Assembly (NCBI GenBank): GCA_016235555.1
Contig: JACRKC010000048.1
Location: 1-64,000, forward strand
Length of the DNA stretch: 64,000 nt
Direction: 5' to 3'
Origin: Verrucomicrobiota bacterium
GTDB lineage: Bacteria > Verrucomicrobiota > Verrucomicrobiia > Opitutales > Opitutaceae
Below, piece by piece: positions 1 through 64,000 of this stretch. The first letter of the stretch is position 1; the number at the start of each line of letters is the position of its first letter. Made by a program: the position numbers and the translations under genes. The notes beneath the pieces were generated by a model. The model saw only the letters and a list, made by a program, of their open reading frames with translations, had not been told where the DNA came from and ran no database searches.

Positions 1-65
1 CGGCGGTCGCAGACCGCCGCTACAACCAAGGCCCCGGTTTACTGAACTCACTTCCGGTTGCACCC
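1..65. repeat. Right end of a MITE-like element cut by the window edge
   Basis: Bases 1-24 are the right arm of a hairpin pair ending CTAC, the same family as the copies at 21475, 47253 and 63470. Bases about 36-65 match the right terminus (reading outward to CACCC) of the complete elements at 26351-26545 and 63439-63580. The left half lies outside the window, so a target duplication cannot be tested. Confidence 0.7.
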
Positions 66-168
66 ACGGCGACCTCCCGTTTGTCACCACACTTGCCGCG
101 CTGCGGTGCGGTTGTTCTAGTCGCGGTGCCCGGCGATCGCCCCTCCTCGGCGGCCGGCCCCCTCCCCC

Positions 169-1203
169 ATGAAAAAATTCAACGTCGGCATCATCGGTTA
201 CGGCTGGGTCAGCACGGCGCACATCCCCGCCATCAACGCGTCACCCTTGGCGCAGGTCGCGGCGGTCTGCTCCTCGCGCCCGCAAAATGGCGCCGAACTC
301 AGCGTGCGCTACGGCGGCACCATCAAGACCCACACCGACCTCAGCGCCATGCTCGCCGACCCGACGATCCACGTCGTCTCGGTGTGCAGCTATCCGCACC
401 TCCACGCCGACCACATCATCGCCGCGGCCCGGGCCGGCAAACACCTCATCATCGAAAAACCGATCTCACTCACCGTCGCCGACGCGTTGCGCGTCGCCGC
501 CGCGGTCAAGGCGGCCGGTGTGAAGACCTGCGTCTGTTTCGAGTGCCGTTACTCGAGCCAGTTCCTGACCACCAAATCGGTCATCGATTCGGGCCTGCTC
601 GGCTCGCTGCACTACGGCGAGGTCGATTACTATCATGGCATCGGCCCGTGGTATGGTCAGTTCCGCTGGAATGTGAAAAAGGAATCCGGTGGCTCCAGTC
701 TGCTCTCCGCCGGCTGCCACGCGCTGGACGCGCTGCTCTTCTGCATGGGCCGCGAGGTCGAGAGTGTCACGAGCTTCGACACCCGCTCCGCCAGTCCGAC
801 CTTCGCCCCTTACGAATACACGACCGCCAGTGCCACGCTCGTGCGCTTCGCCGGCGGCGCGCTCGGCAAATGCGCCTCGGTGATCGACTGCCTCCAGCCC
901 TACTATTTCCACACGCACCTCGTCGGCAGCGAGGGCAGCCTGCTCGACCACAAATTTCACTCGGCAAAACTCGGCACCGACAAAGGCAGATGGAGCGAGC
1001 TCTCGATGAAGATGGTCGATTCCGGCGATGTGGCGGACCACCCCTACGAAACGCAGTTCGCCGATTTCTTCGCGTCGCTCGACCGCGGCGCGGACATGGC
1101 GCACACGACGCTCGCCACCGCGCTGAAATCCCACCTCGCCTGCCTCGCCGCCGATGTTTCGGCGAAGGAGCAGCGCACCGTGAAAATGTCCGAGTTGGCG
1201 TAG
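169..1203 (+). CDS. Gfo/Idh/MocA family oxidoreductase
   Basis: A 344-residue NAD(P)-dependent sugar-type oxidoreductase, predicted cytoplasmic because it has no signal peptide. The N-terminal Rossmann motif GIIGYGWV is at residues 7-14, and the family motif EKP is at 96-98, where the lysine normally takes part in catalysis. The C-terminal half has the expected alpha/beta substrate domain. Length is typical. The ATG at 169 starts directly at the Rossmann strand, so it is preferred although no clear ribosome-binding site precedes it. It stands alone upstream of a repeat-filled gap, so the substrate cannot be predicted. Confidence 0.92.
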   Translation: MKKFNVGIIGYGWVSTAHIPAINASPLAQVAAVCSSRPQNGAELSVRYGGTIKTHTDLSAMLADPTIHVVSVCSYPHLHADHIIAAARAGKHLIIEKPISLTVADALRVAAAVKAAGVKTCVCFECRYSSQFLTTKSVIDSGLLGSLHYGEVDYYHGIGPWYGQFRWNVKKESGGSSLLSAGCHALDALLFCMGREVESVTSFDTRSASPTFAPYEYTTASATLVRFAGGALGKCASVIDCLQPYYFHTHLVGSEGSLLDHKFHSAKLGTDKGRWSELSMKMVDSGDVADHPYETQFADFFASLDRGADMAHTTLATALKSHLACLAADVSAKEQRTVKMSELA

Positions 1204-1485
1204 GCGGGTCCCACCAGCCGCCGCGCCGGGCTGCAAGGCGCGGCGTCGCTCCCGCTCCCGTTCCCTGTGCCGGCTCCCGGTTGCGCGCGCGGCTGGCGGA
1301 TCCCGCGCGACCGAGGGTGCCTCGCCCCGCCCGAAAACGGTCCGTCCATCCGTCCGGCCGGCACCGGGCGGTCAATCGGTTCGTCCAATCGCGGCCTGGA
1401 TACGGCGCACACGACCCCGCCGCCGCCAAGCAGTTCATTCTCGTTGGGTGCGATACCGCGAAGCATGCTTCGCCGTGGTTGGGAG

Positions 1486-1544
1486 GTGGCACGGGTCTCC
1501 TGACCGGTGGCGAAGTGGATCACGGGTCGGGAGACCCGTGCCAC
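1486..1544. repeat. 59-bp palindromic element (GTGGCACGGGTCTCC family)
   Basis: An inverted repeat whose arms begin GTGGCACGGGTCTCC and end GGAGACCCGTGCCAC. A copy of exactly the same length lies inside the adenylate cyclase gene at 54273-54331. The rest of 1204-1485 shows nothing recognisable. Confidence 0.85.
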
Positions 1545-1558
1545 AATACCGGCGAAGT

Positions 1559-1740
1559 TACTGAGGCTCGCATTATTGAGTGACACGCGGTGGTTCGGGG
1601 AGCGCCCGCGTCCCGCGGGCCGTCCTCGGCGTCCCGCCGAGGACTTCGGAGGTGTCGGCGAGACGCCGACACGAGCACCCGAGACGGGGGCGCTCCCCGA
1701 ACCGCTGAACTTTTGTCACTCTATTTCGCGAGACTCAGTA
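1559..1740. repeat. Nested inverted-repeat element
   Basis: The outer arms (TACTGAG..CTCGC....GAGTGACA, 1559-1585 and about 1714-1740) are inverted copies with several mismatches. Inside them is a second inverted repeat, GGTTCGGGGAGCGCC at 1592 and its complement ending at 1703. Inside that are two short hairpins, around 1622-1645 and 1653-1675. No flanking direct repeat was convincing. Confidence 0.7.
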
Positions 1741-1755
1741 GGAGCGGAACATGGA

Positions 1756-1799
1756 TGGTCTGGTCAAATGCCCCGGGCTTGCTCCGGGGATTTTTACTG
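1756..1799. repeat. Short dispersed hairpin, copy A
   Basis: A stretch running from TGGTCTG to TTTTTACTG around a CCCCGGGCTTGCTCCGGGG hairpin. A related copy with a changed stem (CCTCGAGGCTTGTCCCGAGG) is at 46281-46320, so the loop and flanks are kept while the stem pairs covary. Between 1800 and 2063 I see no further element. Confidence 0.6.
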
Positions 1800-2063
1800 A
1801 AGCACGCAAATGTCCACGCGGGCCGGGTCGCCTTACCGAGGGTGGGCGCCCCGCAACCACGCGGGAGTTGGCGCATAATGTCGGCAGCCGTCGGCGGGCC
1901 CACGGCGGGTAAGCGTCCTCCGGGAGAACGTTGTCGATGGATTTGCCCTGCGGGCGCAACCCGCTAATCCAACCGCATCATGTCGCCTCGTCCGCCGCCA
2001 CCCATGTCCGGTCCGGCCCCGGTTTCGAACTTTTCTTAGCCATCCCCGTCCGGGTCCCTCCTC

Positions 2064-2480
2064 GTGCCTGTCGATCAAGCCACCTTTACCGTCCGCACCC
2101 GCGGTGCCGGGCTGCACGAGATCACGTCCGAGGTGGCGCGGGTGGTGGCACGCAGCGGTGTCGCGCGGGGCCTGGTGACCATCTTCTGCCAGCACACGAG
2201 CTGCTCGCTCGTCATCATGGAAAACGCCGATCCCTCCGCGCGGCGCGACCTCGAAGCATGGCTGGACCGGCTCGTGCCGGAGCGCGATCCGCACTTCACG
2301 CACACGCAGGAGGGCGCCGACGACATGCCGAGCCACATCAAGATGGCGCTCACGCGCACGAGCGAGACGGTGCCGATCGACGAGGGCCGGATGATGCTCG
2401 GCACGTGGCAGGGCGTCTTCCTCTGGGAACACCGCCGTGCGCCGCACCCGCGGCATCTGGTCGTGACGGTGATCGGGTAG
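2064..2480 (+). CDS. YjbQ family protein (UPF0047)
   Basis: A 138-residue compact protein of the YjbQ/UPF0047 family, members of which have been linked to a secondary thiamine-phosphate synthase activity; the physiological role is unclear. Family signatures are clear: CQHTS at 42-46 in a conserved strand, DDMPSH at 86-91, and the C-terminal LGTWQGVFLWEHR at 112-124. Length is typical. The GTG at 2064 is used as the start because it gives the standard N-terminus. It sits between a repeat-rich gap and the convergent fumarase gene, 54 bp away. Cytoplasmic. Confidence 0.9.
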   Translation: MPVDQATFTVRTRGAGLHEITSEVARVVARSGVARGLVTIFCQHTSCSLVIMENADPSARRDLEAWLDRLVPERDPHFTHTQEGADDMPSHIKMALTRTSETVPIDEGRMMLGTWQGVFLWEHRRAPHPRHLVVTVIG

Positions 2481-2534
2481 CGGAAACCGTGAGGTTTTCG
2501 CCCGAAACGCCCACGCGTTCCGCCACGGATCGCC

Positions 2535-4178
2535 TCAACCCTTCCCCGGCACGCAGATCCCGCAGGTGTTCACGAAGAAATCGTTGCCCTTGTCGTCGAC
2601 GAGGATGAACGCGGGGAAGTCCTCCACGTCGATCTTCCACACCGCTTCCATCCCGAGCTCGGGATATTCGAGCACCTCGACCTTCTTGATGTTCTCCTTG
2701 GCGAGGATGGCGGCCGGGCCGCCGATGCTGCCGAGGTAGAAACCGCCGTGTTTCTTGCAGGCGTTCGTGACCTGCGCGCTGCGGTTGCCCTTGGCGAGCA
2801 TCACCATCGAGCCGCCGAGCGACTGGAAGAGATCGACGTAGCTGTCCATGCGGCCGGCGGTCGTCGGGCCGAACGAGCCCGAGGCGAAGCCTTTCGGCGT
2901 CTTGGCCGGGCCGGCGTAGTAGACCGGATGGTCCTTCAAATACTGCGGCAGGCCCTGGCCGGCGTCGACGCGCTCCTTGAGTTTTGCGTGGGCGATGTCG
3001 CGTGCGACGATGAGCGGGCCGGTGAGCGACACGCGCGTGGTGACCGGATATTTGGAGAACTCCGCGAGGATTTCCTTCATCGGCCGGTTGAGGTCCACGC
3101 GCACGATCTTGTCGTCCTTCAGCGTGCGGAGCGCCGCCGGGATGAAGCGGCCGGGGTTGGGGTCGAGTTGCTCGAGGAAGATGCCGTCCCTGGTGATCTT
3201 CGCCCGGATGTTGCGGTCGGCGCTGCAGGAGACGCCCATCGCGACCGGGCAGCTCGCGCCATGGCGCGGCAGGCGGATGACGCGCGCATCGAGGGCGAAA
3301 TACTTGCCGCCGAATTGGGCGCCGATGCCGCTCGCGCGCGCGATTTCGAGCACCTTCTTTTCCATCGCGAGATCGCGGAAGGCCCGGCCGTGCTCGTTGC
3401 CGGTGGTCGGGAGGGCATCGAGGTATTTCGCCGTGCCGAGCTTGAGGGTCTTCATGCACTGCTCGGCGCTGGTGCCGCCGATCACGAACACGAGGTGATA
3501 GGGCGGACATGCGGCCGTGCCGAGCAGCGGCAGCTTGTCGGCGACGAATTTCTCGAAGCTCTTCGGATTGAGCAGCGCCTTCGTTTCCTGAAACAGGAAC
3601 ATCTTGTTGGCGGAGCCGCCGCCCTTGGCGACGAAGACGAATTCGTATCTGGCCCCCCCGGTCGCCAGCACATCGATCTGCGCGGGCAGGTTGGTGCCCG
3701 TGTTCACTTCGTTCCACATGTCGATCGGCGCGGTCTGCGAGTAGCGGAGATTCTCCTTCGTGTAGCACTCGTAGACGCCCTTCGAAATCCACTCGGCGTC
3801 GTTCGCGCCGGTCCAGACTTGCTGGCCTTTCTTCGCCATCACCGCGGCGGTGCCGGTGTCCTGGCACATCGGCAGGATGCCTTCGGCGGCAATCTCGGCG
3901 TTTTTCAGCAGCGTGAGCGCGACGTAGCGGTCGTTTTCGCTCGCCTCCGGGTCGGCGAGAATCGCCGCCACCTGCTCGAGGTGCTTGGTGCGCAGCAGAA
4001 ACGCGCTGTCGTGAAACGCCTGCTGCGTCACGAAGGCCAGCGCCTCGGGCTCGACCTTCAGAATTTCGCGGCCCTCGAAGGTGGTGGTGCTCACGCCCTC
4101 CTGGGAGAGCAGGCGATACTCGGTCTCGTCGGCGCCAAGCGGAAACGGCTCCTGATAGGTGAACGGCGGGGTTGGCAT
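2535..4178 (-). CDS. fumA: Class I fumarate hydratase (FumA/FumB type)
   Basis: A 547-residue iron-sulfur fumarase, which interconverts fumarate and malate in the TCA cycle. It is a fusion of the alpha-type (N-terminal) and beta-type (C-terminal) domains in one chain, the usual length for FumA/B. The three cysteines expected to hold the 4Fe-4S cluster are at 105 (PMCQDTGT), 224 (AACPPYH) and 318 (VSCSADRN), matching FumA numbering. The C-terminal half has the beta-domain motifs [11 protein letters not shown] and GSIGGPAA. It is a cytoplasmic, oxygen-sensitive enzyme. Monocistronic, with its promoter region shared with the divergent DUF1501 gene. The subtype name is by similarity; another class I lyase is unlikely. 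Confidence 0.95.
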
Positions 4179-4275
4179 AGTGGGTCAAAGCTGGCCGATC
4201 CTGGCCGCGTGTAAAGTCGGGCAGGTCCTGGCCCGGACCTATTAACCGTGACGTGGGACCCGTAAGCGTTTCGAC

Positions 4276-4306
4276 TATGGTCCGGTCGGAGCCTGACCTG
4301 ACCATA
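4276..4306. promoter_or_regulatory. Imperfect inverted repeat between divergent genes
   Basis: Arms TATGGTCCGGTCGG (4276-4289) and CCTGACCTGACCATA (4292-4306) are inverted with two or three mismatches. The repeat ends 8 bp before the DUF1501 start codon and lies in the 136-bp space between it and the divergent fumarase gene. It could be an operator or a leader hairpin; function is inferred from position only. Confidence 0.35.
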
Positions 4307-4314
4307 CGCCCCCC

Positions 4315-5742
4315 ATGCCCTGCCACCACTACACGCCTGTCGCTTCGCGTCGTGATTTTCTCCGCACCGCCGGTTGTGGCTTTGGCGCCGTGGCGCTCGC
4401 GGCGCTGACGCGCACGCCGCTGCCTGGTGCCTCGACATCGCTTGCGCCGGCCGGCGCCGCGCTCACCGGCCGCGCGGGGCGGGCGAAGAATGTCATTTTC
4501 CTTTTCATGGAGGGCGGGCCGAGCCACCTCGATACGTTCGATCCCAAGCCGCTCATCAACGAGCTCAACGGCCAGAAACTGCCGTCGAGTTTCAAGCCGC
4601 CGATCCTCGCGATGGGCGAGTCGAACTCCCCGATCATGGGCAGCCCGCGCCAGTGGACGCAGCACGGAAAAAGCGGCCTGTGGGTGAGCGATTGGTTCCC
4701 GCATGTCGCGCAGCACGCCGACGATCTCGCGGTGATCCGGTCGTGCGTGTCCGACGGCATCAACCACGCGGGCGGGGTCTGCCAGATGAACACCGGCTCG
4801 GTGTTCGGCGGGCGTCCGTCGCTCGGCGCGTGGGTCGACTACGGGCTCGGCACGGAAAACAAAAACCTCCCCGGCTTTGTCGTCATCAAGGACAGCGAGA
4901 AGGAGGTCGTGAACGGCGCGCGCAACTGGGGCAACGGTTTCATGCCCGCCGTGCACCAAGGCGTGGAGTTCAGCGCCGGCGCCTCGCCGATCCGCTACCT
5001 GCAGCCGCCGCGCGGCCACGACGAGACCCGCCAGCGCGACAAGCTCGACCTGCTCGCGTCGCTCAACCGCGGGCACGCGGCGACGCGCGCCGACAACACC
5101 GAGCTCGACGCGCGCATCCGCAGCTACGAACTCGCCTTTCGCATGCAAGCCGAGGCACCGGGCACCGTCGATCTGGCGAAGGAAACCGCCGCGACGAAGG
5201 CCCTCTACGGGCTGGAGCAGAAGGAGACCGCGGTGTTCGGCCGCAACTGCCTGCTCGCGCGCCGGCTCGTCGAGCGCGGGGTGCGTTTCGTGCAACTCTA
5301 CAGCGGCGCCGGCAGCGGCTGGGACAGCCACACCGAGCTCGAGAAGAACCACTCCGCGCTCTGCCGCGCGGTCGACAAACCCATCGCGGGGCTGCTCGCC
5401 GATTTGAAATCGCGCGGCCTCCTCGATGAGACGCTGGTGATCTGGGGCGGCGAGTTTGGCCGCACGCCGATGGCCGAGCAAAAAGGCGGGCGCGACCACA
5501 ACCCCACCGGCTTCACGATGTGGATGGCGGGTGGTGGCGTGCGCGGCGGCCAGGTGATCGGTGCGACGGACGAACTCGGCCTCTACGCGGTGAAGGACCG
5601 GCTGCATGTGCACGATCTCCACGCGACGATCCTCCACCTGCTCGGCCTCGATCACACCGCGTTGATCTACCGCCACCAAGGCCGCCCCGAACGCATCGAC
5701 CTGAACGAGGGCAAGGTCTTCCGCGGTCTGGCGAAGGCGTAG
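4315..5742 (+). CDS. DUF1501 family protein, Tat-exported
   Basis: A 475-residue secreted protein of the DUF1501 family, which has an alkaline phosphatase/sulfatase-like fold; its biochemical role is not established. The N-terminus carries a twin-arginine signal (SRRDFLRTAG, residues 11-20, then a hydrophobic Ala-rich stretch). Family motifs include FMEGGPSHLDTFDPKP, GGEFGRTP and GRDHNP near the C-terminus. Unlike the three DUF1501 genes downstream, this one has no PSD1 partner directly before it. Its TAG stop lies inside the GTAG foot of the repeat at 5739-5818. Confidence 0.92.
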   Translation: MPCHHYTPVASRRDFLRTAGCGFGAVALAALTRTPLPGASTSLAPAGAALTGRAGRAKNVIFLFMEGGPSHLDTFDPKPLINELNGQKLPSSFKPPILAMGESNSPIMGSPRQWTQHGKSGLWVSDWFPHVAQHADDLAVIRSCVSDGINHAGGVCQMNTGSVFGGRPSLGAWVDYGLGTENKNLPGFVVIKDSEKEVVNGARNWGNGFMPAVHQGVEFSAGASPIRYLQPPRGHDETRQRDKLDLLASLNRGHAATRADNTELDARIRSYELAFRMQAEAPGTVDLAKETAATKALYGLEQKETAVFGRNCLLARRLVERGVRFVQLYSGAGSGWDSHTELEKNHSALCRAVDKPIAGLLADLKSRGLLDETLVIWGGEFGRTPMAEQKGGRDHNPTGFTMWMAGGGVRGGQVIGATDELGLYAVKDRLHVHDLHATILHLLGLDHTALIYRHQGRPERIDLNEGKVFRGLAKA

Positions 5743-5818
5743 CGGCGGGCGTCCCTGCCCGCCGAGGCTGGTGGTTTGCGGACGCCCCGGACCGGCGGGC
5801 CCGGAGGCCCGCCGCTGC
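5739..5818. repeat. GTAG-type hairpin pair (REP/BIME-like)
   Basis: It begins GTAGCGGCGGGCGTCCCTGC and ends in the inverted arm GCCCGCCGCTGC. It overlaps the last codon and stop of the DUF1501 gene. A second copy of this inner hairpin family is at 26424-26503 inside a larger element. No gene or other element is visible in the rest of 5819-5958. Confidence 0.75.
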
Positions 5819-5958
5819 TTTCCGGAGCGGATGGATGTGAACGATGGCAGGGTCTTCCGCGGCCTGGCCGGGAGGGACGGCGAGGTGCGAAGGTCGAGGA
5901 TCACCGCACGAGCACAGCGGCCAAGGTGACGAGGCCGGGCTGCGACCAGCCGTGCCCG

Positions 5959-5983
5959 ATTTGTCATCTATTAGATGACAAAT
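5959..5983. promoter_or_regulatory. 25-bp palindrome, candidate operator
   Basis: ATTTGTCATCTA at 5959-5970 is followed, across the central base, by its complement ending at 5983. The match is perfect apart from the centre. It is AT-rich within a GC-rich gap and lies 103 bp before the FAD oxidoreductase start. The symmetry and size fit a dimeric repressor site (the half-site TTGTCATC resembles GntR/FadR-type operators). No regulator gene is nearby, so the binding protein is unknown. Confidence 0.55.
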
Positions 5984-6085
5984 GCCGTGCCGGCCTCCTC
6001 ACGTCGGTCGCTACGATGCGCCTGCATTTCCGATGCTGTCGCCGGGCTTGAACGTGCCGCGTGGCGCGTTTGTGTGAGGGGCGCC

Positions 6086-7735
6086 ATGAATCCTCCCCGT
6101 CGCCTGCTGGCGGTTTTTGCCAGTCTCAGCGTTGTCCTTGCCGCGTTCGGTGCGTCGGCCGATGGGCCGCGGACGCCGAATCCCGGCCTGCGCCATTATT
6201 ATCCGCTGCCGCGCGCCGCGAGTCCGCAGACGCTGCGGGTCGACATCTGCGTTTACGGCGGCACCCCGGGTGGCGTCGGCGCCGCGGTGCAGGCGCGACG
6301 GATGGGCAGGACCGCCGCGCTCGCGGTGTTTCGCCGGCACGTGGGCGGCCTGACCGCGGCCGGCCTCACGGCGGTGGATCTCGGCAAGAAGGAATCGATC
6401 GGCGGCATGGCGGCGGAGTTTCTCGATCGCATGGGGAAGTGGAGCGGCTTCCGCGCGGCCGATGCGGAGCAGACGTTTCGCGCCATGCTCGACGAAGCGG
6501 GCGTGCCCGTGTGGTTCGAGCGCCGGCTCGAACGGGTGGAAAAACAGGGCAACCGGATCGTGGCGCTCGTGTTTGAAAATGGCGACCGCATCGAGGCCGG
6601 CGCGTTCATCGACGCGACTTACGAGGGCGACCTGTTCGCGCGCGCGGGCGTGGCCTTTCACGTCGGCCGCGAGGGCAACGCGGCCTACGGTGAGAAGTTC
6701 AACGGCGTGTTCGTCGCCGACAAACACCAGTTCCGCTTTCCGGTGGATCCGTATCGCACGCCGGGCAATCCGCAGAGCGGCCTGCTGCCGGGCATCAGTC
6801 CCGATCCGGTCCGGCCACGCGGCAGTGCGGACCGGCGCGTCCAAGCCTACAATTTCCGCATGTGGCTGACGACCGCCGCCGAGGGCCGGCCGTTTCCGCA
6901 GCCGGCAGGCTATGAGCGCGACACCTACGCGCTGCTGTTGCGCTACCTCACGAGCGCGCCGGCCGGGTTTGTGTGGGATTGGACCTACCGCCACGGGCCG
7001 ATCAAACTGAACCTCGGCGACTGCAACAACGCGGGCCCGGTCTCGACGGATTTCATCGGCGGCAGCGATGGGTGGCCGGAGGCGGACTACGCGACGCGCG
7101 AGAAGATTTTTCAGGCGCATGTCACCTACCAGCAGGGCATGATGTGGTTTCTTGCGCACGATCCCGCGGTGCCCGAGCCGCTCCGCGCCAAGGTGCGCAG
7201 CTTCGGCCTGCCCCGGGATCAGTTTGTGGAAACCGGCGGCTGGCCCCATGAACTCTACGTGCGCGAGGGACGGCGCATGGTGTCGGACTACGTGATGACC
7301 GAGCGCCACTGCCTCGGCGAGGTCGTGCCGGAGGACAGCATCGGCCTGGCGAGCTACACCATGGACTCGCACCATACCTCGCGCGTGGTCATCGACGGGG
7401 TGGTGCGGGCCGAAGGCAACGTCGAGCAACCGACGCCGCGGCCGTATCCGGTGAGCTACCGGGCGATCGTGCCGCGCGAGCGCGAGTGCGCCAACCTGCT
7501 CGTGCCGGTGGCGCTCTCGTCGACGCACATCGCGTTTGGCAGCATCCGGATGGAACCCGTGTTCATGCTGCTCGGCCAGAGTGCGGCGACCGCCGCGGCC
7601 ATCGCGCTCGACGCCAGGGTGAGTGTGCAGCGCGTCGACTACGCGGCGTTGCGCGCCCGCCTGTTGAAGGATCGCCAGATCCTCGCGTGGGTGCCTCCGG
7701 CGGATGCTTCGACGAAGACGAAATCCCGTCCGTAG
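6086..7735 (+). CDS. Exported FAD-dependent oxidoreductase
   Basis: A 549-residue protein of the FAD_oxidored type often found beside secreted sugar-degradation genes. The ATG at 6086 is chosen because GAGGGG lies 4 bp upstream and it starts a signal peptide (residues 1-25, cleavage near ASA-DG); the open frame itself extends back to 5975. The dinucleotide-binding motif YGGTPGGVGAA is at 57-67, just after the signal, followed by the typical GGLTAAGLTAVD segment. The C-terminus keeps the expected VPYR-like region (PVSYRAIVP) and a closing GQSAATAAA helix. Likely periplasmic or surface-located. Substrate unknown. A MITE-like element separates it from the next gene. Confidence 0.88.
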   Translation: MNPPRRLLAVFASLSVVLAAFGASADGPRTPNPGLRHYYPLPRAASPQTLRVDICVYGGTPGGVGAAVQARRMGRTAALAVFRRHVGGLTAAGLTAVDLGKKESIGGMAAEFLDRMGKWSGFRAADAEQTFRAMLDEAGVPVWFERRLERVEKQGNRIVALVFENGDRIEAGAFIDATYEGDLFARAGVAFHVGREGNAAYGEKFNGVFVADKHQFRFPVDPYRTPGNPQSGLLPGISPDPVRPRGSADRRVQAYNFRMWLTTAAEGRPFPQPAGYERDTYALLLRYLTSAPAGFVWDWTYRHGPIKLNLGDCNNAGPVSTDFIGGSDGWPEADYATREKIFQAHVTYQQGMMWFLAHDPAVPEPLRAKVRSFGLPRDQFVETGGWPHELYVREGRRMVSDYVMTERHCLGEVVPEDSIGLASYTMDSHHTSRVVIDGVVRAEGNVEQPTPRPYPVSYRAIVPRERECANLLVPVALSSTHIAFGSIRMEPVFMLLGQSAATAAAIALDARVSVQRVDYAALRARLLKDRQILAWVPPADASTKTKSRP

Positions 7736-7748
7736 CGGGATGGTGCGG

Positions 7749-7864
7749 GGGCGCAGATCAGTTTCTGGCAGTCCGGAGAGGGCGACGGAGCGGCGGTTTT
7801 CAACCGCCGAGCTTGGGCGCTTGGAAAAGCGCCCCTCCGCAGTGCAAGAAAGTGAGATGCGCCC
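7749..7864. mobile_element. MITE-like element, 116 bp, with 9-bp flanking repeat
   Basis: Outer ends GGGCGCAGATCAGTTTCTGG and the inverse of GGGCGCATCTCACTTTCTTG enclose two hairpins (GGGCGCTTGGAAAAGCGCCC and CGGCGGTTTTCAACCGCCG). It is flanked by ATGGTGCGG (7740-7748) and ATGGCGCGG (7865-7873), 8 of 9 identical, as a target duplication would be. Inverted relative to the copies at 32223 and 53839. No coding capacity. Confidence 0.75.
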
Positions 7865-7956
7865 ATGGCGCGGCCGCAGCGGAGAATATCGTTGAACAAT
7901 CCGGTTCGGGCATTGGTTTAGCCAGCGGCTGCGGCGCGATGCCGCGGCTCGTGCCC

Positions 7957-10900
7957 ATGCCCCACCGCCATCGCATATCTCAGCCCTGCGTTCTCTTCGC
8001 CCTTTGCCTGACGGGCTCCTCCTTGGCGGCTCCGTTGCCGCAGAAGATCTCCTACAACGACCAGATCCAACCGATCCTCGCGGAGAACTGCTTCCTCTGC
8101 CATGGCCCGGACTCCGGCACGCGCAAGGCGAAGCTGCGGCTCGACGGCTTCGCCCATGCAACGGCCCAGCGCGAGGACCTGCCTGCGGTCACACCGGGAA
8201 AGCCGGAGGCGAGCGCGCTGGTGGAGCGGATTTTTTCCAAGGACGACGATGAAGTAATGCCGCCGCCCGACTCGCGGAAATCGCTCAAACCGGCGGAAAA
8301 GGAACTGCTCAAACGCTGGATCGCCGAAGGCGCGGAGTATCAGGAGCACTGGGCTTTTATCGCGCCGGTGCGGCCAGCGGTGCCGGCGGCCGGCGGCAAG
8401 CGGGCGCGCAATCCCATCGACCACTTCGTCGCCGAAACGCTCGCGGACAGGAAGCTGACGCCCAATCGCGATGAGGCCCCGGCGCGCCTGCTCCGGCGCG
8501 TGACGCTCGATCTCACGGGGCTGCCGCCGACGCCGGAACAGCTGGCGGCGTTCGAGCGCGATCCGTCGCCCGCCGCCTATGATCGGGCGGTCGACCGGCT
8601 GCTCGCGACCGACGCGAGTGCGGAACACTTCGCGCGCTACTGGCTCGACGCCGTGCGCTACGCCGACACCCACGGCATCCACATCGACAACTACCGTTCG
8701 ATCTGGCCCTACCGTGACTGGGTGATCGGCGCCTATCGATGCAACCTGCCGTTCGACCAGTTCACGATCGAGCAGATGGCGGGCGATCTTTTGCCGAACG
8801 CGACGCTCGAGCAGAAAATCGCCTCCGGCTACAACCGCTGCGTGCCGACCACGAGCGAGGGCGGCGCGATCGCCGAGGAATACGAGGTCATCTACGCCAA
8901 GGACCGCGTCGACACGATGGGGGCGGTGTGGCTCGGCCTCACGACGGGCTGCGCGTCGTGTCACGACCACAAGTTCGACCCGCTGACGAAAAAAGACTTC
9001 TACGCCTTCGCCGCGTTTTTCCGCAACAACACCATGCCCGCGATGGACGGCAACGTGTCCGACACGAAGCCCACGGTCTTCGTGCCCGCCGTCGCGGATC
9101 GCGCGCGCTGGAGCGCGTTGCAGGCTGAAATCGAATCGACGCGGGGCGCGTTGAAGCAGCGTGCGATGGAGGCGGATGGCGATTTCACCGCTTGGGCGGA
9201 GACGGCGAAGACGCTCGCCGTGCCGCCGAAGGATTTCGATCAACCGCTGCAACAACCGCTGGTCGGCGCTGTAGGGCCGGCCCTTGTGGCCGGGCCGCTT
9301 GCGGCGGCGAAGCCCGGTGGAGACGCGTCACGCGGCGGGAGCGAAAATCGCGACGGCCCGCCGGCAAGCGGCGGCCCTACGCCGGAGGCGGTCGCCGGTC
9401 CGTTTGGCGTGGCCACGCGCCTGGACGGTCGTTCGATCGCCGTCGGCGTAGCCGTGCCGCTCCGGCGCGAGGAATCCGACAGCATCGGCTTGCTGGTGCG
9501 CATCGACGGAACCCCGAGCGGTCCGCTCGTCTCGTCCATGGATGCGGGGGAACGAGGCACCGGCTGGGAACTCCACCTCGACAAGGGAAAGATCGGCCTG
9601 CGTTTGCGCGGCGGTCGCAAGGATTTTGAGGCCAACGCGCTGTCACCGACCGCGCTCAAGCCCGGGGAGTGGCACCATGTGATGTTCAGTTTCGATTCCG
9701 GTGCCTGGGCGAACCGCGTGATCGATCTCTTCGTCGACGGGCGGTCGGTGGCCAATGCCGGCAACGTCAACAATGTGCCCGCCGATATCGTGCCCCACGC
9801 TTCGCTGACGCTCGGCGCTCGCGGAGAAACGTCTCTCACCGGCGCCGCCGTGTGGGTGCAGGATCTTCGCCACTACCGTCGCGGCTTTGCGGCGGCCCAG
9901 GCGAAAACGGCGGGCAGCGCAATCGAAGCCTTCGCGGCGCTGAAAACGGAAGCGGCCAAACGGACCGACGCCCAGACAAGGGCGCTGCGCGAACACTTCG
10001 TCGCGGCCGTCGACGCTCCGTCGCTCAAGCTGGCGCAGGCGCTCGATGGCCTGCTCGCCGAGGAGGCCGCGTTGCGGCGGCACGGCGGTATCTGCCTCGT
10101 GATGGAGGAGAAAAAGGACAGCGAGCCGTTCGCGCACATTCTCGATCGAGGCGAATACAACAAGCCGCAGGAGAAGGTCGGCGCCAGCACGCCCGCCGTG
10201 CTGCCCCCGATGGCGGCCGATGCACCACGCAGCCGCCTCGGCCTCGCGCGTTGGCTCGTCGCGCCGGAAAACCCTCTCACGGCGCGCGTGACGGTGAACC
10301 GGACCTGGCAGCAGTTCTTCGGCACGGGCCTCGTGGAGTCGGCCGGAGATTTCGGCGTGACCGGTTCGCGGCCCACGCACCCGCGCCTGCTCGACTGGCT
10401 CGCGGTGGAGTTCCGCGAGTCAGGCTGGGATTACCGGCGGCTCGTGCGCCTGATGGTGACGAGCGCGACCTACCGCCAGTCGGCCGCGGTCACGCCCGAG
10501 TTGCTCGAACGCGATCCCGCCAACCGCTGGCTCGCGCGCGGCCCGCGCCACCGCCTCGACGCCGAGCAACTCCGCGATCAGGCGCTCGCGGCGTCGGGCC
10601 TGCTCATCGCAAAAGTCGGCGGCTATCCCGTGCGCCCCTATCAGCCCGACGGCATCTGGGAGGAGATCGCGATGAAGGAATCGACCACGCGCTTTTATCG
10701 CACCGGCGGGGGCGACGATCTCTACCGCCGCTCGATCTACACCGTCTGGAAACGCATCGCGCCGCCGCCCGCGATGGACATCCTCAACGCCCCCAGCCGC
10801 GAGGTCACCTGCGTGCGCCGCGACCGCACCAACACCCCGCTGCAGGCCCTCGTCACGCTCAACGACCCGCTCTTCGTCGAGTCCTCGCGCCAGCTCGCGG

Positions 10901-11175
10901 CGCGGGTGATCCGCGAGTCGCGAACCTTCGACGGCCGGCTCGACGCGGTTTCGCTGCGCCTGCTCGGACGTAAACTCGCCAAAGATGAGCGTCCGGTCGT
11001 GCGCCGCACGCTCGATGCCGCGCTGGCGACCTATTCGCGTGCGCCCGAGACCGCGCAACAGCTCCTCCACGTCGGCGCCTCGCCCGCCGATGCCAAAGTC
11101 CCGCCCGCCGAACTCGCCGCGTGGACCCTCGTGGCGAGCCAGATGATGAACCTCGACGAATCGCTGACGAAATGA
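7957..11175 (+). CDS. PSD1-type protein: cytochrome c, DUF1549, LamG-like and DUF1553 domains
   Basis: A 1072-residue exported protein of the planctomycete-type PSD1 family. A signal peptide (1-25) is followed by a PSCyt1 haem-binding CxxCH (CFLCH, 45-49), DUF1549 (about 150-355, with the HDHKFDP-like segment SCHDHKFDP), a LamG-like beta-sandwich (about 480-650) and DUF1553 (about 750-1070, NPLTARVTVNRTWQQFFG). The role is probably periplasmic redox or polymer handling, but no activity is established. The ATG at 7957 starts a clean signal; 7939 is an alternative. Residues about 439-475 are encoded by a GTAG-type repeat inserted in frame. It pairs with the DUF1501 gene downstream. Confidence 0.9.
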   Translation: MPHRHRISQPCVLFALCLTGSSLAAPLPQKISYNDQIQPILAENCFLCHGPDSGTRKAKLRLDGFAHATAQREDLPAVTPGKPEASALVERIFSKDDDEVMPPPDSRKSLKPAEKELLKRWIAEGAEYQEHWAFIAPVRPAVPAAGGKRARNPIDHFVAETLADRKLTPNRDEAPARLLRRVTLDLTGLPPTPEQLAAFERDPSPAAYDRAVDRLLATDASAEHFARYWLDAVRYADTHGIHIDNYRSIWPYRDWVIGAYRCNLPFDQFTIEQMAGDLLPNATLEQKIASGYNRCVPTTSEGGAIAEEYEVIYAKDRVDTMGAVWLGLTTGCASCHDHKFDPLTKKDFYAFAAFFRNNTMPAMDGNVSDTKPTVFVPAVADRARWSALQAEIESTRGALKQRAMEADGDFTAWAETAKTLAVPPKDFDQPLQQPLVGAVGPALVAGPLAAAKPGGDASRGGSENRDGPPASGGPTPEAVAGPFGVATRLDGRSIAVGVAVPLRREESDSIGLLVRIDGTPSGPLVSSMDAGERGTGWELHLDKGKIGLRLRGGRKDFEANALSPTALKPGEWHHVMFSFDSGAWANRVIDLFVDGRSVANAGNVNNVPADIVPHASLTLGARGETSLTGAAVWVQDLRHYRRGFAAAQAKTAGSAIEAFAALKTEAAKRTDAQTRALREHFVAAVDAPSLKLAQALDGLLAEEAALRRHGGICLVMEEKKDSEPFAHILDRGEYNKPQEKVGASTPAVLPPMAADAPRSRLGLARWLVAPENPLTARVTVNRTWQQFFGTGLVESAGDFGVTGSRPTHPRLLDWLAVEFRESGWDYRRLVRLMVTSATYRQSAAVTPELLERDPANRWLARGPRHRLDAEQLRDQALAASGLLIAKVGGYPVRPYQPDGIWEEIAMKESTTRFYRTGGGDDLYRRSIYTVWKRIAPPPAMDILNAPSREVTCVRRDRTNTPLQALVTLNDPLFVESSRQLAARVIRESRTFDGRLDAVSLRLLGRKLAKDERPVVRRTLDAALATYSRAPETAQQLLHVGASPADAKVPPAELAAWTLVASQMMNLDESLTK
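9271..9380. repeat. GTAG-type repeat pair inside the PSD1 coding sequence
   Basis: Starts GTAGGGCCGGCCCTTGTGGC and ends with an inverted, diverged arm GCCGGCAAGCGGCGGCCCTAC. It is translated without a stop as a Gly/Ala/Pro-rich linker joining the DUF1549 and LamG-like regions. The paralogues at 13795 and 18089 have no such segment. Confidence 0.8.
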
Positions 11176-11191
11176 AACAGAAGCCTGCCTT

Positions 11192-11271
11192 AAGGTGGAG
11201 CGCGTTGACCCCAATGCGCTTCAGCGGCCCGGCCACCAAACCAGCGCGTTGAGGTCAACGCGCTCCACCTT
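11192..11271. repeat. Inverted-repeat element between PSD1 and DUF1501 genes
   Basis: Arms AAGGTGGAGCGCGTTGACC and GGTCAACGCGCTCCACCTT (19 bp, perfect inverse) enclose smaller repeats of GCGCGTT/AATGCGC type. It ends 3 bp before the ATG of the DUF1501 gene, so any ribosome-binding site would have to be inside the arm. A related arm, TGGAGCGCGTTG, is at 62612. Confidence 0.85.
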
Positions 11272-11274
11272 CCC

Positions 11275-12753
11275 ATGCATCTCCCTCCCGACTGGCTCGA
11301 CACCTTCTCCTCTTACAACGCCGCGCTCACGCGCCGGCAGTTTTTCCGCCAGAGCGGCACGGGGCTCGGCGTCGCGGCGCTCGCGTCGTTGCTCGGCCAG
11401 CGGACGCTCGCAGCCACCGCCTCGGCCACGCCGCCACCGCCGTGGATGATCGCGCCGAAGGCGAAGCGCGCGATCTACATTTCACTCATCGGCGCACCGT
11501 CGCAGCTCGACCTCTTCGACTACAAGCCGGGCCTCGCGTCGCGCTTCAAGGAGGACCTCAAGGATTACCTCGCCCGCGAGGGCGAGCGCCTCACCGGCAT
11601 GACGTCGAAGCAGGAGAAGTTCCCGCTGGCGCCGAGCATTTTCAAATTTGCGCAGCACGGGCAGAGCGGGACTTGGATCAGCGAGTTGCTCCCGTGGACG
11701 GCGAAGATGGCGGACGACATCTGCGTCATCCGCTCGATGAAGACCGACGCGATCAACCATGAGCCGGCCAACCAGCTGATGTATACCGGCACGATGCAGA
11801 ACGGAAAACCGTCGATCGGCTCGTGGCTCGCCTATGGCCTCGGCTCGGCGAACCAGGATCTGCCGGCGTTCGTGGTGCTGCACGCGAAGCACACGAGCCC
11901 GTTCTCCAACGTGCAGGCGATCTCGGCGCGGTTGTGGGGCTCGGCGTTTCTCCCCGGCAAACACGCGGGCGTGTCCTTCCGCGGCTCCGGCGATCCCGTG
12001 CTCTACCTCAACGACGCGCCAGGCATCCCACGCGAGCTGCGCCGCTCGATGCTTGACGGCCTTGAGCAACTCAACCGCCGCAGCTACGAGGCGATCGGCG
12101 ATCCGGAGATCCAGACGCGCACGCAGCAATACGAGATGGCCTTCCGCATGCAGGCCAGCATCCCGGAACTCGCCGACCTCGCGCGGGAGCCGGAGTCGAC
12201 GTTCCAGCTCTACGGCGACGAGGCGCGGGTGCGCGGCAGCTTCGCCAGCTCGGCGCTGATGGCGCGGCGCCTGGTGGAGCGCGGCGTGCGTTTCGTGCAG
12301 ATTTTTCACCGCGGCTGGGACCAGCACGGCACGCTGCCCCGCGATCTCGCGTCGCAGTGCAAGGACGTCGACCAGGCCTGCTACGGCCTCGTGCAGGATC
12401 TCAAGCAGCGCGGCCTGCTCGACGATACGCTCGTGATCTGGGGCGGCGAATTCGGCCGCACGGTCTATTGCCAGGGCACGCTCACCGAGACGAACTACGG
12501 CCGCGATCACCACCCGCGCTGCTTCTCCCTCTGGCTCGCCGGCGCCGGGATCAAGGGCGGCACGGTCCATGGCGAGACAGACGATTTCTCCTACAACGTC
12601 GTGAAGGACCCCGTGCACATCCGCGACCTGCACGCGACGATGCTCCAACTGATGGGCATCGACCACGAGCGGCTGACGTTCAAGTTCCAAGGCCTCGACC
12701 AACGCCTCACCGGCGTCCTGCCGTCGCAAGTGGTGCAGGGGATTCTGGCGTGA
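11275..12753 (+). CDS. DUF1501 family protein (pair 1)
   Basis: A 492-residue Tat-exported DUF1501 protein, the partner of the PSD1 protein encoded 99 bp upstream. The twin arginines are at 20-21 (LTRRQFFRQSG), followed by an Ala/Gly hydrophobic stretch ending near residue 50. Family motifs: GAPSQLDLFDYKP, MAFRMQ, GGEFGRT and GRDHHPRCFS. The C-terminal KFQGLDQRLTGVLP is shared with the pair 2 and pair 3 proteins, so the three belong to one subfamily; the stand-alone protein at 4315 lacks it. Periplasmic location is expected; enzymatic activity is unknown. Confidence 0.92.
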   Translation: MHLPPDWLDTFSSYNAALTRRQFFRQSGTGLGVAALASLLGQRTLAATASATPPPPWMIAPKAKRAIYISLIGAPSQLDLFDYKPGLASRFKEDLKDYLAREGERLTGMTSKQEKFPLAPSIFKFAQHGQSGTWISELLPWTAKMADDICVIRSMKTDAINHEPANQLMYTGTMQNGKPSIGSWLAYGLGSANQDLPAFVVLHAKHTSPFSNVQAISARLWGSAFLPGKHAGVSFRGSGDPVLYLNDAPGIPRELRRSMLDGLEQLNRRSYEAIGDPEIQTRTQQYEMAFRMQASIPELADLAREPESTFQLYGDEARVRGSFASSALMARRLVERGVRFVQIFHRGWDQHGTLPRDLASQCKDVDQACYGLVQDLKQRGLLDDTLVIWGGEFGRTVYCQGTLTETNYGRDHHPRCFSLWLAGAGIKGGTVHGETDDFSYNVVKDPVHIRDLHATMLQLMGIDHERLTFKFQGLDQRLTGVLPSQVVQGILA

Positions 12754-12810
12754 GGCCCAAGGCGCAAATCGCTTTTTGACAGCCTGCGGTCGTTTCACCA
12801 CCTTGCCGCC

Positions 12811-13371
12811 ATGCCGCCCGCGACCACCACGCCCGAATTGCTGACCGTGGAGGACTATCGCGCCACACCGGAGGGGACGCGCTACCAGCTGATCGAAGGA
12901 GAACTCTACGCCATGTCACCGTCTCCGAAGTTCATTCATCAGGCGATCGCCTGGAATCTGGTCGGGATATTCAACCGTTATTTGGAGCGGCATGCGGTGG
13001 GCCGCGCATTTTTTGCGCCGTTCGATGTCTACCTCTCAGACAACGATGTCGTGCAGCCCGACGTTTTTTTCGTGGCCAACGACGCGCTTCGTTTGGTGCA
13101 GGATGATGGCGTGCATGGCGCTCCCGACTTGGTGATCGAAATTCTCTCCCCTTCGACCGCCCAACTCGACAAGAAAACCAAGCGCCGCGTTTACGTCCGC
13201 GCCGGCGTGAAGGAAATGTGGCTCGTCGATCCCTCGTTGCTGCAAATCCAACGCTACGATTTTGCACGGGACCCGGCGAAGCCCGTGCAGTTGATCGAGG
13301 AGGACGAGTCGTTCGCGACGCCGCTGCTTCCGGGGCTGACGCTTTCGGCGGCGGAGATTTTCAAGCGGTGA
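12811..13371 (+). CDS. Uma2 family endonuclease-like protein
   Basis: A 186-residue protein of the Uma2 (DUF820) family, which has a PD-(D/E)XK nuclease-like fold; function in the cell is not known. The pattern is complete: GTRYQLIEGELYAMSPSP near residues 22-40, QPDVFF with Asp84, PDLVIEILSPST with Glu110, then DKKTKRRVY and GVKEMWLVDP. Full length, no signal peptide. It sits alone between pair 1 and pair 2 of the exported proteins, and is unrelated to them in function. Repeats and a gene remnant follow directly, suggesting an insertion-prone site. Confidence 0.9.
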   Translation: MPPATTTPELLTVEDYRATPEGTRYQLIEGELYAMSPSPKFIHQAIAWNLVGIFNRYLERHAVGRAFFAPFDVYLSDNDVVQPDVFFVANDALRLVQDDGVHGAPDLVIEILSPSTAQLDKKTKRRVYVRAGVKEMWLVDPSLLQIQRYDFARDPAKPVQLIEEDESFATPLLPGLTLSAAEIFKR

Positions 13372-13376
13372 GTCGT

Positions 13377-13441
13377 GGACGAGGCGTCCCGCCTCGTGGT
13401 TTGGCGAACCAAGGCGGGACGCTTCGTCCCCGACGGCCGCC
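13377..13441. repeat. Inverted-repeat element after the Uma2 gene
   Basis: Left arm GTGGACGAGGCGTCCCGCCT (13376 on) and right arm AAGGCGGGACGCTTCGTCC are inverted with few mismatches, around the centre GGTTTGGCGAACC. A single arm of the same family is present near 35010-35036. Confidence 0.75.
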
Positions 13442-13445
13442 CCAC

Positions 13446-13557
13446 TCAAAACAGCGGCGCGTTGTTCTTCGGGTCGTTGACGAGCGCCTCGAACCGCGGG
13501 TCGCCGCGGAGGTTGAAATACACGGGCATGACTTTCAGCTCGTGGATGTTTACTTGG
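13446..13557 (-). pseudogene. C-terminal remnant of a TPR-type protein
   Basis: A minus-strand reading of about 37 codons ends in a peptide with LKVMPVYFNLRGDPRFEALV and NDPKNNAPLF before a TGA at 13446-13448. Endings of this LRGDPRFEAL type are typical of TPR-containing regulators or kinases. Upstream of about 13557 the protein-like character stops and a repeat begins, so only the tail of the gene survives. No start codon or promoter belongs to it. Confidence 0.5.
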
Positions 13558-13586
13558 CGGCGCGACCGCGGCGAAGCCAGTCCACC

Positions 13587-13674
13587 GAGGCTGGGGCCAC
13601 AAAAGGCACAAAAGGCGCAAGAAACCGGGTGGCTGCTTTTTGAGCTTCTTGCGTTTCTTGTGGCCAATCTGCGT
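13587..13674. repeat. Inverted-repeat element (GGCCACAAAAGGC family)
   Basis: The left part GGCCACAAAAGGCACAAAAG and the right part CTTGCGTTTCTTGTGGCCAA form an imperfect inverted repeat around GGGTGGCTGCTTTTTGAGC. From 13675 to 13794 nothing further is recognisable. Confidence 0.6.
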
Positions 13675-13794
13675 TGCCGAAGCTCTCGCGGCGCCACGCG
13701 AGCCTCGGCTCTATGCGGCTACACCACCAACGGCGCGAAACCCGGGATTGCCCGGCTTCGTCAAGAGCGCACAGTCATCCGCGTTTTCCCACCG

Positions 13795-16290
13795 ATGCCC
13801 CGCCGAGTTGTCATCATCTTGTCGTCTGTGTTTCCGCTTGCCGCTGTGCTGGCTGCCGGTGCGCCCGTGCCGGCCCGGATCGAGTTCAATCGCGATGTGC
13901 GGCCGATTCTTTCGGACAACTGCTTTTATTGCCACGGGCCTGACGCGTCACATCGCAAGGCCAAGCTCCGGCTCGACGTGCGCGAGGTCGCGCTGGCGAA
14001 GGAGGCGATTGTGCCGGGCAAGCCCGCCGACAGCGAACTCGTCATCCGCTTCCACTCGAACGATCCCGAGGAGGTGATGCCGCCGCCGGACTCGAACAAG
14101 AAACTCACGGCTCGCGACAAGGCCGTGCTTGAGCGGTGGATCGCACAGGGCGCGGGTTACCAGCTGCATTGGGCTTACGAGCCGCCGGCGAAACCGGCGA
14201 TTCCGGCCGACGCCAACGCCATCGATTCGCTCGTCGCGCGGCGGCTCGCCGAGGTGGGCCTCAAGTCGTCGCCCGAGGCCGACCGGCGCACGCTCATTCG
14301 TCGCGTGACTTCGGATCTCACGGGCTTGCTGCCGACTCCTGAGGAGGTGGATGCATTTGAAAAGGACCGCGCGCCCGACGCCTACGCGCGCGTCGTCGAC
14401 CGTTTGCTGGCGAGTCCGCACTACGGCGAGCGCATGGCGATCGGGTGGCTCGATGTCGTGCGGTTTGCCGACACGATCGGTTACCACAGCGACAATCCGC
14501 GCAACGTCTGGCCGTATCGCGACTGGGTGATCCGGAGTTTCAACGAGAACAAGCGGTTCGATCGCTTCACGCTGGAGCAGATCGCCGGCGACCTGCTGCC
14601 CGATGCGAATCGCGAGACGCGGATCGGGTCGGCGTTCAACCGGCTGTTGCTCACGACCGAGGAGGGCGGGGCGCAGCCGAAGGACTACGAAGCGCGCATG
14701 TTGGCGGACCGCGTGCGGGCGATCGGCGCGGGATGGCTCGGGCAGACGACCGGGTGTGCGCAGTGCCACGATCACAAATTCGACCCCTTCACGACGCGGG
14801 ACTTCTACGCGCTCGGCGCGTTTTTCGCCGACGTGAAAGAGCCGGTCATCGGCCGCCGCGAGGAAGGCATGGTGATCGCGCCGCCCGAGCAGGAGGAAAA
14901 ACTCGCCGCCCTCGATCGCGAGGTGGCGGCCAAGCGCGCCGCCGTCGCCGCGCTCACGCCGGAGTTCGATGCGGCCGAGGCCGAGTGGGTGTCCGCCGCC
15001 ACCGCCCAGCCGCCCACGGGCCTGCCGCGGGCGGTCGCGGCGGCGTTGAAGAAGGACCCCGACACGCGCACGGCGCGCGACCAGCAGGTCCTGCGCAACC
15101 ACTTCCGCACGAAGGTCGCGACGATCGGCCGCGAGGAACTCGCGGCGTTGACCGCCGCCGAGCAGGAGCGCAAGACGTTCGCCGATTCGCTGCCGCATTG
15201 CCTCGTGACCGAAGCGGCCCCGAAGAAGCGCGCGGTGCGGATCCTGCCGCGCGGAAACTTCCTCGACGACACCGGCGAAGTGGTGACAGCGGCGCTGCCC
15301 GGCTACCTGCCACGGCCGGACTTCGGCGGGCGCGAACCCAACCGGCTCGATCTCGCCCGGTGGCTCGTGTCGCGGGAAAATCCGCTCACCGCGCGCGTCG
15401 TGGCGAACCGGTTGTGGCAGCAGTTTTTCGGAGGCGGCCTCAGCCGCGTGGCGGGTGATTTCGGCGCGCAGGGCGAGCCGCCGCGCAATGGCGCGCTGCT
15501 CGACTGGCTCGCGGGCGAGTTCATGGACCGCGGCTGGGACGTGAAACACCTCGTGCGCACGATCGTGTTGAGCGCGACCTACCGGCAGACGTCCGTGGCC
15601 ACGCCGGAGCAGCTCGCGGCCGATCCGGAGAATCGCGAGTTCGGCCGGCAGGGCCGGCATCGCGTCGAAGCGGAGCTGGTGCGCGACCGCGCGCTTCAGG
15701 TGGCAGGCCTGCTGTCACCCCGCGTCGGCGGCCCGAGCGTGAAGCCTTATCAGCCGGACCGTTACTGGGAAAACCTCAACTTCCCGCCGCGCGACTACGA
15801 AATGGACCGCGGCGAGGCGCAATATCGTCGCGGGCTTTATGTCTGGTGGCAGCGGACCTTCCTGCACCCGGCGATGCTCGCGTTTGACGCGCCGAGCCGC
15901 GAGGAGTGCGCAGCGGAACGCAGCCGGGCGAACATCCCGCAGCAGGCGCTCGTGCTCCTGAACGACCCGAGCTACGTGGAGGCGGCGCGGGTGTTTGCGG
16001 CGCGCATCGTGCACGAGGGTGGCGCGACGGCGGACGCGCAACTGCACTGGGCTGGCAAGCAGGCACTCCAGCGAACGCCGAGTGCGAGTGAGACCAAGAC
16101 GGTGTCGGCATTGCTCGAAGAACATCGGCGCATCTACCGCGCCGATCCCGCTGCGGCCAAGGCGCTCCTCGCCACGGGCGACGCGCCTTTGCCAGCTGGC
16201 CTCGCGACGGACGGCCTCGCGGAACTCGCCGCGTGGACGCATGTGGCGCGCGTGCTCTTCAACCTGCACGAGTTCGTCACGCGCGATTGA
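13795..16290 (+). CDS. PSD1-type protein without LamG domain (pair 2)
   Basis: An 831-residue exported PSD1 protein. The ATG at 13795 starts a signal peptide ending near residue 22; the frame is open further upstream to 13375, but that part is repeat DNA. It has a CxxCH haem site (CFYCH, 43-47), DUF1549 (about 140-340, with CAQCHDHKFDPF) and DUF1553 (about 510-825, NPLTARVVANRLWQQFFGGG). It lacks the LamG-like insert of its two paralogues and is 240-290 residues shorter. The following DUF1501 gene is 124 bp downstream. Likely periplasmic; reaction unknown. Confidence 0.9.
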   Translation: MPRRVVIILSSVFPLAAVLAAGAPVPARIEFNRDVRPILSDNCFYCHGPDASHRKAKLRLDVREVALAKEAIVPGKPADSELVIRFHSNDPEEVMPPPDSNKKLTARDKAVLERWIAQGAGYQLHWAYEPPAKPAIPADANAIDSLVARRLAEVGLKSSPEADRRTLIRRVTSDLTGLLPTPEEVDAFEKDRAPDAYARVVDRLLASPHYGERMAIGWLDVVRFADTIGYHSDNPRNVWPYRDWVIRSFNENKRFDRFTLEQIAGDLLPDANRETRIGSAFNRLLLTTEEGGAQPKDYEARMLADRVRAIGAGWLGQTTGCAQCHDHKFDPFTTRDFYALGAFFADVKEPVIGRREEGMVIAPPEQEEKLAALDREVAAKRAAVAALTPEFDAAEAEWVSAATAQPPTGLPRAVAAALKKDPDTRTARDQQVLRNHFRTKVATIGREELAALTAAEQERKTFADSLPHCLVTEAAPKKRAVRILPRGNFLDDTGEVVTAALPGYLPRPDFGGREPNRLDLARWLVSRENPLTARVVANRLWQQFFGGGLSRVAGDFGAQGEPPRNGALLDWLAGEFMDRGWDVKHLVRTIVLSATYRQTSVATPEQLAADPENREFGRQGRHRVEAELVRDRALQVAGLLSPRVGGPSVKPYQPDRYWENLNFPPRDYEMDRGEAQYRRGLYVWWQRTFLHPAMLAFDAPSREECAAERSRANIPQQALVLLNDPSYVEAARVFAARIVHEGGATADAQLHWAGKQALQRTPSASETKTVSALLEEHRRIYRADPAAAKALLATGDAPLPAGLATDGLAELAAWTHVARVLFNLHEFVTRD

Positions 16291-16304
16291 AACAGGCCAA
16301 GACA

Positions 16305-16387
16305 GAACCACGGATGAACACGGATGGACACAGATTCAGAAGAGATCGGGTGCTGTTCCGTGTTCATCTGTGTTTATCCGTGGTTTC
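16305..16387. repeat. Inverted-repeat element (ACCACGGATGAACACGGATG family)
   Basis: The left arm begins GAACCACGGATGAACACGG and the right arm ends CTGTGTTTATCCGTGGTTTC. The arms are about 30 bp and pair with few mismatches. It fills most of the space between the PSD1 stop and the DUF1501 start of pair 2. Confidence 0.8.
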
Positions 16388-16414
16388 AATTCGTGCCTTT
16401 CGGTTCTGCCTCTC

Positions 16415-17851
16415 ATGATGCCTTTCCCTTTTTCGCCCCACACGCGCCGCGCGTTCCTTGGCAAAGTCACGCAGGGCGTGGGCGCGGTCGCGTTCGCCTC
16501 GCTCCTCGGGCGCACGACCGCCCGCGCCGCGTCGGCCGCATCCGCGCGCGGCGTGGTCTGGCCGCTGCCCTTGCCCCAGAAGGCGAAGCGTGTGATCTGG
16601 CTGACGATGGCGGGCGGGCCGTCGCAGTTTGAGACCTTCGATCCGAAACCGAAACTCGCCGCGATGCACGGCGAGCCGATGCCGGAGAGCCTCACGCGCG
16701 GGCAGCAGCTCGCGCAATTGCAGGGCCAGAAGCTCGTGTGCCACGCGCCGCAATTTCCGTTCGCGAAGTTCGGCAAAAACCAGACCGAGATCAGCACGCT
16801 GCTGCCGCACCTCGGCGGGGTCATCGACGACATCTGTCTCATCCGCTCGATGACGACCGATGCGATCAACCACGACCCGGCGCACATGTTCATGAACACC
16901 GGGGCGCAGATCGCCGGCCGCCCGAGCATGGGCGCGTGGGTCAACTACGGGCTCGGCAGCGAATCGGAAAATCTGCCCGGCTTCGTCGTGATGGTGACGA
17001 CCGGTCCCGGGCGTTCGCCGCAACCGATCGCGACGCGGCAGTGGAGCAGCGGTTTTCTCCCGAGTCGTTTCCAGGGCGTGCAACTGCACAGCCGCGGCGA
17101 CGCGGTGCACTATCTTTCGAATCCCGGCCAGACAACCCGGGCCCAGCAGGGCGCCGATGTGCGCGCGATCACGGAGCTCAACCGCGAGCACGACGCCTGG
17201 GTGCACGACCCGGAGATCGCGACGCGCATTGCGCAATACGAGATGGCGTTCCAGATGCAGGCGAGCGTGCCGGAGTTGATGGATCTGCGCGGTGAGGACG
17301 CGCGCACGCTCGCGCTCTATGGCTGCACGCCGGGCGACGGTTCCTTCGCGGCCAACTGCCTGTTGGCGCGGCGGCTGGTGGAACGCGGCGTGCGTTTCAT
17401 CCAGCTCTACCATCGTGACTGGGATCACCACAGCCTGCTGCGCGAGGAGCTGCCGTTGCGCTGCAAGGAGACCGACCAGGCGGCGGCGGCCTTGATCACC
17501 GATCTCAAGCAACGCGGGATGCTCGACGAGACGCTGGTGGTGTGGACGGGCGAGTTCGGCCGCACGCCGATGTCGCAGGACAACAAAGGCACCGCCGGCC
17601 GCGATCACCACAACAAGTCCATGTCGATGTGGCTCGCCGGCGGCGGCGTCAAAGGTGGCATCGTCCACGGCGCCACCGACGAACTCGGCTACGCCGCGGT
17701 CGAGGACGTGTGCACGGTGCACGACCTGCATGCGACGATGTTGCATCAGCTGGGAATCCGGCACGACGCGTTCACGGTGAAATTCCAGGGGCTCGACGCG
17801 AAGCTCACCGGCGTCGAGGGGGCGAACGTGATCGAGAAGATTCTGGCGTGA
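16415..17851 (+). CDS. DUF1501 family protein (pair 2)
   Basis: A 478-residue Tat-exported DUF1501 protein. Twin arginines at 11-12 (HTRRAFLGK) precede a hydrophobic stretch ending near residue 40. Motifs: MAGGPSQFETFDPKP, INHDPAHMFMNTG, GEFGRTPMSQ and GRDHHNKSMSMW. Two adjacent ATGs (16415, 16418) are equally possible starts; the open frame to 15995 upstream overlaps the PSD1 gene and is not used. Partner of the upstream PSD1 protein by gene order. Activity unknown. Confidence 0.92.
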   Translation: MMPFPFSPHTRRAFLGKVTQGVGAVAFASLLGRTTARAASAASARGVVWPLPLPQKAKRVIWLTMAGGPSQFETFDPKPKLAAMHGEPMPESLTRGQQLAQLQGQKLVCHAPQFPFAKFGKNQTEISTLLPHLGGVIDDICLIRSMTTDAINHDPAHMFMNTGAQIAGRPSMGAWVNYGLGSESENLPGFVVMVTTGPGRSPQPIATRQWSSGFLPSRFQGVQLHSRGDAVHYLSNPGQTTRAQQGADVRAITELNREHDAWVHDPEIATRIAQYEMAFQMQASVPELMDLRGEDARTLALYGCTPGDGSFAANCLLARRLVERGVRFIQLYHRDWDHHSLLREELPLRCKETDQAAAALITDLKQRGMLDETLVVWTGEFGRTPMSQDNKGTAGRDHHNKSMSMWLAGGGVKGGIVHGATDELGYAAVEDVCTVHDLHATMLHQLGIRHDAFTVKFQGLDAKLTGVEGANVIEKILA

Positions 17852-17890
17852 GGCGGGCGATGACACGGGAGAGATTGATCGCGACCGCTT

Positions 17891-17984
17891 GTCATTCTGA
17901 GCGCAGCGAAGAATCCAGCAGGAGATACGATGCTCAGGAGCGGAACGGACATCGCAGTGGATTCTTCGCTGCGCTCAGAATGAC
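17891..17984. repeat. Inverted-repeat element (GTCATTCTGAGCGCAGCGAA family)
   Basis: Arms of 27 bp (start GTCATTCTGAGCGCAGCG, end CGCTGCGCTCAGAATGAC) are perfect inverse copies. Flanks CGACCGCTT (17882-17890) and CAACGGCTT (17985-17993) agree at 7 of 9 positions, which could be an old target duplication. The remaining gap to 18088 has no gene. Confidence 0.8.
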
Positions 17985-18088
17985 CAACGGCTTCGGCGGC
18001 GGGCGGGCGTTTTCCCGGTGAAGATTCTTCGCCAAAAAAATTGTCTTGGGCGGCACGGTCGTTTTCGTTGCGGCCACTTAGCGTCCCC

Positions 18089-21000
18089 ATGATTCGCCGA
18101 CCCCTTCTCGTCAGTGCGTCCCTGCTGTCTGCGTTCGCGCTTTTCGCGCAACTGGGCACTCCCGGGCGGGCCGCAGCGCCGGCCGCAGCCAAGCCGGCCA
18201 AGCTCGCCTACAACGACCAGGTGCTGCCCATCCTGTCCGAAAACTGTTTCGCGTGCCACGGGCCGGACTCCGGCTCACGCAAGGCGGAGTTGCGGCTCGA
18301 CCGGGCCGAGTTCGCCACGGCGAAGCGCAAGGAAGGCCCGCCCGCAATCGTGCCGGGCAAGCCCGACGAGAGCGGTCTCGCGCAGCGCATCGAGTCGAAG
18401 GACGAAAAGAAAATGATGCCGCCGCCCGAGGCGCACAAGACGCTGAAGCCCGCGGAAATCGCGCTGCTGCAACGTTGGATCGCCGAAGGCGCGGAATACC
18501 AGGAGCACTGGGCCTTCATCGCGCCGAAGCGTCCGACGGTGCCGGCGGCGCGGGGTGCGGCGGGTCCGATCGACGCCTTCGTTCAGGCCAAGCTCGCGGA
18601 AAACGGCCTCGCGCTCTCCCCGGAGGCCGACCGTCGCAGCCTCATTCGTCGCGCGACGCTTGACCTCACGGGCCTGCCCCCGACGCCGGAGGAGGTCGAC
18701 GCATTTGTCGCCGATCGCTCCGCCAACGCCTACGAGCGGGTGGTGGACCGCCTGCTGGCGAGTCCGCGATTCGGCGAACACCGGGCGCGCTACTGGCTCG
18801 ATTACGTGCGCTACGCGGACACGCATGGCATCCATTTCGATAACTACCGCGCGATCTGGCCGTATCGCGACTACGTGATCCGGGCGTTCAACGCCAACAA
18901 GCGCTACGACACCTTCGTGCGCGAGCAGCTCGCCGGTGATCTGCTGCCGGCGCGCACGATGGACGAACTGGCGGCGACCGGTTTCATGCGCTGCAACCTG
19001 ACCACCAACGAAGGCGGCACGATCCCGGAGGAAACGCGGATCAACGAGCTGCGCGACCGGGTCGAGGCGTTTGGCGCGACGTTCCTCGGGCTCACGACGG
19101 GCTGCGCTGCCTGCCACGATCACAAGTTCGACCCGTTCACGATGCGCGACTTTTACGGGCTCGCCGCGTTTCTCGGCAACACCGCGGAAAAACCGTGGGA
19201 CTTGAACATCGCCACACCCGACCCGGTCCTGCGGCTGCCGAAAGAGGAAACCCGCGCCGCGGCCGAGGCGGTGCTCGCACGCCGCGCGGAGTTGCAGGAA
19301 AAACTCGAGGCCCGCCGCGCCCGTGGCCGCGAGCTCGTGGCCGGGTGGATCGCCACCGGAGCGCGGCCGAGGGCAGTGCCGGCCACCGCGCTCGAACTCC
19401 GCCTGCGTCTCGATGAGAACAAGGGCGACCTGGTGAAAAACTCCGCGCCCGGCGCCAAGGTGACCGAATTCAAGGCCGACACCAACCCGCTGGTCTGGGG
19501 CGAGAACACCTGGCTCTGGCCCTCGATGCGCATGGATATTTTCACACGCCTCGCGCTTGGCGATCACGGCGACGTCGACGCTGGCGATAAGTTCTCCGCG
19601 GGCGGCTGGCTCTATCTGCGGGCGAAGCCCGGCGGCGGTGCGCGCACGGGCACTGGCAGCGGTTCGCTGCTCTCGCGCATGGGCGAGGCGAAGCGCCGGG
19701 GCGGCGCGGGTTGGGAAATTTACCAGGAAGGCGGGCAGTTTACCGTCAATCTCGTGCCGGTCATTGACGCTGCCGCCGAAGCCGAGATTGAAGCTGCCGC
19801 CAAGGTCGCACCGCCGCCTGCTGCTGCCGCCAGGAAAAAGAAAGGGAGCACGACGACCCCGGTCGTGGACAATCCCCGCTACGCGCCTCCGGCCCCGGCG
19901 GCCAGACGCGGCATCGCGGTGACGACCAAGGGCACGTTTCCCCGCGACGAGTGGCTGCACGTCTTCTTCACCTACGACGGCTCGCGCAAGGCCGCGGGCG
20001 TGAAACTCTACGTCAACGGCCGACCGGTCGAGACCGACGCCAAGCTCGACACGCTCGCGGCCAAGGACTCGCTGCGCACGGATGCCACCATGCACCTCGG
20101 CCGGCGCGACGACTTCCAGCCGATGCGCGAGACGCGATTCCAGGACGTGCGATTCTACAAGCGCGCGCTGCCGGCCGACGAGGTGGCGCGCCTGCCCTTC
20201 GAGGATCTCGCCGCGGAAATCGTCGCGCGCCAGCCGGACGCGACGAAATGGTCGACGGACGAGAATTTCGTCGTGACCGAACGTTTCTTCCTCGGCGAAA
20301 CCGATGTCGAAACGCGAAAGCTGGCCACGGCGATCGCGTCACACGACGAAGCGTTTGGCGTGCTGACGAAAGACGGCGAGCCCACGCTCATCGCCCAGGA
20401 GCGAAATGCGCCGGCCTATTCCGACATCCTCAAGCGCGGCGACTACTACGCCCGCGTCGAACGCGTGGGGCCGACCACGCCGCACGCGATGCCGCCACTG
20501 CCCCAAGGCGCGCCCACGAACCGTCGCGGCTTGGCCGAGTGGCTGCTCGCAGCGGAGCAGCCGCTGTTCGCGCGCGTGACCGTCAACCGCATGTGGCAGG
20601 AAGTATTCGGACGAGGCATCGTCGAATCCGCCGGAGATTTCGGCATCACCGGCGCGAAGCCCACGCATCCCGAGCTGCTCGACTGGCTGGCGCTCGAGTT
20701 TCGGGCGAGCGGCTGGGACGTGAAGAAGTTCTATCGCCAACTCGTCACCTCCGCCGCCTACCGGCAGACCGCCGCCGTGACCGCGGACCGCCTCGCCAAG
20801 GATCCGACGAACCGGTGGTTCTCGCGCGGACCGCGTTTCCGGATGGATGCGGAAATGCTGCGCGACAGCGCGCTGGCCGCATCGGGGCTGCTGGTCGAAA
20901 AACTCGGTGGACCGTCCGTGAAGCCCTATCAGCCCGCAGGCATCTGGGAGGAGGTGGCGATGCCGGAGTCGAACACCAAGATCTACACCCCCGACAAGGG

Positions 21001-21463
21001 CGAAGGCCTTTACCGCCGCAGCCTCTACACCTTCTGGAAACGAGCCTCGCCGCCGGCCGCGATGGAGACCTTTGATGCGACATCGCGTGAGACCGTCTGC
21101 ACCCGTCGCGCCCGCTCCAACACCCCGCTGCAGGCGTTTGTCACGATGAACGACCCGCAATGGGTCGAGGCCGCCCGCAAGCTCGCGGAGCGCGCGATGA
21201 AGGCGGAACCGACGGCGCGGGCACGGTTCGATTTCCTCGCCCGAGCGACCTTGAGCCGACCGCTGTCGGCGGCCGAAGTTGGGCCGCTGACGAAATCCGC
21301 CGAGAAAATCCGCGCCCATTTCGCAGCCGATGCCGGCGCGGCGGGAGAAATTCTGAAAGTGGGAGAGTCGCCCGTTGATGCGGCGTTCCCGCCCGCGGAA
21401 CTCGCCGAGTGGACGATCGTCGCGAGCCAGTTCCTCAACCTCGATGAGTTTTTGACGAAATGA
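18089..21463 (+). CDS. PSD1-type protein with LamG-like domain (pair 3)
   Basis: An 1124-residue exported PSD1 protein, the largest of the three. The ATG at 18089 starts a signal peptide cleaved near residue 29. Domains: PSCyt1 with CFACH (53-57), DUF1549 (about 155-360, AACHDHKFDPF), a LamG-like sandwich (about 450-690) interrupted by a low-complexity Ala/Lys/Pro loop near 570-610, then DUF1553 (about 800-1120). It is closest in architecture to the 7957-11175 protein but lacks that protein's repeat-derived linker. It pairs with the DUF1501 gene 88 bp downstream. Confidence 0.9.
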   Translation: MIRRPLLVSASLLSAFALFAQLGTPGRAAAPAAAKPAKLAYNDQVLPILSENCFACHGPDSGSRKAELRLDRAEFATAKRKEGPPAIVPGKPDESGLAQRIESKDEKKMMPPPEAHKTLKPAEIALLQRWIAEGAEYQEHWAFIAPKRPTVPAARGAAGPIDAFVQAKLAENGLALSPEADRRSLIRRATLDLTGLPPTPEEVDAFVADRSANAYERVVDRLLASPRFGEHRARYWLDYVRYADTHGIHFDNYRAIWPYRDYVIRAFNANKRYDTFVREQLAGDLLPARTMDELAATGFMRCNLTTNEGGTIPEETRINELRDRVEAFGATFLGLTTGCAACHDHKFDPFTMRDFYGLAAFLGNTAEKPWDLNIATPDPVLRLPKEETRAAAEAVLARRAELQEKLEARRARGRELVAGWIATGARPRAVPATALELRLRLDENKGDLVKNSAPGAKVTEFKADTNPLVWGENTWLWPSMRMDIFTRLALGDHGDVDAGDKFSAGGWLYLRAKPGGGARTGTGSGSLLSRMGEAKRRGGAGWEIYQEGGQFTVNLVPVIDAAAEAEIEAAAKVAPPPAAAARKKKGSTTTPVVDNPRYAPPAPAARRGIAVTTKGTFPRDEWLHVFFTYDGSRKAAGVKLYVNGRPVETDAKLDTLAAKDSLRTDATMHLGRRDDFQPMRETRFQDVRFYKRALPADEVARLPFEDLAAEIVARQPDATKWSTDENFVVTERFFLGETDVETRKLATAIASHDEAFGVLTKDGEPTLIAQERNAPAYSDILKRGDYYARVERVGPTTPHAMPPLPQGAPTNRRGLAEWLLAAEQPLFARVTVNRMWQEVFGRGIVESAGDFGITGAKPTHPELLDWLALEFRASGWDVKKFYRQLVTSAAYRQTAAVTADRLAKDPTNRWFSRGPRFRMDAEMLRDSALAASGLLVEKLGGPSVKPYQPAGIWEEVAMPESNTKIYTPDKGEGLYRRSLYTFWKRASPPAAMETFDATSRETVCTRRARSNTPLQAFVTMNDPQWVEAARKLAERAMKAEPTARARFDFLARATLSRPLSAAEVGPLTKSAEKIRAHFAADAGAAGEILKVGESPVDAAFPPAELAEWTIVASQFLNLDEFLTK

Positions 21464-21474
21464 CCGCTTTTGTT

Positions 21475-21542
21475 GTAGCGGCGGTCTGTGACCGCCGACG
21501 AATCGCTCTTCACCCACTCCGGCGGTCATAGACCGCCGCTAC
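21475..21542. repeat. GTAG-type hairpin pair (GTAGCGGCGGTC family)
   Basis: Starts GTAGCGGCGGTCTGTGACCG and ends GGTCATAGACCGCCGCTAC. Each arm is itself a hairpin (CGGCGGTC/GACCGCCG). Related copies are at 1-24, 47253 and 63470. It ends 9 bp before the next start codon, leaving no room for an ordinary ribosome-binding site outside the repeat. Confidence 0.85.
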
Positions 21543-21551
21543 AGAACCGCC

Positions 21552-23087
21552 ATGCACTCACCTGATTTTCACCACTGCTCCGACCACTGCGGCGAACATC
21601 CCTCCGTGCTCGACCTCCCGCAGGTGCCGGCGGCGCTCAAGCGCGAGTGGCTTGAGCTCGAGACCCGCCGGCACTTCCTCGGTCGTGGCTCCAAAGCACT
21701 CGGCTGGGCGGGCCTTGCCACGATCCTCGGTCGGAGCGCGCCGCACCTGCTCGCCAGCACCGCGGCGCTGCCGGACCAGCGGCCGCATTTTGCGCCCAAG
21801 GCCAAGCGCTGCATCTACCTCTTCATGGCGGGGGCGCCGTCGCAGTTCGAAACGTGGGACTACAAGCCGAAGCTCGCCGCGATGTTCGACAAGGACCTGC
21901 CCGAGTCAGTGCGCGGCGGCCAGGTGCTCACGGGCATGACCGCCAGCCAGGCCCGGCTGCCGGTGGCGCCGAGTTTCTACAAATTCGCGCAGATGGGCAA
22001 AGCTGGTCACTGGGTGTCCGAGTTGTTCCCCCACACCGGCAAGGTTGCCGACGACCTGTGCGTCATCAAATCGCTCCACACCGAGGCGATCAACCACGAG
22101 CCCGCGATCCTTTCGATGACGACCGGCAACATGTTTCCCGGCAAACCGTCGCTCGGCGCGTGGTTGGCCTACGGCCTCGGTGCGATCAACGAGGAGTTGC
22201 CGACCTTCGTGGTCATGACCTCGAAGATGCCGGTGAGGACCAACGTGCAGGCGCTCTCAAACCGGCTGTGGTCGTCCGGTTTCCTGCCGCCCGAGTATGC
22301 CGCGGTCTCGTTGCGCGCCGGCAACGAGCCCGTGCTCTACCTCCAGGATCCGAAGGGCGTGAATCGCGATGTCCGCCGCGCGATGATTGACGGCGTCAAC
22401 GACCTCAACCGTCAGCTCTTCGAGCGGGTGGGCGATCCCGAGATCAACACGCGCATCGCGCAATACGAGATGGCGTTTCGCATGCAGACCTCCGTGCCCG
22501 ACCTCACGGATTTCTCGGATGAACCGGCCTCGACCTGGGAACTCTACGGCGAAAAAGCGAAGGAGCCCGGCACCTACGCCTACAACTGCCTCATGGCCCG
22601 GCGTCTCGCCGAACGCGGCGTGCGTTTCACGCAGGTTTTCCTGCGCACGTGGGACCAGCACACCGTGCTGCCCGAGCGCATCAAGGTGATGGCGGGGGAA
22701 TCCGACCAGCCGACCGCCGGACTTCTCACCGACCTGAAACGCCGCGGCATGCTCGACGACACGCTCGTGATCTGGGGCGGCGAGTTCGGCCGCACCGTCT
22801 ACTCGCAGGGCACGCTGCGTCCCGACAACTACGGTCGCGACCACCATCCGCGCTGCTTCAGCATGTGGATGGCCGGCGCCGGCACCAAGCCGGGCATCAG
22901 CTACGGCGAGACCGACGATTTCTCCTACAACATCGTGAAGGACCCGGTGCATATCCGGGACTTCCACGCAACGGTGCTGCACCAGTTCGGCATCGACCAC
23001 AACCGGCTCAGCGTGAAATTCCAGGGACTCGACGCGAAACTCACCGGTGTGCTGCCATCGCGCGTGATCCCGGAGTTGCTCGCATGA
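21552..23087 (+). CDS. DUF1501 family protein (pair 3)
   Basis: A 511-residue DUF1501 protein with an N-terminal extension of about 35 residues rich in His and Cys (HHCSDHCGEH) before the twin-arginine motif (ETRRHFLGRGSK, arginines 39-40). The Tat motif therefore sits unusually far in, but is followed by the usual hydrophobic stretch. Motifs: MAGAPSQFETWDYKP, MAFRMQ, GGEFGRTVYSQGT and GRDHHPRCFS. It is more like the pair 1 protein than the pair 2 protein. The short His/Cys segment could bind a metal, but this is speculation. Confidence 0.9.
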   Translation: MHSPDFHHCSDHCGEHPSVLDLPQVPAALKREWLELETRRHFLGRGSKALGWAGLATILGRSAPHLLASTAALPDQRPHFAPKAKRCIYLFMAGAPSQFETWDYKPKLAAMFDKDLPESVRGGQVLTGMTASQARLPVAPSFYKFAQMGKAGHWVSELFPHTGKVADDLCVIKSLHTEAINHEPAILSMTTGNMFPGKPSLGAWLAYGLGAINEELPTFVVMTSKMPVRTNVQALSNRLWSSGFLPPEYAAVSLRAGNEPVLYLQDPKGVNRDVRRAMIDGVNDLNRQLFERVGDPEINTRIAQYEMAFRMQTSVPDLTDFSDEPASTWELYGEKAKEPGTYAYNCLMARRLAERGVRFTQVFLRTWDQHTVLPERIKVMAGESDQPTAGLLTDLKRRGMLDDTLVIWGGEFGRTVYSQGTLRPDNYGRDHHPRCFSMWMAGAGTKPGISYGETDDFSYNIVKDPVHIRDFHATVLHQFGIDHNRLSVKFQGLDAKLTGVLPSRVIPELLA

Positions 23088-23115
23088 AGTCATCGAAAAA
23101 CGAAATCCCGGCGAA

Positions 23116-23196
23116 GTGGGCGGGCGCATCCCTGCGCCCGCATTTTTCCCCGCGGTTTCATTCGTCCCTTGCGGGCACGGGGACGTGCCCGCCCAC
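23116..23196. repeat. Inverted-repeat element before the cytochrome gene
   Basis: Arms GTGGGCGGGCGCATCCCTGC and GGGCACGGGGACGTGCCCGCCCAC share the outer GTGGGCGGGC; each also contains its own short hairpin. It ends 4 bp before the ATG at 23201. Confidence 0.75.
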
Positions 23197-23200
23197 CAGC

Positions 23201-24037
23201 ATGCGTCGGATCGCGATTTTTCTCTTCCTGGCTGCGCTGCCCCTCCGCGCCGCGCCCGCGACCTTCGCCACGCGCGTCGCCCCGGCCCTCGAAAAACACT
23301 GCGCCGTCTGCCACGGCGCCGAGAAACAGAAGGCCAAGCTGCGACTCGACTCCTATGCCGCCATCGTGGCCGGCGCCGACAGTGGCCCGGTGCTCAAGGC
23401 CGGCGATCCGAAGGAAAGCGAACTGCACCGCCGGATCACGCTGCCGCCGCACGACGACGACTTCATGCCCTCCGACGGCAAGCCACCGTTGTCCGCGCTC
23501 GACGTGAAAGTGATTGAGCGCTGGATCGCGGCCGGAGCCCCCGAGTCGGCGGAGTTCGACGCGCCCGCGGCACCGGTGGTGCGCGTCGCCGAGCCGGCGG
23601 CACCGGATTATCTCCCACGCCTGGATCAGGCGCGGAAGCTGGCGACCACGCTCGGCGTGCGGCTGGTGCCACGCTCGCGGGTGACCACAGATGGACTGGT
23701 GCTGCGCACGGCGAGTGCACCGAGGCAGTGCGACGATGCACTCCTGGCGAAACTCGCGCCAGTGGCGGACTTGATTGTCGAGGCCGAGTTGTCCCGCACC
23801 CGAGTGACCGACGCCGGCCTGCGGGCCGTGGCCACCTGGTCCAACCTTCAGCGACTCGACCTCGCGCGCACCGGTGTGACCTCCGCCGGAGTCGCGGCGC
23901 TCGCGCCGCTGGCGAAACTCGAGTCGATCAACCTGACTGGCACCAAGGTGGATGAGCGCGGGGTGTCGGCGCTGAAGGCCAATCCGCGGCTGACGCGCAT
24001 CTGGACTTTTGGCACACCGGTGGCGTCAAGCCCGTGA
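23201..24037 (+). CDS. Exported cytochrome c / leucine-rich-repeat protein
   Basis: A 278-residue protein with a signal peptide (1-18), a PSCyt1-like haem domain with CAVCH at 34-38 and the family-typical HDDDFMPSDGKPPLS segment, and a C-terminal set of short leucine-rich repeats (about 180-270, units such as LRAVATWSNLQRLDLARTGV). Cytochrome plus LRR fusions are typical of Planctomycetes/Verrucomicrobia. It ends the run of PSD1/DUF1501 genes and could be an electron carrier or scaffold for them. Its TGA overlaps the GTG of the phosphatase gene (GTGA), so the two may be translationally coupled. Confidence 0.85.
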   Translation: MRRIAIFLFLAALPLRAAPATFATRVAPALEKHCAVCHGAEKQKAKLRLDSYAAIVAGADSGPVLKAGDPKESELHRRITLPPHDDDFMPSDGKPPLSALDVKVIERWIAAGAPESAEFDAPAAPVVRVAEPAAPDYLPRLDQARKLATTLGVRLVPRSRVTTDGLVLRTASAPRQCDDALLAKLAPVADLIVEAELSRTRVTDAGLRAVATWSNLQRLDLARTGVTSAGVAALAPLAKLESINLTGTKVDERGVSALKANPRLTRIWTFGTPVASSP

Positions 24038-24858
24038 AGACGCCCAGGAGTCTCCGCACCACTGCTGTCCTAGTGCAGCGACACCGAGATTTCATGGGGT
24101 GTAGCCACGAGCGTGAACGAGTGGTTTCCGGGCGAGCCACTCGCTCACGCTCGCAGCCACCCGGCGTTGCGCTGTCACGTTTCTTCCGGGGCGCAGCACT
24201 AGGCCTGGTGCTGACTGGCCTGGCCGGCGGCTGGACGCTTGGGATGGGGCCGGGCGTGGCGACTGCGGCCGAGCCGCGCAACATCGATCAACTGAAGAAC
24301 GAGATTCGCGCCTATGTGAAGTCGGGCGACTATGGCCGGGAGATGGCCGCGATCGCGGGCCGGGCCGAGGCCTGGCTCGCCGAGCGCGGCGGAAAGCAGG
24401 CGTCGGGCGAGCGGCTCGCGGTGGTGTTCGACCTGGATGAGACGCTGTTGTCGAACTGGGCGTTCATCGAGGAGCACGACATCGGCGGCAGTGATGCCCT
24501 TTGGCAAAAGTGGATGGCGCAAGGGGAGGCGGCCGTAGTCGAGCCGGTGCGCGAGGTTTACCGGACCGCGCGGCGACTCGGGATCGAAGTGTATTTCATC
24601 ACCGGGCGGCGCGAACGGCTGCGGGAGGGCACGGAGAAGAATCTGCGCGTGATCGGTTGTGGCGAATACGGAGCCCTGATCATGAAACCCAACGACTGGA
24701 AGGGCACGGCCGCCGCGTATAAAACCGGCGAGCGGGCGCGCATCGAACGAACGGGCCGACGGATTGTCGCCAATCTCGGAGATCAGGACAGCGATTTGGC
24801 CGGGGGCCACGCGGAGCGCACGTTCAAGTTCCCTGATCCGTTCTATTTCACGCCATGA
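24034..24858 (+). CDS. Class B (HAD-fold) acid phosphatase, exported
   Basis: A phosphatase of the class B/e(P4)-type HAD family. The catalytic aspartates lie in FDLDETLLSNW (Asp133 and Asp135 counted from 24034), with later motifs FITGR and a C-terminal NLGDQDSDLAGG. It probably removes phosphate from small phosphomonoesters in the periplasm. The hydrophobic signal segment is at 52-68. Three starts are possible: GTG 24034 (overlapping the upstream stop), ATG 24094 and GTG 24121. Residues about 23-43 from the first start are encoded by a palindromic repeat, so the N-terminus has been remodelled and the true start is uncertain. No lipobox cysteine is visible. Confidence 0.85.
   Translation: MKTPRSLRTTAVLVQRHRDFMGCSHERERVVSGRATRSRSQPPGVALSRFFRGAALGLVLTGLAGGWTLGMGPGVATAAEPRNIDQLKNEIRAYVKSGDYGREMAAIAGRAEAWLAERGGKQASGERLAVVFDLDETLLSNWAFIEEHDIGGSDALWQKWMAQGEAAVVEPVREVYRTARRLGIEVYFITGRRERLREGTEKNLRVIGCGEYGALIMKPNDWKGTAAAYKTGERARIERTGRRIVANLGDQDSDLAGGHAERTFKFPDPFYFTP
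24101..24160. repeat. Palindromic element in the N-terminal codons of the phosphatase gene
   Basis: Left arm GTAGCCACGAGCGTGAACGA and right arm ACTCGCTCACGCTCGCAGCCAC are inverted with one or two mismatches over 24 bp. It has the GTAG foot on the left only. It is translated as an Arg/Ser-rich segment just before the signal peptide's hydrophobic core. Confidence 0.75.
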
Positions 24859-24885
24859 AAAAGCCGCACGAGTGTTCGTGCGGCT
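24858..24885 (-). terminator. Rho-independent terminator
   Basis: A perfect 10-bp stem (AGCCGCACGA / TCGTGCGGCT, loop GTGT). On the minus strand it is followed by five T residues (the A run at 24858-24862), so it terminates the minus-strand gene at 24918-25730. It also lies immediately after the phosphatase stop and may act in both directions. Confidence 0.8.
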
Positions 24886-24917
24886 GGTAAAATCCTCTGT
24901 GGATCGACCCGGGGCGC

Positions 24918-25730
24918 TCAGCGCTTCGGCGACTGCGCCTGTAGATCCGCGAGGCGCTTGTCGATGTCGGCCATCTTGGCGACGAGTTCTTCCTCGACCT
25001 TCTTGCGGTCGCTGCTGTTGACGATGCTCAGGCTGGCGGCGTCCTTGACGACGTTGGCGGGCAGCGTGAGCAGGCGGGTGATGAGGCCCTGGTCCTTGAA
25101 GGAGCTGAGGTAGAGCGCGGTCAGCTCGTGGGAGAGCTTGAGCGAGTCCTGCGCGACGGTCTGGGTGGCGACGAGGTTGTTTTGCAGCTGCTGGTTCTTG
25201 GCGAGCTCGTTGGTGAGGACGACGCCGATCTGGTCGGAGATGCGCTGGCTGTATTTGGCAATGGAGTCGCGGGTGAGGTTCTGGTCCTTCGACATCTCCG
25301 AGAGGATGGGCTGGATCTTGTCGGCGAGGCGGTTCGAGACCTTGTCGACCTGCTCGTTCTGCTGCTTCTCGGCTTCCTCGGCGGTCTTGGGGAGCGGGTT
25401 GTAGGGCTGGACCTTCTTGGCGATGAATTCGGCGAGGGCCTCCATGCGCTCGTTGTTGAGCTTGGCGATCTCCTCATCGGTGCGGAACATGTCGGCCTCG
25501 CGCTTGGCGACGGCTTCCTTGAGCAGCTTGTTGGTGGCCTCGATCTGGCGGCGGTTTTCCTCGTTCTGGGCCTTGAGGGCGTCGTTGGCGGCGCGGATGG
25601 GCTCGAGTTCGACTTGTTGCCTGGCCGCCATTTCAGCGACGGTCTTCTGGTGGAGCCAGAACGCGCCGCCGATCACGAGGAGGGCGGTGAGAATGACGGC
25701 GGGAATCTGTTCGGTGAATTTTTGCCACAT
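24918..25730 (-). CDS. Membrane-anchored coiled-coil protein, unknown function
   Basis: I do not recognise a named family. The 270 residues contain one transmembrane segment at about 10-27 (VILTALLVIGGAFWLHQK), then long heptad-like charged stretches (about 35-95 and 235-265) and a helical middle. It is probably an inner-membrane protein with a periplasmic or cytoplasmic coiled-coil stalk. Codon use is ordinary for the window. A strong terminator follows, and it is divergent from the small gene at 25855, so it is a single-gene unit. It may be a conserved Opitutaceae protein, but I cannot check this. Confidence 0.75.
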   Translation of the reverse strand: MWQKFTEQIPAVILTALLVIGGAFWLHQKTVAEMAARQQVELEPIRAANDALKAQNEENRRQIEATNKLLKEAVAKREADMFRTDEEIAKLNNERMEALAEFIAKKVQPYNPLPKTAEEAEKQQNEQVDKVSNRLADKIQPILSEMSKDQNLTRDSIAKYSQRISDQIGVVLTNELAKNQQLQNNLVATQTVAQDSLKLSHELTALYLSSFKDQGLITRLLTLPANVVKDAASLSIVNSSDRKKVEEELVAKMADIDKRLADLQAQSPKR

Positions 25731-25854
25731 GGCGGGAAGGGATGGTGGTTAAACGACGGAAAGGAGGTTAGCCGACTGGAGGCTGGAAAAGCAACGCCGC
25801 GCTGGCCGGCGGTTTTGCGGTTGTTTTTCGGAGAGCGGTTTGCACGGTCGCGGC

Positions 25855-26184
25855 ATGAGCCTCAACCGAAGCGAACAGCGGATTTTTGACTATGTGCAGA
25901 AGCATCGGGAGGAGGGACAATACTGGCAGGATAAGGTTCGCGCGACTTCGCGGGCGGAGGTCAGTGATCAGGCGGCCGTGGCCCGGCTGGAGCCGGAATT
26001 ATGGCGGTATTATCTGGAGCGCAGCTCCGTGGTGCCGGCGCTAATGGAGGCGGCCAGGGTGGAGGGAAAACAGCGGACCAGCATGAAGAACTTGGCTGAG
26101 TTGCTGTTGCGTTTGTGGACCGAACCGCGGCCCAAGAAGAAGACCGGTGAAAACCCATCGGCGGGCGGTCAGGAAATTCCCTAA
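25855..26184 (+). CDS. Small conserved-type protein, unknown function
   Basis: A 109-residue protein from ATG 25855 (an earlier ATG at 25840 is less likely). It is mostly helical and charged, begins SLNRSEQRIFDYVQKH, has a central LEPELWRYYLERS and ends in a basic, disordered tail. There is no signal peptide or membrane segment. The N-terminal pattern resembles short DNA- or ribosome-associated proteins, but I cannot assign a family. It is divergent from the coiled-coil gene, and a clear terminator follows at 26293. Confidence 0.65.
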   Translation: MSLNRSEQRIFDYVQKHREEGQYWQDKVRATSRAEVSDQAAVARLEPELWRYYLERSSVVPALMEAARVEGKQRTSMKNLAELLLRLWTEPRPKKKTGENPSAGGQEIP

Positions 26185-26292
26185 AAAATATTCTGCGGCC
26201 GGTGGAACTTTGGCCGATTTCTGCTTTCGTAGTGGGCACAACTTTTTCTCCTCCGCTTAGCGGTGGAGAAATGGGGTAAGTAAGAAAGCAAT

Positions 26293-26334
26293 GGGCGGGC
26301 CGCTTAGGGGTAGGCGGCCCGCCCTCTTTTTTTT
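26293..26334 (+). terminator. Rho-independent terminator
   Basis: An 11-bp perfect GC stem (GGGCGGGCCGC at 26293-26303, GCGGCCCGCCC at 26314-26324) followed by TCTTTTTTTT. It is 109 bp after the stop of the small gene. A second, weaker hairpin (TCTCCTCCGC / GCGGTGGAGA, about 26249-26272) lies in between, so this 3' region could also yield a small RNA. Confidence 0.85.
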
Positions 26335-26350
26335 GCCGGATGGTCCGATC

Positions 26351-26545
26351 GGGTGTGACGCAAACCGAGGCCAGAAAGCGTCGAAAGGCCCTGTAAGAGC
26401 GTGCGCACCCGCGCCGGCTCGGCGTAGCGACGGGCGTCCCTGCCCGCCGGGTTTGGCCGTGTTCGAACGCCTCGAACCGGCGGGCACGGAGGCCCGCCGC
26501 TACCACCGAGGCCTACGAGAACTGACCTCAGTTTGAGTTACACCC
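26351..26545. mobile_element. MITE-like element, 195 bp, perfect 9-bp target duplication
   Basis: Ends GGGTGTGACGCAAACCGAGG and the inverse of GGGTGTAACTCAAACTGAGG. It is flanked on both sides by GGTCCGATC (26342-26350 and 26546-26554). The right duplication runs into the TonB receptor stop codon. The interior carries a GTAG-type hairpin pair at 26424-26503 as if acquired by a second insertion. No open reading frame of its own. Confidence 0.85.
26424..26503. repeat. GTAG-type hairpin pair nested in the MITE
   Basis: GTAGCGACGGGCGTCCCTGC at the left, and an arm ending CGGCGGGCACGGAGGCCCGCCGCTAC split by a short loop at the right. Same family as 5739-5818, which stands alone. Confidence 0.8.
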
Positions 26546-26552
26546 GGTCCGA

Positions 26553-28613
26553 TCAAAAGGTCAGCCTGACACCGAGAGTCACGCCCCGGCCGGCCAGTGG
26601 CGCAAATTCCTTCAGGAAGGAGGTGTGCTCGCGGGCGATGACGTCGCCCAGGTTCTGCCCGCGCAGAAACAACTCGTAGCTGACCCGGCCGGCGGCGATC
26701 AGGTAGGCGACGTTGGCGTTGACCAAGGTGTGGCCGGGCGTGGCCGACTCGGCGGTGGCCAGGTGCGATTGAGACTGCGTCCGGCGGGCCTCGACGCCGA
26801 GCCGCCAGGCCGCGTCGCCGTAGCTCAGGCGGCCGCCGTAACGGACGGGCGGGATGCGAGGCAACGGTGTGCCCGAGGTGCGTTCGTGCGCGCGCACGAC
26901 GTCGGCGGTCGTCTCGAGGTGAAGGTGGCGCGGGCCGGATTCGAGTAAGTGGAACACCAGTTCGAGTTCGGCGCCGCGAAAGTCGGCGTCGCGGGCGACG
27001 AACTGGTAGGGCGTCAGACGTGCCTGGTTGTGCGCGGCCGGGACGACCGACTCCGGGAGCTCCTCCTCGAAGATGTAGCCGGAAAACCGGTTCGCGAACA
27101 CGCCGACCGAACCGGTGACGAATCCCGCCCGCCGCCGGAGGCTGAGGTCGAAGCCGAGGGAGCGTTCGTTGCTGAGGCCGCTCGTGCCGACTTCGTAGGC
27201 CCCGGTGCCGCCGTGCGGACCGTTGGAGAACAGTTCCTGCGCCGTCGGGAGACGTTCCGTGTAGGCGAGCGCGAGTCCGACTGACCAGTCCTTCGCGGGA
27301 CGGAAGACGAGCCCGGCGGATGCGCTGGCGCCGGCGAAGTTTTTCCGCTGGTCCGAGCGGGCCGAATAGCCCGGCACGGCCGGCAGCCCGGCCTCAACCT
27401 CGCCGAGTTTGATGGCCTGATGTTCGAGGCGGCCGCCGAACTGGAACGTGAGCACGTCGCTGGCCTGGTAGTCTTCGACGGCGAAGATCGCCGTATTGCG
27501 CGTGAGCGAGGGCGGCGTGGCGACTTCTTCGCCCACGGCCGCGAAGTCGCTGAAGGTGCCTTGCAGGCCGACCGAGCCGCTCAACGCGCCGACACTCGCG
27601 TGCGGAAGTTCGAGCCGGCCTTCCCAGGCGCGATTCGTGAACGTGGTGTTGACGGTCGATCCGCCGGAGAGCTCGGCGTGCCGGTAGTCGCCGAAGCTCG
27701 AGTGCAGCTGCAGGCCCCGAAACGGCCCGAACGCCTGGGTGCTTTCGGCTTCGAGGTCGAATCGCGTCTGCCGGAGGTCGATGCTGATCGCGGGCTCGTC
27801 GCCGGTGGGCACGCCGTAGTTGGTCTCGTAACGCGTCACCGAGGCGCCGGCGTGTCCGGACTTCCAGAACTTGGTGAAGCCGCCGCCGAGGCTCGTCGTC
27901 TCGGTGGCGCTGCCGGGCAACGTGTCGCGTGGTTGCCCGGCCGGGGCATCGGCGTCGATGCGGGCGACACCGGGGATGCGCACGTCGGCGGTTTGCTGCC
28001 GCAGGGCGTTGACGCGAAACGCGAGCCCATCGGCGCCGTGGCCAACCGAGACTACGCCGGTGCGCTCGCGGGCCGCGCCGCCGAAGCGGGCTTCCGCCGC
28101 GCCACGGGCGTGCCCGTCGGGCGCGGTGTCGGGGATGGTGTTGTCGATGACGTTGACGGCACCGCCGACCGCGGAGCTGCCGTAGCGGAGGGCACTGGGG
28201 CCGCGCAACACCTCGATGCGAGTGGCGAACAGCGGCTCGAGCGCGGTGTTGTGGTCGGGGCTGATGCTCGAGGCGTCGAGCGCGCCGATGCCGTTGTCGA
28301 GCACGCGCACGCGATCGCCGCCGAGGCCGCGGATGACCGGGCGGCTGGCACCGGGGCCGTAGGACGCCGCGCTTACGCCGGGGATCGAGGCGAGCGTTTC
28401 GCCGAGGGTGGCCTGGGCCAGGCGGCGCAGGTCTTCGCCGGCGAGCACGGAGGTGCCTTGGGCGAGGTCGAAGGAGGTTTTGGGATCGGGACCGGCACTG
28501 ACGACGAATTGGTCGAGGCGGTTGATCTCAGTCGCGGGGGCCGCGGCGGTTTGGGCGTCGGCCGGCAGGGCCGCGCAGGAGGATAGCAAAAGCAACGAAC
28601 GAAAAGTGGACAT
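26553..28613 (-). CDS. TonB-dependent outer-membrane receptor
   Basis: A 686-residue TonB-dependent receptor. The ATG at 28613 starts a signal peptide ending near ADA-QT (residue 20); the frame is open further upstream but overlaps the next gene. The plug domain (about 30-150) has NRLDQFVVSAG, LGETLASIPGVS and the conserved VIRGLGGDRVRVLDNG and LRGPSALRYGSSAVGGAVNVID. The remaining part is a 22-strand-type barrel ending in the usual terminal Phe. The plug and barrel resemble metal/zinc-type receptors more than siderophore receptors. The neighbours (small His/Cys protein, CusF-like domains, ModAB) also point to a metal substrate, which is an inference. Confidence 0.92.
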   Translation of the reverse strand: MSTFRSLLLLSSCAALPADAQTAAAPATEINRLDQFVVSAGPDPKTSFDLAQGTSVLAGEDLRRLAQATLGETLASIPGVSAASYGPGASRPVIRGLGGDRVRVLDNGIGALDASSISPDHNTALEPLFATRIEVLRGPSALRYGSSAVGGAVNVIDNTIPDTAPDGHARGAAEARFGGAARERTGVVSVGHGADGLAFRVNALRQQTADVRIPGVARIDADAPAGQPRDTLPGSATETTSLGGGFTKFWKSGHAGASVTRYETNYGVPTGDEPAISIDLRQTRFDLEAESTQAFGPFRGLQLHSSFGDYRHAELSGGSTVNTTFTNRAWEGRLELPHASVGALSGSVGLQGTFSDFAAVGEEVATPPSLTRNTAIFAVEDYQASDVLTFQFGGRLEHQAIKLGEVEAGLPAVPGYSARSDQRKNFAGASASAGLVFRPAKDWSVGLALAYTERLPTAQELFSNGPHGGTGAYEVGTSGLSNERSLGFDLSLRRRAGFVTGSVGVFANRFSGYIFEEELPESVVPAAHNQARLTPYQFVARDADFRGAELELVFHLLESGPRHLHLETTADVVRAHERTSGTPLPRIPPVRYGGRLSYGDAAWRLGVEARRTQSQSHLATAESATPGHTLVNANVAYLIAAGRVSYELFLRGQNLGDVIAREHTSFLKEFAPLAGRGVTLGVRLTF

Positions 28614-28710
28614 GACAGAGGTGGGTTGAACGGAAACACACGCCCGCGTCGCAATGCGGTGCGCAAACCAACGCCGCGCCATCGCGCGCGGCGAAACAGA
28701 CTCGATCCGT

Positions 28711-29028
28711 TCAGGCCACTGGCGGCCCGCGCTCCGGCTGAAGCAGGTAGCGGGGTGTCGGCAGGAAAATTTCTTCGCGGGCGGGCGCGGACCACGCGCT
28801 CCGGAATGCGGCGGGTGCGGCGACGACCGGTTGCTCGACCGGGAGCGGCACGCCGCCGGCGAACAACGTGACCGGACAACCTTCGTCCGCGTCGACGTGA
28901 TCGCAGGCGTGCAGCCAGTCGTGCAGCTGCGGGCTGGCCGCAAACAAAGTAAGTCCCAGCACCAAGGCAGCCGCGCCCGCGGCGCCGAGACGGCGCAGGA
29001 GATCGGCCATGGTGCGACGGGAGGACAT
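28711..29028 (-). CDS. Small membrane-anchored His/Cys protein (DUF2946-like)
   Basis: A 105-residue protein with an N-terminal transmembrane or signal segment (about 15-32, AGAAALVLGLTLFAA), followed by a short His/Cys/acidic segment (LHDWLHACDHVDADEGCPVT, residues about 36-55) and a Pro/Ala-rich tail. Such proteins often precede TonB receptors in metal loci, and the His/Cys cluster suggests metal binding. Family assignment is tentative. Start ATG 29028; ATG 29010 is an alternative. It lies 97 bp upstream of the receptor on the same strand, so a shared transcript is likely. Confidence 0.65.
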   Translation of the reverse strand: MSSRRTMADLLRRLGAAGAAALVLGLTLFAASPQLHDWLHACDHVDADEGCPVTLFAGGVPLPVEQPVVAAPAAFRSAWSAPAREEIFLPTPRYLLQPERGPPVA

Positions 29029-29192
29029 GCGGGTGAAGAGGCGTCGCGATTGTGCCAGAGATGTCAAGGGTCGCTCCGGCGATCGGCGCGGATAGAAGGC
29101 GGGTGGGTTTGAGAAGGCGTCGAAAAAGCCTGCCAAAGGTGCGCGTTCACTCGCGCCGCTACCAACGCCTCGAACCGCAACGTAACTGGGTC

Positions 29193-30665
29193 CTACCTGG
29201 CGGGCGCCGACAGCAGGCGCACGTCGAATATCCTCCACCCGGCGGGGCCGGACTCGACGCGGCCGAAAAACTCCCGGCCCGCCATCTTCGTCGCGGCGAC
29301 CTCCGGTGCGACGACGAAGCGATGCGTGCCAGCGGCGAGCACGCCGGGAATCTCCTGATGGCGCACGTGCAGGGCGCCCGGTTCGACCGCCATCACGGTG
29401 CCGCGGATGGGGAGGCCGACGAGCTGTTCCGAGGTTGGAGCGCAATCGCAGTCCTTGTTGAAGGAAAGGAGTTCACCTTCGGGAACCGTTACCAGGAGCG
29501 TGTGCAGCGTCGAGGGTTTGGTCTCGCGGGCGAAGGCCACGAGCAACCGGGCGCTGGTCTGGCCACCGGCATAGTCGTCGATCAGCGCGAGCCGGGGCTG
29601 CCCGCCGACGCGGCCGGCACTGGCGGCGGCGAGTTGCACGGCCTCATCGCTGGCGAAATCGGGCGACACGCGCCGCAACCACAGGCTGCCGTCTTTTTCC
29701 AGCCAGCTGACGAGGATGGCGCCGTCGCGCAGCATTACCGTGTCGACGCGTCCGAGCGGCGCGCCGTGGTCGAGGCGCAGTGGCTGAAGGAAACGTGCGC
29801 CGGCGTCGGGCGAATAGCTGGCGAGCACGCGCGGATCGTTGTCGGCGGCAGTGAACCAGGCGGCCGCCACGCGACCGCGGTCATTGGCCAGGCGCGGGCC
29901 GTTGACGGGGCAGGCGTTGATGCGCCAGTCGTCGTTGTTCAGCGGACGCGAAGGATCCCACGTGGTGCCGCGAAACCGGGCCGTGCGGATGTCGCGCACT
30001 TCCTCGTCGGTGCGCCCGCGGAACGCCAGGAGCGCGCCACCGTCGGGAAAGGGCGTGAGCGTGGTCGGGCAGCATTCGCACACGGCCGGGTCGATGAGCG
30101 TATCGGGGCCGGGTCCGTCGAGGAGGCGGGCGTAGAGTTGCTGCGCTTTGCCGCCCGCCTTCAGCCCGCGCCCATCGAGCCACGCGGCGAGGATGCGGTC
30201 GTCGGCGAGCACCGTGAGGGCGAATTTTTCGACGGTGGCGCCGTCGGGCTGGAACGACTCCGGTGCGGTCCACGTCGCGCCGTGGTCGGCCGAGCGAGCG
30301 AGGCGGGCACCGCCGCGCCCGTCGGTCCAGATCATCGCGGCGGTTCCGCGGCGGGTGACCGCGAGCTGCGGAACGTCGAGGGCGTTGGCGGTCACAGTCT
30401 GGTCGGCGGCGGCGGTGCGGGCCGGACGCCATGAGCGGGAAGCGGCATCGAAGGCGGAGAGGCGGATTTCGCGCGGCCGGTTTGGGACCGACTGCACCCA
30501 GCAGAGCCAGGCGACTCCGTCGGGCGCGACCACCAGCGAAGGGCCGAGCGCGCCGGGTTGGGCCGGAGGGGAGATGGGTTCGAGCCGGATCTCCGGCCGC
30601 ACCTTGTCGTCGGCGGCGCCGGCCACGGCGAGTGACAGCAGGGTGGCGAGCAGGTGACGTGGCAT
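29193..30665 (-). CDS. Exported BNR/sialidase-fold protein with CusF-like C-terminus
   Basis: A 490-residue exported protein (signal peptide to about AGA, residue 17). The body (30-390) reads as a six-bladed BNR-type propeller, with Asp-box-like SADHGATWTAPE near 128 and a CECC motif (about 196-199, in DPAVCECCPT) that fits a metal or cofactor site. The last about 80 residues (GTVMAVEPGALHVRHQEIPG) match the CusF-like copper-binding beta-barrel, although the Met-Thr-Met signature found in the 32414 protein is not conserved. No sialidase activity should be assumed. The start is 4 bp downstream of the modB stop, so co-translation is likely. Confidence 0.75.
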   Translation of the reverse strand: MPRHLLATLLSLAVAGAADDKVRPEIRLEPISPPAQPGALGPSLVVAPDGVAWLCWVQSVPNRPREIRLSAFDAASRSWRPARTAAADQTVTANALDVPQLAVTRRGTAAMIWTDGRGGARLARSADHGATWTAPESFQPDGATVEKFALTVLADDRILAAWLDGRGLKAGGKAQQLYARLLDGPGPDTLIDPAVCECCPTTLTPFPDGGALLAFRGRTDEEVRDIRTARFRGTTWDPSRPLNNDDWRINACPVNGPRLANDRGRVAAAWFTAADNDPRVLASYSPDAGARFLQPLRLDHGAPLGRVDTVMLRDGAILVSWLEKDGSLWLRRVSPDFASDEAVQLAAASAGRVGGQPRLALIDDYAGGQTSARLLVAFARETKPSTLHTLLVTVPEGELLSFNKDCDCAPTSEQLVGLPIRGTVMAVEPGALHVRHQEIPGVLAAGTHRFVVAPEVAATKMAGREFFGRVESGPAGWRIFDVRLLSAPAR

Positions 30666-30669
30666 GGGC

Positions 30670-31374
30670 TCAGGGTAGCCGCGTGCCGCGACGCTGCAAG
30701 AGCGTCACAATGAGCAGCAGCCCGAAGGACAACCCCAGCAACACCGCGGCAAACGCGTGCGCCTGCGGATAGGCGAGGCGTTGCACCTCGTCGTAGAGCG
30801 CGATGCTCGCGACCTTGGTCACGCCGGGGATGGCGCCGCCGATCATGAGGACCACGCCGAATTCACCGAGCGTATGCGCGAACCCGAGCGTGAGGCCGGC
30901 GACGATACCGCGCCAGGCCAGAGGCACATGGACGCGCAGGAACACGCGCGCCGGACTCGCCCCATGAGCCGCTCCCGCATCGAGCAACTCCGGCGGCACG
31001 CTGCGCAGCGCCGCCTGGAACGGCTGCACCGCGAACGGCAGCGAGTAGAACACCGAGGCGATCACGAGCCCCGTGAACGTAAACGCCAGAGGCGCCCCGG
31101 TGGCGTCGCGCCACCAACTGCCCGGCGGATGGTTGGGCGAAAACGCAACCAGCAGGTAGAACCCGATGACGGTGGGGGGCAGGACCACGGGGAGGGCGAC
31201 GAGGGCCTCGATCACGGGGGCGAGCCGGGTGCGCGTGGTGTTGAGCCAGTGGGCGAGCGGCAGGCCGAGCACGCCGAGCACGAGGGTCGTGATGGCCGCG
31301 AGCCGCAGGGTGAGCCCGAGTGACTCCCAGAGCGGTGGCGGCAGGCCGAAAAAGATGGGCGCCGGATCGGGCAC
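30670..31374 (-). CDS. modB: Molybdate ABC transporter permease ModB
   Basis: A 234-residue inner-membrane permease with about five transmembrane helices and the family EAA-loop (ELLDAGAAHGASPARVFLRV, about 142-161), which binds the ATPase. The N-terminal periplasmic region and the HTLGEFGVVLMIGG segment are typical of ModB. It is 27 bp downstream of modA. The ATPase ModC is not encoded next to it: the next gene on the strand is the BNR protein. It would therefore need an ATPase encoded elsewhere. Confidence 0.93.
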   Translation of the reverse strand: MPDPAPIFFGLPPPLWESLGLTLRLAAITTLVLGVLGLPLAHWLNTTRTRLAPVIEALVALPVVLPPTVIGFYLLVAFSPNHPPGSWWRDATGAPLAFTFTGLVIASVFYSLPFAVQPFQAALRSVPPELLDAGAAHGASPARVFLRVHVPLAWRGIVAGLTLGFAHTLGEFGVVLMIGGAIPGVTKVASIALYDEVQRLAYPQAHAFAAVLLGLSFGLLLIVTLLQRRGTRLP

Positions 31375-31401
31375 GCGGGGCGGGGCACGTCTCGGCCGGC
31401 C

Positions 31402-32160
31402 TTACCTCGGCGCCGGTCCGTAGCCGTAGCGTTTCAGGACGTCCTGGGCCATCGGCGTGCGCAGAAATTCCAGATACTCCTTTGCCGCCGTTTTTTTCGC
31501 GCCACGATTCGTGAGCACGGCCGCGTGCACCATGGGCGGATAAGCCTCGGCGGGCACCTCGATCCAGCGGCCTTGGTGCTTGAGCTTCGGCGACAGGACG
31601 GCGGCCATCGCGACGAAACCTAGATCGGCGGCGCCGGTTTCGACAAACTGGGCGGCCTGGGTGACGTTTTCGCCGACGACGATCCGGGCTTTCAGCTCGG
31701 TCCAGAGGTCGAGCTTTTCGAGCACACTCCGGGCCGCGCGGCCGTAGGGCGCCGTGTCGATATTCGCGATCGCGATCTTCTTCACCGCCGGGTCGCGCAA
31801 GGTCCCGGCGACGGACTTGAGTTCGAGCCTGGGTCGCGTGGTCCAGAGCACCAGGCGGCCGGTGGCGAAGGTGGTGAGGCTTTTCGCGTCGGCCTCGTGG
31901 TCCTTGATCAGCGCCTTGGGGAAATCGAGGTCGGCCGACAGAAAGACATCATACGGTGCGCCGTTGCGCACCTGGGCGACGATGGAGCCGGAGGCGCCGG
32001 TCGCGACAAGCACCGAGGCCTTGGGCGCGTATTTCTTGAACTCCGCGTGGAGGGCGTCGAGGGCGACGCTGAAATTCGAGGCCGCGGCGATCGAGATGAT
32101 CTCCGCCCGCGCGGCCGAGGCAACGAGCACGGCGAACAGGAAAAACACGGGGCGCAACAT
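31402..32160 (-). CDS. modA: Molybdate-binding periplasmic protein ModA
   Basis: A 252-residue periplasmic substrate-binding protein. A signal peptide (1-18, ending ARA) precedes the ModA signatures AAASNF (about 24-29), GASGSI (about 57-62), NGAPYDVFLSAD (about 68-79) and the C-terminal APYGRAARSVLE. These contribute the oxyanion-binding residues of molybdate/tungstate-binding ModA. The ATG at 32160 is chosen because the upstream extension reads through a repeat element. First gene of the modAB-BNR run on the minus strand. Confidence 0.93.
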   Translation of the reverse strand: MLRPVFFLFAVLVASAARAEIISIAAASNFSVALDALHAEFKKYAPKASVLVATGASGSIVAQVRNGAPYDVFLSADLDFPKALIKDHEADAKSLTTFATGRLVLWTTRPRLELKSVAGTLRDPAVKKIAIANIDTAPYGRAARSVLEKLDLWTELKARIVVGENVTQAAQFVETGAADLGFVAMAAVLSPKLKHQGRWIEVPAEAYPPMVHAAVLTNRGAKKTAAKEYLEFLRTPMAQDVLKRYGYGPAPR

Positions 32161-32222
32161 GCCGGCAGGCTGCGCGACGAACGCCTGATTTAGAAGCGAT
32201 AATTTCACCAACGACAACGAAG

Positions 32223-32338
32223 GGGCGCATCTCACTTTCGTGCACTGCGGAGGGGCGCTTTTCCAAGCGCCCAAGCCCGGCGGTTGAAAACCGCCGCTCC
32301 TTCGCTCTCTCCGGACTGCAAGCAACTGAGCTGCGCCC
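32223..32338. mobile_element. MITE-like element, 116 bp
   Basis: The same family and length as 7749-7864, in the opposite orientation: outer ends GGGCGCATCTCACTTTCGTG / inverse of GGGCGCAGCTCAGTTGCTTG, with inner hairpins GGGGCGCTTTTCCAAGCGCC and CGGCGGTTGAAAACCGCCG. A direct repeat CAACGACAA lies at 32209-32217 and 32340-32348 but not exactly at the ends, so the target duplication is uncertain here. It sits between modA and the CusF-like gene. Confidence 0.75.
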
Positions 32339-32413
32339 GCAACGACAAGCACGTCAACGGCAGTTCCAGGCCGCGGACCCGGCGAGGGCACCGCCAACGG
32401 TTCCGGAGTGAAG

Positions 32414-32752
32414 CTACTTCTTGCCCGGGGCCGGTGCGACCTTGACCGCTTCGAGCAGCCAGCCATCGGGGCCGCGCGACATCAGGCCGGTGATCGCATC
32501 GCCTTGCTTCACCGTCTTGAGCGTGGCGGCGTCGACTTTGAACATCATCGTCATCGCGCGCATCACGCCGGGGATTTCCTCGTGTTTCACCATCAGCGCG
32601 GACTTGTCGGCGAGCACGCTGGTGACGACTCCGCGCAGCGGATGGCGCTGGGCCGCGGCGGCCTTGGCCGGAGCGGCGGGCTTCGTCTCGGCGGCGAACA
32701 CGGCCGGCGCGAGCAGGACAAGCGAAGAGGCGAGGAGGGCGCGGAGTTTCAT
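32414..32752 (-). CDS. CusF-like copper-binding protein
   Basis: A 112-residue periplasmic protein (signal peptide 1-20, ending VFA-AE) followed by a CusF-type OB-fold barrel. Features: LRGVVTSVLADKSALMVKH, EEIPGVMRAMTMMFKV with the copper-binding Met cluster (MTMM, about 70-73) and the following QGDAITGLM turn. It likely carries copper or silver in the periplasm. The ATG at 32752 is used. It is separated from modA by the repeat at 32223-32338, so co-transcription is uncertain. A related CusF-like domain ends the BNR protein at 29193. Confidence 0.85.
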   Translation of the reverse strand: MKLRALLASSLVLLAPAVFAAETKPAAPAKAAAAQRHPLRGVVTSVLADKSALMVKHEEIPGVMRAMTMMFKVDAATLKTVKQGDAITGLMSRGPDGWLLEAVKVAPAPGKK

Positions 32753-32843
32753 CCCGGGCACGTTGAAGGTGCGGCGCAGGCGGCGCGAGGCGGAAAACGG
32801 AAAGAGCCTCGCCTGTGGTTCGGGTGCGAGCCAGGGTGAGGCG

Positions 32844-34940
32844 ATGAAACCTCTTTCGCGGCGCGATCTGATCAAGGCTTCGGGGATGGGACTGACGGCG
32901 GCTTCGCTGACGTGGCTCGGCGGCGCGCCCGCGGCGGCGGCCGACGCCACGCCGAAAAAGGCTCCGGCAGCGAAGCAGCCACCACCGCCGATCGTGCCAC
33001 TCAACCGGTTCGGCCGGATGTGGCACGAGTATTACGTCGCCCGGGTGCGCGAAGCGGAGAAAGCGGCGAATGCCCGCCGCGCCGCGGTTCGCACGAAAGC
33101 GGACGCGGAAGCCTACGTGCGCGAAGTGCGCGGGAAGATCCGGCAATCGTTCGGGGCGTTTCCCGAAAAAACGCCGCTCAACGCCCGCGTGACCCGCGTC
33201 GTGGAGCGCGACGCCTACAAGATCGAGAACGTGATCTTCGAGAGCCGGCCCGGGTTTCCCGTGACGGCGAATCTCTATGTGCCGAAAGGCCGCGCGTTCC
33301 CGGTGCCGGGTGTCGTGGGCACCTGCGGCCATTCGAACAACGGCAAGGCGGTGGAGACGTATCAGTCGTTCGCGCAGGGGCTCGCGCGGCTGGGCTACGT
33401 GGTGCTCATCTTCGATCCGCCGGGGCAGGGCGAGCGGCTGCAACTCGTGACGGCCGACCTGAAGCCGCGCCAGGGCGTGGGCGTGCGCGAGCATCTGCAC
33501 GTGGGCAACCAGCAGTTTCTCGTCGGCGAGTTTTTCGGCGCGTGGCGGGCGTGGGACGGCGTCCGGGCGCTCGACTACCTGCTCACGCGACCGGAGGTGG
33601 ATCCGAAGCGCGTCGGCGTGACCGGCAACTCCGGCGGCGGCACCGAGGCGACGTGGCTGTGCGGCGTGGAGCCGCGCTGGACGATGGCGGCGCCGAGCTG
33701 TTTCGTGACGACGTTCCGGCGGAATCTCGAAAACGAGCTGCCGGCCGACACGGAGCAATGCCCGCCGCGGGCTCTCGCGCTCGGGCTGGACCATTCGGAT
33801 TTCATCGCGGCGCTCGCGCCCAAGCCGGCGATTTTGCTCGATCAGGAGAAGGATTATTTCGATGTGCGCGGATTGGAGGAGACACACGCGCGGCTGAAAC
33901 AACTCTACCGACTGCTCGGGTCGGAAGAGGACATCAGCATGTTCCTCGGCCCGGACTACCACGGATTTTCCCAGCCGGTGCGCGAAGCGATGTATCGCTG
34001 GTTCAACCGGGCGACGAAGCACTCGACGGCGCAGACGGAGCCGGCGCTCACGATCGAGAAGGACGAGACACTCTGGTGCACGCCGCGCGGACAGGTGGCG
34101 GAGGAGAAGCCGCGCAACATCTGCTCGTTTACGCGCGAGGCATCGGTCGCGGCGCGGGCGAAGCGGGGCGAGGTGAGCGGTGCGGCGTTGGAGAAGGCGA
34201 TAGCGACCGTGCTGAAGTTATCGATGCGTGACGGCACGGCGCCGGATTATCGCATCTTGCGACCCAGCACCGGGCGAAACTACCCGAAACGCTACGCAGG
34301 CACCTATGCCGTCGAGACGGAGCCGGGGATCCAGACGCTCGTTTACCGGCTGGCCGACGATCAGCTCCTCTCGCGGCCGCCGCGCGGAGCGAAGCGCGCG
34401 GTGCTTTATGTCGCGCACCAATCGGCCGACGCGGAGCTGCGCGAGGAGACGTTGTGCAAGGAGATCGTGGGGGCGGAAAAGGAAGCGGCAATTTTCGCGT
34501 GCGACGTGCGGGGGATCGGTGAGTCGCGGCCGACGACGACGGGTGCGGCGATCACGGATCCTTACGGGGCGGACTACTTCTACGCGGTGCATGGGCTGAT
34601 GCTCGACTATCCGGTCGTCGGCCAGCGGACGCACGATGTGTTGCGGCTGATCGCGTGGTTGAAATCGTGCGGGCACACCGAGGTGCATCTCGTGGCGAAA
34701 GGCTGGGGCGCGCTGCCGGCGACGTTCGCCGCGGTGCTGTCGCGGGAGGTGGTGCAGGTGACGCTGAAGCACGCCCTGACAAGCTACAGTGAGATCGCGG
34801 AGGCGGAGGACTACCAGTGGCCGCTCTCCGCGCTGCTGCCCGATGTGTTGCGCCACTTCGATCTGCCCGACTGCTACCGTGCCCTCGCGGCGAAGAGGCT
34901 GCGGCAGATCGAACCGTGGGGCGCGCTGGCAACGGCGTGA
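32844..34940 (+). CDS. Tat-exported alpha/beta hydrolase (acetyl xylan esterase-like)
   Basis: A 698-residue exported protein with a twin-arginine signal (SRRDLIKASG, arginines 6-7). The N-terminal hydrolase domain (about 60-400) has the nucleophile elbow GNSGGG (Ser263) and a likely catalytic His in GPDYHGFS; HSNNG near 163 probably shapes the oxyanion region. A second, partial hydrolase-like domain (about 430-690) follows, with no clear nucleophile. The fold matches large esterases of carbohydrate-utilisation loci, which remove acetyl or other ester groups. The start ATG 32844 is preceded by GTGAGG. Substrate unknown. Confidence 0.85.
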   Translation: MKPLSRRDLIKASGMGLTAASLTWLGGAPAAAADATPKKAPAAKQPPPPIVPLNRFGRMWHEYYVARVREAEKAANARRAAVRTKADAEAYVREVRGKIRQSFGAFPEKTPLNARVTRVVERDAYKIENVIFESRPGFPVTANLYVPKGRAFPVPGVVGTCGHSNNGKAVETYQSFAQGLARLGYVVLIFDPPGQGERLQLVTADLKPRQGVGVREHLHVGNQQFLVGEFFGAWRAWDGVRALDYLLTRPEVDPKRVGVTGNSGGGTEATWLCGVEPRWTMAAPSCFVTTFRRNLENELPADTEQCPPRALALGLDHSDFIAALAPKPAILLDQEKDYFDVRGLEETHARLKQLYRLLGSEEDISMFLGPDYHGFSQPVREAMYRWFNRATKHSTAQTEPALTIEKDETLWCTPRGQVAEEKPRNICSFTREASVAARAKRGEVSGAALEKAIATVLKLSMRDGTAPDYRILRPSTGRNYPKRYAGTYAVETEPGIQTLVYRLADDQLLSRPPRGAKRAVLYVAHQSADAELREETLCKEIVGAEKEAAIFACDVRGIGESRPTTTGAAITDPYGADYFYAVHGLMLDYPVVGQRTHDVLRLIAWLKSCGHTEVHLVAKGWGALPATFAAVLSREVVQVTLKHALTSYSEIAEAEDYQWPLSALLPDVLRHFDLPDCYRALAAKRLRQIEPWGALATA

Positions 34941-35009
34941 CGCAGAGTGCTCGCAGAGGATTCTGGTCGGGGAGGCGGCGCCCCCGGCGGTGTCCTTCGC
35001 GGACGGCGA

Positions 35010-35037
35010 ACGAGGCGGGACGCCTCGTCCACGACAC
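35010..35037. repeat. Single-arm repeat fragment (GAGGCGGGACGCCTCGTCC)
   Basis: A GGCGGGACGCCTCGTCCACGAC arm of the family seen as a full inverted pair at 13377-13441. It lies just past the QueD stop codon. No partner arm is present. Confidence 0.55.
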
Positions 35038-35460
35038 TCATTCCCAGTATTCGGCCCAGGCGGTGGCGGTTTCGGTCACACGCACGCGTTCGAGGCGGAC
35101 GCCGGGATGGGTGGTGAGTTTCTCGCGCACGGCGCGGAAAATCTCCCGGGCGAGCACCTCCGTGGTGGGGTCGGTATTGGCGAAGGTGAGCACGCGGTCG
35201 CCGTAGGCGAGTTGCAGCGCGGCGCAGGCGGGGTCGGCGGAGTTGAGCGCGAAGGTGTGATCGTAACGCGCGACGATGGCGGCGGCGGCGTTTTTCAGGT
35301 CGGCGAAATCGCAGACCATGTCGCGGGCGTCGAGGGTGTCGGAGGCGACGATGACTTCGATCGTGCGGCTGTGGCCGTGCGGGAAACGGCACGCGCCGGG
35401 ATGCTTCGTGAGCAGGTGGCCGCTTTCGACGGTGAAGGATTTGGCGATGCGGAAGGGCAT
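35038..35460 (-). CDS. queD: 6-carboxy-tetrahydropterin synthase (QueD)
   Basis: A 140-residue QueD/6-pyruvoyl-tetrahydropterin synthase-fold enzyme, which converts 7,8-dihydroneopterin triphosphate to 6-carboxytetrahydropterin in the queuosine/7-deazaguanine pathway. Zinc ligands His15 (SGHLL), His28 and His30 are in CRFPHGH, and the catalytic Cys24 belongs to this CxxxHGH motif. The C-terminal RVTETATAWAEYWE contains the substrate-binding Glu. Cytoplasmic. Length is typical. No other queuosine gene is nearby. It runs into a short membrane gene upstream on the same strand. Confidence 0.93.
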   Translation of the reverse strand: MPFRIAKSFTVESGHLLTKHPGACRFPHGHSRTIEVIVASDTLDARDMVCDFADLKNAAAAIVARYDHTFALNSADPACAALQLAYGDRVLTFANTDPTTEVLAREIFRAVREKLTTHPGVRLERVRVTETATAWAEYWE

Positions 35461-35482
35461 AGGTTTTTGCGTCGCAAAAACC

Positions 35483-35674
35483 TTAGTCGCGGCCGTCGTA
35501 GACGAAGGCGACCACGGCGGCGGTGAGGCCGATGCAGACCGCGGCGATGGGCACGGCGTTGAAGCGGAAGTGGAAGGTGCGGGCGAGCTGCCAGGCGAGG
35601 GTTTCGCCGATCACGGTCACGAGCAGCATGGCGAGGAGCAGCCACCGGGCTTTCAGCGTGTGGATGTGTTTCAT
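35483..35674 (-). CDS. Small two-helix membrane protein
   Basis: A 63-residue protein (start ATG 35674; an upstream in-frame ATG at 35704 gives 73 residues). It has two predicted transmembrane helices, about 10-27 and 36-57. No family is recognised. It lies 22 bp upstream of queD on the same strand and may be co-transcribed with it; nothing supports a functional link. Confidence 0.55.
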   Translation of the reverse strand: MKHIHTLKARWLLLAMLLVTVIGETLAWQLARTFHFRFNAVPIAAVCIGLTAAVVAFVYDGRD

Positions 35675-35765
35675 AGGGGGAACTGGCTGGCGCCAGTGTC
35701 GCACGCGGGCGCGCGCCGGGCTGCGCGAGGCTTGGCGGAGGCTGGGCGGAATTTGCCGGGGGTGG

Positions 35766-35856
35766 GTAGCGGCCCGATCTCCGAGCGGGCCTGATTTTGA
35801 ACGAGCGCTGCGTGGATGGGCCGGAAAACCAGGCCCGCCCGGAGGTCGGGCCCTAC
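35766..35856. repeat. GTAG-type hairpin pair
   Basis: Starts GTAGCGGCCCGATCTCCGAG and ends CGGAGGTCGGGCCCTAC. Its right CTAC overlaps the stop codon of the GH71/99-like gene (TAG on the minus strand at 35853-35855), so the repeat supplies that stop codon. Confidence 0.75.
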
Positions 35857-37214
35857 CTTTCGAGGCTGCGGCGGAGTTGTTCGCGGATTTCGCCGGTGAG
35901 GCGGAGGTAGCGGTCGGGCGGGACGCCGGGCTCGTTGGCGAAGGGCGTGGTGCCCACGGGCGGCGTCGCGGCGGTCTTCATGATCGCGGTGCCTTCGTCG
36001 AGTTCGTCGAACATCGCCACGTAGAGCATGCGGGCGCCGCCGGCGATGGCGGCCTGCGCGCGGGCTTGGTAGAACGCGCCGTTTTGCCGCGGGATGGCGG
36101 CGAGCGGGGCGGACACGCCGCGGTTTTTCTGGAGATTGTGCCAGCTGAAGCCGGGGTAGAGCACGGGCAGGTAGTCGCGCTCGTGCGCGCGCGTCCACGC
36201 GAGGTCGGCGGTGATGGTGGCATTGCTGCGCGCGGCTTCGTCGGGCGTGCGCAGGCGGCCGACAGCCCACGGCGACACGATGTCGGCGAGGGCGCAGATG
36301 CGGTGGAGGGCGTCGTCCTTCATCGTGTCGTTGGTCAGCGTGCGCCAGTAGTAGGGCACGCCGATGACGACGCAGTTGCCGCCGTAGACGGGATCGTCCT
36401 TTAGCCAGCGCACGAGGCGTTCGCACTCGGCGAGCGTGTAGGCGCGGCGGTCGTTGAAACCGATGCCCCACACGGCGACGACGGGTTTGCCGCGGTGGCG
36501 CTGGAGGCGCGCGTCGTCGCGGATGCGACCGGAATCGACGAGGCGTTTCCAATCCTCCTGCACGACGCGCTCGATGGTGTCGGCGCGCATCCCGCTGAGA
36601 TCATACATGAGCGCCCACGTGCGGCCGTGCCGCGCGGCGCTGGTGCGCACGCGGGCGAGGATCTGGTTGCGCACGGCGGCGAGCGCGGGGTTCGACAACT
36701 CGGTGGTGAAACGCTGCAGAAAAACGCCGTCGACGCCGTAGTCGTGCATCCAGCGAAAATGCCGGTCGATGGTGTCGGGGTGGCGCGAGGTGAACACCTC
36801 CGCGACCGAGCCGTCGGCGTGGCGGAACGCCGTCGTGTAGCGCTCGGTCGGACCGGCCTCGGTCATGTCGGGCCAGAGATCGATGGTGGCGAAGCCGGGC
36901 TCGAAACGCTTTAGGCGGCCGGTGCCGTAGTGCGTCCACGGCAGATCGGCGCCGTCGCCCTGCGCGATGAACCAGCCCTGATAGCCGGCCATGACTTTGC
37001 CCTCGAGCGTGGTGGCATCGACGGCATCGCGGGGCACGCGCGGAAGGGTGGGCGGCGCGACCAGCGCGTGCACGGCGGGCCATTCGCGCGGGACGGGTTC
37101 CTGCCACGGCGCGGGCGGCGGGCGCGTGGAGAGGCAGCCGGCGAGTAATATGAGACTGGCAAAAAGAAAAGCGTGGAGCCGGTGCACTGGGGCTGACGAT
37201 TGCGGCGGCTTCAT
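35853..37214 (-). CDS. GH71/99-like lipoprotein
   Basis: A 453-residue lipoprotein with a signal peptide and lipobox LAGC (Cys27). The body matches the GH71/GH99-like family: KVMAGYQGWF near 73, then IDLWPDM, FRHADGSVAEVF, the conserved RWMHDYGVDGVFLQRF (about 154-169), and a C-terminal MLYVAMFDELDEGTAIMK. The conserved acidic residues around these motifs are likely catalytic, but the assignment is by family only. It probably acts at the outer membrane on an alpha-glucan or similar glycan. The next gene is secreted-type but not obviously linked. Confidence 0.85.
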   Translation of the reverse strand: MKPPQSSAPVHRLHAFLFASLILLAGCLSTRPPPAPWQEPVPREWPAVHALVAPPTLPRVPRDAVDATTLEGKVMAGYQGWFIAQGDGADLPWTHYGTGRLKRFEPGFATIDLWPDMTEAGPTERYTTAFRHADGSVAEVFTSRHPDTIDRHFRWMHDYGVDGVFLQRFTTELSNPALAAVRNQILARVRTSAARHGRTWALMYDLSGMRADTIERVVQEDWKRLVDSGRIRDDARLQRHRGKPVVAVWGIGFNDRRAYTLAECERLVRWLKDDPVYGGNCVVIGVPYYWRTLTNDTMKDDALHRICALADIVSPWAVGRLRTPDEAARSNATITADLAWTRAHERDYLPVLYPGFSWHNLQKNRGVSAPLAAIPRQNGAFYQARAQAAIAGGARMLYVAMFDELDEGTAIMKTAATPPVGTTPFANEPGVPPDRYLRLTGEIREQLRRSLER

Positions 37215-37225
37215 CGTTTTGCTCG

Positions 37226-37762
37226 TCAGTTTGGTTGAGTGGACGAGCTGAGCGGAAGCTTTGGCTGGTGTTCGAAAAATTGGACCATGTCTGCGACAGT
37301 GACCACGCGGCCGAAAAAGGGGTTTTTGTCTGCGCCGTCCATCGATCGCCCAGCGCGTTCTGCTATTCTGAACGCCATGTCATCCAGGTCGTCGCCGTCG
37401 ATGCCCCAAAACCTCTCGACGGTATCGGATGGTCGAATCGGTGCACGGACGAAATCAAACAGCTCCTCGTAAACTGCGCGGACAACCCATGTGTCGTGTG
37501 CTCGCGCAGGTAGTAACCGAGCAAAAGAACAGATCGATTCTTCGATTCTCTCCTCTCGAATATGCTTAAGACGCCGACGATGAAGCATTGTCAGCGCTAT
37601 CATCAAAATCGTCGCACCGCCGACGGCCCATCGCGTTGGCGCGCTCTCAATCATTCCCCAAAGTAATGCGCCAAGTCCGCCAACTATCACCAACCACGTA
37701 GCGAGCGTTGCTTTTGCCGTTGGCGTCCGGCGTGGCGGCATTCTGCGCGATGGGGTTTTCAT
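37226..37762 (-). CDS. Membrane protein with C-terminal soluble domain, unknown
   Basis: A 178-residue protein with two adjacent transmembrane segments (about 20-37 and 44-61) and a soluble C-terminal half rich in charged residues (FDFVRAPIRPSDTVERFWGI). The coding DNA is visibly more AT-rich than its neighbours, which suggests recent acquisition. It may be translated together with the GH71/99 gene because only 11 bp separate them, although that gene starts downstream on the same strand. I cannot assign a family. Confidence 0.6.
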   Translation of the reverse strand: MKTPSRRMPPRRTPTAKATLATWLVIVGGLGALLWGMIESAPTRWAVGGATILMIALTMLHRRRLKHIREERIEESICSFARLLPARAHDTWVVRAVYEELFDFVRAPIRPSDTVERFWGIDGDDLDDMAFRIAERAGRSMDGADKNPFFGRVVTVADMVQFFEHQPKLPLSSSTQPN

Positions 37763-37850
37763 AACAGCGCTTTCTCGGCGATAGGTAGCGGTATTTTCAG
37801 CCCCTGATCCGTTTCTCTTCTAGCACTGACATAGCGTTTGCCTTGAACCA

Positions 37851-39029
37851 TTACCCCACCTTCACCGCCGCCGCCTGTGCCTTGAGGCAGAGTTCGGCGG
37901 CTTTGAAGGCGTGGGCTTGGGTCATCGCTTTGTCGGTGCGGTTGAGGCAGTCGAGGATCAGTTCGCCGAAGAAGCGGAAGCCGACTTTGCCCTTCGCGTT
38001 GATGTAGTGCTCGCGCTGGCCGTCGACGACGAAGATGTGGTCGGTCGTCTTGGCGCGGCCGACGTCGATGTATTTGCGCAGCTCGATGTAGCCCTTGGTG
38101 CCGAGGATGAATGTGCGGCCGTCGCCCCAGTTGCCGAGGCCGTCGGGCGTGAACCAGTCGACGCGAATCTGGTTCGTCGCGCCGTTGTTGCCGATGAAGG
38201 TGGCGGAGCCGAAGTCCTCGAGCTCAGGTGTCTCGGGGTGGTTGAAATTGCCGACGGCGGCGTGCGCGACGGTGGCGTCGGTGGCGCCGGCGTAGGTGAG
38301 GAACTGCTCGCACTGGTGGCTGCCGATGTCGCAGAGAATGCCGCCGTATCTGGCGCGCTCGAAAAACCACTTCGGGCGCGTGGAGGGGCTGAGCCGGTGC
38401 GGCCCGAGGCCGATCACCTGGATGACGCGGCCGATGACGCCGCGCTGGACGAGCTCGGTGGCGGCCATGCCGGCCTCGGAGCCGAGACGCTCACCGTAGT
38501 TGACCATGAACTTGCGGCCGGTGCGCGCGGCGACGGCGCGGGCGGTGGCGAGCTGGTCGAGCGTGGTGAGCGGAGCTTTGTCGGTGAAGTAGTCCTTGCC
38601 GGCTTCCATCACGCGGCAGCCGAGCGGGCCGCGCTCGGAAGTGACGGCGGCGGCGGTGACGAGTTTTACCTCGGCGTCGGAGAGGATCTCGTCGAGGGCA
38701 CGGGCGGGCTTGGCGGTCTTGAAGCGGCGGAGGAAGTCGGCGCGCTTTTTCTCGTCGGGCTCGAAGACCCACTTGAGCGTGCCGCCGGCCTCAATGAGAG
38801 AGCTGCACTGGCCGAGCACGTGGTTGTGGTCGAGGTGCGCGGCGGCGAAGACGAATTCGCCGGGCTTCACGACCGGCTGCGGTTTCGGGCCGAAGGTAAA
38901 CGCATCGCTCTCGGGCGGCAGGGCCGCGGGCGCGGCTTTGGGCGCGGAGGCGGCGCGGGCGCCGGGCGTGGCGAAGGACGCGAGCGCGGCGGCGGTGGCG
39001 GAGTGGGCGAGGAAGTGGCGGCGGTTCAT
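37851..39029 (-). CDS. Exported Gfo/Idh/MocA family oxidoreductase
   Basis: A 392-residue NAD(P)-dependent oxidoreductase with a twin-arginine signal (NRRHFLAHS, arginines 3-4, cleavage near ARA-AS). The Rossmann region follows at about 55-150 and has DKAPLTT in place of the usual EKP motif. It belongs to the exported subset of the family. The C-terminal domain has GLGPHRLSPS and the His-rich DIGSHQCEQF segment. Exported members are usually thought to carry a tightly bound NADP cofactor. Substrate unknown. Same-strand neighbours are unrelated. Confidence 0.88.
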   Translation of the reverse strand: MNRRHFLAHSATAAALASFATPGARAASAPKAAPAALPPESDAFTFGPKPQPVVKPGEFVFAAAHLDHNHVLGQCSSLIEAGGTLKWVFEPDEKKRADFLRRFKTAKPARALDEILSDAEVKLVTAAAVTSERGPLGCRVMEAGKDYFTDKAPLTTLDQLATARAVAARTGRKFMVNYGERLGSEAGMAATELVQRGVIGRVIQVIGLGPHRLSPSTRPKWFFERARYGGILCDIGSHQCEQFLTYAGATDATVAHAAVGNFNHPETPELEDFGSATFIGNNGATNQIRVDWFTPDGLGNWGDGRTFILGTKGYIELRKYIDVGRAKTTDHIFVVDGQREHYINAKGKVGFRFFGELILDCLNRTDKAMTQAHAFKAAELCLKAQAAAVKVG

Positions 39030-39112
39030 GGGGGGGCGGAGGTATCCTGAGTGGCGAGCAACGTGAGCCGAGCGCCAGCGGGAGGCGAGCGGACAAATGG
39101 GGATTTCGGCGC

Positions 39113-39266
39113 GGGTGGCATCTCAGTTTCCTGCAATGTGCCGCACCGCGGGGGTGGGCCGGGCGCTCCGCGCCCGGCCAGCGCGCTGTGATTCCCGCGC
39201 GCTCCTGGCCGCTCGTGGAGCGGCCGGCCCACCTTTCGGCCTGCTGCAAGAAAATGAGATGCGCCC
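39113..39266. mobile_element. MITE-like element with a different inner cargo
   Basis: Outer ends GGCATCTCAGTTTCCTGCA and the inverse of GGGGCGCATCTCATTTTCTT match the family at 7749 and 32223. The inner hairpins are unlike those copies: GTGGGCCGGGCGCTCCGCGC and CTCGTGGAGCGGCCGGCCCAC. A flanking duplication could not be settled. So the outer ends are conserved while the interior differs. Confidence 0.65.
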
Positions 39267-39408
39267 CGACGCGAGGCGCCGCCGGTTCTTGAAGGCATTG
39301 AACAGGAGGACGCCGAGGCAGCGGAGGTGTGTGTCGAAGGTCGCAAGCGTTCTCCGCACCGTTTGCCGACGCCCGTTTTCATTTCGTCGGAGAATCGCGC
39401 ATCGTGAA

Positions 39409-39511
39409 CCAGATTTGGGAACAGGAAGTTCGGGAAGGACGGGAAGTGAGTTCGGGCTATCCACTTCTTCCCGATCTCCCCGATCTTCCTGTTCAAAAAA
39501 TTCGTGAGATT
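39409..39511. repeat. Long imperfect inverted-repeat element
   Basis: The left arm runs GGGAACAGGAAGTTCGGGAAG to GGGAAGTG. The right arm, from CACTTCTTCCCGATC, is its imperfect complement. There are about 35 paired bases with a short loop. No coding region. Its role is unknown. Confidence 0.65.
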
Positions 39512-39584
39512 GGGATACGGAGCCTGACAAACTGTCATGCGCTGTGGCTTCGGTGTCCGGGCTCCCTGGTCTCGGTGGCTCCAC

Positions 39585-39660
39585 CCTTGGCCGCCCACGG
39601 AGTGGCCGGCCCACCTTCCGGCTGAACGCGAACAACCGGCGGTTGAAAACCGCCGCTCCG
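39585..39660. repeat. Fragments of MITE inner cargo
   Basis: GGAGTGGCCGGCCCACCTTCCG resembles the inner right part of 39113-39266, and CCGGCGGTTGAAAACCGCCG is the hairpin found inside 7749-7864 and 53839-53954. They are present without recognisable outer ends, so they look like remnants. The rest of 39661-39916 contains no element I recognise. Confidence 0.5.
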
Positions 39661-39916
39661 AAAAAGGCGCGACCGGCCGCGGGCGCCAGTGCGCGGGGAG
39701 TGTTGGCCAAGATGTGCGGAGCGGGCGGCGGGCGGCGGTCTAGAATGGGCGCGTCAGTCACGATGACGCGATCCGCGACGGCGCTGCCGCGGGTGGCGTC
39801 GCTGCCATGAACCACCTCGGTCCGACGCCTGTGAAGCGCTGCGTGGACGAAACGTCACCGGCATGGGTGAGTGTTGGCGCGAGGAAGCGGACCGGCGGGC
39901 GAGCGGAAACTTTACC

Positions 39917-41302
39917 ATGAACAACGATCTGTCGCGTCGGGGATTCGTTAAGGGCGTGGCCGCCGCCGGGGCGGGCACGGCGGTGGCGCGCTACGCGCGC
40001 GTGGCGGGCTGGATGGCTGCGGGGGCGGCGCCCGCGGTGTTGAGCGCGGCCGAGGCGAAGCCGGCGCTGCTCGGCGGCACGCCGGCGCGGCGCGGGGCGT
40101 TTCCGGCGTGGCCGGTCTACGGCGCGCCCGAGGAGGAGGCGTTGCGCGGGGTGTTGAGGAGCGGCGCATGGTTCCGCGGCGCGGGGAAGAAAGTCGCGGA
40201 GTTCGAGGCGGCGTATGCGAAGCTGACCGGCGCGCGCCACTGCATCGCCACGGCCAACGGCACGAGCGCGCTCTTCGGGGCGATGGGCGCGCTGGAGATC
40301 GGCCCGGGCGACGAGGTGGTGCTGCCGCCGTATACCTTCATCGCGACGCTCAACGTGATTCTGCTGAACTACGCGCTGCCGGTGTTCGTCGATTCTGATC
40401 CGGCGACGTTCCAGCTCGACGCGACGAAACTCGATGCGGCGCTCACGGAGCGCACCACCGCGATCATCCCGGTGCATCTCGGCGGCAACGTCGCCGATCT
40501 CGACGCGATCCTCGCCGCGGCTGGGAAGCGCGGCGTGCCGGTGATCGAGGACGCGTGCCAGGCGCCGCTCGCGGAATGGCGCGGGCGCAAGGTGGGCACG
40601 CTGGGGCGCACGGGGTGTTTCAGTTTCCAGGCGAGCAAGAACCTGAACTCCGGCGAAGGCGGCGCCGTCATCACGGACGACGACGAGCTGGCGGAGAAGG
40701 TCTACGCGTTTCACAACAACAACCGCGCGCGCAAGGTGTCCGGCTACAACTTCAGCTACCGCGGCACGCGCGGCGCGAATCTCCGCCTGGCCGAGTGGCA
40801 GGGCGCGATGCTTCTCGCGCAGATGACGCGCCTCGAGCAGCAGTCGAAGGTGCGCGAGCAGAACGCGCAGTATCTCTCCAGCCGGCTGCGCGAGATCCCG
40901 GGCATCCTGCCGGCGCAAAGCTACGCCGGCTGCACGCGCAACGCCTATCATCTCTACATGTTCCGCTTCGACCGCGAGAAGTTCGGCGGCGGGCTCACGC
41001 GGGCGGGCTTCATGAAGGCGCTGAGCGCGGAAGGCGTGCCGTGTTCCTCGGGCTACACGCCGCTCAACAAGGAAGGATTTCTCAAGGAAGTGCTCGCGAG
41101 CAAAGCCTACCGGCGCATCTACCCGGCCGCGGTGCTCAACGAGTGGGAGGAGCGCAACCGTTGCCCGGCCAACGACCGGCTGTGCGAGGAGGCGGTGTGG
41201 CTGACGCATCCGATGCTGCTCGGGCCGCGGAGCGACATGGACGAGATCGTCGCTGCCGTGCGGAAGATCCACACGCACGCGGCGCAATTGGCGAAAGCGT
41301 AG
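39917..41302 (+). CDS. Tat-exported DegT/DnrJ/EryC1/StrS-fold protein
   Basis: A 461-residue PLP-dependent sugar aminotransferase of the DegT family with a twin-arginine signal (LSRRGFVKG, arginines 7-8). Cofactor motifs: [10 protein letters not shown] (about 111-120), EDACQAP (211-217) and [14 protein letters not shown] with the Schiff-base Lys241. Usually such enzymes are cytoplasmic; export with PLP is unusual but seen in this phylum. The ATG at 39917 is preferred because it yields the signal peptide, with an upstream frame open to 39863. It precedes a secreted Gfo/Idh/MocA gene and a propeller gene, suggesting a common extracytoplasmic sugar pathway. Confidence 0.88.
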
Positions 41303-41390
41303 GAGGGTGTCATGCACTGGCTCGGTCGAAAAGGGCTTGGCTCGGGGGAGGCCGAAGGGACGTCGGCGCGGCATCGCATCGTTGCGGAAC

Positions 41391-41438
41391 GCGTGAGCGT
41401 TTCGCTCGGTGCCGCGAAAGCCTCACGGCTTCCGCTAC
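41391..41438. repeat. Hairpin element, unit 1A
   Basis: From TTGCGGAACGCGTGAGCG to CACGGCTTCCGCTAC. The left foot is degenerate (TTGC instead of GTAG). It is the first half of a composite unit that is duplicated at 41631-41779. The family has a copy at 62647-62696. Confidence 0.7.
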
Positions 41439-41468
41439 GCCGCCCAAGCGCCACGGGTGCGCTCGCGC

Positions 41469-41539
41469 GTAGCAGCCGACGTGAGGAGGCTGGCGATGCG
41501 AGGCCGCGCGAGCGCCAGCCGCGTGACCTCGGCTGCTAC
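41469..41539. repeat. GTAG-type hairpin element, unit 1B
   Basis: Starts GTAGCAGCCGACGTGAGGAG and ends CGTGACCTCGGCTGCTAC. It follows 1A after about 30 bp and is followed by the link GCAGGGCCGCTTGGGAGGGTG. Confidence 0.8.
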
Positions 41540-41584
41540 GAAGCAGGGCCGCTTGGGAGGGTGCGGGGCTGGTGGCGGGTTCGC

Positions 41585-41608
41585 TGGGCAGGTCGCAGAC
41601 CTGCCCTA
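41585..41608. repeat. Single GTAG-type hairpin
   Basis: GGGCAGGTCGCAGACCTGCC followed by CTAC: one hairpin in the inverse orientation, placed between the two composite units. Confidence 0.55.
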
Positions 41609-41630
41609 CGGCTAGCGGGTGGGTGCTCCT

Positions 41631-41688
41631 GTAGCGGAACGCGTGAGCGTTTCGCGCGCGGCGGCGAAAGCCTCACGGCTTCCGCTAC
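41631..41688. repeat. GTAG-type hairpin element, unit 2A
   Basis: GTAGCGGAACGCGTGAGCGT to CTCACGGCTTCCGCTAC. It is a second copy of 1A with an intact GTAG foot. Confidence 0.8.
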
Positions 41689-41708
41689 AGGGCGGGCAAG
41701 CGATTGGA

Positions 41709-41779
41709 GTAGCAGCCGACGTGAGGAGGCTGACGAAATCGAGCCGCGTGGGCGTCAGCCTCGTGACCTCGGCTGCTAC
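41709..41779. repeat. GTAG-type hairpin element, unit 2B
   Basis: GTAGCAGCCGACGTGAGGAG to GTGACCTCGGCTGCTAC. A second copy of 1B, followed by the same link GCAGGGCCGCTTGCGAGGGTG, which here provides the putative start region of the next gene. Confidence 0.8.
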
Positions 41780-41800
41780 GCGGCAGGGCCGCTTGCGAGG

Positions 41801-43189
41801 GTGCTGGCGCTAGCTCTGACGCTCGCGGGCACGGCGCCGAGTCCGGCGACCGCCGGCGACGACGTGCGCTTGATGATCCTCGATCCGGGGCACTTTCACG
41901 CGGCGCTGTTTCTGCGGGAGACGCTGCCCGGCGTCGCGCGGCAGGTGCACGTCTATGCGCCGATGGGGCCGGATTTGCTGGGGCATCTCCAGCGGATCAG
42001 CGGCTACAACGCCCGCGCCGAGAATCCCACGACGTGGGCGCTCGAGGTGCATGCGTCGCCGGATTCGTTTGCGCGTCTGCTGGCGGAGCGGCCGGGCAAC
42101 GTCGCCGTGCTCTCGGGCAACAACCTCGGCAAGATCGACCGCATCGAGGCGCTCGTGAACGCCGGCGTGCACGTGCTCGCGGACAAGCCGTGGGCGATCG
42201 AGCCGGGCGAGTTCGCCACGCTGGCGCGCGTGCTGGAGCGCGCGGCGGCGAAGCGCGTGGTGGCCTACGATGCGATGACGCAGCGCTTCGAGATTTCGTG
42301 CGTGTTGCCGCGCGAGCTCGTGAACGATCCCGCGGTGTTCGGCGAATTGGTGCGCGGGACGGCGGAGGAGCCGGCGGTCACGATGGAGAGCGTGCATTTT
42401 CTCAAAAAGGACGTGGACGGCGTGCCGTTGCTGCGCCCCGCGTGGTTCTTCGATGCGCGGCGTCTCGGCGAGCCGCTGGCCGACGTCGGCACGCATCTCG
42501 TCGATCTCGTGCAATGGACGCTTTCGCCCGACCGCGCGATCGATTACCGGAAGGACATCGTGGTGCGGCAGGGCAGTCGCATGGTGGAGGAGCTGACGCG
42601 CGAGCAGTTCAAGGCGGTGACGGGCCTCACGGCGTTTCCGGCGGACCTGCGCGACCACGTGCGCGGCGACCGGCTGGGCTACGTGGCGCAGAATCGCGTC
42701 GACTACACGCTGCGCGGGGCGCAGGTGCGGCTGGAAACGGTGTGGCGCTTCGAGGCGCCGCCGGGTGGGAAGGACACGGAGCTCACGATTCTGCGCGGTT
42801 CGCGCGCACGCGTGGAAGTGCGCCAGGGGCCCGAGGAGAAGTTCGTGCCGGAGGTGTGGGTGATTCCGAATCGCGCGGAGGATCGCGCCGCGGTGGAGGC
42901 GGCCGTGCGGGCGCGGTTGCAGCGGCTGGCGCCGGGGTTGCCCGGACTCGCGGTCGCGACGGAAGGTGCGCGGCTGCGGATCGTGATCCCGGCGGCGTTG
43001 CGCGTGAGCCACGAGGCGCACTTCGCGCTGGTGGTGCGCCGCTTCCTCGGATTCCGCGCCGATCCGGCGACGATGCCGGCGTGGGAGACGCCGTTCATGC
43101 TGGCGAAGTATTTTGTGACGCTGGAGGGCGTCCGGCTCGGGCGCCTGGCCGAGCAATCGCGTGCGACCAAACTCTCATCCACTCCATGA
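41801..43189 (+). CDS. Exported Gfo/Idh/MocA-like protein with C-terminal extension domain
   Basis: A 462-residue protein with a Rossmann-like N-terminal domain (DDVRLMILDPGHFHAALF near 20, DKPWAI near 130) and a C-terminal domain of the putative-oxidoreductase type (about 300-460). The start is uncertain: the GTG at 41801 gives a signal peptide (VLALALTLAG... to ATA-GD), but the frame stays open through the repeats to 41312 and no good ribosome-binding site is visible. A GTG right after the link of a repeat unit suggests the original 5' end was replaced by repeat DNA. The stop overlaps the next start (ATGA). Confidence 0.8.
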   Translation: MLALALTLAGTAPSPATAGDDVRLMILDPGHFHAALFLRETLPGVARQVHVYAPMGPDLLGHLQRISGYNARAENPTTWALEVHASPDSFARLLAERPGNVAVLSGNNLGKIDRIEALVNAGVHVLADKPWAIEPGEFATLARVLERAAAKRVVAYDAMTQRFEISCVLPRELVNDPAVFGELVRGTAEEPAVTMESVHFLKKDVDGVPLLRPAWFFDARRLGEPLADVGTHLVDLVQWTLSPDRAIDYRKDIVVRQGSRMVEELTREQFKAVTGLTAFPADLRDHVRGDRLGYVAQNRVDYTLRGAQVRLETVWRFEAPPGGKDTELTILRGSRARVEVRQGPEEKFVPEVWVIPNRAEDRAAVEAAVRARLQRLAPGLPGLAVATEGARLRIVIPAALRVSHEAHFALVVRRFLGFRADPATMPAWETPFMLAKYFVTLEGVRLGRLAEQSRATKLSSTP

Positions 43190-44523
43190 AACTCCTGCAC
43201 CTGTTTCTCGCCGCCGGCTCGCTCGCCGCGGTCACGGCGGCGGACGATCCGTTCCAGCCGCAGCGCAAGCTCACGGCGCGCACCTACAATTCCGGCTTCG
43301 CCGACGGGCACGACACCTACAACGCGATGGGCTGCGGGAGCGACGGCCACATCTACTACGTGCTCAGCGCGGAGCGTTACGACGTGGGCGCGAAGATGTT
43401 CGCGTTCGATCCCAAGGCACGGAAGGTCCGCCTCGTCGGCGACCTCACCGAGGCGTGCGGCGAGAAGGACCAGCGCACGATCGTGCAGGGGAAGAGCCAC
43501 GTGAATTTCGTGGAGATGGGCGGCAAGCTCTACTTCGCGACGCACATCGGCTACTACAGCATCATCGACGGCATGGAAAAACCGGGCATTCCGCCCGCAG
43601 GTTGGAAGGCCTATCCCGGCGGGCACCTGCTATCGTATGACCTCAAGAGCGGACGCTTCGAGGATTTCGGCACGGGCCCGGGTGGCGAGGGCATCCTGAC
43701 CATGAGCATGGATGCGCGGCGCGGGCGCATCTACGGCATCAGCTGGCCGCGGGGGAATTTCTTCCGCTACGACCTCGCGCAGAAATCGTGGAAGGACTTC
43801 GGGCTCTTCGCGGCGCAGGGCGAGGATGGCAAAGGTGAGAACTACCGCACGCTCTGCCGTTCCATCGCCGTCAATCTCGACGACGGCGCGGCGTATTTCA
43901 GCATCTCGACGGGCGACATTTTCCGCTACGACTACGAAAAGGACGCCGTGGCGCCCTTCGCGGGCGAGAACCTGCGCAAGGACTACTTCGGACTCTACGA
44001 TCCCACGTCGGCCGGGCACATGGGCTACAACTGGCGCCAAACGTTTTACCGGCCGGCGGACCGGATGATCTACGGCGTGCACGGCAACTCGGGCTACCTG
44101 TTCCGCTTCGATCCGGCGCGGCCCCGCATCGAGGTGCTCGACCGGCTGACGTCGGATGTGTCGAAGCGCAGTGGGATGTTCGACCAGTTCAGTTACGGTT
44201 ACCTCGGCTTCGCGCTCGGGCCCGATGGCCGCACCATCTACTACCTGACGGGCGGGCCGATTTACGAAGGCGGGCGCCGCGTGGCGGGCAAGAACAGCAC
44301 GGCGATGGGCGAGGCCAAGGGCCTGGAAAATCTCCACCTCGTGACGCACGACATCACGACCGGACAGACCCGCGACCGTGGTGCGATTTTCTACGAAAAC
44401 GGCCAGCGTCCGCTCTACGTGAACTCCATCGCCGTCGGCCTCGACAACACCGTGTATTTTCTCGCCCGGATCACGGAAGGCGGGCGCACGCGCTCGGACC
44501 TCGTGAGCGTGCGGGCGGAATAG
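43186..44523 (+). CDS. Secreted beta-propeller-like protein, unknown function
   Basis: A 445-residue exported protein (signal peptide 1-19, ending TAA-DD). The body is a repeated blade-like pattern (YNAMGCGSDGHIYYVLS near 45, LSYDLKSGRFEDFG near 152, GRIYGISWPRGNFFRYDL near 181) as in six- or seven-bladed propellers with bound metals. No catalytic motif is visible. It starts within the stop of the upstream gene (ATGA), so the two are translationally coupled and probably act together in the exported sugar pathway. Confidence 0.75.
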   Translation: MKLLHLFLAAGSLAAVTAADDPFQPQRKLTARTYNSGFADGHDTYNAMGCGSDGHIYYVLSAERYDVGAKMFAFDPKARKVRLVGDLTEACGEKDQRTIVQGKSHVNFVEMGGKLYFATHIGYYSIIDGMEKPGIPPAGWKAYPGGHLLSYDLKSGRFEDFGTGPGGEGILTMSMDARRGRIYGISWPRGNFFRYDLAQKSWKDFGLFAAQGEDGKGENYRTLCRSIAVNLDDGAAYFSISTGDIFRYDYEKDAVAPFAGENLRKDYFGLYDPTSAGHMGYNWRQTFYRPADRMIYGVHGNSGYLFRFDPARPRIEVLDRLTSDVSKRSGMFDQFSYGYLGFALGPDGRTIYYLTGGPIYEGGRRVAGKNSTAMGEAKGLENLHLVTHDITTGQTRDRGAIFYENGQRPLYVNSIAVGLDNTVYFLARITEGGRTRSDLVSVRAE

Positions 44524-44572
44524 CCGGGGCAAATCGCCAACCATGCAGCAGCGTTCGAATCGAGGCTTTGGC

Positions 44573-44641
44573 GTAGGGCGGGTCGGTGACCCGCCCCCGA
44601 CCACGCAGTTCGCGAATGGGCGGGTCACGGACCCGCCCTAC
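44573..44641. repeat. GTAG-type hairpin pair
   Basis: Starts GTAGGGCGGGTCGGTGACCC and ends CGGGTCACGGACCCGCCCTAC; the hairpins are GGGCGGGTC and its complement. Confidence 0.85.
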
Positions 44642-44722
44642 TCGAACCACCGCCGGATTTTCTACGCCGGAATGTTCGTCGGCCGTATCTACCGCGGTTT
44701 CACGGATATCGTAGCCGTTTTC

Positions 44723-44789
44723 GTAGGTCGGGCTTTACGCCCGACGCCCGCCGGAGGCGGACAAGTGTCGGGGATAAACCCCGACCTAC
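44723..44789. repeat. GTAG-type hairpin pair
   Basis: Starts GTAGGTCGGGCTTTACGCCC and ends GGGGATAAACCCCGACCTAC. With the element at 44573 it accounts for most of the 332-bp gap before the aminotransferase gene; the bases between and after them hold nothing else I can recognise. Confidence 0.85.
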
Positions 44790-44855
44790 CAGCCGATCGC
44801 GGCTACGCTTCAACTTAAGCCGCGCTGGCGCACAATTTTTCAACCCCAGTCACAC

Positions 44856-46196
44856 ATGAACGCTCAGCAATCGCCTGCGTCGCCGGATTGCACCCGGCGG
44901 GCATTTCTCAAAACCGGCGGGACCTTCGTCGCCGCCGCCGCGGCCACGCCCGCATTGGCCGCCACGCCGACTGAAACCCTCGCGATCAACGGCGGCCCGA
45001 AGGCCGTCACACTCCCGAATGCGCGCCACACGGCGCTCACGCGCTGGCCGCGCTACGGCGACGCCGAGAAAAAACGTCTGCACGAGCTGATCGACAGCAA
45101 TCAGTTCTACCAGGAGCTGCCGCTGTTCGAGAAGGAGTGGAAGGACTACACCAAGGCGCCATTCGTGAAGGCCCACACCAACGGCTCCAGCGCGCTCACG
45201 AGCATGTATTTCGCGCTCGAGCTGCCGCCGGGCAGCGAAGTCATGGTGCCGTCCTACACGTTTGTGACCGCGTGTCTGGCGATGCGGTTCTCGAACCTCG
45301 TGCCCGTCTTCGTCGACATCGACCCGAAGACCGCGTGCTTCAGTCTCGAGGATGCGAAGAAGAAACTCACGCCGCGCACCAAGGCCGTGGTCGTGATGCA
45401 TTCGTGGGGCCTGCCCTGCGAGATGGATCGCATCTGGGCCTGGTGCCGCGAAAAAGGCCTCGTCCCGCTCGAGGATGCGGCGCACGCGCATGGCGCGTCG
45501 ATGCAGGGCAAAAAAATCGGCGCGTGGGGCGAGATGGCGATCTTCAGCTTCCAGATGTCGAAGGTGATGCCGGCCATCGAGGGTGGCATGGGCGTCTACC
45601 GCACGCGCGAGTATTTCGAGCGCGGGGCGGCGTTCGGGCACTATGAGGATCCCGGCAAGTTTGCCGCCGACAGCCCGGTGCGCGCCTACGAAGGCACGGG
45701 CTTCGGGCAGAAATACCGCATGCACCCGATGGCGGCGGCGGTCGCGCGCCAGCAGTTGCGCGGGCTCGACGGGCTGAACGCGCTCGTCGCGCGCAATATC
45801 CGCGCACTCAACGGCCGGCTCACGCAGTTGCCCGGTGTCTCCGAGCCCGTCTGCCGGCCCGACCAGACGCGGGTCTACTATCACGCCAATCTGCTCTTCG
45901 TGGATTTTGCGAAGCTCGGCGTCGCGCGCCCGACGTTGCTCAACGCGCTGAAGGCCGAGGGTGTGCCGGTGAGTTTCTGGGATTACCCGGAACAGCACAA
46001 ACTGAAGATCTATTCGGAGGCAAAGTGGTGGCACCACCCGCCGCAAATCCCCGCATCGATGCCCGGCAACGCCTACGTGAACGCGAATCACCTCTTCGTG
46101 CCGATCCCTTACCAGGACGCGCCGGACGTGATCGAACAATACGCGAAGGCCTTCGAAAAAGTCTGGGCGAACCGGGGCAAACTCGCGGGCGCGTAG
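44856..46196 (+). CDS. Tat-exported DegT/DnrJ/EryC1/StrS-fold protein
   Basis: A 446-residue PLP-dependent enzyme. A twin-arginine signal (CTRRAFLKT, arginines 14-15) ends near LAA-TP (residue 36). PLP-binding features: NGSSALTS (109-116), EDAAHAHGA (206-214) and SFQMSKVMPAIEGG with Lys236 as the likely Schiff-base residue. It differs in sequence from the protein at 39917, so this is an ancient paralogue rather than a recent copy. Last gene of the exported-sugar cluster. The substrate is not predictable; an exported DegT enzyme needs export of folded holo-protein, which the Tat signal allows. Confidence 0.88.
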   Translation: MNAQQSPASPDCTRRAFLKTGGTFVAAAAATPALAATPTETLAINGGPKAVTLPNARHTALTRWPRYGDAEKKRLHELIDSNQFYQELPLFEKEWKDYTKAPFVKAHTNGSSALTSMYFALELPPGSEVMVPSYTFVTACLAMRFSNLVPVFVDIDPKTACFSLEDAKKKLTPRTKAVVVMHSWGLPCEMDRIWAWCREKGLVPLEDAAHAHGASMQGKKIGAWGEMAIFSFQMSKVMPAIEGGMGVYRTREYFERGAAFGHYEDPGKFAADSPVRAYEGTGFGQKYRMHPMAAAVARQQLRGLDGLNALVARNIRALNGRLTQLPGVSEPVCRPDQTRVYYHANLLFVDFAKLGVARPTLLNALKAEGVPVSFWDYPEQHKLKIYSEAKWWHHPPQIPASMPGNAYVNANHLFVPIPYQDAPDVIEQYAKAFEKVWANRGKLAGA

Positions 46197-46280
46197 GCCC
46201 TGCGACGCCAAGGCGGCGAAGCGCGTCGGCTCGCTGGCGCTCGCCGCTACGATGAGTGGTCGAAGGTTGCAGGGTGGGAT

Positions 46281-46320
46281 TGGTCTGATGCCTCGAGGCT
46301 TGTCCCGAGGATCTTTACTG
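46281..46320. repeat. Short dispersed hairpin, copy B
   Basis: From TGGTCTG to TTTACTG with the stem CCTCGAGGCTTGTCCCGAGG. It is the counterpart of 1756-1799. It is joined directly to the next GTAG element. Confidence 0.6.
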
Positions 46321-46366
46321 TAGGCCCGGCCGGTGGCCGGGCAGCCCGCCCCCCGGCCGGGCCTAC
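46320..46366. repeat. GTAG-type hairpin pair, short
   Basis: Starts GTAGGCCCGGCCGGTGGCCG and ends CCCCGGCCGGGCCTAC. From 46367 to 46542 the sequence contains no element or gene I recognise. Confidence 0.8.
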
Positions 46367-46542
46367 CAGGTCCAAGGTCCAACAGTTCATGCGTTCGCTG
46401 CCACCAGGTTGCGCCACGTCGCGTTGCCTTTGGGTCGCGATACCAGGGTCCTGGCCCAGGTGCTGAGTTCAGGGCGCGAAAATTTTCAGAATTTTCCTGG
46501 GTGGGCCAGCCAATGTCCCACCCTTCGGCGTAGGATGGGCGC

Positions 46543-47181
46543 ATGAACTCTCCGACCCTCACCGCCCGCCGAGCCCGCAAGATGCTCGTTCCCGTCGCCC
46601 TCACCTGGTCCCACACCGGCGTCCTTTACCGCGTGACGCCCTGGCCGGAAGTCCGCTTCGAGCGGCTCTACGGCGACGAGTGGGTGGAAATTTCGCCCAC
46701 GGAGGATGCGCTGGCTTCGGCGGCGCAGACGTGCGGCGCCGCGGACTGGCGGCCGTATCTGGAGTTCGTGCCGCGCGAAGTGCGCGAGTTTTTGGGGACG
46801 TTCCGTTTCGCCCGGATGGAGGCGCTGCAGATCGCCGCGCGGTGCCCGGCCCTCGTGCCCGACCTCACCGAGACGCCGGCGCTCGCCGCCTTCCTCGCGG
46901 CCCACGCCAACCTGCGCGGCACGGCGAGCGCGAGCTGGAACGAGATCAACGCGATCCACGAGCGGAGTGGAATCTTCGGCGTGATGGAGTGGCTGGGGCT
47001 GCCAGCCTCGCGTCAGACACTCGGCATCCTGCGCAACCTGTCCGAGCCCGATGTGCCGAAGCGCCTGCTCGAACGCCTGCGCGCGATGCTGTGGGAGCCG
47101 CGGACGATTTTCCTCCTGCAAAAACTCGGTCCGATCACGGACCGCGACTTGTTGAGCCGCAGCCACGCGCTCGCGGCGTAG
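46543..47181 (+). CDS. Conserved-type protein of unknown function
   Basis: A 212-residue, mostly helical and soluble protein without signal peptide. It begins with a basic segment (TARRARKML) and contains WRPYLEFVPREVREFLGTFR (about 68-87) and a C-terminal PRTIFLLQKLGPITDRDLL. I do not recognise a family. It is likely a single-gene unit: repeats on both sides and the next gene 261 bp away. Codon use is typical of the window, so it is probably a real protein. Confidence 0.65.
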   Translation: MNSPTLTARRARKMLVPVALTWSHTGVLYRVTPWPEVRFERLYGDEWVEISPTEDALASAAQTCGAADWRPYLEFVPREVREFLGTFRFARMEALQIAARCPALVPDLTETPALAAFLAAHANLRGTASASWNEINAIHERSGIFGVMEWLGLPASRQTLGILRNLSEPDVPKRLLERLRAMLWEPRTIFLLQKLGPITDRDLLSRSHALAA

Positions 47182-47252
47182 CGGGCGGGACGGCGCCGCG
47201 GGGAGGATGCGGGTGAACCCTTCTCGCGCGCATCCTACGCGCTGGTTCGGTT

Positions 47253-47321
47253 GTAGCGGCGGTCTCCGACCGCCGTCGGTGCGCCGGGGCTTTTCGTCCG
47301 GCGGTCATAGACCGCCGCTAC
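47253..47321. repeat. GTAG-type hairpin pair (GTAGCGGCGGTC family)
   Basis: Starts GTAGCGGCGGTCTCCGACCG and ends CGGCGGTCATAGACCGCCGCTAC in the same form as 21475-21542. Confidence 0.85.
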
Positions 47322-47442
47322 AGCACGCGGTCCCCGGTTTGCGGTGCCCTGGCAGGTCACTTTTCGGTGACAATCGGCTCGCCTGTGCCGAGGGCGGGGC
47401 CAACGGTGGGAGGCACTTTCTCCTCCAGCCCGCCTGCCCGCC

Positions 47443-49107
47443 GTGGAATTACCCAACACTCTCCGGTCCGCCTGCCTGCCCAGCTTGTTTCGCGCCTTGG
47501 CGTTTGGTTGCGTCCTGGCCGTGGCAGTGGGGCGAGCGGCGACGACGGACCAAGCGCTGACGTTTGTGCGTGTCTCGCTCGACACGGAGACGCAGCGGGC
47601 GGACGACAAACTCAGCGATTTTCTGCGGGCCAAGCTCGGCGTGCGGCCGGAAAACCGCGACCTCGAGTATGGCGCGGCGGTCGACACCCTCGTGCACTGG
47701 AACCCCGACGCCAAGGGCCCGCTCGTGGCGCGCGTCACGCCTTACGTTTACGTGGTCGCGGAGATGCTGGGCGCCGACCTGGAAATCCTCGGCACGTATC
47801 TGAGCAAGCGCACGCGGGAGTCGACGTATCACAGTTACCTCGTGCTGCGGAAGGACGCGGGGCTGGCGTCGGGCGACCTCGATGACTTCGTCAAATGGCT
47901 GCGCGAGCGGCCGACGCCGGCGCGGTTCGTTTATCACAACAAATTCTCCACCTCGAGCTACCTGCTGCCGTCGCTCTATTTCCGCAAGGCGGGCATCTAT
48001 GCCGGGAGCGGCACCAACGCCTCGGACCAGAAACACGTGTTCATCCGCGCGGAGAAACCCGCCGGCATCGAAAGCAGCACGGAGTTGGTGCGGATGGTGA
48101 AGCAGCGGCGCGCGGAGTTTGCCGCGGTGTGGGAAGGCACGCAGGCGCGTTTCGCCACGGACCCGGAGCTGATTTTCCTGAAGCTGCCCAACACGCTGCC
48201 GAACGATCTGCTGGTGTTTTCGCAGACCCCCGACCGCACGCTGCGCGACCGTCTGTTGGCGGCGCTGCAGGGGATGAAGGATGCGGACATCAACAGCGGC
48301 GACTTTCTCCGGTGGGTGGACTTCAACACCACGCCGGACGCGCGCCGGGCGCTCTCCGGCCTGCGCTGGTTGACCAAGGCCCCGCCGGCGCCCGCGCCGA
48401 TCAAAATCCGCGCGGCCCACAACGACGGCACGCCGCTCGATCCCGGCGTGCTCGAGGCGGCGAAGCAGGCGGTCGCCCTCTCGGGCACGGAGTTCGTGCT
48501 CTTCGACGAGGATTTCCACAAGCAGTTCGACGTGCTCTGGACGCTCCGGAAGAGCCATGACGACTCGCTCATCATCACGAGCGAATACCCCGACTTCAAC
48601 CTGCCGCCGCAGCGTTTCCACCTCAGCTTCAAGAAGGGCGACCGCGAGAGCCTCGTCGCCCGGATCGAGGAACAGATTTCCAACGGCATGCACCGCGTGC
48701 GCGACGTGTGGCCGTTCGACGACGAGACCCCGACCGTGCTGCGCGACGTGCGCTTCAACCTGCCGGCGGGCGCACAGGTCAAGGCGGTCAAGGTGACGTG
48801 GAACGACTACACCAACAACGACCGCGTGGTCGGCACGCCGTTCGACGTGACGGTGACGGCGGGCGATTTTCACTCGTTCAAATTGAAGGGCGACGGATTC
48901 CCGCGCCGGAGCGATGGCACGCATTACGATTTCGATCCCCTGAGCCCGACGTCGCACCGCGTGATCCTCGTGCGGCCCGCGCCGGACCTGCGGCTGTTCC
49001 GCTACGGCACCTACGCGCTGCTCGGGCTGTTCGTCGCGGCGGCGGCCTTCGCGCTGTGGAGCCTGATGCGCGGGAGCCGGGCAGGACCGGCCGGCGAAAG
49101 CGGATGA
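47443..49107 (+). CDS. PhnD-like binding protein with C-terminal membrane anchor
   Basis: A 554-residue exported protein. A signal peptide (about 1-32, ending GRA-AT) is followed by a PhnD/TAXI-like phosphate/phosphonate-binding fold (about 38-300) with VTPYVYVVAEMLGA near 100, YHSYLVLRKDAGL near 130, the hinge RFVYHNKFSTSSYLLPSLYF near 163 and AAVWEG near 228. An additional domain (about 320-505) and a single transmembrane helix near the C-terminus (about 517-540) follow. Typical PhnD proteins are about 300 residues and lack the second half. The start GTG 47443 is the first plausible one. Its TGA overlaps the ATG of the PAP2-TIR gene (ATGA), so the two are translationally coupled. Confidence 0.82.
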   Translation: MELPNTLRSACLPSLFRALAFGCVLAVAVGRAATTDQALTFVRVSLDTETQRADDKLSDFLRAKLGVRPENRDLEYGAAVDTLVHWNPDAKGPLVARVTPYVYVVAEMLGADLEILGTYLSKRTRESTYHSYLVLRKDAGLASGDLDDFVKWLRERPTPARFVYHNKFSTSSYLLPSLYFRKAGIYAGSGTNASDQKHVFIRAEKPAGIESSTELVRMVKQRRAEFAAVWEGTQARFATDPELIFLKLPNTLPNDLLVFSQTPDRTLRDRLLAALQGMKDADINSGDFLRWVDFNTTPDARRALSGLRWLTKAPPAPAPIKIRAAHNDGTPLDPGVLEAAKQAVALSGTEFVLFDEDFHKQFDVLWTLRKSHDDSLIITSEYPDFNLPPQRFHLSFKKGDRESLVARIEEQISNGMHRVRDVWPFDDETPTVLRDVRFNLPAGAQVKAVKVTWNDYTNNDRVVGTPFDVTVTAGDFHSFKLKGDGFPRRSDGTHYDFDPLSPTSHRVILVRPAPDLRLFRYGTYALLGLFVAAAAFALWSLMRGSRAGPAGESG

Positions 49108-50321
49108 ATGCGCTGCGGAACCTCGTCCTCACCCGGCGCCAGCTGGCGGTGCTGCTGCTCGCGGTGTTTGTCGCGAACTACCTCGAGACGCAGGTCGAGG
49201 AGTGGCTGAAGACGCCGGGCGTTTACGCGCTCGGTTACCGGATCAACCAGGCGTTCCTGGAAATCGAGGGCGGGCTGAATTTCGCGGGTGGCGCGCGACT
49301 GGAGCGCTGGGTGGTGGGCGGGTTTGCGCTGGCGTATTTCGCGGTGCTGCCGCTGCTCGTGGTGGGAACGGCGGTGGCGTGCGGGCGGCGGGAGGGTGTG
49401 GGCTCGCTGCGGGTGTTTTCGCTCGCGGTGGCGTTCAACTACCTCATCGCGCTGCCATGCTTCCTTTTCGTGCCGGTGCCGGAACGCTGGGCGTTTCCCG
49501 GAGCCAAAGCCACGCTCCTCTCCGATCTGCTGAGCACGAGACTGATCGAACTCGTGCGGCCGATCAGCGGGCTCGACAACTGTTTCCCGAGCATGCACGT
49601 CGCGTTGACGGTGATCGCGGTGCTGGCGGCGTATCGCGAGCGATCGCCGTGGCGGCACAGCGTGGCGTGCCTCGGCGGGACCGTGGCGCTCTCGACGTTC
49701 TTCCTCGGGATCCACTGGCTGCCCGACATGATCATGGGCGCGGCCACGGCGGTGGTGTGCTTCGCCGCCGCGGATCGCGTGAACCGCCGCTGGTTCCGCG
49801 AGGAGGTGCCGCCGGCCCAGGTGCCGCGGCCGGCGCCGCATGTCGTGCGGACCCGCCCGAAGACGCCGCCGCCCTTTCCCGCGGCGCGCACGGCCGCGGA
49901 AAAGCTGGTCTTCATCAGCTACCGCCGCGATGGCGGTGCGCGTCTGTCGCGCGTCGTGCAGATGGAACTCGAGCGCCGCGGCTACCCCTGCTTCCTCGAC
50001 GTGGATGACCTCGGACTGGAGCATTTCGACGAGCGCCTGCTGCGGGAGATCGAGAAGGCACCGAATTTCGTGCTGCTGCTCGCGCCGGGCTCCCTCGACC
50101 GCTGCCGGCGCAAGGACGACTGGCTGCGCCGGGAGATCGCGCACGCGTTCAAGCACCACCGCAACGTCGTGCCGCTGCTGGCGGATGGGTTCCGCTTTCC
50201 GCTGGAGGAACAACTGCCGGAGGACCTGCGCGACCTGCCGCGGCTCAACGGTGTGACCTACTCGCACGAGTATTTCGCGGCGGCGTTCGACAAGCTGGAG
50301 AGTTTCCTGCGGACGAAGTGA
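49104..50321 (+). CDS. PAP2-family membrane phosphatase fused to a TIR domain
   Basis: A 405-residue fusion. Residues 1-225 form a six-helix PAP2 membrane domain. The active-site residues follow the PAP2 pattern RP (152-153), PSMH (162-165) and GIHWLPD (His204, Asp208); they should face the periplasm. A Pro-rich linker (about 233-262) leads to a TIR domain (267-405): KLVFISYRRD at the start, DDWLRREI at 338-345 with Glu344 at the position of the catalytic glutamate of NAD-cleaving TIR domains. With six helices the TIR is cytosolic. It may couple an extracytoplasmic signal to NAD cleavage; that is inference. The TIR part could equally be a scaffold. Confidence 0.85.
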   Translation: MNALRNLVLTRRQLAVLLLAVFVANYLETQVEEWLKTPGVYALGYRINQAFLEIEGGLNFAGGARLERWVVGGFALAYFAVLPLLVVGTAVACGRREGVGSLRVFSLAVAFNYLIALPCFLFVPVPERWAFPGAKATLLSDLLSTRLIELVRPISGLDNCFPSMHVALTVIAVLAAYRERSPWRHSVACLGGTVALSTFFLGIHWLPDMIMGAATAVVCFAAADRVNRRWFREEVPPAQVPRPAPHVVRTRPKTPPPFPAARTAAEKLVFISYRRDGGARLSRVVQMELERRGYPCFLDVDDLGLEHFDERLLREIEKAPNFVLLLAPGSLDRCRRKDDWLRREIAHAFKHHRNVVPLLADGFRFPLEEQLPEDLRDLPRLNGVTYSHEYFAAAFDKLESFLRTK

Positions 50322-50395
50322 GGCGGGCGTCCGGGGATTTTCGGAAATTTTGTCCGGAACGCGTCGCGACGCCTGCCACGGGAAAACAAACCACC

Positions 50396-52138
50396 ATGGA
50401 ACGCGACGAGCCAAAGAGCCGGGAGCCTGCAGGCGGGGAGGAGGGCGACGACGTGGCCCTGCTCCGCCGTTACGTGGCTGACCGATCAGAGGCGGCGTTT
50501 GCGGAGCTGGTGCGACGGCGGATCGGGTTGGTCTACGCGGTGGCGGTGCGGCAATGCGGCGGCGATGCGCACCTCGCGGAGGACGTGACGCAGGAGGTGT
50601 TCGCCGACCTCGCACGGAAGGCGGGCACGCTGATGGCGCGGCCGGCGTTGAGCGGCTGGCTCTACCGGGGGGCGCATTTCGCGGCGTCGGATGTCGTGCG
50701 CGCGGAGCGCCGCCGGCGGGCGAGGGAGGAGGCGAGCGGACGCATGAACGAAACCACAGGCGAGGCGGCGGGCGGCATGGTGGACGGTGAGAAACTGCGT
50801 CCGATGCTCGACGCGGCGATGACCGACCTCGACGACGACGATCGCGATGCGGTGACGTTGCGTTACATCGAGGAGAAGTCCTACGCCGAGATCGGCCGGG
50901 CGCTGCGGCTGGCGGAAGACACGGCGCGCAAACGGGTCGAGCGGGCGCTCGACAAACTGCACGCGGCGCTCGCGCGGCGGGGCGTGACCTCGACGAACGC
51001 GGCGCTCGCCCTCGCGCTGGCCAATCAGGCGGCGGCGACCGTGCCGGCCGGTCTGGTGGCGAGCGTGACGGCGGGGGCGCTGGCGGGTGCGGCGACCGGA
51101 GCGGGCGCGGTGGGCTGGGGTCTGGCCGGATTTATGGGCACAAAAGCAACGGTGGGAATCGTCGGCGCGCTGGTGCTCGCGGGCATCGGCACGGCATGGT
51201 GGGGCACGGCGCAGGCGCGGCAGGCGGAGGAGGCGCTGGCGGCGGCCAAGCGGGAGCAGGCTGCGCTGAACGCGAAATTGAACGGTCTCGAAGCGCAGGT
51301 GCAGACGGAGACACGGCGCGTGGCGGCGGCCGAGGCGGAGAACGCGCGGCTGCTGGCGGCGGCGGAGAAATTGAGAGCAGCGCCCGTCGACGCGGCTCCG
51401 GCTGCGCATGGGGCGCCAGTCACTTCCGGGATGGTGCAAGCTCGCTGGCGGCGGGCGCAGGAGCTGGCAAAGGATGGTGATCCGGCGGAGGCGTTGCAGG
51501 AACTGCTTTGGTGCTACGACGTGGGGATGGTGCATGTTTCGAGCATGCTGGGGGTGCGTTTGAGTTCGGCGCTGAGCGCGCTGGCGAAGCTGGGCGAGCG
51601 TTACCCCGCGGCGCTGGCGGCGTTGCGGGAGCGACGGGAAAAGTCGCGGGCACGCGTGATGGCTGACGAAAACGATTTCTCGGTGGCGCAAGAATTCGGC
51701 GCGATCAATCGTGCTCTGAAAGACGAGGCGACGAACCTCGCCCTGTTCGATCAGTTGCCGCCAGGCGATCGCCGGCGGTTGCCGCTTTCAAACAGCTCGA
51801 ACAGCCTCCTGATGGAGGCTCGTCGCTACAAGGATGCGGTGGAAGGGAGGCCATACTCCATGATCAGTTCTCTGTTTGAATTGAGGATAAAGCAGACGAT
51901 CGCGCCAAACCATCCCGATCCGGTCGGGGCGCGACAGCGAAATCGCGAAGCAGCAATCACTGGTGCCGTGAAAGACATTGAGATGCTCGCCGGCGCTGGT
52001 GACCTTGCTCACGCCAGAATGCTCGCCGACCGGCTGCTCGCGTTTGACAGTGCGGACAGCACAAAAGCGCTGATTCAAAAGCACGCAGACCGCGCTGGCC
52101 AACCTGCGCTTATGGCGCCGACCTCAAGCCCGAAGTGA
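50396..52138 (+). CDS. ECF-type sigma factor with membrane-anchored C-terminal extension
   Basis: A 580-residue protein. Residues 22-195 are a sigma-70 family unit: region 2 (AFAELVRRRIGLVYAVAVRQ, DVTQEVFADLARK) and region 4 (TLRYIEEKSYAEIGRALRL, then DTARKRVERALDKL), so it should bind core polymerase and a promoter. A transmembrane helix follows (about 253-272), then a coiled coil (about 275-330) and a helical, TPR-like region (about 345-570). Such long extensions are common in Planctomycetes/Verrucomicrobia sigma factors and likely hold the sigma factor at the membrane until released. The ATG at 50396 is preferred to upstream codons. The gene lies 74 bp after the PAP2-TIR gene. Confidence 0.88.
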   Translation: MERDEPKSREPAGGEEGDDVALLRRYVADRSEAAFAELVRRRIGLVYAVAVRQCGGDAHLAEDVTQEVFADLARKAGTLMARPALSGWLYRGAHFAASDVVRAERRRRAREEASGRMNETTGEAAGGMVDGEKLRPMLDAAMTDLDDDDRDAVTLRYIEEKSYAEIGRALRLAEDTARKRVERALDKLHAALARRGVTSTNAALALALANQAAATVPAGLVASVTAGALAGAATGAGAVGWGLAGFMGTKATVGIVGALVLAGIGTAWWGTAQARQAEEALAAAKREQAALNAKLNGLEAQVQTETRRVAAAEAENARLLAAAEKLRAAPVDAAPAAHGAPVTSGMVQARWRRAQELAKDGDPAEALQELLWCYDVGMVHVSSMLGVRLSSALSALAKLGERYPAALAALRERREKSRARVMADENDFSVAQEFGAINRALKDEATNLALFDQLPPGDRRRLPLSNSSNSLLMEARRYKDAVEGRPYSMISSLFELRIKQTIAPNHPDPVGARQRNREAAITGAVKDIEMLAGAGDLAHARMLADRLLAFDSADSTKALIQKHADRAGQPALMAPTSSPK

Positions 52139-53139
52139 TGTCCATCATGAACGCGAAAAAACTTTCTGCGGGAGCGTTCGTTCTGGGCGGAATGGGAATG
52201 ACGGTTTTTGGACTGCTGGAACATCAAGCCTCCCGGCGGACGATCGAAGCGTTGATGTTCGCAAATCGGCGGAACAGCGAAATGCAGGAACGGATTGCAG
52301 GATTGGAGAATTCGCGGGCCGCAGCGTTCGCGCGGGCGGAGGCGGCCGAGCGGGACAATGCCGCGCTGACGAAGGCGGTCCAGACGACCGAGGCGGCGCT
52401 CAACCAGGCAGCCACGGCGCCGGTCACCCGGGAGGCGTTTGGCATTCGGGTGAAGCAGGCGCTGGCATTGGTGACGGAAGGCGATCCCGCCGCAGCCACG
52501 CGGAACCTCTTGTGGTGCTTTGACACCGGCGTAGCGCGGCCGGATCTGCTGGCGGGCGTGCAGATGTTTTCAATCGTCTCGGCATTGGCGAAGCTGGGCG
52601 AATCAGACCCGACGGCGGTGGCGGCATTGCGTGAAAGGTTCGAGAATGCCAAACGGCGCGTGCTCGGCAGCCCCGACGATACGGAGCCATTGTCAGTGAT
52701 GGGGACGATCGCCCGGGCGCTGAAGGACAGCCAAGCCATGGTGCCAGTGTTCGACGCGATCCCGGCGTCTGATCCACGCCGGGCAAAGATCGCGATCTAC
52801 GCGGCGGACGGATTGATCGCAGATCGGCGCTATGCCGAAGCCATGATCGGGCGAACCTATGCTACGATGAGTGCGAACTTAGAGTCGGCGATGCGCGATA
52901 CGGTGCCGGCGTCCGCCTCGGCTGAGGTGGCCGAGCGAATGAGGGCCAGCATGCGCAGCTACGCCGCCAAGACCGCGGCCATCAATATCGAGGTGCTGGC
53001 TGGTGCCGGCGACCTCGCCCATGCCCGTGAGCTGGCCGCGCGGGTGCTCGCGCTCGATGGTTCGGAGGCGACGCGGGCGCTGCTGCAAACGCACTTGGAG
53101 CGGGCGGGGCAGCCGAGGTTGCTCGCGAACGGCCCGTGA
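52138..53139 (+). CDS. Membrane-anchored partial paralogue of the sigma factor extension
   Basis: A 333-residue protein with a transmembrane helix near 12-28 (AFVLGGMGMTVFGLLE), a coiled coil (about 35-95), and a helical domain (about 100-325) homologous to residues 345-570 of the upstream sigma factor: TEGDPAAATRNLLWCFDTGV against KDGDPAEALQELLWCYDVGM, SALAKLGE in both, and EVLAGAGDLAHARELAARVL against EMLAGAGDLAHARMLADRLL. So it is the extension without the sigma domains. The sigma stop overlaps its start (TGATG), giving coupled translation. It may compete with or assemble with the sigma factor extension. Confidence 0.8.
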   Translation: MSIMNAKKLSAGAFVLGGMGMTVFGLLEHQASRRTIEALMFANRRNSEMQERIAGLENSRAAAFARAEAAERDNAALTKAVQTTEAALNQAATAPVTREAFGIRVKQALALVTEGDPAAATRNLLWCFDTGVARPDLLAGVQMFSIVSALAKLGESDPTAVAALRERFENAKRRVLGSPDDTEPLSVMGTIARALKDSQAMVPVFDAIPASDPRRAKIAIYAADGLIADRRYAEAMIGRTYATMSANLESAMRDTVPASASAEVAERMRASMRSYAAKTAAINIEVLAGAGDLAHARELAARVLALDGSEATRALLQTHLERAGQPRLLANGP

Positions 53140-53252
53140 TCAATCCGCAGCGGTTCTGCCCAGGGCGAGGAGCTCGGCCGGTTCGGCGCGGCCTTTGAGA
53201 CGGGACGGTGCCGAGGGGCGGGAGGTCGAAGGGCGGTGGCAGGCGGCGAGTA

Positions 53253-53547
53253 TCAGCCTCGACGTTGCTGCCAGTAGTCCGGATCGCGGTGGAGGTGCTT
53301 CACCGCCCAAATGACCACCACGTCGTTTTCGATCGTGTAGTAGATGCCGGAGGGAAAGCGGTTGATGAGAAACCGCCGCACGTCGTCTTCAATCACACGC
53401 CAGGCGAGCGGGGCGGAGATGATCTTCCAAATGCCGTTTTCGACTTCGTCTGCAAAGTCATCCCCCAAGCCGGGCACCTTGGCGGTTGTAGTAGCGGCCA
53501 GCCTCGATGTATTCGGCCAACGCTCCGTCCGCGAAACGATGGGTCAT
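53253..53547 (-). pseudogene. ParE/RelE-like toxin with a frameshift
   Basis: The reading frame from ATG 53547 gives THRFADGALAEYIEAGRYYN, then changes frame near 53476-53482, after which PGLGDDFADEVENG and the ParE-like remainder (RRFLINRFPSGIYYTIENDV, HLHRDPDYWQQRRG) continue to 53253. Deleting one base restores a continuous toxin of about 97 residues. The ATG overlaps the antitoxin stop (ATGA). The gene therefore looks inactivated by a one-base insertion; a sequencing error would give the same picture. Confidence 0.8.
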
Positions 53548-53777
53548 TGCCGCAGTGCGGCGCGTGCGCGGCGAAGGGCCTCGTCACCCTCGATAAGCTG
53601 CGACTGGCCCGTGCGCACACTTTCGCGGCGGCGGCGGACTTCATCCAGATGGGTGCGCTCCACCGCGGGATCGGAGTGGCCGGCGAGGCTCGCAAGAAGT
53701 TTTTCCACGAGTTCGACCCGTCCTGCGCTCGGGAGGCCAAGCGCATCCGATGCGACTTTTTCGACGGTGAGGGCCAC
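53544..53777 (-). CDS. Antitoxin, CHP02574-type addiction module protein
   Basis: A 77-residue protein from GTG 53777. It has the helical pattern of the addiction-module component family: VEKVASDALGLPSAGRVELV, EKLLASLAG, and a charged middle, ending RRARAALRQ. It would bind and neutralise the ParE-like toxin encoded next to it. No other start codon fits upstream. Its stop overlaps the toxin start. Because the toxin is frameshifted, it may be an orphan antitoxin. Confidence 0.75.
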   Translation of the reverse strand: MALTVEKVASDALGLPSAGRVELVEKLLASLAGHSDPAVERTHLDEVRRRRESVRTGQSQLIEGDEALRRARAALRQ

Positions 53778-53838
53778 GCGGCGAAGATGCTGCGGGTGGC
53801 CTGAGAATCAAGGCGCTTGTTCGCCGATTATCCTTCGG

Positions 53839-53954
53839 GGCGCATCTCACTTGCTTGCCCTGCGGAGGGGCGCTTTTCCAAGCGCCCAAGCCCGGGGGTT
53901 GAAAACCGCCGCTCCTTCGCTCTCTCCGGACTGCAAGCAACTGAGATGCGCCCG
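53839..53954. mobile_element. MITE-like element, 116 bp
   Basis: The third copy of the 116-bp form (7749, 32223), with ends GGGCGCATCTCACTTGCTTG and the inverse of GGGCGCATCTCAGTTGCTTG and the same inner hairpins. Flanks TATCCTTCG / CGTCCTACG agree at about 6 of 9 positions, which is weak. The element ends 2 bp before the stop codon of the adenylate cyclase gene. Confidence 0.75.
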
Positions 53955-53956
53955 TC

Positions 53957-55822
53957 CTACGCGTCGACGGCAAAGATCTCCACCGGTTCGGCGCGGCCCT
54001 TGACGGGGACGGTGCCCAAGGCGCGGAAGGTCGGAGGTGCGAGGGTGGAGGTCGGAGGGCGGCGGAGGGCGGCGAGGGTGGCGGCGCTTGTGATGATGTT
54101 GGTGCGATACTCGGCGGTGCGGGTGAGCGATTGGAGGCGCGAGGCGACGTTCACGCCGTCGCCGATCACGGAGTAGTTGAGGCGGCGGTGGGAGCCGATG
54201 TTGCCGGCGACGACGCGGGCGGTGTTGATGCCGATGCCGAGGGCGAGTCCCTGCGGGAGTAGCGTGGCGGGTGTGGCACGGGTCTCCGGACCCGTGGCCG
54301 ACGGATTCACGGGTCGGGAGGCCCGTGCCACGGCGGTCTCAGCCGCGAGTTCGCGGTTGAGGTCGGCGAGGGCGCGTTCCATCGCGAGGGCGGCGGCGCG
54401 GGCGCGGTCGGCGGCGTCGCCTTGGGCGACGGGGGCGCCGAAGAGGGCCATGATCGCATCGCCGATGAATTTGTCGATCACACCGCCGTGGGACTCGATG
54501 GGCTCGCTCATGCGGTCGAGGTAGCGGTTGAGCAGGGTGAGGAGATCGCGCGGGGTGAGTTTTTCGCTGAGCGTGGTGAAGCCGCGGAGGTCGGCGAAGA
54601 GGATGGTGACCTCGCGTTCCTCGCCGCCGAGGGCGGCGCCGTCGCGCAGGAGCTGGGCGGCGACCTCGGGGGAGACATTCTTGTCGAGGAGGTCGCGCAC
54701 GCGGTCGCGTTCGGCGAGGCCGGCGGACATGTGGTTCATGGCGTCGGCGAGCTGGCCGAGTTCGTCGGCGCGCGGGAGGCTGATGCGGGTGGCGTAGTCG
54801 CCGGCGGCGATTTTTTCGGTGTGGCTGGCGAGCTGGCGGACGGGTTCGCTGACCCCGCGGGCGATGACGAGGGCGAGCACGGCGGCGGCGGCGAGGGCGG
54901 TCAGGGCGGTGAGGAGCAGGTAGTTTTCGAGTTCGCGGGCGGGGGCGAGTTCGGGGGTGAGCGGACGCTGGAGCATGATCGTGATCGGGGACTCGGCGAG
55001 CATCTCCTGCCATTTGTAGAGCGTGACGTAGCGATCGTCGGAGAGCGGGAGGATTTCGAGCGGGTCGCCCTTGTGGACGTTTTTCGCCATGGCGACGGCG
55101 GCGTCGCGCGTGCGCGTGGCGGACGCGGCGGGCAGCGTCGAGACGAGGACCAGGCCCTCGCGCTGGATGCGTTCGTTGGTCGCCGGGTCGGCGAGCGCGG
55201 GACCGTCGGTGGCGATGTAGGTGAGATCGACGCGGGTGAGGCGTTGGATTTTTTCGGCGAAGGCGCGGTCGACGGGAAAGGCGAGGCCGAACCAGCCGAA
55301 GATGTTCGGATACGGGGCGTAGAAGGGGACGACGACGAGCACGTGCAGGCTGCCCTTCAGATACGAGAAACCGCTGAGTTGCGCGACGTCCTGCCTGGTG
55401 GCCTCCCGGATCAGGTAAGCGAAGGGGTTGGCGTTTTCGACCTCCATGCCGGGCTCGCTGTTGGCGAGGATTTTTCCCTCGGGATCGAAGAGCGTGATGA
55501 TGGGGGAGCCGATGCGGCTGGAAAAACTCACGAGTGCCGACGACATCGTGGGGCCGTCGCCATCGGTGAACGCCTGCTTGAACGCGTAGTCACCGGCGAC
55601 GACCTTGGCGTTGAGGGCGAGGAAATCGATGCGCTCCTGGATGAGCGATTGCGCGAGCCGGGCGGCGCGGTCGAGCTCGGCGCGGGCGCGGTCGATGGCG
55701 TTGCGTTCGTTGGCGCGGGAGACGACCGCGTAGGTGGTCGCGAGCACCGCAAAGAGCAGGCCGAGCAGCAGCGTGAGGACCCGCAGGCTGAAGCGGCGAA
55801 AGCGGAAGGCGGCCGGGATCAC
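53957..55822 (-). CDS. Membrane adenylate cyclase, class III, with HAMP domain
   Basis: A 621-residue sensor cyclase producing cAMP from ATP. Two transmembrane helices (about 11-32 and 303-322) flank a periplasmic sensor region of about 270 residues; a HAMP domain (about 320-373) connects it to the class III catalytic domain (about 400-615). Metal aspartates Asp411 (FADLRGF) and Asp455 (FIGDAIMALFG), the adenine-specifying Lys451 and Asp555, and Asn558 and Arg562 (GDGVNVASRLQ) are all present, so it should be active as an adenylyl cyclase. Residues 498-517 come from a palindromic repeat inserted in frame. The GTG start overlaps the upstream stop (GTGA). Confidence 0.9.
   Translation of the reverse strand: MIPAAFRFRRFSLRVLTLLLGLLFAVLATTYAVVSRANERNAIDRARAELDRAARLAQSLIQERIDFLALNAKVVAGDYAFKQAFTDGDGPTMSSALVSFSSRIGSPIITLFDPEGKILANSEPGMEVENANPFAYLIREATRQDVAQLSGFSYLKGSLHVLVVVPFYAPYPNIFGWFGLAFPVDRAFAEKIQRLTRVDLTYIATDGPALADPATNERIQREGLVLVSTLPAASATRTRDAAVAMAKNVHKGDPLEILPLSDDRYVTLYKWQEMLAESPITIMLQRPLTPELAPARELENYLLLTALTALAAAAVLALVIARGVSEPVRQLASHTEKIAAGDYATRISLPRADELGQLADAMNHMSAGLAERDRVRDLLDKNVSPEVAAQLLRDGAALGGEEREVTILFADLRGFTTLSEKLTPRDLLTLLNRYLDRMSEPIESHGGVIDKFIGDAIMALFGAPVAQGDAADRARAAALAMERALADLNRELAAETAVARASRPVNPSATGPETRATPATLLPQGLALGIGINTARVVAGNIGSHRRLNYSVIGDGVNVASRLQSLTRTAEYRTNIITSAATLAALRRPPTSTLAPPTFRALGTVPVKGRAEPVEIFAVDA
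54273..54331. repeat. 59-bp palindrome inserted in the cyclase gene
   Basis: GTGGCACGGGTCTCCGGACC to CGGGAGGCCCGTGCCAC. It is identical in length to the intergenic copy at 1486-1544 and matches in most positions. Translated as an Arg/Ser/Pro-rich loop between the Asp455 motif and the GDGVN motif. Confidence 0.85.
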
Positions 55823-56481
55823 TTGTAGCCGCCTCCGGCGCTGTCGGGCGCGCGGCGGATGCGTTTGTCGGCCTTGAGCGTGACCGAGATGGTCTGCGGG
55901 GAAGGATCACCGGGGGCGATGGTGACTTCGCGGGTGGTCTCCGCCGCGAGGCGTGGATGCCAGACATCAAGGCGGTAGCGGCCGGGCGGAGGACCGTCGA
56001 TGCGGGCGAGGCCGTCGGCGGGGGTTTTCCGATAGTGGGGCGTGGCGAGGACGACGATGTAGGCGGACATCCAATCGTGGATGTTGCAGCCGAGTGCGAC
56101 GACGCCGGCTTTGTCGAAGGTGACCGATTGCTCGGTGCCGGGGCCGTAAAGCGGGATCTCGAAGGGTTTCGTCTTGGAGAGCGAGTAGACTTGGTGGCGG
56201 ATCTTGTCGCGGTTTGGGAAATTCACGCGCGTGCCGACGACCACGGCGGTCACATACGGATCGAATTCCTGGCCGTCCTGCGCCACCACCACGGGCGCGG
56301 CGGGCGGCGTGAGGCCGGTGGCGGGCGCGTCGAGCGGAACCAGCGACACGACGGCGTCGGCGACTGAAGCGCCCCTGGCGTCCTTGACGGTCACGAGCAC
56401 GTCGCCGGCGGCGAGCGGCGGGGCCGCGAGCGCGGTGAGGAACGCGAGGGCGAAGGGCGCGAGGGACGCGGGACGCGACAT
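55819..56481 (-). CDS. Cupredoxin-like exported protein
   Basis: A 220-residue exported protein (signal peptide 1-25, ending LAA-GD) of the plastocyanin-like family often annotated as methylamine utilisation protein. A Greek-key copper site is suggested by His96 (KIRHQVY), Cys132, His135 and Met138 (GCNIHDWM), which fit type 1 copper ligands. A C-terminal CarboxypepD-like sandwich (about 150-205) follows. It may carry electrons or copper in the periplasm. Its stop overlaps the cyclase start, so the two are coupled: a periplasmic redox sensor is a plausible partner for the cyclase. Confidence 0.8.
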   Translation of the reverse strand: MSRPASLAPFALAFLTALAAPPLAAGDVLVTVKDARGASVADAVVSLVPLDAPATGLTPPAAPVVVAQDGQEFDPYVTAVVVGTRVNFPNRDKIRHQVYSLSKTKPFEIPLYGPGTEQSVTFDKAGVVALGCNIHDWMSAYIVVLATPHYRKTPADGLARIDGPPPGRYRLDVWHPRLAAETTREVTIAPGDPSPQTISVTLKADKRIRRAPDSAGGGYK

Positions 56482-56597
56482 GGGAGCGGGAGGCGGAGGC
56501 GTTTTTGGCGGACGCCTATCTTCAGGGTTGGTGGGTGGGGCCGTGCGCAGATTGCGCGGAGATAGATTAAGAGAAAGACGAAAGAGAAGGAGCCGGA

Positions 56598-57485
56598 TCA
56601 GAAGCGGTGGAGCACGCCAAGCGTCCAGAGATCCTGGCGATAGGTGATGCCGATGATGTTCCGGGTATAGGTGCTCTCGTAGCGGAGCGGGAGCGAGGTG
56701 TTGGGGCCGAGGGCGGGGGAGAGTTCGAGCCACCAGAAATCGGAGCGGCCCTGGGCGCGGTAGCTCACCCAGCCGGGGCCGTAGTTGTCGTTGGTCTCCC
56801 ACGAGAGGGTGGGATAGAGCGTGCCGACGGCGGGGCCGAGCTGGCCGGAAAGTGCCCGGGCCCACACGGCGGGGCCGGCGGCGGCCACGAAATCGCCCCA
56901 CAGGCTGCCGCGACCGTAGGTGAGCTGCCAGCGCTCCGTCACGTCCCACGCCACGGTGCCGAAGAGGCGGTGATGCCGGACATCGAAGGTCGGACTTGCG
57001 GCGTAGGCCTGGCGCCAGTCGCCGGTGAGCGAGGCGCGCCAGTCGTCGGTGAAGCGCCGGGCGAAACGCAGCGCGCCGGTGGCGATCCAGCTGTTGTCGC
57101 CGCGGAGATGGGCGTCGCGGCGTTGCAGGCCGGCCTCGGCCGTGACGACGGGCGCGAAGGGGCCGAGCCCGAATTTCTTCCGCAGCTGCACGGTGCCGCC
57201 GGCGAACCAGGCGGAGTTGCGCACGAAGCGCGGCACGGTTTCGAACCCCACGTCGCCTTCGACCACCACGCTGAGGCCGGTGGCCAGCGGGTGGAGGTGA
57301 TGGCCGCTCAAGTGGGCTTCCTGGCGCAGGGCATCGATCCAGTTGAGCGGGCTCGACGAGCGCGAAATGTTTTCCGCCCACGTGGTGAGCGATTCCATGC
57401 GCAGGGTGATCGCCGGGGCGGTGTCGACCGCCGCGGTGAGCAGCGCGGGGACGGCCAGCAAGACGAGGCGGAGGGGAACGCTCAT
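56598..57485 (-). CDS. Outer-membrane beta-barrel protein, unknown
   Basis: A 295-residue exported protein (signal peptide 1-19, ending AAV-DT). It shows alternating hydrophobic/hydrophilic strands with aromatic girdles (WRQAYAA, RSDFWWLELSPALG, YTRNIIGITYRQDLWTLG) and the C-terminal Phe typical of outer-membrane barrels. No family name can be given. It begins within the stop of the arylesterase gene (57482-57485, ATGA) and precedes the cupredoxin-like gene by 116 bp. Confidence 0.75.
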   Translation of the reverse strand: MSVPLRLVLLAVPALLTAAVDTAPAITLRMESLTTWAENISRSSSPLNWIDALRQEAHLSGHHLHPLATGLSVVVEGDVGFETVPRFVRNSAWFAGGTVQLRKKFGLGPFAPVVTAEAGLQRRDAHLRGDNSWIATGALRFARRFTDDWRASLTGDWRQAYAASPTFDVRHHRLFGTVAWDVTERWQLTYGRGSLWGDFVAAAGPAVWARALSGQLGPAVGTLYPTLSWETNDNYGPGWVSYRAQGRSDFWWLELSPALGPNTSLPLRYESTYTRNIIGITYRQDLWTLGVLHRF

Positions 57486-58201
57486 AGCAGCGGCAATAAG
57501 TGCGCCCAGATGGTTTCGGCAATCTTTCTGTGTCCCCCGGCGGTCGGATGGATGCCGTCGGCCTGGTTGAGTTCGGGCACGCCGCCGACGCCTTCGAGCA
57601 GGAACGGCACGAGCGTGGCGCGGGCGGCCTGCGCGACGGCGGGGTAGAGCGTCGCGAAGTCGCGTGTGTAGTCGGGGCCGAGGTTCGGGGGCATTTGCAT
57701 TCCGGCGAGCAAGACTACTACGGCCGGATTCTTCGCGCGGACGCGTTCGATGATGCGGGTGAGATTGGTGCGGGTGACGGCGGGCTCGATGCCGCGGAGC
57801 CCGTCGTTGGCGCCGAGCGCGAGCACGAACGCGTCGGGTGGCTGGCGCAGCACCCAGTCGATCCGGCGGAGGCCGCCCGAGGACGTCTCGCCGCTGAGAC
57901 CGGAGTTGACGACCCGCCATGGCCGGCGCGCGGCGTCGAGCTTGCCCTGGATCACCGCGGGAAAGGCCTCGGCGTTGGGGTTGGCGAGGCCGTAGCCGGC
58001 GGTGAGGCTGTCGCCGAAAAACACGATGGTGCGCACGACCGGCGGTTGTCCGCCGGGGGCCGGTGCGGAACGTTCCGCCGCGCCGGCGGTCGCAACGGCC
58101 ATGCCCGCCAGCACGGCGCAGACGAAACCGGCCCGGATCGGTCGCCCGCGCTTCGTTCTTAGACTAGCTTTCGGGCCGATTCCTGTGTTTTCTGCGCGCA
58201 T
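57482..58201 (-). CDS. Arylesterase/TesA-like SGNH hydrolase
   Basis: A 239-residue SGNH-fold hydrolase. A basic N-terminus and a signal-like segment (about 22-42) precede block I FFGDSLTAGYG with Ser65, block III GANDG (about 126-130) and block V DGIHPT (about 217-222) with the catalytic Asp and His. These enzymes cleave aryl or acyl esters, and TesA has thioesterase and lysophospholipase activity. It lies divergently to a YbbA-like ABC ATPase, the arrangement of tesA and ybbAP in other bacteria, which supports the TesA label. First gene of the overlapping minus-strand set. Confidence 0.88.
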   Translation of the reverse strand: MRAENTGIGPKASLRTKRGRPIRAGFVCAVLAGMAVATAGAAERSAPAPGGQPPVVRTIVFFGDSLTAGYGLANPNAEAFPAVIQGKLDAARRPWRVVNSGLSGETSSGGLRRIDWVLRQPPDAFVLALGANDGLRGIEPAVTRTNLTRIIERVRAKNPAVVVLLAGMQMPPNLGPDYTRDFATLYPAVAQAARATLVPFLLEGVGGVPELNQADGIHPTAGGHRKIAETIWAHLLPLL

Positions 58202-58207
58202 TCCCCT

Positions 58208-59020
58208 ATGAGTGACGAGACCATGTTGAAAGTCGAGCGGCTCACCAAGACCTACGCGACCGCGGGCGGGCCGCTGACGGTGCTGCGCGAGGTGAGCTTC
58301 GAATTGGGGGCGGGCGCGAGCATGGCCGTCGTCGGACCGAGCGGCAGCGGCAAGACCACGCTCCTCGGGCTGTGCGCCGGGCTCGACCGCGCCTCGGGGG
58401 GTAATGTCGTGCTGGCCGGCGAGGCCCTCAGTGCGCTCGACGAGGACGCCCGGGCGCGCGTGCGCAACCAGCATGTCGGCTTCGTCTTTCAGAACTTCCA
58501 GCTCGTGCCCACGCTCACCGCGCTCGAAAACGTGCTCGTCCCGGTCGAGCTGCGGGGCCAGGGCGGCACGAGGGCCGAGGCGGCGGCGGGCGATCTGCTC
58601 GCCCGCGTCGGCCTCGCCGACCGGCAGAGCCATTACCCGGTGCAGCTTTCCGGGGGCGAACAGCAGCGCGTGGCGCTGGCCCGGGCGTTCATGAACGAGC
58701 CGAAGATCCTCTTCTGCGACGAACCGGTGGGCAATCTCGACGGGGAGAACGCGACGGCGATGGTCGAGCTGATCTTCGGACTCAACCGCGAGATGGGCAC
58801 GACGCTCGTGCTGGTGACCCACGACAACGAACTCGCCCGGCGCTGCCAGCGCATCCTGCGGTTGAAGGGCGGGATCGTGATCAGCGACGAGATGACGGGC
58901 GTGGGCGGCGGGGACGACGAAGCGCTGCGCCTGGCCGCCGCCGCCGCAACCGCCAAGGCCCGGGCGGAGGCAAAACTGCGGGATCCAAATTACTTTCTGC
59001 GCCGCGAGGAGAGCGAATGA
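58208..59020 (+). CDS. YbbA-like ABC transporter ATP-binding protein
   Basis: A 270-residue ABC ATPase of the MacB/LolD/YbbA type. Walker A GPSGSGKTT at 43-51, the signature LSGGEQQRVALARAF (about 145-159), and Walker B ILFCDEPVGNLD (about 165-176) are intact. The extra 30 residues at the C-terminus are not typical. It probably works with the FtsX-type permease encoded downstream; together they resemble YbbA-YbbP. Before insertion of the cassette its TGA overlapped the permease ATG. Confidence 0.92.
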   Translation: MSDETMLKVERLTKTYATAGGPLTVLREVSFELGAGASMAVVGPSGSGKTTLLGLCAGLDRASGGNVVLAGEALSALDEDARARVRNQHVGFVFQNFQLVPTLTALENVLVPVELRGQGGTRAEAAAGDLLARVGLADRQSHYPVQLSGGEQQRVALARAFMNEPKILFCDEPVGNLDGENATAMVELIFGLNREMGTTLVLVTHDNELARRCQRILRLKGGIVISDEMTGVGGGDDEALRLAAAAATAKARAEAKLRDPNYFLRREESE

Positions 59021-59024
59021 GTTT

Positions 59025-59479
59025 TTTGCCCACCAAACACACGAACCACACGAAAGCGGAAGAACCATGAGCGAACTCATCTACCCGGAGGAATGCTACA
59101 AGATCGTCGGGGCCTGTTTTGAAGTCTATCGCGAGAAAGGTTGCGGGTTTCTTGAGCCGGTATTTCAGGAGTGTTTGGAGCTGGAACTCGGACTGCAAAA
59201 GCTCCCCTTCGTGGCTCAAAAATCGCTGCCGCTCGAATACAAGGGCCAGCCCCTCAAGCAGCGCTACGTCGCGGACTTCGTTTGCTTCGACAAAATCATC
59301 CTCGAGATCAAGGCGGTGTCCGGCGTGACCGATGAGCATCGCGCGCAGGTTCTAAACTACCTCAACGCCACCGGATTCCGGCTGGGCCTGCTCGTGAACT
59401 TCGGGCACCACCCGAAATTGGAATGGGAGCGCATCGTTCACTGAGGGCTTTCGTGTGATTCGTGTGTTTCGTGGGCTAA
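59025..59479. mobile_element. GxxExxY cassette with terminal inverted repeats and 9-bp duplication
   Basis: The ends TTTGCCCACCAAACACACGA and the inverse of TTAGCCCACGAAACACACGA match at 18 of 20 positions, extending to about 32 bp with three mismatches. Flanks AATGAGTTT (59016-59024) and AATGAATTT (59480-59488) match 8 of 9. The 455-bp element carries one gene, at 59067. It lies exactly at the ATPase stop/permease start junction, and both of these signals are retained. Confidence 0.88.
59067..59444 (+). CDS. GxxExxY protein
   Basis: A 125-residue protein of the GxxExxY family: the defining motif appears in GCGFLEPVF (Gly-x-x-Glu) with a Phe in place of the Tyr. The second half, RYVADFVCFDKIILEIKAVSG (about residues 72-92), has the D...ExK spacing of PD-(D/E)XK nucleases, which suggests nuclease activity. 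No signal peptide. It is the only gene of the inverted-repeat cassette at 59025-59479. It may therefore serve in the movement or maintenance of that element. It interrupts an otherwise coupled ABC operon. Confidence 0.88.
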   Translation: MSELIYPEECYKIVGACFEVYREKGCGFLEPVFQECLELELGLQKLPFVAQKSLPLEYKGQPLKQRYVADFVCFDKIILEIKAVSGVTDEHRAQVLNYLNATGFRLGLLVNFGHHPKLEWERIVH

Positions 59480-59480
59480 A

Positions 59481-62009
59481 ATGAATTTCATCCTCTCCAT
59501 GGCCTGGCGCGATTCGCGGGCGTCGCGGCGGCGGCTGGTGCTCGTCTCGCTCTCCGTCGTGCTCGGCATCGCGGCGCTCGTCGGCATCGCCTCGCTCGGC
59601 GAAAACCTGAAGCGCGCCGTCGACACGCAGACGAAGTCGCTGCTCGGTGCCGACCTCACGATCACCGCGCGGCAGCGGCTGCCCGCCGAGACCATGACGC
59701 ATCTCCGCTCGCTGGGCGGCGAGATCGCGCGCGAGACCTCGGTGCCGTCGATGGTCAGCTTTCCGACGCGCGGCAACGCCCGCTGGCGCGGCCAGATCCG
59801 CGCGCTCGACGGCCGGTTTCCGTTTTATGGCGAACTCGTCACCGCGCCGGACGGGGCGCTGAAAAAGCTGGCGACCGGCGATTTCGCCGTGGTCGAGGAT
59901 ACGCTGCTCGCCCAGTTCGGGGTGCAGGTCGGCGACGAAATCAAACTGGGCAGGGCGACGTTCAAGATCGCGGGGGCGCTGAAGAAGATTCCCGGCGAAG
60001 CGCCGATGGTCGCGCTCATGCAGCCGCGCATCTACGTCTCGATGGCGGCGCTCGACGCGACCGAGTTGCTGAAGGTCGACCGCTTCGCGCGGCATCGCGT
60101 GCACCTGAAGCTGCCGGACACGGCCAACGCCGCGCTCATCGCGCGGCAGCTCGACGAGAAGTTCCGTGGCCAGCGATTGCAGTTCGACACGGTGGAATCG
60201 CGCAAGCAGCAGCTCGGCGACACGCTCAAGGATGTGTTTTCGTTCATGAGCCTCGTCGGCTTCGTGGCGCTGTTTCTCGGCGCGGTGGGCGTGGCGAGTG
60301 CGATGCACGTCTATGTGCGGCAGAAAATCCAGACGGTCGCGACGCTGCGCTGCCTCGGCGTGACGGCCCGGGCGGGCTTTTCCATCTATCTGACCCAGGG
60401 ATGCGCGGTCGGGCTGGTGGGGGCGGTCGCGGGTGCGATCGTGGGCCTGCTGGTGCAGCTGCTGCTGCCGGTGGTGCTGAAGGATTTCCTGCCCTTCCAG
60501 GTGGATTTCTTCATCGCGTGGCCGGCGGTGGGCAAGGGGATGGTCGCCGGGCTGGTGATCTGCGTGCTGTTCACGCTGCTGCCGCTGCTCGCCGTGCGCA
60601 ACGTCCCGCCGCTGCTCGCCATCCGGTCGACGCAGGGCGACGAGAAGACGCGGGAGGATCCGTTCCGCCTCGCGCTGTTCGGGCTCATCGGTGCGGCCGT
60701 GCTGGGCTTCGCGATTCTGCAAACCGGGCACTGGCGCACGGGGGCGGGGTTCACGGCGGCGATGGCGGCCGGATTCGCGGTGCTGGCGGGTGTCGCCGCC
60801 GCGATCGCGTGGGCCGCGAAGCGCTTCACCCCGCGCGCCGGGCTGCCCTACGTCTGGCGGCAGGGGCTGGCGAACCTCCACCGGCCCAACAACCGCACCA
60901 TCCTCCTGCTGCTGTCGCTCGGCCTGGGCACGTTCCTGATGCTGACCCTCGTGCTGACGCGGGCGACGCTGCTCCACAAGATCGAGGCCATCGGCGGCCC
61001 GTCGCGGCCGAACCTGATGTTCTTCGACATCCAGGAGGATGAAATCGGCAAGCTCAACGCCGTCGCCCAGGCCCAGCGCGCGCCCGTCGTCGCGCAGGCC
61101 CCGATCGTGACGATGCGCATCGCCGCGCTCAAAGGGCAGCCCGTCGAGGAGCTGCTCAAGGGGGACCGCGGCGGCATCCCGGCCTGGACGCTGACGCGCG
61201 AGTATCGCTCGACCTTCCGCTCGACGCTGGCGAACACCGAGCGTGTGACCGCGGGGACGTTCGTGCCGAGGGTGAAGCCCGGCGAACCGCGCGTGCCGAT
61301 CTCGATGGAGGAGGGGCTCGCGCGTGATTTGCGGCTCAAACTCGGCGACGAGTTGACGTTCGACGTGCAGGGCGTGCCGCTCATCGCCAGAGTCGCGAGC
61401 CTGCGCAAGGTCGAGTGGCAGCGGCTGTCGCCGAATTTCTTCGTCGTGTTTCCCGAAGGCGTGCTCGAGCCGGCGCCGAAGACGTTCATCGCCGCGGTGC
61501 GCGTGGAGAAGGCCGCCGATTCCGGCCGCGTGCAGCAGGCGGTGGCGAAGGAGCTGCCGAGCGTCTCGGCGGTCGATCTTTCGCTGATCCTCCAGACGTT
61601 CGACGGCCTGTTCGCGAAAGTCGCGTGGGCGATTTCGTTCCTCGCCCTCTTCACGGTGGTGACGGGCGTCGTCGTGCTCGTGGGGGCCATCCTCACGGGG
61701 CGGCTCCAACGCATCCGCGAAACGGTGCTGCTCCGCACGCTCGGTGCCACGCGCAGCCAGCTCCAGAATATTCTCCTGATCGAATACACCGTGCTCGGTG
61801 TGCTCGCGGCCGTCACGGGCGGTGTGCTCGCGGTGGCGGCCAATGCCCTGCTCGCCCGTTTCCTGTTTCGGGCGGATGCCGTGGTGCCACCGGCCGTGCT
61901 GCTCGCTTCGATCGGCGGGGCGGTCCTGGTCACGCTGATCACCGGGCTCGTGACCAATCGCGGCGTGGCGGGCACGCCGCCGCTGGAAGTTCTCCGCCAG
62001 GAAACGTAG
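59481..62009 (+). CDS. YbbP-like FtsX-type ABC permease
   Basis: An 842-residue inner-membrane protein with two FtsX domains: an N-terminal transmembrane helix (about 15-35), a large periplasmic domain, three helices near 260-375, a linked domain with further helices (about 410-500), a second periplasmic domain and three final helices (about 715-835). It resembles YbbP, and its partner ATPase is encoded upstream. The ABC system may extract lipids or export a factor. The start codon lies in the right duplication of the GxxExxY cassette. No terminator is evident. Confidence 0.9.
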   Translation: MNFILSMAWRDSRASRRRLVLVSLSVVLGIAALVGIASLGENLKRAVDTQTKSLLGADLTITARQRLPAETMTHLRSLGGEIARETSVPSMVSFPTRGNARWRGQIRALDGRFPFYGELVTAPDGALKKLATGDFAVVEDTLLAQFGVQVGDEIKLGRATFKIAGALKKIPGEAPMVALMQPRIYVSMAALDATELLKVDRFARHRVHLKLPDTANAALIARQLDEKFRGQRLQFDTVESRKQQLGDTLKDVFSFMSLVGFVALFLGAVGVASAMHVYVRQKIQTVATLRCLGVTARAGFSIYLTQGCAVGLVGAVAGAIVGLLVQLLLPVVLKDFLPFQVDFFIAWPAVGKGMVAGLVICVLFTLLPLLAVRNVPPLLAIRSTQGDEKTREDPFRLALFGLIGAAVLGFAILQTGHWRTGAGFTAAMAAGFAVLAGVAAAIAWAAKRFTPRAGLPYVWRQGLANLHRPNNRTILLLLSLGLGTFLMLTLVLTRATLLHKIEAIGGPSRPNLMFFDIQEDEIGKLNAVAQAQRAPVVAQAPIVTMRIAALKGQPVEELLKGDRGGIPAWTLTREYRSTFRSTLANTERVTAGTFVPRVKPGEPRVPISMEEGLARDLRLKLGDELTFDVQGVPLIARVASLRKVEWQRLSPNFFVVFPEGVLEPAPKTFIAAVRVEKAADSGRVQQAVAKELPSVSAVDLSLILQTFDGLFAKVAWAISFLALFTVVTGVVVLVGAILTGRLQRIRETVLLRTLGATRSQLQNILLIEYTVLGVLAAVTGGVLAVAANALLARFLFRADAVVPPAVLLASIGGAVLVTLITGLVTNRGVAGTPPLEVLRQET

Positions 62010-62106
62010 CGCGCAGGGAGCAGGTGAACAGGGATCAGATGACAAGCTGTGCCGGGGCGGCATTCCGATCTTGTTACTTGATCCTGGTTGCTTAGCACTT
62101 GCGCGC

Positions 62107-62601
62107 ATGAGCGCGCCTCGCGTCGTCACCTTTCACTACACCTTGCGCGATCCGTCAGGCCGCGTGCTCGATTCCTCGGCGGGCGGCGATCCGATCACGT
62201 ATCTCGAGGGCGCCGGGCAGATCATCGACGGGCTCGATGCGCAACTGCGCGCGGTGGCCGCCGGCGCCAAACAGCGCGTCCAGGTGCCCGCGGCCCGGGC
62301 TTACGGCGAGCGTGATCCGGCTCAAGTGCAGCGCGTGAAGCGCGCCACGCTCCCGGTCGACGGCGAGCTGCGCGTCGGCGACCAATTCCAGACCGATACG
62401 GATCGCTACGCCCCCGTCGTCACGGTGTCGGCGATCGAGGGCGACGAGGTTGTGCTCGATGCGAACCATCCGCTCGCGGGAGTCGATCTGACGTTCGACG
62501 TCGAGGTGGTGGAGGCGCGCGTCCCGACCGCCGAGGAGATCAGCCACGGCCACGCCCATGGCGGCGGCGGCTGTGGCGACGGCTGCGGTTGCGGGCATTG
62601 A
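62107..62601 (+). CDS. slyD: SlyD-like FKBP-type peptidyl-prolyl isomerase
   Basis: A 164-residue cis-trans isomerase and chaperone. The FKBP core (about 5-70 and 125-145) has YTLRDPSGRVLDSS and GAGQIIDGLDAQL; the insert-in-flap domain (about 75-122) begins AARAYGERDP. The C-terminal HGHAHGGGGCGDGCGCGH is the metal-binding tail, which holds nickel or zinc in SlyD. Cytoplasmic. The ATG at 62107 is preferred to 62071. Found after the ABC permease with a 97-bp gap. Confidence 0.9.
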   Translation: MSAPRVVTFHYTLRDPSGRVLDSSAGGDPITYLEGAGQIIDGLDAQLRAVAAGAKQRVQVPAARAYGERDPAQVQRVKRATLPVDGELRVGDQFQTDTDRYAPVVTVSAIEGDEVVLDANHPLAGVDLTFDVEVVEARVPTAEEISHGHAHGGGGCGDGCGCGH

Positions 62602-62611
62602 AAGCCTGGGA

Positions 62612-62728
62612 GTGGAGCGCGTTGCCCCAACGCGCTGGGTCTGCGTGTAGCGGAACGCGTGGGCGTTTCGCCCGGAAGCCTCACGGCTTCCGCCACGCAG
62701 CGCGTTGATGAGGGCAACGCGCTCCACC
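62612..62728. repeat. Repeat nested in another repeat
   Basis: The outer arms TGGAGCGCGTTGCCCCAACG and GCGTTGATGAGGGCAACGCGCTCCA enclose a hairpin element at 62647-62696 (GTAGCGGAACGCGTGGGCGT to CTCACGGCTTCCGCCAC, the 41631 family). The outer arms are of the same family as 11192-11271. This looks like one hairpin pair inserted into another. Confidence 0.8.
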
Positions 62729-62745
62729 CCGCACCGCTGCCGGTG

Positions 62746-63357
62746 TCACCGCCGCGGTCGCTTGAAACGCTTTCGCGCAGCGTCGGCCGGCTCGCGCATC
62801 ACGCAGCCCTCCACGTGATCGTTGATCAGGCCCATCGCCTGCATGAAGGCATACACCGTCGTCGGGCCGACGAATTTCCAGCCGCGCTTTTTCAGTTCCT
62901 TCGAGAGCGCGATCGATGTCGCCGAAGTCGACGCCGTCTGCGGTTTCGCGAGCGGATCGGACGCGGGTTCGTAGCGCCAGATGAAGGCCGCCAGCGATCC
63001 TTCGCGCGCGATCAATTCCTGCACACGCCGGGCGTTGTTGATCACGGCCTCGATTTTCCCGCGGTGGCGGATGATGCCTTCGTCTTTCAGCAGCCGCGCG
63101 ACATCCCGCGCCGTGAAGCGCGCGACGCGGTCGAAATCGAAATCGTGAAACGCCGCGCGGAAGTTTTCGCGTTTGGCGAGGATGGTCCGCCAGCTCAGCC
63201 CGGACTGAAATCCCTCCAGGCATAGTTTCTCGAACAGCCGGCGGTCGTCGCCGACCGGCAGGCCCCACTCGGAGTCGTGGTAGGCGGGAAACTCCGGCGC
63301 GGCGCTGCACCAGCGGCAGCGCGCCTTGCCGTCGGCGCAGACGATGGTGGCGTTCAT
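62746..63357 (-). CDS. tag: DNA-3-methyladenine glycosylase I (Tag)
   Basis: A 203-residue base-excision repair enzyme that removes 3-methyladenine from alkylated DNA. Zinc-binding residues fit Tag: Cys14 and Cys17 in CRWC, His27 in the AYHDSEWG segment, and a C-terminal HVEGC (about 182-186). The conserved GFQSGLSWRTIL helix and the EGIIRHRGKIEAVINNA region are present. Cytoplasmic. No terminator or partner gene nearby. Repeats surround it on both sides. Confidence 0.93.
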   Translation of the reverse strand: MNATIVCADGKARCRWCSAAPEFPAYHDSEWGLPVGDDRRLFEKLCLEGFQSGLSWRTILAKRENFRAAFHDFDFDRVARFTARDVARLLKDEGIIRHRGKIEAVINNARRVQELIAREGSLAAFIWRYEPASDPLAKPQTASTSATSIALSKELKKRGWKFVGPTTVYAFMQAMGLINDHVEGCVMREPADAARKRFKRPRR

Positions 63358-63438
63358 GCAGTGGAGGACTCGATTAAAGATGCCGGCATCGCGCTTCAGT
63401 GCCGGGTCGCGCTCGACTTGTCGACGGCAATGCTCACC

Positions 63439-63580
63439 GGGGTGGAACTCAAACTGAGGTTGGCGATTTGTAGCGGCGGTCTATGACCGCCGGCGTGGCG
63501 CCAAGGGGATTCGTTCGGCGGTCATAGACCGCCGCTACAGCCGAAGCATTCGGAAACTGACCTCTGTTTGAGTTGCACCC
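63439..63580. mobile_element. MITE-like element, 142 bp, perfect 9-bp target duplication
   Basis: It starts GGGGTGGAACTCAAACTGAG and ends with the inverse of GGGTGCAACTCAAACAGAGG. It is flanked by ATGCTCACC at 63430-63438 and 63581-63589. Inside is the GTAG-type hairpin pair at 63470-63538. It lies in the 336-bp gap between tag and the polyphosphate glucokinase gene; from 63590 to 63693 nothing else is recognisable. Confidence 0.85.
63470..63538. repeat. GTAG-type hairpin pair nested in the MITE
   Basis: GTAGCGGCGGTCTATGACCG to CGGTCATAGACCGCCGCTAC. It is the same family as 21475 and 47253, where it stands alone. Confidence 0.85.
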
Positions 63581-63693
63581 ATGCTCACCGGGTCTGGCAG
63601 TTTTTGTTCGTAGTCCGGCCGTCCGCCGGACTCGAATCACCGCGGTTGTTCTCCCGGCGGATTCCCGCCTTATTCCTTCACCTCGGCTCTTCC

Positions 63694-64000
63694 ATGAAAA
63701 CTCTCGGCATCGATATCGGGGGCTCGGCCGTCAAAGGCGCGCTGGTCGACACGAAAACCGGCCGGTTTCTCGCCGAGCGGCATCGGATCGCGACGCCCCC
63801 GCGCATCACGCCGGCGCGCATGGCCAAAGTGGTCGCGGAGATCGCGGCGCACTTCAAGTGGCGCGGGCCGATCGGCGTCGGTTTCCCGGGCGTGGTGGCC
63901 GGAAACCGGATCCACACGTCGGCGAACTTGCACCACGGTTTCGTCGGGTGCGATGGCGGCCGGTTGTTTTCGCGCGCGACGGGATGTCCGGTCGCGTTGC
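63694..64000 (+). CDS. ppgK: Polyphosphate glucokinase (ROK family), 5' part
   Basis: The first 102 residues of a ROK-family kinase, running off the window. The phosphate-binding motif [15 protein letters not shown] at about 5-19 is typical, followed by VGFPGVV near 66-72 (substrate-side loop). The [21 protein letters not shown] segment is close to polyphosphate--glucose phosphotransferases (PpgK), which phosphorylate glucose with polyphosphate or ATP. The full protein should be about 240-250 residues. Start ATG 63694. Confidence 0.85.

Follow-up and report, generated by a model that had tools for sequence, protein, structure and literature searches.

Bacterial TIR-domain NADases are mostly known as cytosolic effectors, which are triggered by nucleotide signals, by short Argonautes or by STAND proteins. 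In animals, the TIR enzyme SARM1 kills injured nerve fibres. No bacterial SARM1 homologues were found in a survey from 2020 (PMC7075850), and trees published in a 2026 preprint nest SARM1 within a clade of bacterial proteins (PMC13142454). Among periplasmic binding proteins, AioX and ArrX are oxyanion sensors for membrane kinases, and other members of the AioX/ArrX-PhnD family serve ABC transporters (PMC5908839).

A gene pair in the window, i.e. the whole stretch of 64,000 nucleotides analysed here, points to a receptor by which a bacterium would destroy NAD on detecting an extracellular signal. In the model favoured here, which we regard as about evenly balanced between right and wrong, the two products form a two-protein, ligand-gated membrane NADase with an AioX-like sensor and a SARM1-like output. 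The first gene (47443..49107; plus strand, as are all features of the pair given below) has a GTG start and encodes a PhnD-like protein of 554 aa, predicted to be membrane-anchored and periplasmic. The second (49104..50321) encodes a PAP2-TIR fusion of 405 aa. The two are joined by an ATGA junction: the ATG of the fusion, at 49104, overlaps the TGA stop of the preceding gene at 49105-49107, so that both open reading frames and the overlap described in the first-pass annotation were recovered. The same junction is present in all three genomes in which the pair was found, which bears out the proposal of one expression unit. The GC content at codon position 3 is 0.89 for either gene, and with the closest relative as reference, dN/dS amounts to ~0.15-0.3 for every domain of the pair, values that are rough with dS near 1; because of this position-3 GC and a dN well below dS, both genes are taken to be real and under purifying selection. 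A terminator-like hairpin with a T-rich tail lies directly 3' of the TIR stop (50330..50345) and is weakly consistent with a two-gene unit, such sites numbering 5 in the region versus 3.2 expected. Just upstream of the pair, at 47250-47325, the window holds an imperfect palindrome, TTGTAGCGGCGGTCTCCGACCGCCG...GGCGGTCATAGACCGCCGCTACAG, which resembles a REP-type repeat.

Full-length relatives are found in two other genomes: a Verrucomicrobia MAG (L014), with 70% identity to the window in the fusion and 66% in the PhnD-like protein, and a genome of the same family (G080), with 51% identity in the fusion. The G080 PhnD-like gene spans two contig ends that share ~358 nearly identical bases, from which we infer that the pair is complete in this genome, too. 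Although only three members are known, the fusion has its PhnD-like neighbour in each of them, and neither partner was found alone in the genomes searched (282 relatives, 388 genomes at the level of the phylum, 384 at that of the class and 373 at that of the order; the sets overlap); the link between a PAP2-TIR protein and a PhnD-like gene, which had been singled out for checking, thus holds in 3/3 genomes, and none of the refuting conditions named beforehand that could be examined spoke against the earlier description. Profile searches of the phylum, class and order sets revealed no PAP2-TIR fusion and no C-terminal domain of the PhnD-like type beyond the window and G080, and plasmids and viral contigs held no full-length relative of the pair. 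The pair is rare, and it is linked wherever it is seen. The flanks in the window are unlike those of L014; the pair itself is kept in both. Related sulfatase-like genes lie near the pair in both relatives (L014:53-1690 and L075:1615-2544) and are absent from the window. A sensing of sulfate, suggested by this neighbour common to L014 and G080, was dropped as a candidate, since the window has no such gene.

In the window, the pair is surrounded by an aminotransferase, a 212-aa orphan, a sigma-70-like gene and a cyclase. The sigma-70-like protein (window 50396-53139) carries a long C-terminal extension, and the product of the next gene has a similar extension without sigma regions. This neighbourhood bears on the alternative that the same machinery serves phage defence: the envelope parts would sense adsorption, DNA injection or envelope damage, and NAD depletion by the TIR domain would cause abortive infection. 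NAD-depleting TIR domains are common antiphage effectors, the source genome (G000, 8 Mb) holds 50 matches to TIR_2 in open frames that range from 112 to 1199 aa, and the sparse distribution of the pair would fit such a purpose. The surroundings, however, do not: PADLOC gave no match in the ten flanking genes except a resemblance in the cyclase domain, no defence genes are evident around the relatives, that of L014 included, and the lack of any full-length relative in the plasmids and viral contigs searched likewise speaks against it, as does the conserved loop of the binding pocket, which points to a soluble ligand. On the pair itself, PADLOC profiles match partially and over the TIR region only, the PhnD-like protein having no match. 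The location lends no support to phage defence as the purpose, which we consider unlikely. Where the first-pass annotation had left a sensing or defence role to inference, the sensing part has been strengthened, since the PhnD-like domain matches AioX/ArrX in fold and no partner genes of an ABC transporter accompany it, and the defence part has found no positional backing.

The ligand-gated model assigns to the PAP2 part the position between sensor and output. The PAP2 core covers residues 67-230 of the fusion (49302..49793) and matches PAP2_3 (PF14378; 7.1e-8) and PAP2 (PF01569; 1.3e-6), both above the curated cut-offs. In the AlphaFold model of the fusion, six long helices (2-35, 68-95, 100-122, 164-178, 184-200 and 206-231) are followed by a TIR fold; hydropathy likewise indicates six membrane helices and then the TIR domain. 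According to the positive-inside rule, the PAP2 motifs would be periplasmic and the TIR domain cytosolic. A six-helix PAP2 domain with PSMH at 162-165, His204 and Asp208 (within HWLPD 204-208) is present as originally described. The designation as a lipid-phosphatase module, in contrast, does not extend to the family: in the G080 fusion (L016), His204 is replaced by Thr and Asp208 by Gly, and still the frame is intact and the TIR and PhnD parts are conserved. Phosphatase chemistry is therefore not required family-wide. It could nevertheless operate in the window protein as output or trigger, with the PhnD-like partner sensing phosphate or a headgroup freed from a lipid of the periplasmic face. 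For this alternative, it can be said that the window and L014 fusions both retain His165 of the PSMH motif, His204 and Asp208, just as the PAP2 motifs are kept in a stand-alone PAP2 protein (L073:1450-2331); in view of the G080 substitutions, we rate it as quite unlikely. Identity to the two relatives is 72% and 42% in the PAP2 region, below the 78% and 67% of the TIR domain. Across the fusion members, a role in structure or transduction is the simpler common denominator, and PAP2 may serve mainly to relay a signal through the membrane. Homology between the stand-alone L073 protein and the fusion extends over residues 41-225, and L073 is a possible source of the PAP2 part of the fusion.

The presumed output of the membrane NADase is the TIR domain at residues 266-405 (49899..50318), predicted to be cytosolic, which is of the SARM1 type. 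It matches TIR_2 (PF13676) with 3.1e-10, above the curated cut-off. Against solved structures, phmmer pairs it with human SARM1 at an E-value of 1.2e-30, the best chain other than SARM1/TIR-1 reaching 0.0042, and the top Foldseek matches are again SARM1/TIR-1, with a TM-score of ~0.9 and ~40% identity for SARM1. Identical to SARM1 are Y568, R569, R570, D594, C629, W638, E642, N679, S684, H685 and Y687; SARM1 Trp662 corresponds to Phe365, and the stretch with SARM1 Cys635 is missing from the fusion (alignment gap). Glu344, in the motif DDWLRREI, is the counterpart of SARM1 Glu642. As judged from the sequence, the domain would thus be of the NAD-cleaving type that had been suspected, with the main residues of the catalytic pocket kept. 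A conserved TIR glutamate does not always imply activity (PMC7075850). The TIR domain is also the best-conserved part of the fusion, at 78, 67 and 74% identity between the three members. In a tree, the TIR domains of the three fusions form one clade (support 100/99), and SARM1 and other bacterial SARM1-type TIR domains fall on the side of the fusion, apart from the other TIR domains of the genome (92/90), a placement that applies to this side as a whole and not to the branching order within it, which the tree does not resolve.

Conceivably, the TIR domain does not cleave NAD itself and serves as a scaffold or adaptor that recruits the other TIR proteins of the genome. TIR domains often self-associate, and the 50 matches in the source genome would offer partners; the catalytic pocket residues, however, are kept, and the putative partners are of a distant type. 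A SARM1-type TIR profile scores 214 bits for the fusion versus at most 38 for the other TIR domains of the source genome, the fusion being the only SARM1-type domain among the 50 matches. A mere adaptor function is, accordingly, very unlikely in our estimate.

For the sensor half of the ligand-gated model, the PhnD-like protein comprises a signal peptide (residues ~1-33), a type II binding-protein domain (34-310), a family-specific domain of ~200 aa (311-520; 48373..49002) and a single C-terminal TM helix (~517-544). Phosphonate-bd (PF12974) matches residues 95-281 with an E-value of 5.7e-10, above the curated cut-off. The PhnD domain is modelled by AlphaFold with a pLDDT of mostly 70-93, and its best fold matches are PtxB, PhnD, ArrX and AioX (Foldseek E 1e-12). 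The earlier assignment as a PhnD-type sensor in the periplasm is supported. The motif KFSTSS, codons 167-172 (47941..47958), corresponds to the S-T-S(-G) anion-binding loop of PhnD-type proteins. All three members retain KFSTS and, in the pocket region, Tyr103; Tyr129 is Arg in G080. The domain at residues 311-520 shares 77% and 62% identity with its counterparts in the two relatives; for the window protein, Pfam gives no match to this part, and its AlphaFold model is of low confidence (pLDDT mostly <50). In a profile search of 388 genomes of the phylum, it was found in none but the source genome. Genes for an ABC permease or ATPase were seen neither next to the pair in the window nor among those L014 neighbours that were examined. 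That the pair is a unit for phosphonate or phosphate acquisition or lipid recycling, with a minor regulatory function of the TIR domain, is hardly credible: both the PhnD and the PAP2 family do serve such purposes elsewhere, but here no gene for a transporter permease or ATPase lies close by, a TM helix tethers the binding protein, one member dispenses with the catalytic PAP2 residues, and no domain of the fusion is as well conserved as the TIR domain.

The membrane NADase model builds on the gene structure, the conservation of the pair, the identities and folds of its domains, the catalytic residues and a predicted topology. From this basis, we infer ligand binding and complex formation, clustering, NAD cleavage and a physiological outcome, which could follow one another in this manner: Anchored through its C-terminal helix, the PhnD-like protein would stay in the periplasm and bind a small oxyanion or phosphonate-like ligand. 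In its bound (or unbound) state, it would dock on the PAP2 helix bundle, probably via the 311-520 domain and the TM helix. Docking may rearrange or cluster the PAP2 bundle and thereby bring the cytosolic SARM1-type TIR domains together. The gathered domains would then cleave NAD+ into nicotinamide and ADP-ribose or cyclic ADP-ribose, and the outcome may be a growth stop, cell death or a signal.

If true, the wiring of a SARM1-type TIR domain to a periplasmic binding protein would constitute an outside-in NADase receptor, the ligand of which could be found by standard binding assays. More tentatively, and with rather more doubt than confidence, the pair may be seen as a counterpart of Toll-like receptors, with a separate small-molecule-binding ectodomain, a PAP2 (pseudo)enzyme as transducer and a SARM1-type TIR domain that destroys NAD+; it would then fall into a larger, as yet undescribed group of bacterial TM receptors of the SARM1 type, the lineage from which the animal SARM1 TIR domain may derive. 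Bacterial relatives of the SARM1 TIR domain in receptor-like architectures bear on the origin of SARM1.

Each part of the pair is of a known kind, and the combination is not found in the searchable open-access literature; a search for PAP2-TIR or PhnD-TIR units found no description there, which, being confined to open-access texts, is weak evidence of absence. With PAP2_3 (PF14378) proteins such as L073, the fusion shares the membrane fold and the PSxH...HxxxD motifs; unlike the fusion, these proteins have no TIR domain, and the catalytic His/Asp are lost in one fusion member. The membrane conflict system built on EACC1 (Kaur et al. 2020, PMC7159879) likewise consists of two genes for a membrane sensor and an effector, and some of its members have a TM helix and an extracellular periplasmic-binding-protein domain (PMC7159879); it is caspase-based, however, and its constant domains are unrelated to those of the pair. 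Most of the SARM1-type TIR proteins fetched from elsewhere have a membrane segment: L018:1474-3012 and L074:1501-3045, from two other genomes, are CHASE2-TM-TIR proteins, which unite the CHASE2 sensor domain, the membrane segment and the TIR domain in one polypeptide, and L015, L017, L035, L036 and L038 are TIR-TM-ectodomain proteins, all with a SARM1-type TIR domain. L037 (STAND-TPR type) and the examined part of L072 have no such segment. Membrane receptors of the SARM1 type may form a broader class in bacteria; a description of CHASE2-TM-TIR proteins was not found in the open-access literature. The attachment of the TIR domain to a membrane segment is common to these proteins and to the fusion, whereas each of them is a lone protein, to which a sensor or an unknown domain is fused, and none has a PAP2 part. 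AioX-AioS and ArrX resemble the pair in that a periplasmic sensor of the PhnD fold is encoded beside a membrane signalling protein (PMC5908839); the output there is a membrane histidine kinase, whereas the pair ends in a TIR domain, and its sensor has a TM anchor of its own and an extra domain of 200 aa. With SARM1 and C. elegans TIR-1, finally, i.e. the clade of NAD+ hydrolase TIR domains, the fusion shares a TIR domain of ~40% identity, the same fold and the main catalytic residues; in SARM1, regulation falls to ARM and SAM domains in the cytosol, which the pair replaces by the PAP2 bundle in the membrane together with a partner in the periplasm.

Follow-up and report, generated by a model that had tools for sequence, protein, structure and literature searches.

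A MITE with ISKra4-type ends and an exchangeable REPIN-like core in a Verrucomicrobiota genome

An insertion between two divergent genes

The window analysed here, a stretch of 64,000 nucleotides from a Verrucomicrobiota bacterium (positions 1 to 64,000 of contig JACRKC010000048.1), carries close to its right end two divergent genes, one for a methyladenine glycosylase (62746-63357, minus strand) and one of the ROK family (from 63694, plus strand). Between them lies an element of 141 bp, 63440-63580, which sits 82 bp upstream of the former and 113 bp upstream of the latter and is built in two layers. The outer layer consists of TIRs of 21 nt, 90% paired, at 63440-63460 and 63560-63580 (GGGTGGAACTCAAACTGAGGT and ACCTCTGTTTGAGTTGCACCC, respectively); the inner one is a GTAG-tagged hairpin pair, formed by an inverted repeat of 24 nt, 100% paired, at 63469-63492 and 63516-63539 (TGTAGCGGCGGTCTATGACCGCCG and its complement), with 23 nt between the arms. 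The parts of this element and the related repeats of the window are the following:

21475..21542, unstranded: standalone REPIN, core as in 63440-63580, without TIRs
26342..26350, unstranded: duplication of 9 bp, GGTCCGATC, to the left of the sibling element
26351..26545, unstranded: sibling element, 195 bp, hybrid, with a core of the GTAG-CGRCGGGCGTCCC type
26546..26554, unstranded: duplication of 9 bp, GGTCCGATC, to the right of the sibling element
39114..39266, unstranded: type-B MITE, bounded by GGTGGCATCTCAGTTTCCTGCA and TGCAAGAAAATGAGATGCGCCC; core of the 153-bp GGTGGGCCGG kind
47253..47321, unstranded: standalone REPIN, core as in 63440-63580, without TIRs; spacer resembling the MITE spacer
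63430..63439, unstranded: left target-site duplication ATGCTCACCG (63430-63438 in the 9-bp reading)
63440..63463, plus: left ISKra4-type TIR, short-arm side; ends as in the ISKra4 remnant L193
63469..63492, plus: REPIN core, first REP hairpin; CGGCGGTC-TAT-GACCGCCG, preceded by GTAG at 63470-63473
63493..63515, plus: REPIN spacer, 23 nt, GCGTGGCGCCAAGGGGATTCGTT, in the orientation called forward
63516..63539, minus: REPIN core, second REP hairpin, inverted
63540..63556, plus: long-arm linker from the core to the right end, GCCGAAGCATTCGGAAA
63557..63580, minus: right ISKra4-type TIR
63581..63590, unstranded: right target-site duplication ATGCTCACCG

Because the last base of the target is G and the element begins with GGG, one G can be assigned either way: the flanks can be read as a 9-bp duplication, ATGCTCACC being present twice, around an element of 142 bp, or as a 10-bp duplication of ATGCTCACCG (63430-63439 and 63581-63590) around one of 141 bp. 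The second reading fits better, because 40 of the 67 elements collected in a first pass through a 2.36-Mb sample of the genome are exactly 141 bp long; an exact 10-bp flank match was found in two copies, the window copy among them. A chance repeat is ruled out by shuffled windows, in which no TIR matches were found, by the control on mismatched flanks given below, and by the folding of the element, which is very strong and lies 13 standard deviations below that of shuffles.

A preliminary description of this DNA had proposed a MITE with a perfect duplication at 63439-63580, and both the two layers and the duplication are borne out, with one base ambiguous (9 or 10 bp). It had also placed the ends in the family of the sibling element, which is correct for one side: the right end of 26351-26545 belongs to the A-type family of 63440-63580, but its other end differs just inside the TIR, and the sibling is a hybrid.

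Copy number and combinations of ends and cores

The source genome comprises 8.03 Mb in 140 contigs, of which 2.36 Mb (29%), sampled by contigs, were used for element counts. The end motif, with up to three mismatches, matches 163 times in forward and 162 times in reverse orientation in the whole genome. Among the 67 first-pass elements, 22 are flanked by exact 9-bp duplications and another 12 by duplications with one mismatch; in the control, made of the flanks of mismatched copy pairs, the corresponding levels are 0.02% and 0.05%. The 141-bp element is short, non-coding and present in high copy number, as is typical of MITEs. A 71-bp A-type element that has no hairpins and shows an 8/9 duplication was also observed, in L140 at 14175-14245 (G000:C41:114175-114245), and may be a minimal mobile form or else the product of a later deletion.

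Three end types, related to one another, were distinguished: A (GGGTGTAACTCAAACTGAGGTCAG), A' (GGGTGTAACAGGAAGTGAGGTCAG) and B (GGGCGCATCTCAGTTTCTTGCA). The 2.36-Mb sample holds 124 paired elements with these ends and five hairpin-pair cores; all five common cores are inverted strong hairpin pairs, and their sequences are different. The combinations are distributed as follows:

A/A ends (49 elements): CGGCGGTC REPIN core in 42, the combination of the window copy; 26351-type core in 5
A'/A' ends: CGGCGGTC REPIN core in 14
Mixed A/A' ends: 4 of the 124
B ends: GGAG-hairpin pair in 30, GGTGGGCCGG pair in 16, GAGGCG pair in 5
Remaining elements of the 124: other core or none

Target duplications are seen in every class with at least five members, and type B, with 56 pairs in the sample, constitutes a second high-copy MITE family. 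The three type-B cores are unrelated, with total lengths of 116, 153 and 93 bp, and REPs of theirs occur in the window at 7787-7809, 32278-32300 and 53893-53915.

Ends and cores are separate modules. A fixed pairing of inner and outer parts, which would have spoken against this, was looked for and is not what the elements show: type A is found with two cores, type B with three, and one core is shared by A and A'. The earlier proposal that the outer ends move together while the inside is exchangeable holds at the level of the family; the main lineage is instead a fixed unit of 141 bp, in which core and ends have been amplified jointly, and exchange is therefore occasional. Similarly, the cores of 63440 and 26351 do differ, but the "different inner cargo" attributed to the former had been judged from the wrong side, because the 63440 copy represents the norm (42 of 49 A/A elements) and 26351 the exception; 63440-63580 as a lone copy with an odd cargo is rejected, this being the commonest form.

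The interior shows further variation. In the 35 sampled type-A copies that have the spacer of the window copy, this is forward in 13 and reversed in 22, and a single orientation is found in all 14 scorable A' elements. Spacer orientation is weakly associated with the outer arms (p 0.027), and the tree of the outer arms needs 8 spacer changes, a count that is merely indicative because 37 of its 47 inner branches are unresolved. The two hairpin loops usually match within an element (TAT/TAT, TGC/TGC or TGT/TGT). In the 2.36-Mb sample (29% of the genome) no REPIN-empty MITE with a matching filled copy, as would document an insertion, was seen. The contig begins within an A'-type element (window 1-65, a REP arm followed by ...GTTGCACCC), and MITE/REPIN repeats therefore probably break the assembly.

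Affiliation of the two layers

The outer ends of 63440-63580 are of the ISKra4 type. The genome contains three ISKra4-family transposases, two in intact copies and one in a remnant. The intact copies have ends unlike those of the MITE and duplications of 9/9 and 8/9; the remnant L193, of 859 bp and with a C-terminal transposase fragment (E 7e-20), has the ends GGGTGTAACTCAAACTGATGTCAG ... CTGACATCAGTTCGAGTCCCGCCC, which are the MITE ends. Furthermore, homologous ISKra4 transposase genes in relatives adjoin GGGTGTAACTGGAAGTGAAGTCAG, a sequence near-identical to the MITE ends, and the ISKra4 element of one relative bears type-B ends (GGGCGCATCTCAGCTTCTTGCA) together with a 9-bp duplication. Both marks of an ISKra4 MITE, namely TIRs in common with an ISKra4 element and a 9-bp target duplication, are therefore present. 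No intact ISKra4 with type-A ends was found in the genome or in the relatives examined, an absence that is not certain for the former, whose assembly is fragmented and 98.6% complete. Type-A ends had no match in 56 relatives, with up to two mismatches, nor in an exact search of a genome collection that may leave out the source genome.

The core reads GTAG followed by CGGCGGTC-nnn-GACCGCCG, arranged in inverted pairs, which is the form of a REPIN, and it exists independently of the MITE. The exact pattern was counted 130 times in the source genome, 52 times in the genome G037, 13 in G115 and 11 in G070, and the REPIN is also present, in many copies, in Spartobacteria, Opitutaceae, Methylacidiphilum and gp5 Acidobacteria records. 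Two inverted GTAG REPs and standalone copies outside MITEs, two of the features by which the REPIN class is recognised, were both found; in the 2.36-Mb sample most full REPINs with the CGGCGGTC core lie inside MITEs. CT, the dinucleotide cleaved by TnpA-REP (PMC8266576), occupies the two bases before GTAG in 150 of the 168 flanks taken from the different genomes; among the local MITEs, TT and CT are equally common. A G037 locus (L297) and an Opitutaceae bacterium (L378) have one REPIN flank in identical form, from which Opitutaceae is most likely the family of the source genome. Standalone single hairpins of the form GTAGGGCCGGTC-nnn-GACCGGCC (G000:C53:50194, in L159; C82:180086, in L070; C108:130279, in L147) make up a further REP family without MITE ends.

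REPIN hairpin doublets are attributed to RAYT (TnpA-REP) tyrosine transposases (PMC3116915, PMC2817692, PMC8266576). Among the ten Y1-transposase matches of the source genome none is a RAYT flanked by the exact MITE-core REP, and the REPIN's own mobiliser therefore appears to be missing there. Several of these matches, the RAYT genes L183, L185, L187, L188 and L190, each have beside them a GTAG-hairpin family of their own, with sequences unlike the MITE core. In the relative G115 a RAYT is flanked by the near-identical hairpin GTAG-CGCCGGTC-TCC-GACCGGCG; the local RAYTs, which share only 26-36% identity with it, were rejected as close matches. Since the local RAYTs carry other REPs and the nearest one is that of G115, the core is to be called REPIN-like in form, with a putative RAYT partner.

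The same REPIN is found within other ends. In G037 it lies in GAGCCTATCCGAATAAC ends, in gp5 Acidobacteria within GGCTTTGCACA ends, and in the CAIQCK bin within ends around CTTTGCAAAAGTC; a record of Verrucomicrobia from groundwater (L383) has it within type-B-like ends. A 3-bp duplication for the G037 element, seen in 5 of 23 cases, is weak and not clearly above the level of about 12% given by chance. The gp5 Acidobacteria elements with GGCTTTGCACA ends appear inserted into palindromic sequences (L324 ~5419-5489, L384 ~4240-4310, L325 ~4018-4088).

Origin of the composite and relation to known systems

We consider it probable that the element is a two-layer MITE, in which ISKra4-type ends hold a captured REPIN passenger that was amplified jointly with them and whose core was later reshuffled. 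An ISKra4 transposase would have cut and inserted the whole 141-bp unit, leaving 9-bp duplications (10-bp in the window copy), and the inner layer, two inverted GTAG REP hairpins around a short spacer, would be a REPIN. We infer that it entered by RAYT insertion; its capture inside an ISKra4-end MITE, followed by amplification as a passenger, would explain the single core and uniform length of most A-type copies. Later on, the spacer would have been flipped between the two perfectly paired arms, and elements would have traded cores and halves of their ends, probably by recombination or template switching at hairpins that they share.

This last step is the one that a narrower explanation takes as sufficient, in which the exchange of cores would be due solely to gene conversion or homologous recombination among MITE copies, with no RAYT involved after, or in, the capture. 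The existence of A/A' hybrids (4 of 124), the inversion of spacers between perfect inverted arms and the usual match of the two loops within an element all speak for it, and flips and hybrids could arise at perfect inverted repeats through recombination of the ordinary kind or through template switching; it fits poorly, however, with type-B ends that hold three cores sharing no sequence and with one REPIN in unrelated ends across phyla, and we regard it as a serious possibility that falls short of being the likely one. Far less credit is given to the idea that the hairpin pair has been the interior of a single ISKra4 MITE from the start and that standalone pairs are MITEs minus their ends, in the same way as small QMITE2 copies in Coxiella are read as truncated MITEs (PMC5896051). 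The single core and single length of most A-type copies, and standalone spacers that in some cases resemble the MITE spacer (e.g., 47253-47321), would agree with such an origin, but the REPIN is common outside the source genome, where A-type ends are absent at the thresholds given above, and it occurs in other phyla and inside ends seemingly unrelated to ISKra4 ends, which makes this reading very improbable.

It is also conceivable, judging from sequence and predicted folding, that the cores are kept for a putative function, for example in terminating transcription in both directions or in stabilising RNA, that unrelated MITEs come to carry them by convergence, and that with such a core an insertion close to a gene would be better tolerated. 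The five common cores all consist of inverted strong hairpin pairs despite their different sequences, and the window copy folds very strongly, as this would predict; the same copy, however, lies between divergent genes, where a terminator has no obvious use, and we judge both the retention for function and the tolerance of insertions unlikely. Returning to the capture of a REPIN by an ISKra4-type MITE, a rather doubtful extension, put forward only tentatively, is that it exemplifies a general two-layer system of Verrucomicrobiota and Acidobacteria, in which MITEs of unrelated DDE transposons would be colonised by REPINs time and again, and either transposase could mobilise the product; the outer layer would spread the unit with duplications and the inner one would be replaced or flipped, giving modular hybrids.

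The element links two mobile systems that are usually kept apart, the MITEs of DDE transposons and the RAYT-linked REPINs, and its more than 100 copies in one genome offer material to measure the rate of movement and exchange of each layer. As most full REPINs with the CGGCGGTC core in the sample lie inside MITEs, MITE transposition can inflate the REP counts from which the activity of RAYTs is inferred.

With ISKra4-family insertion sequences and their MITEs the element has in common TIRs starting with GGG, the 9-bp duplication and the ends of ISKra4 genes; it differs in that it codes for nothing and that the hairpin pair at its core can be exchanged, and a literature search on ISKra4 found no MITE of such kind. 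With REPINs and GTAG REPs associated with RAYTs (PMC3116915, PMC2817692, PMC8266576) it shares the inverted GTAG hairpin pair with a short spacer, the CT beside GTAG, the high copy number and the standalone copies; typical REPINs are without TIRs or target duplications, whereas most copies here lie inside DDE-transposon ends. On REPINs nested in MITEs, the literature search gave nothing direct beyond QMITE2 (PMC5896051) and a remark in PMC3733652, in which O. terrae is also described as rich in GTAG repeats.

QMITE2 of Coxiella burnetii, as presented in the part of PMC5896051 consulted, is a MITE of 150-190 bp with long TIRs, direct repeats of 7-11 bp and a GTAG REP inside, and bare REP copies occur elsewhere in the genome; in 63440-63580 a GTAG REP is likewise enclosed by TIRs and by direct repeats, a likeness by description. 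Unlike here, the REP is counted in that part of the report as belonging to one MITE, no transposase family is named and no core exchange between end types is described. A MITE with a GTAG REP inside is, therefore, already known (PMC5896051); what is new, as far as the literature was searched, is that cores and ends are interchanged, that the ends are assigned to ISKra4 and that the core recurs in several end families. REP dimers of Anabaena variabilis and Halothiobacillus neapolitanus (PMC3733652) are regularly nested in a longer palindromic tract, in a similar manner; those tracts were taken to be targets of insertion, and neither a duplication nor a transposase was assigned to them, whereas the outer tract of the element described here is a transposon end pair with duplications.
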